DNA of 12,116 nt from Anaerolineae bacterium (GTDB lineage: Bacteria > Chloroflexota > Anaerolineae > JAFGEY01), in contig JAFGIE010000168.1 of the NCBI GenBank assembly GCA_016929775.1, positions 1 through 12,116 on the forward strand, read 5' to 3'. Below the pieces are notes generated by a model. The model was not told where the DNA came from, did not search any database, and was given only the letters and a program-made list of their open reading frames with translations. The number at the start of each line of letters is the position of its first letter. The first letter of the stretch is position 1. Made by a program: the position numbers and the translations under genes. This document shows, one piece after another, positions 1 to 12,116 of the stretch.

Positions 1-905
1 CGCTCGCCATACACTGCCAGAGCCTGCACCGCAGCCCGGAGCGCCAGCTGGGCGCGGTCCTCCGTCCCGCGGACGCCATAGCTGCGCACCGTCGTCTCGC
101 CCATCTGTGCCGTGACCTCGGCGAAGCGGCTGCTGGCGGCGAGGTAGAAATCGCGCGCTGGGCCAGCGGCGAACGTCACCGACTGGCGGCTGGCGCTGCG
201 ATCGCGGTCGATCTCGACGCCAGAGGCGACCAGGGTCAGGTTGGCGGGGGCGTCCACGCGCACGATGTACAGGCTCGCATCATAGTAAGTCACGTCTCCG
301 TTGGGCGAGGGATAGCCGACCTGCCACGCCCCATCGTCGTACACGGCGACTGCCGGGTACGCGGTATCGAGCACCAGCACCCGGTCAAAGTAGCCATACA
401 GGCCATAGTTTCCGCCCATCTCGGTCGGTACGGACGCGGTGTAGCCCATCTCGATCGTAACTTGGTCGCCAGGGGCAAGCGGCGTAGGCAGCGTCACGCG
501 CAGCGCGCTGTCGCCGTACTCGTAGACGGGCACCACCGCCTGCCCGTCTACCGCCAGCTCCGACACGTCCATCTCGGACCCGGCGAGGTTGGGGTAGAGC
601 CGAAAATAGATCGCCTGCAGCGCGACCTCCTCCCGGTTGGTGTAGCGCACCTGCTGGCGCCCCTCCAGGCGGGCGAGGTCCCGCGGGAGCGAGAGGTCCA
701 TGTGGTACACGGTCGCCCCCTCGAGCGCTGCCAGCGCTGCCCGCTCTCCCTCGACTAGGCCTTGGGCGTAGAGGCCCCGGTCGTCCCACGCTACCGTGGC
801 GGGGTCGAGCGCCGCCGGCGCGTCACAGGCAACGCACAGCGCCAGCACGCATGCGACCGCCAGCAGCCGGGCGATCGCAAGCAGGCGGCGTTTCCGTCCA
901 TCCAT
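1..905 (-). CDS. M1-like metallopeptidase, exported lipoprotein (N-terminal part, runs off the left edge)
   Basis: The 301 visible residues start at ATG 905 and remain open to the window edge, so the C-terminal part is missing. The start is supported by an AGGAGGA ribosome site at 911-917. Residues 1-27 form a basic then hydrophobic signal (RKRRLLAIARLLAVACVL) ending at a Cys (C27, preceded by CVA), a weak lipobox; C24 and C19 are alternatives. Residues from about 67 on (YHMDLSLPRDLARLEGRQQV, later YTNREEVALQAIYFRLYPN and YPSPNGDVTYYDASLYIV) match the all-beta N-terminal domain of M1 aminopeptidases. That domain precedes the zinc HExxH domain, which would lie outside the window, so catalytic competence cannot be judged. 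Inferred role: cell-surface peptide hydrolysis. It is last in a run of four same-strand genes, 86 bases after the PH-domain gene. An inactive M1-like scaffold remains possible. Confidence 0.82.
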   Translation of the reverse strand, partial: MDGRKRRLLAIARLLAVACVLALCVACDAPAALDPATVAWDDRGLYAQGLVEGERAALAALEGATVYHMDLSLPRDLARLEGRQQVRYTNREEVALQAIYFRLYPNLAGSEMDVSELAVDGQAVVPVYEYGDSALRVTLPTPLAPGDQVTIEMGYTASVPTEMGGNYGLYGYFDRVLVLDTAYPAVAVYDDGAWQVGYPSPNGDVTYYDASLYIVRVDAPANLTLVASGVEIDRDRSASRQSVTFAAGPARDFYLAASSRFAEVTAQMGETTVRSYGVRGTEDRAQLALRAAVQALAVYGE

Positions 906-991
906 CGCTCTCCTCCTGCGCCCTACTCGCGGTAGACCCAGTCGCCGAGAACCGGGGCCAAGTCACAGGCGCGCGTTCACGCCGTCCCTTC

Positions 992-1582
992 TCAGCGTTC
1001 CAGCAGCCGGCGGATGGTGCGCAGCTCGGCGAGGATCTCGGTCAGCCCGACCTCGCGCTTCCCTTCGGCTTCCGTCGCTGTGGGCGCCATGCTCCCGCGA
1101 AAGCGTCCCAGCGCGCGAGCGACCAGGTCGTAGACCTGCTGCGCGTCCTCCAGCCCAACCAGGCTCTGCTCTGCGCCGCCCGACGATCCGCTCATGCCGG
1201 CGGTCTGGATCTCCAGCGTGCCCAGGCCCAGGGAGCGGTCGAGCACATCGCGCTTGACCGTGATGTTGGTCACCGTGCGGTAGGGGACGTGCTTGACCGA
1301 GCGCGTCCAGATCCCGACGCGCACGATCGCCTGTTCATCCTGGATCTCGTAGCCCAGGCTGCGGTAGTACGGGCCCGCCAGGAGCATCGCGGGCGCCCAC
1401 CACAGGACGTCTAGGCCCCCCACGACGATCATTGTGATCAGCGAGGCGCCAAAGCCCTCTTCCAGCCCGATCGGGATCGCCAGGAACAGGCCCCCCAGGA
1501 GCACGAGCAGGGCGATGGCGGTGAACTCGATCTGCAGCTTGATGCGGTACTTGCGGTTGGGTGCGAACGTCTGTGTGTCCAT
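992..1582 (-). CDS. Membrane protein with bacterial PH domain (bPH2/DUF304 type)
   Basis: The protein is 196 aa. Residues 20-40 and 48-70 are two hydrophobic segments forming a membrane hairpin. They are followed by a PH-like domain at about 73-160 with the typical pattern YEIQDEQAIVRVGIW, VPYRTVTNITVKRDVLDRSL and GLGTLEIQTAG. This is the YdbS/DUF304 family architecture, whose biochemical function is generally unknown. A charged, helical C-terminal tail (about 175-196, EVGLTEILAELRTIRRLLER) may form a short coiled coil for self-association. A GTG at 1597 could also start the frame. ATG 1582 is preferred because AAAGGAAGG at 1586-1594 sits at correct spacing before it. It follows the COG1237-type lipoprotein by 36 bases and is probably co-transcribed with it. 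The PH domain would face the cytosol if the hairpin has both ends inside. Confidence 0.85.
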   Translation of the reverse strand: MDTQTFAPNRKYRIKLQIEFTAIALLVLLGGLFLAIPIGLEEGFGASLITMIVVGGLDVLWWAPAMLLAGPYYRSLGYEIQDEQAIVRVGIWTRSVKHVPYRTVTNITVKRDVLDRSLGLGTLEIQTAGMSGSSGGAEQSLVGLEDAQQVYDLVARALGRFRGSMAPTATEAEGKREVGLTEILAELRTIRRLLER

Positions 1583-1585
1583 GTG

Positions 1586-1594
1586 CCTTCCTTT
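1586..1594 (-). promoter_or_regulatory. Ribosome binding site deciding the PH-gene start
   Basis: On the minus strand this reads AAAGGAAGG. Its AAGGA core ends 6 bases before ATG 1582, while the alternative GTG 1597 lies upstream of it, so the shorter start is chosen. Confidence 0.6.
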
Positions 1595-1618
1595 CACTCC
1601 ACAGGTTCTCCGGATCGC

Positions 1619-2638
1619 TCAGGGCGCACCTGCGGCGCCGTCGATCTCGATCGTGCGCCCGACGCCGCCCTCGACATAGCCCTCCCCATATGCCGCCGCG
1701 AACGCCGCGATCGCCGCCTCGCCGGTGCAGTGGGTGGGGCAGGTCCTGATCACGTCCAGCGCGCGCAGGTCCTCGATGATCGCCGCCACGCTCGAGGCGG
1801 ACTGCTGCGCGAGGTGGAACCCACCGACGAGCAGGGCGATCTCGCCGGGGACGATCTCGCGTGCGCGCCGCACGATCGGTACGACGCCGGGGTGCGCGCA
1901 GCCGGTGACGACGATGCTGCCGCGCGCCGTCTCGAGCACCAAGGCTTGCTCGATCACGCCGCCGCCCAGCTCGCCGGTCGTGTGCGCGCCAGGTACGACC
2001 TCGACCGTGTCTGCGCGCGCGACCAGCGATGTCCGCGCCGCGATCTGCTCCTTCAGGTGCGCCGGCAGGGCGGTGGGCGCGTACACGGTCGGCGCGACGC
2101 CGGTCTCGAGCAGGCCCAGCAAGCCGCCCACGTGGTCGCCGTGCTCGTGCGACAGGACGATCGCCTCGATCCGCGCCGGGTCGAGGCCCAGTGTCCGCAG
2201 GTTGTGCAGCAGCGCGGTCGCGTCGCCGCCGGTGTCGAAGAGCAGGACGTGGGCGCCGTACTCGATCCAGGCGGCGAACCCCCACTCTGCCCGCAGGCGC
2301 GCGTCGTACGGGACGTTGTCGTAGACGATCGTCAGGCGCGCCCCCGGCAGATCGGCGCGCTCGCGTTGGGGAGTGGGCGCGGGAAGCGTGGGCGGTTCTG
2401 TTGGAAGAGCGGTGGGCGCTGCGGTTGGCCTGACCGCCGCGGTCGTCCTGACCGCCGCGGTCGTCGTAGGCGTGACCGCCTGACCCGCGGCGGTGGGCGT
2501 GGTCGTGACGGTCGCGGTCGGCGGGCTCGACGTGGCAGTTGGGGTATCGACCGGCGGAGATGCCGGCGCAGCGGTGCATGCGGCGACCAAGACCGCCGCG
2601 ATAGACAGGAGGGCGAGCGGGTACGAGCGCCGCGACAT
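1619..2638 (-). CDS. Metallo-beta-lactamase-fold hydrolase lipoprotein, COG1237 type
   Basis: The protein is 339 aa. Residues 1-21 are a lipoprotein signal with a good lipobox (VLVAAC, C21). A disordered Thr/Pro/Ala-rich linker (about 22-95) tethers the enzyme to the outer face of the membrane. The MBL domain (about 100-335) has the full metal set: HEHGDH at 164-169, TGCAHPG (H249), GGFHL (H275) and PTHCTG (H303). The late motifs are those of COG1237 proteins, which include enzymes annotated as dihydropterin-ribofuranosylaminobenzene 5'-phosphate synthase. That name comes from archaeal cytosolic relatives and should not be transferred to this exported protein, whose substrate is unknown. Start ATG 2638 is preferred over GTG 2647 because AGGAGGT at 2646-2652 sits 7 bases before it. 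That site overlaps the stop codon of the preceding MBL gene, indicating co-translation. Confidence 0.88.
   Translation of the reverse strand: MSRRSYPLALLSIAAVLVAACTAAPASPPVDTPTATSSPPTATVTTTPTAAGQAVTPTTTAAVRTTAAVRPTAAPTALPTEPPTLPAPTPQRERADLPGARLTIVYDNVPYDARLRAEWGFAAWIEYGAHVLLFDTGGDATALLHNLRTLGLDPARIEAIVLSHEHGDHVGGLLGLLETGVAPTVYAPTALPAHLKEQIAARTSLVARADTVEVVPGAHTTGELGGGVIEQALVLETARGSIVVTGCAHPGVVPIVRRAREIVPGEIALLVGGFHLAQQSASSVAAIIEDLRALDVIRTCPTHCTGEAAIAAFAAAYGEGYVEGGVGRTIEIDGAAGAP
2430..2465. repeat. Two perfect tandem 18-bp units inside the lipoprotein linker
   Basis: Two identical adjacent 18-bp units (2430-2447 and 2448-2465) encode a repeated six-residue Thr/Ala/Val/Arg block around residue 58-70 of the lipoprotein. 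The unit is a whole number of codons, so copy-number change would only alter linker length. It is a coding micro-duplication, not a CRISPR repeat. Confidence 0.8.
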
Positions 2639-2645
2639 CGGTAGC

Positions 2646-2652
2646 ACCTCCT
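2646..2652 (-). promoter_or_regulatory. Ribosome binding site overlapping upstream stop codon
   Basis: AGGAGGT on the minus strand lies 7 bases before ATG 2638. Its first bases share the TAG stop (2653-2651) of the preceding MBL gene, so termination and re-initiation are probably coupled. Confidence 0.75.
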
Positions 2653-3442
2653 ATGACGGGTGGGACAGGTAACGGGCCATCGCGCGTACGTTCTCTTTGC
2701 GCAGCAGTCCTCTCTCTGACCACGAATCGAATGGGGCGGGGAGGCGCTGCGTGAGCGCCGCCTCGGGGGCGCGCCCGTCGCGCAGGGCCTCGACCACCAG
2801 GGCCTGGAGCACGTGCAGATAGAGCCGCTGCGCGGCGATCTCGGCCTTGCCGCCCACTGGGCCATGCCCTGGCACCACGACGTCCATGCCTGACCGCTCC
2901 CACTCGGCCAACCAGGCGCTCCAGGCCTCAGGATCGGTGTCATCCAACGCAGGCTGGCAGCCAAAAGAGGCCAGATCGCCAAGGAACCCGATCCCGTCCC
3001 CTGGCAGCACCAGGTAGCAGTCGCCGGCGCTGTGGGCGTGCCCGGGTGCGATCAGGTCTGCCCGCCGCGCGCGCCCGTGGAAGGTGAGCCGTCCGACAAA
3101 GGTCTGCACAGAGAGCCGGCAACCGCGTGCCAGCAGCTCCTGCCCGGCGTGGTCCGTGGCGACGACGATCGCGTCGTTGTCAAAGACATCGTCGTTGGCG
3201 CAGTGCCCGGCGTGCCCGTGGCTGTCGATCAGGTAGGCGACGGACCGCCCGGTAAGCGTCTCCGCCGCGGTGCGCAGCTCGCCTGCTGCCTCGGACGAGG
3301 GGGCGGCGTCAAAGATCAGCGTATGTGCACCCAGGTCGACGATCCCGGCATTGGCGTGCGCCACGCCGCCCGGCTGTGCGAGCGCCGCCCATACGCCCGC
3401 TGCGAGGGGCTGCAGGTCATAGTGTGTGTGCGGTCTGTGCAT
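2651..3442 (-). CDS. Metallo-beta-lactamase-fold protein with altered metal motif (Gly for Asp)
   Basis: The protein is 263 aa, with no signal peptide, so probably cytosolic. The MBL fold spans about 10-200. Visible metal motifs are SHGHAGH (H75, H77, H80), PGHAHSAGD (H137), FLGD (D156) and VPGHGPVG (H193). The usual HxHxDH motif carries Gly79 where the second-metal Asp normally lies. The codon is GGG at 3208-3206, two substitutions away from GAC or GAT. All other ligands are present, so it may bind one metal, use an altered mechanism, or be a binding protein. Spacing resembles the glyoxalase II-like/quinoprotein-relay-associated branch; the substrate is unknown. An in-frame ATG at 3481 would lie upstream of the likely transcription start. 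ATG 3442 has GGGAG 6 bases before it and is preferred. It heads the run that continues with the COG1237-type lipoprotein 12 bases downstream. Confidence 0.85.
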   Translation of the reverse strand: MHRPHTHYDLQPLAAGVWAALAQPGGVAHANAGIVDLGAHTLIFDAAPSSEAAGELRTAAETLTGRSVAYLIDSHGHAGHCANDDVFDNDAIVVATDHAGQELLARGCRLSVQTFVGRLTFHGRARRADLIAPGHAHSAGDCYLVLPGDGIGFLGDLASFGCQPALDDTDPEAWSAWLAEWERSGMDVVVPGHGPVGGKAEIAAQRLYLHVLQALVVEALRDGRAPEAALTQRLPAPFDSWSERGLLRKENVRAMARYLSHPS

Positions 3443-3471
3443 CGGGAACTCCCAGGTAGCCGTTGTCCCCC

Positions 3472-3480
3472 ATTCTACCA
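3472..3480 (-). promoter_or_regulatory. Extended -10 promoter for the MBL operon
   Basis: The minus strand reads TGGTAGAAT: the extended TG element, then TAGAAT (5 of 6 against TATAAT, at 3477-3472). No convincing -35 lies 16-18 bases upstream, as is common for extended -10 promoters. Transcription would begin near 3465, leaving a leader of about 20-25 bases before ATG 3442. Confidence 0.5.
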
Positions 3481-3627
3481 TGCCCGCACAACGAGCGCAT
3501 CATGCAAAGGGACGAGATCGCTCATCCAAAAGGCGCGCGATCTTATCGGATATCCTATGCGTGCAAGCGTGTCAACGGGCAATTCGCCAGGGGCGTGGCT
3601 CTTGAGGGGGTGGGATGGTGCGAGGGA

Positions 3628-3656
3628 GTAGAGACGCCCCGCCGGGGCGTCCCTAC
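3628..3656. repeat. 29-bp palindromic intergenic element
   Basis: The arms are GTAG-A-GACGCCCC (3628-3640) and GGGGCGTC-C-CTAC (3644-3656), around a 3-base loop GCC. They form a 12-bp stem with a single A/C mismatch. It lies 12 bases past the stop of the small membrane protein gene and upstream of the MBL operon promoter. No T-run follows on either strand, so it is not a classic intrinsic terminator. From memory it resembles short dispersed palindromes seen in Chloroflexota and cyanobacteria. It could protect the 3' end of the upstream mRNA or act in termination. Confidence 0.75.
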
Positions 3657-3668
3657 CATGCGTCCCGA

Positions 3669-3914
3669 TCAAGATGCGCCGTTCGACAGCGCCATGCCCA
3701 GGTACAGGCACAGTCCCGCAAAGGCGATAAAGCCGATCGCGGCGAACACCTTCAGACAGCCGAACCCGAACCCGTCGTTGGCGGCGTTGCTCCCGATCTG
3801 CCGGTACGCGTCCCGGTAGCCCTCCGCCCTCCCCCTGTACAGTGCGACCTGGACTGCGAGCATAAAGAAGACCAGGATCCCGATGGCGATCAAGAACACG
3901 GTTGGCCCTGTCAT
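3669..3914 (-). CDS. Small two-helix membrane protein of unknown function
   Basis: The protein is 81 aa. Hydrophobic helices at about 5-24 (TVFLIAIGILVFFMLAVQVA) and 58-76 (FAAIGFIAFAGLCLYLGMA) flank a short polar loop rich in Arg, Tyr and Gly (about 26-52). I do not recognise the family. Start ATG 3914 has AAGGAGG at 3921-3927 with 6-base spacing, which is strong. An upstream in-frame ATG at 3974 would add about 20 polar residues and has no better site. It is flanked by gaps on both sides (226 bases to the MBL gene, 246 from the regulator), so it is probably a single-gene transcript, with the 3628-3656 palindrome just after its stop. Confidence 0.72.
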   Translation of the reverse strand: MTGPTVFLIAIGILVFFMLAVQVALYRGRAEGYRDAYRQIGSNAANDGFGFGCLKVFAAIGFIAFAGLCLYLGMALSNGAS

Positions 3915-3972
3915 GTGCCCCCTCCTTGGTTCACAATCCGCGGCTCCTGCCATCTCTCGCACTTGCATGCCC

Positions 3973-3978
3973 ATGGTA
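3973..3978 (-). promoter_or_regulatory. Weak -10 candidate for the small membrane protein gene
   Basis: TACCAT on the minus strand sits in a GGTA..ATGGG context also found at the two better promoters in this window. The hexamer 17 bases upstream (TAGGTT) is a poor -35. The 246-base gap 3915-4160 shows nothing else convincing apart from a small 5-bp hairpin at 4112-4125. Confidence 0.22.
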
Positions 3979-4160
3979 CCGCATCGGAGGGCGCGAACCT
4001 AGACCGGGCGGGCCACAGCTGCCGGCAGGATCAGCGTGCAGAGCAGGGGGTAAGCAGGAGGAAAGGCGTGGACAGGGCCCAGATCCCACGCGATAGCACG
4101 AATGAACACGACCTGCCTACGCAGGACCGTGGCGTCGTTGGGCGTTCCGGCGGCGCGGCG

Positions 4161-4895
4161 CTAGCACACGAGCCGGTACCCGCGCCCGTGCACCGTGGTC
4201 AGGTGGACCGGTTGGTGCGGGTCGTCCTCGATCTTGACCCGCAGGCGGAAGACAAGGCGCTCCAGCCGCCCGTCGGCGCTCGCCTGTCCAGGCGGGACCT
4301 GCTCGCCGTATACGGCTTGGATCACGTCGGCTGTCTCGCAGACCTTGCCCTCGTGGGCATAGAGGTGGGAGAGCAGGCGGTACTGCAACGGGGAGAGGGA
4401 GACCGGATCGCCCTTGCGGTAGACCAGTCCCTGCTCGAGGTCGATCGCCAGGTCGGGCGGGGCGTCGATCGGCCCCTTTGGACGGCGACCCAACACGACC
4501 TCGATCGCGTCCATCACTGCCTGTGGGCCATCGCGCTTGGGGACCAGGTCTTCGGCCAAGGGCGCCGCGCCCCGTGCGCGCAGCGCGTGCCGTGTGGCCT
4601 CTACCGTGTCGTACTGGGTGATCACGATGCACGGGATCCCGCGTGCGGACGCGGCTTTCGCCACCAGCAGCCCGCTGAAATCGCGGTCGTTCTTGTGGTC
4701 GGTCAGGCGCAGGTCCGCGAGTACCAGGTCGATCTGGCGCCCTGCGTGTGCGGGATCTGCCTCCGCAAGGGCAGCCTCCGCCGTCTGCACCGAATCCACT
4801 TCCACGACGGCATAGTCCTCCAGTTCGAGCAGCAGTCGCAGCGATTCGCGGTAGTCGGGATCGTTATCGGCGAGCAGTACGATGGCCTTGCTCAC
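4161..4895 (-). CDS. OmpR/PhoB-type response regulator (REC + winged helix)
   Basis: The protein is 244 aa. The receiver domain (about 3-135) has acidic pocket D10/D12, phosphoacceptor D61 (VLADLRL), switch T93 (VITQYD) and K120 (VPKRDG), so it looks phosphorylatable. The loop after D61 is several residues longer than usual (LTDHKNDRDFSG). The C-terminal winged helix (about 148-244) has LSPLQYRLLSHLYAHEGKV and the typical terminal VHGRGYRLV wing. It is the only DNA-binding output of the operon and is presumably phosphorylated by one or both kinases upstream. The start is GTG 4895, with GGGAGGGG at 4901-4908 well spaced. The GTG overlaps the stop of the preceding receiver gene (GTGA), so the two are co-translated. 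The target promoters are unknown; autoregulation at 10783-10811 is possible but not shown. Confidence 0.93.
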   Translation of the reverse strand: MSKAIVLLADNDPDYRESLRLLLELEDYAVVEVDSVQTAEAALAEADPAHAGRQIDLVLADLRLTDHKNDRDFSGLLVAKAASARGIPCIVITQYDTVEATRHALRARGAAPLAEDLVPKRDGPQAVMDAIEVVLGRRPKGPIDAPPDLAIDLEQGLVYRKGDPVSLSPLQYRLLSHLYAHEGKVCETADVIQAVYGEQVPPGQASADGRLERLVFRLRVKIEDDPHQPVHLTTVHGRGYRLVC

Positions 4896-5281
4896 GGGTC
4901 CCCCTCCCATATCTCTTTTACACAGCGCGCCAGCGCACGCCGGATCGTCCTGGATGACCACGACTTGGGCCAGTAGTCGTACGCGGTTCCCTCGCGGAGC
5001 ACAGCGCGCGCTTCGCGGGTCGAGGGATCGGCTGCCACCACCACCGCGTAGCGCCAGCCACGGGCGCGCAGGGCGCACGTGACCGCCGCCACATCGGCAT
5101 GACCGGTGGCGTCGACCAGCAAGAGCGCCTCGGGGTCCGCCGCAGGCAGGTGCTCCAGGCACGCCGGATAGTCGTCTTGGCAGGGGATCGTCTCGACTGC
5201 GATCGCCGCCCACGCGGCGGCAGCCACCGCATTGAGCCAGTACGGGTCCCGTCCAATGGCGACGACCCGATGTCGGTTCAT
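4892..5281 (-). CDS. Stand-alone degenerate receiver-domain protein
   Basis: The protein is 129 aa, a single CheY-like module. Strand 1 (RVVAIGRDP) carries one acidic residue, D12, instead of the usual adjacent pair. The probable phosphoacceptor is D57 (LLLVDATG) and the conserved lysine is K106 (DYWPKSW). The Thr/Ser switch position is Ala (about A84, VVVAADP). It could be a phosphate shuttle or sink between the kinases and the OmpR-type regulator, or a non-phosphorylated binding partner. ATG 5281 overlaps the stop of the large kinase gene (ATGA), with GAGGA at 5291-5295 upstream. The 3' end overlaps the next start by GTGA. The frame is open much further upstream, but that part is a shadow of the kinase gene. 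Low sequence conservation makes the exact switch residues uncertain. Confidence 0.8.
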   Translation of the reverse strand: MNRHRVVAIGRDPYWLNAVAAAAWAAIAVETIPCQDDYPACLEHLPAADPEALLLVDATGHADVAAVTCALRARGWRYAVVVAADPSTREARAVLREGTAYDYWPKSWSSRTIRRALARCVKEIWEGDP

Positions 5282-8200
5282 TGCCCTGCTTCCTCGGCTA
5301 TAGGAAGGCGGACCAGCACGGTCGTATCGCCCGGTCCTGGACGTTCCAGCGTGATGCTTCCCCCCTCGTGCTCGATCATCCACGCCGACAACAGCGCACC
5401 GATCCCCATGCCCGGTGAGCCGGGCTGCTGTGAGAGTAGGGTCCGCGGGATCGGCTCGCGGAACAGCTTGCGCTGGATCGCGGAGGGCACACCGGCGCCG
5501 GTGTCGCGGATCCGCACCTCCGCCCACCGTTCGTTGCGCGTGCCGTGGATGGCGATCGTGCCCCCCTCGGGCATGGCGCGGGCGGCGTTCTGCAGCAGCC
5601 CCTCGAGCGCCGAGATCAGCCAACGGCGGTGCCCGCGCACCTGTACGCCGCTCAGCCCCTCTACCGCCGTCTCGATCGTGACCGTCGCTGGGCTGCCCGG
5701 CAAGGAGGGCTGGGCTTCGCGCTGTGCCATCTCTTCGAGCAGCGGCGCCAGGGGCAGCGGTTCCGGCTCCCACTCCCACGACTGTGCGGCGCGGGTCGGC
5801 GCGGACGCGACCTCTTTGGCGAGGCGGTCGATGGTCTGCAGGGTTTCGGCGATGCCCGCTGCGGTCTGCGCCGGGTGCGCCGCCTGAGCCAAGCGCTTCT
5901 CGAGGATCGCGACGTGGTTGCGGATCGCCGCGCCCTTGCCCTCCAGTGAGTGCCGCCACGCGCCTTCGACCATCGTCATCCAGTGCAGGAAGCGGCGCTG
6001 TTCCGTCCGCTTCCTGGCGTGGTCCAGGGCATCCTGCAGCCGGGCGTCGCGCAGCATCAGCCCCGCCAGGTCGGCAAAGACGGCGACCGCTTCCAGTTCC
6101 TCCCCCTCGATCGCCTTCTGGCGGCGGTAGCCAGCGACGAGCAGCCCGGGGCGCTCGCCCTCCGCGCGCAGTGGACACACGATCAGGGTGTGCATCCCCT
6201 CCTGCCGGACCAAGCCCGCCTCGGCATACCGCGGATCGTCCTCTGCGACCTGGATCACCACCGGATCGGGCGCGTCCAGGAGGGATGCCATGGCCTCGTG
6301 GTCCAGGACATAGCGCTCGACCGGTTGTCCCAGCCCCGCCCCGCCGCGCGCGCCGAACGTCGCCTGTGCGGCGTCGTGCTCGATCAGCAAACAGGCGTCC
6401 AGTCCCAGCGTCTCCCGGATCGTCGCCGCGATGCGGTTCAGGATCCAGGCGGTGTCATGCCGCTCGCGATACGCCTCGAACACCTCGACGATCGCGCGCA
6501 GCCGTTCGTTCAGCCGCTGCCGCTGCCGTTCGAGCACGTCGAGCAAGTAGAGCCGTTGGATTGCCGCTGCCACCCGGCTTCCGGCAAGCTGCAGCCCGAC
6601 CAGATCCTCACGGGCGAAACTTGTCGTTCGCCGGAAGTTCAGGAACAACATGCCTACCGTTCGCGGCGTGCGCTGTCCCTCGGGCAGTACTTGCAGGCGC
6701 AGGCCCACGAACGCCCGGATCCCTTCGCGCTGCGTGAGCCGGCTCTGCCAGCGCGCGTGCTCGCCCGACAGGTCGTTCACGATCAACAGCCCGTCCGGGG
6801 CGCTGTCGATCGCGTCGTGCACGCCGCCGCCCAGCCCCCCACGCGGGATCTCCCACGGCGTGCGCAGCGTCCCGACGTGGATGCACTCGCCGAGCACCAA
6901 CCGGGAGCGCGCGCCGGGCACCGTGGGGTCGTGCGGGTAATAGACTGCCAGGTCGGCGTGCAGCGCCGCACGCGCCTGCTCGGCAAAGAGACGGTAGATC
7001 TCGGCGCGGTCCTCGCAGGTCGCGATCTGCCGGTCTAGCGTCTTCCACACCTCGCTGACGCTCTCTTCCAGGGCGTCGTGCAGGACCGCCGCTGCCTGCG
7101 CGGCAAAGGCTTGCCACAGGCTGAGGTGGTGTTCCGCAAAGCGCCACGGCTTGAGCGTGTGCGTGAACAGCACGCCCGACACACGGCGCCCGTGGATCAG
7201 GGGCAGGGCCAAGATCGACCGGATCCCAGCCTGGCGGATGCTTTCCTTGACGCGCGGATCGCGCTGTACGTCCTCGATCGTCACGCGCTGACCTGTCTCG
7301 ATGACGTAGCGGCTGATCCCCTCGTGCTGCCGCGGCTCCTCGAACTCGTCCACGTAGGTTGGCGGCATCACCGGGCGCGCCTTGTAGAGCGTGCCGTCCG
7401 GGGCGTGCAGGATCAGCGAGGTATAGTCGTGCCCGATCAGCTCGTGCGCCTGGGTCACGATCGCGCGTTCGACCTCCGCAGCGCCCCGCCTGCCTGCCAG
7501 CGCCGCCAGCGCGCGCTGCAGCTGCCGCGCCTCTTCGAGCTGCTCCAGATTGCGGATCACGACGGAGACCTGGTTGGCAAAGGCCTGCATGATCTCGACG
7601 TGCTCGCGCGTGTAGCGCACGTTCTCCTGCCCCGTCGAGGCCTCGATCACGCCCCACAGCTGCTCGCCGACAAAGACCGGGACGGCGATCAGCGATTGCG
7701 CGGGCCCACGCGCTGGGTGTGGGGGGGCGAGCTGGTGCTTTTGCCGGAAGGACGCATCGCCGTACGGCAGGCCGAGCGGTTGGCCTTCGCGCACCACGTA
7801 CTCTAGGATCCCGTTTTCGCCCTGGCGCGGCGGCAGCTCCAGGTCGGTGTCTTGCAGCTTGCAGAACCTGAACGTCAGGATCGCGTTTGCGCTGTCGTAT
7901 TGGGCTACGACAAAGCTGTCCAGCGCAGGCAGCAGCGCGCGCGCCTCGGCATATAGGCGTGTGTACAGCGCATCGTGGCTCTGCGCCGCGCCGATCACCT
8001 GCCCGGCGCGCACCAGCGCCTGCAGACCGAGCCGCCGCTGGCGTTCCCAGCCGTACTGCGCCGCCATCTGCAGGTTGATCGCCAGGTCGTCGGTGTTCTG
8101 GATGGGCTTGGTCAGGTAGCGGTGCGCGCCGGCGTCCATCGCCTGCTGGCCCAACTCGACGTCTCCCCAGCCGGTGAGGATGATCACCTCGATCTCGGGA

Positions 8201-8427
8201 TACAGCTCGCGCAGCCGGCGCATGGTCTCGATCCCGTTTGGGGGCGGCATCACCTGGTCGATCAGGGCGACGTCATAGCGTCCTCCGCACGCCGCCGCCA
8301 TTTGCAAAGCTTGTGGCCCGTTGGCGGCGTCCTCTACTTCGATCCCCTTGCGTGCGAGGCGTGCGCATAGTTGGGCGCGAAACCTGTCGTCATCATCGAC
8401 CAACAGGAGCCGGATCGCTTCCTGCAT
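5278..8427 (-). CDS. REC-GAF-GAF-GAF-GAF hybrid histidine kinase with degenerate H-box
   Basis: The protein is 1049 aa, with no membrane segment, so cytosolic. The receiver domain (about 4-125) is canonical: D11-D14, D57 (LIDQVM), T85, K107 (TKP). Four GAF-like sensor modules follow at about 137-293, 315-455, 473-628 and 657-795. The helical DHp-like region (about 810-875) has H826 in RHSLEGK, lacking the acidic residue that normally follows the phosphorylated His. The ATPase domain (about 885-1045) has N947 (LLQNAARAM), G1 DTGAGVP (975-981) and G2 GMGIG (1006-1010). ATP binding looks possible; autokinase activity is less certain. The start is ATG 8427 because GGAGGG at 8436-8441 is 8 bases before it and only 2 bases from the alternative GTG 8433. 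It overlaps the S1-kinase gene by 35 bases. Individual GAF boundaries are approximate, and ligands are unknown. Confidence 0.92.
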   Translation of the reverse strand: MQEAIRLLLVDDDDRFRAQLCARLARKGIEVEDAANGPQALQMAAACGGRYDVALIDQVMPPPNGIETMRRLRELYPEIEVIILTGWGDVELGQQAMDAGAHRYLTKPIQNTDDLAINLQMAAQYGWERQRRLGLQALVRAGQVIGAAQSHDALYTRLYAEARALLPALDSFVVAQYDSANAILTFRFCKLQDTDLELPPRQGENGILEYVVREGQPLGLPYGDASFRQKHQLAPPHPARGPAQSLIAVPVFVGEQLWGVIEASTGQENVRYTREHVEIMQAFANQVSVVIRNLEQLEEARQLQRALAALAGRRGAAEVERAIVTQAHELIGHDYTSLILHAPDGTLYKARPVMPPTYVDEFEEPRQHEGISRYVIETGQRVTIEDVQRDPRVKESIRQAGIRSILALPLIHGRRVSGVLFTHTLKPWRFAEHHLSLWQAFAAQAAAVLHDALEESVSEVWKTLDRQIATCEDRAEIYRLFAEQARAALHADLAVYYPHDPTVPGARSRLVLGECIHVGTLRTPWEIPRGGLGGGVHDAIDSAPDGLLIVNDLSGEHARWQSRLTQREGIRAFVGLRLQVLPEGQRTPRTVGMLFLNFRRTTSFAREDLVGLQLAGSRVAAAIQRLYLLDVLERQRQRLNERLRAIVEVFEAYRERHDTAWILNRIAATIRETLGLDACLLIEHDAAQATFGARGGAGLGQPVERYVLDHEAMASLLDAPDPVVIQVAEDDPRYAEAGLVRQEGMHTLIVCPLRAEGERPGLLVAGYRRQKAIEGEELEAVAVFADLAGLMLRDARLQDALDHARKRTEQRRFLHWMTMVEGAWRHSLEGKGAAIRNHVAILEKRLAQAAHPAQTAAGIAETLQTIDRLAKEVASAPTRAAQSWEWEPEPLPLAPLLEEMAQREAQPSLPGSPATVTIETAVEGLSGVQVRGHRRWLISALEGLLQNAARAMPEGGTIAIHGTRNERWAEVRIRDTGAGVPSAIQRKLFREPIPRTLLSQQPGSPGMGIGALLSAWMIEHEGGSITLERPGPGDTTVLVRLPIAEEAGQ

Positions 8428-10717
8428 GCTCACTTCCCTCCGGTAGCTCCAGTACGAACGTCGTGCCCCATAGGATATAGCTCTCGAGCACCCGCAGGCG
8501 CCCGCCCAGGCTGGTAGCGATCTGGCGCGAGATCGTCAGCCCCAGCCCGGCGCCGCCCGAACGTGTGGTGAAGCCAAAGTCAAAGATCCGTTCCCAGAGC
8601 TGATAGTGCGCCCCCGGTCCGCTGTCGGCAAAGCGCACCTGCACGGGCCATTGCGCACCGGGATGGTACGATAGGTCTACGGTCAGCGTGCTGTGCTGTC
8701 CCAGATCGGCCATCTGCTGGATCGCGTTCAGGATCAGGTTCATGTAGATCTGGCGCAGCTGGCTGGGGCGGGCGTCCACGGGGGGCACGCCCGTCGCTGC
8801 GCGCACTTTGAGGATCACGTTGTGGCGCTGTGCGTCGGCGCGCAGCACGCGCGCGATCCCTTGGCCCAACTCGTCCAGGTCGACCGCCTGCGGTTCATCG
8901 CTCGCGGTCAGGCTGAGGTACTGGTCCCGCAGCAGGCTCGCTTCGCGCTGTGCGCTCAGGATCTGCTCCACTGCCTCTTCCATGCTGTGGATCAGGGTCG
9001 CGTCCTTGGCCTTCTCGGGCCAGCGTGCCAGGTCGCGCAGGTCCTCGTGCAGGCCTTCCGCGATGAACTGGATCGCGCCCAGCTTGTTGTTGATCTCGTG
9101 GATCGCGCTGCTGATCAGGCGACCGATCAGGTTCTGCGCCTGCCACGGCTGCAGCGCGTGGCTCAGCCGCCGCTCCTGTAGGATCCCGGCGATCAGGTAC
9201 GCCGCGTTGGATGCCTCGCGGCGCCCCGTACGCGTAAAGGCGCCCTGATCCTTGAGTAGCACCAGCCCATAGTGGGCGGCGCCCACCGGCGGCACGGGCA
9301 TGCCCAGGAACGCGCGAAAGGGGCGCAGGGCGAGGAGCCGCTCGAATTTGCGCGAATCGGGGGGCACGCGCTCGCAGATCTCCTGACCCCGCTGCAGGAC
9401 ATCCTTGAGCGGGCTGTGGATCAGATCCGGCGGCGCCTGCTCGATCGGGAAGGGCGCCCCGCTTGCTCCCTCGACCTCTGGGCGCCGTTGGCCCGGCTCC
9501 AGGCGCAGCAGTACCGCCACGTCCGCCCCCGTGCTGTACGCCAGGCGCTCCAGCGCCGCGTCCAGCGTCGCCTGCTGTTCGGGCAGCAGGGGGGGCGCCT
9601 CACGCTCTCCCTCATCCTCGGGACTGCCTGGGGCGACGCGCGGGATCGCGGCTTCGGGAAAGTGGCGTGTGCGCCCGGGTTCGGCGACCGGCTTGCCGTC
9701 GCGCAGCGCCCGCAGGACGGCGAGCAAGCCGTCGCGCAGCGCATCGCCATCGCCCTTGGAATAGACGTCCACTCCGCTCTCGCGCAGGCGCGCCCACGCC
9801 TCCGGTTGGTCGTGCAGCGGGGCTGGTTCGAGAACCATCGCCAGGTAGGAAGATGGGCTCTCCTCTTGGAGCTGGCGGACGAGCTGGTGCCCCTTGGGCC
9901 CGGGCAGGTTCAGGTCGAGCAAGACCAGGTCGAACGGCGTCCCTTGCTCGCGCACCGCACTCAAGCCGGCGATCGCGTCTGCCGTGCGCGTGACCTGGCA
10001 CCCGTTCCGCTGCAGGAGGCTCTCCAGCCCGGCGGCAAAGGTCTCGTCGTCCTCGACGATCAGCGCCTGCAGCGGGGGACCGGCGATCGCCTCTGCATCG
10101 CCGCCAAGCCGCAGCAAGCGGAGGCGGACGTCGGTGGGCAGCAACTCAGCCAGGGTCGCCGCGTTTGACGCGCTGCGGTCGGCGCTTGCCCACAGCCGGC
10201 GCTGCATCTCGGCCTCGCGCCGCTCGAGCAGGGCGCGCACATTGAGTCCCATGCGCCGGCGCGACACGTCAACGCGCGAGACGATCGCCTTGACCCGGTC
10301 CTCGATCCACAGCCAATCCTCGATCCGGGCTTCGTCGTCGAGGGGCAGTGCGGAGCGGGGCAGGTAGCCCTCCACGCCCGGCTCCAGCTCGACGAACGCG
10401 CCGCGCTCGGTCAGGCCGACCACGCGCCCCTGCACCTCGCGCCCCGGACGGTAGCGATCCTCGGCGTGCTCCCACGGATCGCGCTCCGCCAGGCGCAGGC
10501 TGAGCTCCAGCTCCTCGTACGCCGGGTTATAGCCGACCACGATCGCCTCGCGCACTTGGCCCACATAGGCATCCACTGGCACGCGAGCGCCCCACGCGAT
10601 CTCGCGGTTGCGGATAATGGCCTTGGGCCCGTCCTCGACCCGACCGAGCAGCCCCGACGGGATCGACCCCGTGATCTGGACGGTGACTCGGCTGTTGATC
10701 GTATAGTCGATCAGCAC
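8393..10717 (-). CDS. S1-S1-REC-GAF-histidine kinase fusion
   Basis: The protein is 774 aa, with no membrane segment. S1-like module 1 (about 9-75) ends in ELELSLRLAERDPW. S1 module 2 (about 90-160) is clear: GREVQGRVVGLTERGAFVEL, GVEGYLP and RRRMGLNVRAL, the OB-fold RNA-binding pattern of ribosomal protein S1. The receiver (about 216-335) has D223/D224, D268 (LLDLNLPG) and K321, but Glu297 in place of the Thr/Ser switch. A GAF-like region (about 380-515) precedes a canonical H-box (AIHEINNKLGAI, H540). The ATPase domain has N664 (LILNAIQQ), G1 DSGPG (698-702) and G2 GGAGLGL (721-727). The kinase core looks active. The start is GTG 10717 with GGGAGGGAG at 10721-10729. The frame is open to 11140 but that stretch overlaps AbiEii and is not protein-like. 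It is first in the operon, with its own promoter. Suggested, unproven: the S1 modules sense RNA or ribosomes. Confidence 0.93.
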   Translation of the reverse strand: MLIDYTINSRVTVQITGSIPSGLLGRVEDGPKAIIRNREIAWGARVPVDAYVGQVREAIVVGYNPAYEELELSLRLAERDPWEHAEDRYRPGREVQGRVVGLTERGAFVELEPGVEGYLPRSALPLDDEARIEDWLWIEDRVKAIVSRVDVSRRRMGLNVRALLERREAEMQRRLWASADRSASNAATLAELLPTDVRLRLLRLGGDAEAIAGPPLQALIVEDDETFAAGLESLLQRNGCQVTRTADAIAGLSAVREQGTPFDLVLLDLNLPGPKGHQLVRQLQEESPSSYLAMVLEPAPLHDQPEAWARLRESGVDVYSKGDGDALRDGLLAVLRALRDGKPVAEPGRTRHFPEAAIPRVAPGSPEDEGEREAPPLLPEQQATLDAALERLAYSTGADVAVLLRLEPGQRRPEVEGASGAPFPIEQAPPDLIHSPLKDVLQRGQEICERVPPDSRKFERLLALRPFRAFLGMPVPPVGAAHYGLVLLKDQGAFTRTGRREASNAAYLIAGILQERRLSHALQPWQAQNLIGRLISSAIHEINNKLGAIQFIAEGLHEDLRDLARWPEKAKDATLIHSMEEAVEQILSAQREASLLRDQYLSLTASDEPQAVDLDELGQGIARVLRADAQRHNVILKVRAATGVPPVDARPSQLRQIYMNLILNAIQQMADLGQHSTLTVDLSYHPGAQWPVQVRFADSGPGAHYQLWERIFDFGFTTRSGGAGLGLTISRQIATSLGGRLRVLESYILWGTTFVLELPEGSEHAGSDPAPVGR
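8436..8441 (-). promoter_or_regulatory. Ribosome binding site fixing the large kinase start
   Basis: GGAGGG on the minus strand lies 8 bases before ATG 8427 and only 2 before GTG 8433, favouring the ATG. It is inside the 3' end of the S1-kinase coding sequence. Confidence 0.6.
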
Positions 10718-10720
10718 GCG

Positions 10721-10729
10721 CTCCCTCCC
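10721..10729 (-). promoter_or_regulatory. Ribosome binding site fixing the S1-kinase GTG start
   Basis: GGGAGGGAG on the minus strand, with its GGAGG core 6 bases before GTG 10717. It explains why translation begins at GTG and not at the far-upstream in-frame codons. Confidence 0.65.
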
Positions 10730-10782
10730 GGGATCTGGAGTGTGAGGCGCCAGGACGTGCGTCCCGAAGGGCCTCCTGTCCC

Positions 10783-10811
10783 AGTGTACCATGCCATCGA
10801 CCCACGGGCAA
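10783..10811 (-). promoter_or_regulatory. Sigma-70-like promoter of the signalling operon
   Basis: The -35 is TTGCCC (10811-10806, 4 of 6), the spacer is exactly 17 bases, and the -10 is TACACT (10788-10783, 4 of 6) preceded by TGG, an extended -10. The predicted start is near 10776, giving a leader of about 55-60 bases before GTG 10717. It separates the kinase operon from the AbiE genes transcribed in the same direction. Confidence 0.6.
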
Positions 10812-10845
10812 CCCCCGGCGATCCCCCGAACTGGGCGTGGAGAGG

Positions 10846-10887
10846 CCCGCGGGCGACGCGGGGGTCCGCTCTTCCCAAGAGACCGGA
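10846..10887 (-). terminator. Possible terminator hairpins after AbiEii
   Basis: Two hairpins lie just past the AbiEii stop. One pairs 10865-10873 with 10877-10887 (9 bp, one 2-base bulge, loop of 3). The other pairs CCCGCG (10846-10851) with CGCGGG (10857-10862). Neither is followed by a T-run on the minus strand, so intrinsic termination is uncertain. Confidence 0.3.
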
Positions 10888-10902
10888 TGGCTTGCGCTCG
10901 CG

Positions 10903-11706
10903 TTACCGGATGGTGCGCAGGACGCGCTCGCGTGACAGCAGGTCGGCGCTGGCGCCCTGCGCGAGGAACGGCTCCACATCGCCGACAACCTGGTCCCAGT
11001 CCGCGGCAACCAGGCGATCTCGCAGCGCCGCCCGCCAGCTCTGGTCGGTGAGGGTTCCGAAGGACCCGCCCGTCTGCTGCAACGCGTTGTTGAGCATGGT
11101 GAGGTTGGGCGGGGGCCAATCGGGATCGCTCAGGTACCATACCAAGTCATAGATGTCTCGTCCCTTGAGGTAGGGACGCTGTAGGATGGCGTGGAGCTTG
11201 CCTGCAAGCAAGGAAGCGCGGTCGTGGTGTTGGAGGTGGAGGATCACGTGCCTCCGGACGATGGTCGTCTCTAGCGCTGCGCCAGCAGGCGGGCGGGTGT
11301 CTACCTCGATCTTGACGGCGAGCACCTGGCTGCGGTGTGGCGAAAGGCCCAGCTCGTACAACAAGCCCGGGAACCGTACGTACGCACTATGCACGGTCCT
11401 TTGGTCGTTGACGCGCAGCTCGACGGGATACCCTTCCGCGGTCAGCTGCGTATTGATCGCTTTCAAGTAGGTGCGAAGGTGGTACAGGTCCTGGGCGTGC
11501 TCCAGGGCGAAGTCCAGGTCCTCCGAGTAGCGCGGGCTCGCATAGAGAAAACGCAGCGCCGTCCCGCCGTGGAACGCGAGTGGGATCATTGCGCCGGCAC
11601 GCTGGAGGCATTCCAGGATCCGCGCCTGGAGGTACTCCCGTGCCACGTTTCGCGCCTGAACCGGATCCTGTGCGGCGCGGGTCAGCTCGCGCAAGTATGC
11701 TTTCAC
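10903..11706 (-). CDS. abiEii: AbiEii-family nucleotidyltransferase toxin
   Basis: The protein is 267 aa, with the family motifs present. Nucleotidyltransferase motif I is HGGTALR (46-52) followed by PRYSEDLDFAL with D63 and D65. A later strand VKIEVD (131-136) supplies further acidic residues. The C-terminal helix motif includes K170 and GRDIYDLVWYL (182-192). AbiEii proteins are the toxins of AbiE type IV systems, known for growth inhibition and phage abortive infection; MenA-type relatives modify tRNA ends. The nucleotide and target here are not known. The start is GTG 11706, which overlaps the stop of the upstream antitoxin gene as GTGA with a weak GAGG site. The motifs look intact and full length. 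It is same-strand with the kinase operon downstream, but a promoter lies between them. Confidence 0.92.
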   Translation of the reverse strand: MKAYLRELTRAAQDPVQARNVAREYLQARILECLQRAGAMIPLAFHGGTALRFLYASPRYSEDLDFALEHAQDLYHLRTYLKAINTQLTAEGYPVELRVNDQRTVHSAYVRFPGLLYELGLSPHRSQVLAVKIEVDTRPPAGAALETTIVRRHVILHLQHHDRASLLAGKLHAILQRPYLKGRDIYDLVWYLSDPDWPPPNLTMLNNALQQTGGSFGTLTDQSWRAALRDRLVAADWDQVVGDVEPFLAQGASADLLSRERVLRTIR

Positions 11707-12116
11707 ACTGCCTCGTACGCCAGGGACTCGATGCGTGCCATCTCGGCGATGCGCGCCGCCGCGCGCGCCAGCTTGGGACGCTGCGCGCGATCGGCTAGGT
11801 GGCGCAGCGCGTCCAGGTCCAGCAGGTCTAGGTGCTGCAGGCGCAGCCCCTCGAGGTAGGTGCGCGCGTCGCCGCCCGGCTCCAGGTAGGCGAGGTCCAG
11901 CAGCGCCTTCTCTGGGGTGGCGACGTAGGCGTGCTGCCCCTCGCCCATTGCCGTGCGGCGGTAGCCGGCAAGGAGGTCGGGCTTGATGTGGCGATACGTG
12001 TAGGTCCCGAGCGGCGTCTCCCAGCGCCCGGGACGCGCCGTGGTGACACTGGTGGTCACCGGCGCGTACTCTGGGATCAGCCCATAGTGCGCCAGGGCCG
12101 ACTGCAGGCTGACGTA
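11703..12116 (-). CDS. abiEi: AbiEi-family antitoxin (C-terminal part, 5' end outside window)
   Basis: 137 residues are visible. The frame is open to the right edge, so the N-terminal winged-helix DNA-binding domain is missing. The visible part begins YVSLQSALAHYGLIPE, the hallmark segment of AbiEi-type antitoxins. It continues with a domain containing GTYTYRHIKPDLLAGYRR and YVATPEKALLDLAYLEPG, also typical of the family. AbiEi proteins normally bind their own promoter to repress the operon and antagonise AbiEii. They do not need to form a stable complex with the toxin. The stop overlaps the toxin start by 4 bases. A Met-like GTG at 12059 is internal and should not be taken as the start. The promoter and operator must lie beyond the window. 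Confidence 0.88.
   Translation of the reverse strand, partial: YVSLQSALAHYGLIPEYAPVTTSVTTARPGRWETPLGTYTYRHIKPDLLAGYRRTAMGEGQHAYVATPEKALLDLAYLEPGGDARTYLEGLRLQHLDLLDLDALRHLADRAQRPKLARAAARIAEMARIESLAYEAV

Follow-up and report, generated by a model that had tools for sequence, protein, structure and literature searches.

A histidine kinase led by paired S1 modules and its putative two-component conflict or stress system in Chloroflexota

Introduction

The locus analysed here raises the question of what a pair of S1 modules does at the N terminus of a histidine kinase, and to what end the neighboring genes accompany it. The window, by which we mean the whole 12,116-nt stretch of an Anaerolineae bacterium contig, carries the kinase gene followed by a partner kinase, a small REC-like protein and an output protein (Table 1). 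All lie on the minus strand, which was absent from the initial annotation of this DNA. To our knowledge, S1 domains are not known to serve bacterial histidine kinases as RNA sensors. No description of this architecture stood among the matches listed in searches of open-licence PMC papers.

Results

Layout of the lead kinase

The arrangement first read from the sequence, with two S1 modules ahead of REC, GAF and the kinase core, was borne out by Pfam for the second module (PF00575, residues 90-161, E = 2.4e-11) and by profile matches for the first. Pfam also calls Response_reg (residues 219-294, E = 1.7e-12) and HATPase_c (651-760, E = 5.9e-16) in the window kinase. The first S1 module, GAF and HisKA receive no Pfam call there, GAF (PF13185/PF01590) being called in many of its relatives. 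The DHp and CA region matches solved kinases, such as ZraS (9jfj_A; profile positions 512-760, E = 9.8e-37).

Table 1. Positions of the genes, domains and signals discussed, in window coordinates.
Feature	Position	Strand	Remarks
S1-S1-REC-GAF-histidine kinase gene	10717-8393 (8393..10717)	minus	774 aa, GTG start
GGGAGGG, likely ribosome-binding site	10723..10729	minus	5 bases upstream of kinase GTG, from sequence
S1 module 1, residues about 5-83	10469..10705	minus	profile matches
S1 module 2, residues 88-165	10223..10456	minus	Pfam PF00575 and profile matches
REC (receiver), residues about 218-330	9728..10066	minus	D268 is the phospho-acceptor position
GAF-like domain, residues about 385-505	9203..9565	minus	Pfam in relatives, not in window protein
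Dimerisation/phospho-acceptor region	8888..9145	minus	H box HEINNKL (H540)
HATPase_c, residues 651-760	8438..8767	minus	N, G1 and G2 boxes intact
Partner gene, REC-multiGAF-HATPase	5278..8427	minus	1049 aa from chosen ATG
Small REC-like protein, 129 aa	4892..5281	minus	start overlaps partner stop; REC-like by eye
Output protein, REC and OmpR-type winged helix	4161..4895	minus	REC by BLASTP, E = 3e-12 to L123 output receiver

Conservation of kinase and receiver residues

Family-wide conservation was assessed in a 66-member alignment, with 35 members from Chloroflexota genome draws and 31 from a protein database; the window's own entry, P0002, and the partial rows P0010 and P0029 were left out. 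From alignment A1, P0020 and P0032 were additionally omitted, and in it Met stands in the column of kinase residue 1 in 20 of 28 other rows. The canonical H, N, G1 and G2 boxes claimed in the initial annotation recur throughout the family. H540 is conserved in 66/66 members, residue 541 being Glu in 62 of them and Asp in the other 4; N660 and N664 are kept in 64/64 non-gap rows, and D698, G700, G702, G724 and G726 in 63/63. With the histidine and its acidic neighbor and the N, G1 and G2 boxes all present, the lead protein is by sequence a histidine kinase, and its activity is predicted. In the receiver, D268 (63/63) and K321 (63/64 non-gap rows) are nearly invariant, and the acidic pair is less conserved (D223 55/63, D224 45/63). 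P0020 and P0032 lack REC altogether. The REC of the window clade seems, by eye, to be without the usual Thr/Ser after strand 4.

Type and conservation of the S1 modules

Sequence comparison places both S1 modules with domains 3-6 of bS1, the mRNA-binding type, and not with domains 1-2. The family alignment of module 1 matches 43 ribosomal-S1-type proteins with a probability of 99.1 (E = 1.5e-18, hhalign), and a 19-member profile of the same module finds E. coli bS1 among PDB sequences with E = 3.7e-40 summed over domains (hmmsearch). Independent E-values against individual bS1 domains are 3e-5 (D3), 1.8e-12 (D4), 2.8e-6 (D5) and 1.4e-6 (D6), with no match to D1 and insignificant matches only to D2. 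Module 2 matches D4 with E = 7.1e-27.

The positions that we take to contact RNA, borrowed from PNPase S1 (F19, F22, H34, D64 and R68), are partly retained. Three of these five positions are kept in module 2 of the window (F108, D150, R154), with R105 at the first aromatic (F19-equivalent) and P120 at the histidine (H34-equivalent). Across the family, module 2 keeps the F22-equivalent in 57/64 rows, the D64-equivalent in 45/64 and the R68-equivalent in 55/64; His occupies the H34-equivalent in 22/64, and Tyr or Phe the F19-equivalent in 24/64. Module 1 has an unusual and nearly invariant pattern, R36-x-R38-E39 plus PW (81-82), and carries Arg at its H34-equivalent in 62/64 family rows. Neither window module has a net positive charge (-2 and 0). 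The S1 pair is more conserved across the family than REC or GAF: among 59 members, with 7 partial rows left out, mean pairwise identity is 0.397 and 0.395 for the two S1 modules, 0.308 for REC, 0.319 for GAF, 0.270 for DHp and 0.481 for HATPase.

Distribution of the architecture

The architecture recurs beyond the window. A family profile search returned 436 proteins at E <= 1e-30 among 7,995 candidates scored, and the 120 matches listed of these 436 all carry both S1 and HATPase_c. A fusion artefact or mis-called gene was rejected, given the same fusion in all 120 listed proteins and in loci from many genomes. A plasmid or phage home for the kinase gene was rejected, as neither set gave a match covering 80% of the kinase query (1,194 of 72,556 plasmid records matched, over the kinase part among the matches listed, and 11 of 50,697 phages). 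Rfam returned no structured RNA at gathering scores in the window, and a tRNA search of the window was negative.

Outside Chloroflexota, a draw of genomes from the phylum of a Cyanobacteria bacterium record gave 0/257, a zero that is uninformative alone with no positive in the draw. A draw around an Anaeromyxobacter genome gave 6/195, matching the REC-GAF-kinase part only. The matches listed from a profile scan of genome contigs were mostly S1-only, and L001 and L002 alone were kept as family. L047 was rejected as a member: its match spans 13-759, yet its genome gives only kinase or S1 pieces.

Gene order and partner kinase

A large partner kinase lies downstream of the S1 kinase in 32/32 loci with downstream sequence, 28 of them counted as ORFs >950 aa with a kinase-profile match and 4 (L150, L153, L154, L155) by tblastn; four further loci end within 150 bases and fall outside this count. 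All 6 partners scanned with Pfam contain GAF and HATPase. The H box of the window partner is degenerate (RHSLEG), with no acidic residue after H. The 129-aa small protein has no Pfam match, and resembles by eye the 126-aa REC of L151.

A receiver-bearing output gene follows the partner in 27/27 testable loci, 24 of them scanned with Pfam, which calls REC in all but L098 (23 loci, with a weak call in L141), and L096, L097 and L117 recognized by profile or tblastn only; the partner and output profiles were built from 10 partners and 6 outputs that they then find. The output gene is present in 7/8 genomes with the S1 kinase versus 5/66 without it (one-sided Fisher 3.3e-6, relatedness ignored). 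A cousin locus without S1, L180, begins with a kinase that bears a PocR sensory domain and is followed by REC, a partner-type kinase and REC-TCAD9. Upstream of the kinase, several loci have housekeeping genes: DNA polymerase I (L125), GATase (L116) and phosphofructokinase (L153). PADLOC matches the genes upstream of the window kinase to AbiEi/AbiEii, gives the two window kinases only weak hits to SduA, in their REC regions, and finds nothing for the outputs of the window, L116 and L123, the three submitted to it.

Output proteins

The window output is a REC-winged helix protein without TIR, caspase or TCAD9, and winged-helix outputs also occur in L146, L149, L150, L151, L153 and L156. In the wider family most outputs are REC-TCAD9 proteins, TCAD9 being an APH-like kinase domain that occurs alone or with TIR, caspase or CHAT; the exchangeable ends also include winged helix and 2-TM. 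Individual loci carry TIR (L144), caspase C14 (L095), CHAT (L141, L187), EAD7-REC-CHAT (L147) and a TRADD-associated 2TM end (L123). Among the 120 matches listed for output homologues there are 7 TIR, 3 SIR2-like, 4 caspase and 3 EAD7 proteins, the families PF13289 and PF01582 being counted under these names. The TCAD and EAD domains and the swapped effector repertoire are absent from the window and present in relatives (TCAD9, EAD7, TIR, C14, CHAT). Pfam called neither MoxR nor vWA in the window proteins or the neighbors scanned; the window ends at an AbiEi gene. The conserved gene order, with TIR, caspase or CHAT outputs in relatives, is context that the initial annotation did not have.

Discussion

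The reading we prefer, at a probability of roughly 0.45, is that an RNA-binding-type sensor kinase leads a conflict or stress system of Chloroflexota that is gated by two-component signaling. The S1 pair would bind single-stranded RNA or mRNA, candidate ligands being the cell's own RNA when translational arrest sets it free, products of RNA decay, or the RNA of an invader. Both the state of the kinase dimer and its autophosphorylation at H540 would change upon binding, and phosphate could then reach the receiver of the output protein, perhaps via the kinase's own REC, with the multi-GAF partner as integrator. The output would be a DNA-binding regulator in the window and a death or immune effector in relatives. 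Because S1 modules lead the kinase and modules for cell suicide or immunity are frequent in the final gene of related loci, the family may let cells react to RNA state. A sensing role for the N-terminal S1 position is favored by L180, since a PocR sensory domain stands there in the absence of S1. The initial annotation had offered RNA, ribosome or translation status as the input; an S1 pair of the bS1 domain 3-6 type, at the N terminus of a conserved and motif-intact kinase, partly supports this, with RNA, ribosomes and translation status as candidate signals.

A bolder version holds that this is an RNA-sensing immune or programmed-death system, in which the S1 array would read RNA or translation state and the phosphorelay would fire exchangeable TIR, SIR2, caspase or CHAT effectors or a transcription factor; we regard it as unlikely.

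Several observations were counted against our preferred reading. The RNA-contact positions are partly kept in the window clade and module charge is near zero; the window output is without TIR, caspase or TCAD9, and upstream genes are housekeeping in several loci. The effector evidence comes from relatives at about 26-33% identity and not from the window's nearest relatives (the P rows). An output gene exists without the S1 kinase in 5/66 genomes, and PADLOC gave no match for the three outputs submitted. The REC acidic pair is imperfect, with the Thr/Ser after strand 4 seemingly missing in the window clade.

There are other possible explanations for the same locus. An ordinary stress-responsive transcriptional two-component system, to which the TIR, caspase and CHAT ends of relatives would be irrelevant as modules captured elsewhere, would account for the REC-winged helix output of the window, for similar outputs in six other loci (L146, L149, L150, L151, L153, L156) and for the housekeeping genes upstream. 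We consider this somewhat unlikely, as TCAD9, EAD7, CHAT, TIR and caspase recur in sister-locus outputs, a repertoire linked to conflict systems by Kaur et al. 2020 (PMC7159879).

Two further alternatives concern the S1 pair itself. Its OB folds may have been recruited to bind proteins or small ligands, or to dimerise, with RNA uninvolved, as the loss of the F19- and H34-equivalents in window module 2 (R105, P120), the near-invariant R-x-R-E and PW pattern of module 1 and the near-zero charge would suggest. However, the top matches fall in those bS1 domains that bind mRNA, module 2 mostly retains the equivalents of F22, D64 and R68 (57, 45 and 55 of 64) and Arg holds the H34-equivalent of module 1 in 62/64, which makes repurposing distinctly doubtful. 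The pair could also be an output or tether, such that the kinase and REC control binding to RNA or polysomes, or the pair anchors the complex on ribosomes or mRNA, with the signal entering via GAF. This would fit the REC that follows the S1 pair in aligned members having both and the several GAF sensors supplied by the partners scanned; it appears improbable given that an output protein with a receiver of its own is encoded further along the operon (27/27 testable loci) and that PocR, a sensory domain, takes the corresponding N-terminal position in L180. Control of RNA binding by phosphorylation was the other option raised in the initial annotation.

If true, an S1-kinase/effector family would connect phosphorelay signaling with the state of RNA on one side and with TIR, caspase and CHAT outputs on the other, and its operon offers a concrete, assayable protein for each signaling step.

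Comparison with known systems

The lead protein shares its kinase core with hybrid-type sensor histidine kinases that have an N-terminal REC-GAF; relatives of this kind from the Anaeromyxobacter draw match from profile positions 195-219 to 742-760, and do not reach the S1 pair. The family also shares EAD, TCAD (Pfam names), TIR, caspase, STAND, APH-like kinase and receiver domains with the NTP-dependent conflict systems VMAP, iSTAND and TERNS3, as treated by Kaur et al. 2020 (PMC7159879) and in the eLife 2021 follow-up paper (PMC8195603), where S1-like OB folds are among the effectors listed. In these papers, vWA-associated effectors were found to have no histidine kinase domains (PMC7159879) and receivers were proposed to act independently of histidine kinases (PMC8195603). 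In contrast to the systems described there, the operon of the window family is led by histidine kinases, and no MoxR or vWA was called in the neighbors scanned. Among solved chains and ribosomal S1, the closest sequence match of both modules is to bS1 domains 3-6, from which the window kinase differs in having two modules, no domains 1-2, a kinase fusion and some changed RNA-contact positions. ANTAR response regulators (AmiR/NasR, EutV) likewise bring an RNA-binding domain into two-component signaling, with RNA binding as the output of the regulator, whereas the RNA-binding-type module of the window system sits on the N terminus of the kinase and not on the response regulator.

Domain architecture and conservation of the S1 kinase

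The window's S1 kinase, a histidine kinase with two N-terminal S1 modules, is encoded behind a GGGAGGG motif preceding the start codon. Pfam reports one S1, Response_reg and HATPase_c in the product. Module 1 (about residues 5-83) is silent in Pfam, yet is an S1 domain by profile, with hhalign aligning it to domain 4 of ribosomal S1 (probability 99.1, E = 1.5e-18) in a comparison set of 43 proteins of ribosomal S1 type taken from single-sequence search matches. A 19-member module-1 profile significantly matches E. coli bS1 domains 3, 4, 5 and 6, with no significant match to domains 1-2. In bS1, domains 1-2 mediate ribosome docking, and domains 3-6 bind mRNA. Module 2 (about residues 88-165) best fits bS1 domain 4 (E = 7.1e-27) and matches PDB chains 7qgh_t and 6h4n_y at residues 264-349; the kinase half has matches among DHp-CA regions of known structure. 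Both S1 modules proposed in the initial annotation are upheld, module 2 by Pfam and module 1 by hhalign and its own profile.

The H box noted in the initial annotation is conserved in a 66-member alignment (31 database proteins, the window's included, and 35 loci from genome draws, denoted by L numbers), where the kinase histidine is present in 66/66 members and the next residue is Glu in 62 of them and Asp in the other 4. Among non-gap rows, REC residues D268 and K321 are kept in 63/63 and 63/64, and the acidic pair is D in 55/63 and 45/63. Across 59 members, pairwise identity averages 0.397 and 0.395 in the S1 modules, which exceeds the values of the DHp region (0.270), REC (0.308) and GAF (0.319) and falls short of that of HATPase (0.481). 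R38, E39 and W82 of module 1 occur in 64/64 rows and R36 in 62/64. Of the positions that contact RNA in PNPase S1, the window's module 2 retains three (F108, D150 and R154); the first aromatic residue and the histidine are missing from it.

Distribution of the family

A single-sequence search returned 246 proteins at E <= 1e-3, many being ribosomal S1 or other kinases, and the first alignment comprised 28 full-length relatives (24-60% identity to the window protein). A broader profile found 436 proteins at E <= 1e-30, and S1 and HATPase_c co-occur in 120/120 of the matches listed, so the fusion singled out by the initial annotation recurs in an HMM search. Where a taxon is given (most rows have none), members belong to Anaerolineae, Caldilineales, Chloroflexi or Chloroflexia. 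In mutually overlapping genome draws (E <= 1e-50, draw centres counted in), S1-kinase genomes number 5/400 in the phylum draw around a Caldilineaceae genome and 5/82, 5/28, 7/251, 1/5, 3/46 and 23/396 in others. An outside draw around a Cyanobacteria bacterium record, which had no positive control, gave 0/257 genomes with a family match; around Anaeromyxobacter, 6/195 genomes match with the S1 part uncovered.

A conserved operon with a partner kinase and an output gene

Four overlapping window genes span 10717-4161 on the minus strand with chosen starts. Of 36 loci, window included, four stop <=150 bases past the kinase stop; all other 32 carry the partner, a large kinase (28 as ORFs over 950 aa, four by tblastn), with a short ORF intervening in L116 and L145. 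Pfam finds GAF and HATPase in 6/6 scanned partners. The partner H-box histidine aligns in 28/28, followed by Glu/Asp in 10 and another residue in 18, the window among them. Because this acidic residue is often absent, we infer that the S1 kinase donates phosphate more reliably than the partner.

A receiver-bearing output gene lies downstream in 27/27 loci with enough sequence, five that stop within or just past the partner being left out. Partner and output are separated by two genes in L125 and, in both L151 and the window, by a single small REC. Pfam called REC in 23 of 24 outputs, weakly in L141 (E = 0.045), and none in L098; those of L096, L097 and L117 were recognised by profile or tblastn matches. 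TCAD9 exceeds the curated Pfam cut-off in outputs of 14 loci and falls below it in L149 and L150, and its kinase motif HGDLHxxN is intact in 10/17 rows of the output alignment. The gene after the output in several loci encodes a STAND-like ATPase, often with a winged helix. Database protein P0309 (1430 aa; GAF, HATPase, REC, TCAD9) appears to unite the partner kinase and the output protein in one chain.

Features of the S1-kinase operon, its outputs and a cousin system
Locus	Feature	Coordinates	Strand	Remarks
Window	S1 kinase gene	10717 to 8393	minus	single gene, GTG start, 774 residues
Window	Partner, REC-multiGAF-HATPase	8427-5278	minus	chosen start
Window	129-residue REC-like protein	5281-4892	minus	chosen start
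Window	Output, REC-winged helix	4895-4161	minus	chosen start
L180	S1-less cousin system	3898-11322		PocR-HATPase kinase, small REC, partner-type kinase, REC-TCAD9, in this order
L095, L098, L113, L115, L116, L119, L120	TCAD9 outputs			Pfam
L122, L141, L142, L143, L144, L146, L152	TCAD9 outputs			Pfam
L144	Output end			TIR
L095	Output end			caspase C14
L141	Output end			CHAT + sub-threshold TIR
L146, L149, L150, L151, L153, L156, window	Output end			winged helix
L147	Output			EAD7-REC-CHAT; missed by output profile
L123	Output			REC + TRADD-associated 2TM domain

The genes directly upstream of the window operon encode an AbiEii toxin (PF08843) and the terminal part of an AbiEi-type protein (10903-12116, minus); AbiE was absent from 13 scanned upstream proteins of 10 other loci. 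Two adjacent metallo-beta-lactamase-fold genes (1619-3481) and a bacterial PH domain gene (bPH_2, 992-1597) also lie on the minus strand of the window. L098, L120, L121 and L122 have a same-strand gene pair (364-402 aa) directly upstream of the S1 kinase, likened by size and place, the second gene of L098 giving a sub-threshold Band_7 match.

Possible signal and role

The sequences establish the parts of the system and their gene order. From these we infer a direction of phosphotransfer in the operon; RNA may be the signal for the S1 kinase, and an immune role would be a putative one. Output homologues number 230 at E <= 1e-20, and the 120 listed include 7 with TIR (one being the L144 protein itself), 3 SIR2-like, 4 caspase and 3 EAD7. 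Since none of the relatives with a neighbourhood covered here exceeds about 33% identity to the window protein, such effector ends are evidence on the wider family. It is quite possible that the window copy is an ordinary stress system, because its own output is transcriptional.

Comparison with S1-less cousins and described systems

Among 74 genomes of two orders, the S1 kinase occurs in 8, the output gene in 12 and both in 7 (one-sided Fisher 3.3e-6, uncorrected for kinship); in the eighth S1-kinase genome the contig ends in the partner. Five genomes have an output with no S1 kinase found (L180, L181, L182, L184, L186). A PocR-kinase takes the corresponding place in L180, the one clear case, so the S1 pair stands at the sensory-domain position of this cousin system. 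Kinases adjoin the output in the other four as well. In L181, an AAA_35-GAF-HATPase fusion (7725-10544), an ATPase joined to a kinase, lies beside REC-TCAD9.

Judged by title and abstract start, the open-licence literature matches listed include no description of the S1-kinase fusion or operon. TCAD9 is mentioned in PMC10910872. The effectors of Kaur et al. 2020 (PMC7159879) include S1-like OB folds, receivers and APH-like kinases, with histidine kinase domains reported absent from vWA-associated effectors, and a 2021 paper (PMC8195603) describes OST-HTH-S1 effectors and proposes that receivers act without histidine kinases.
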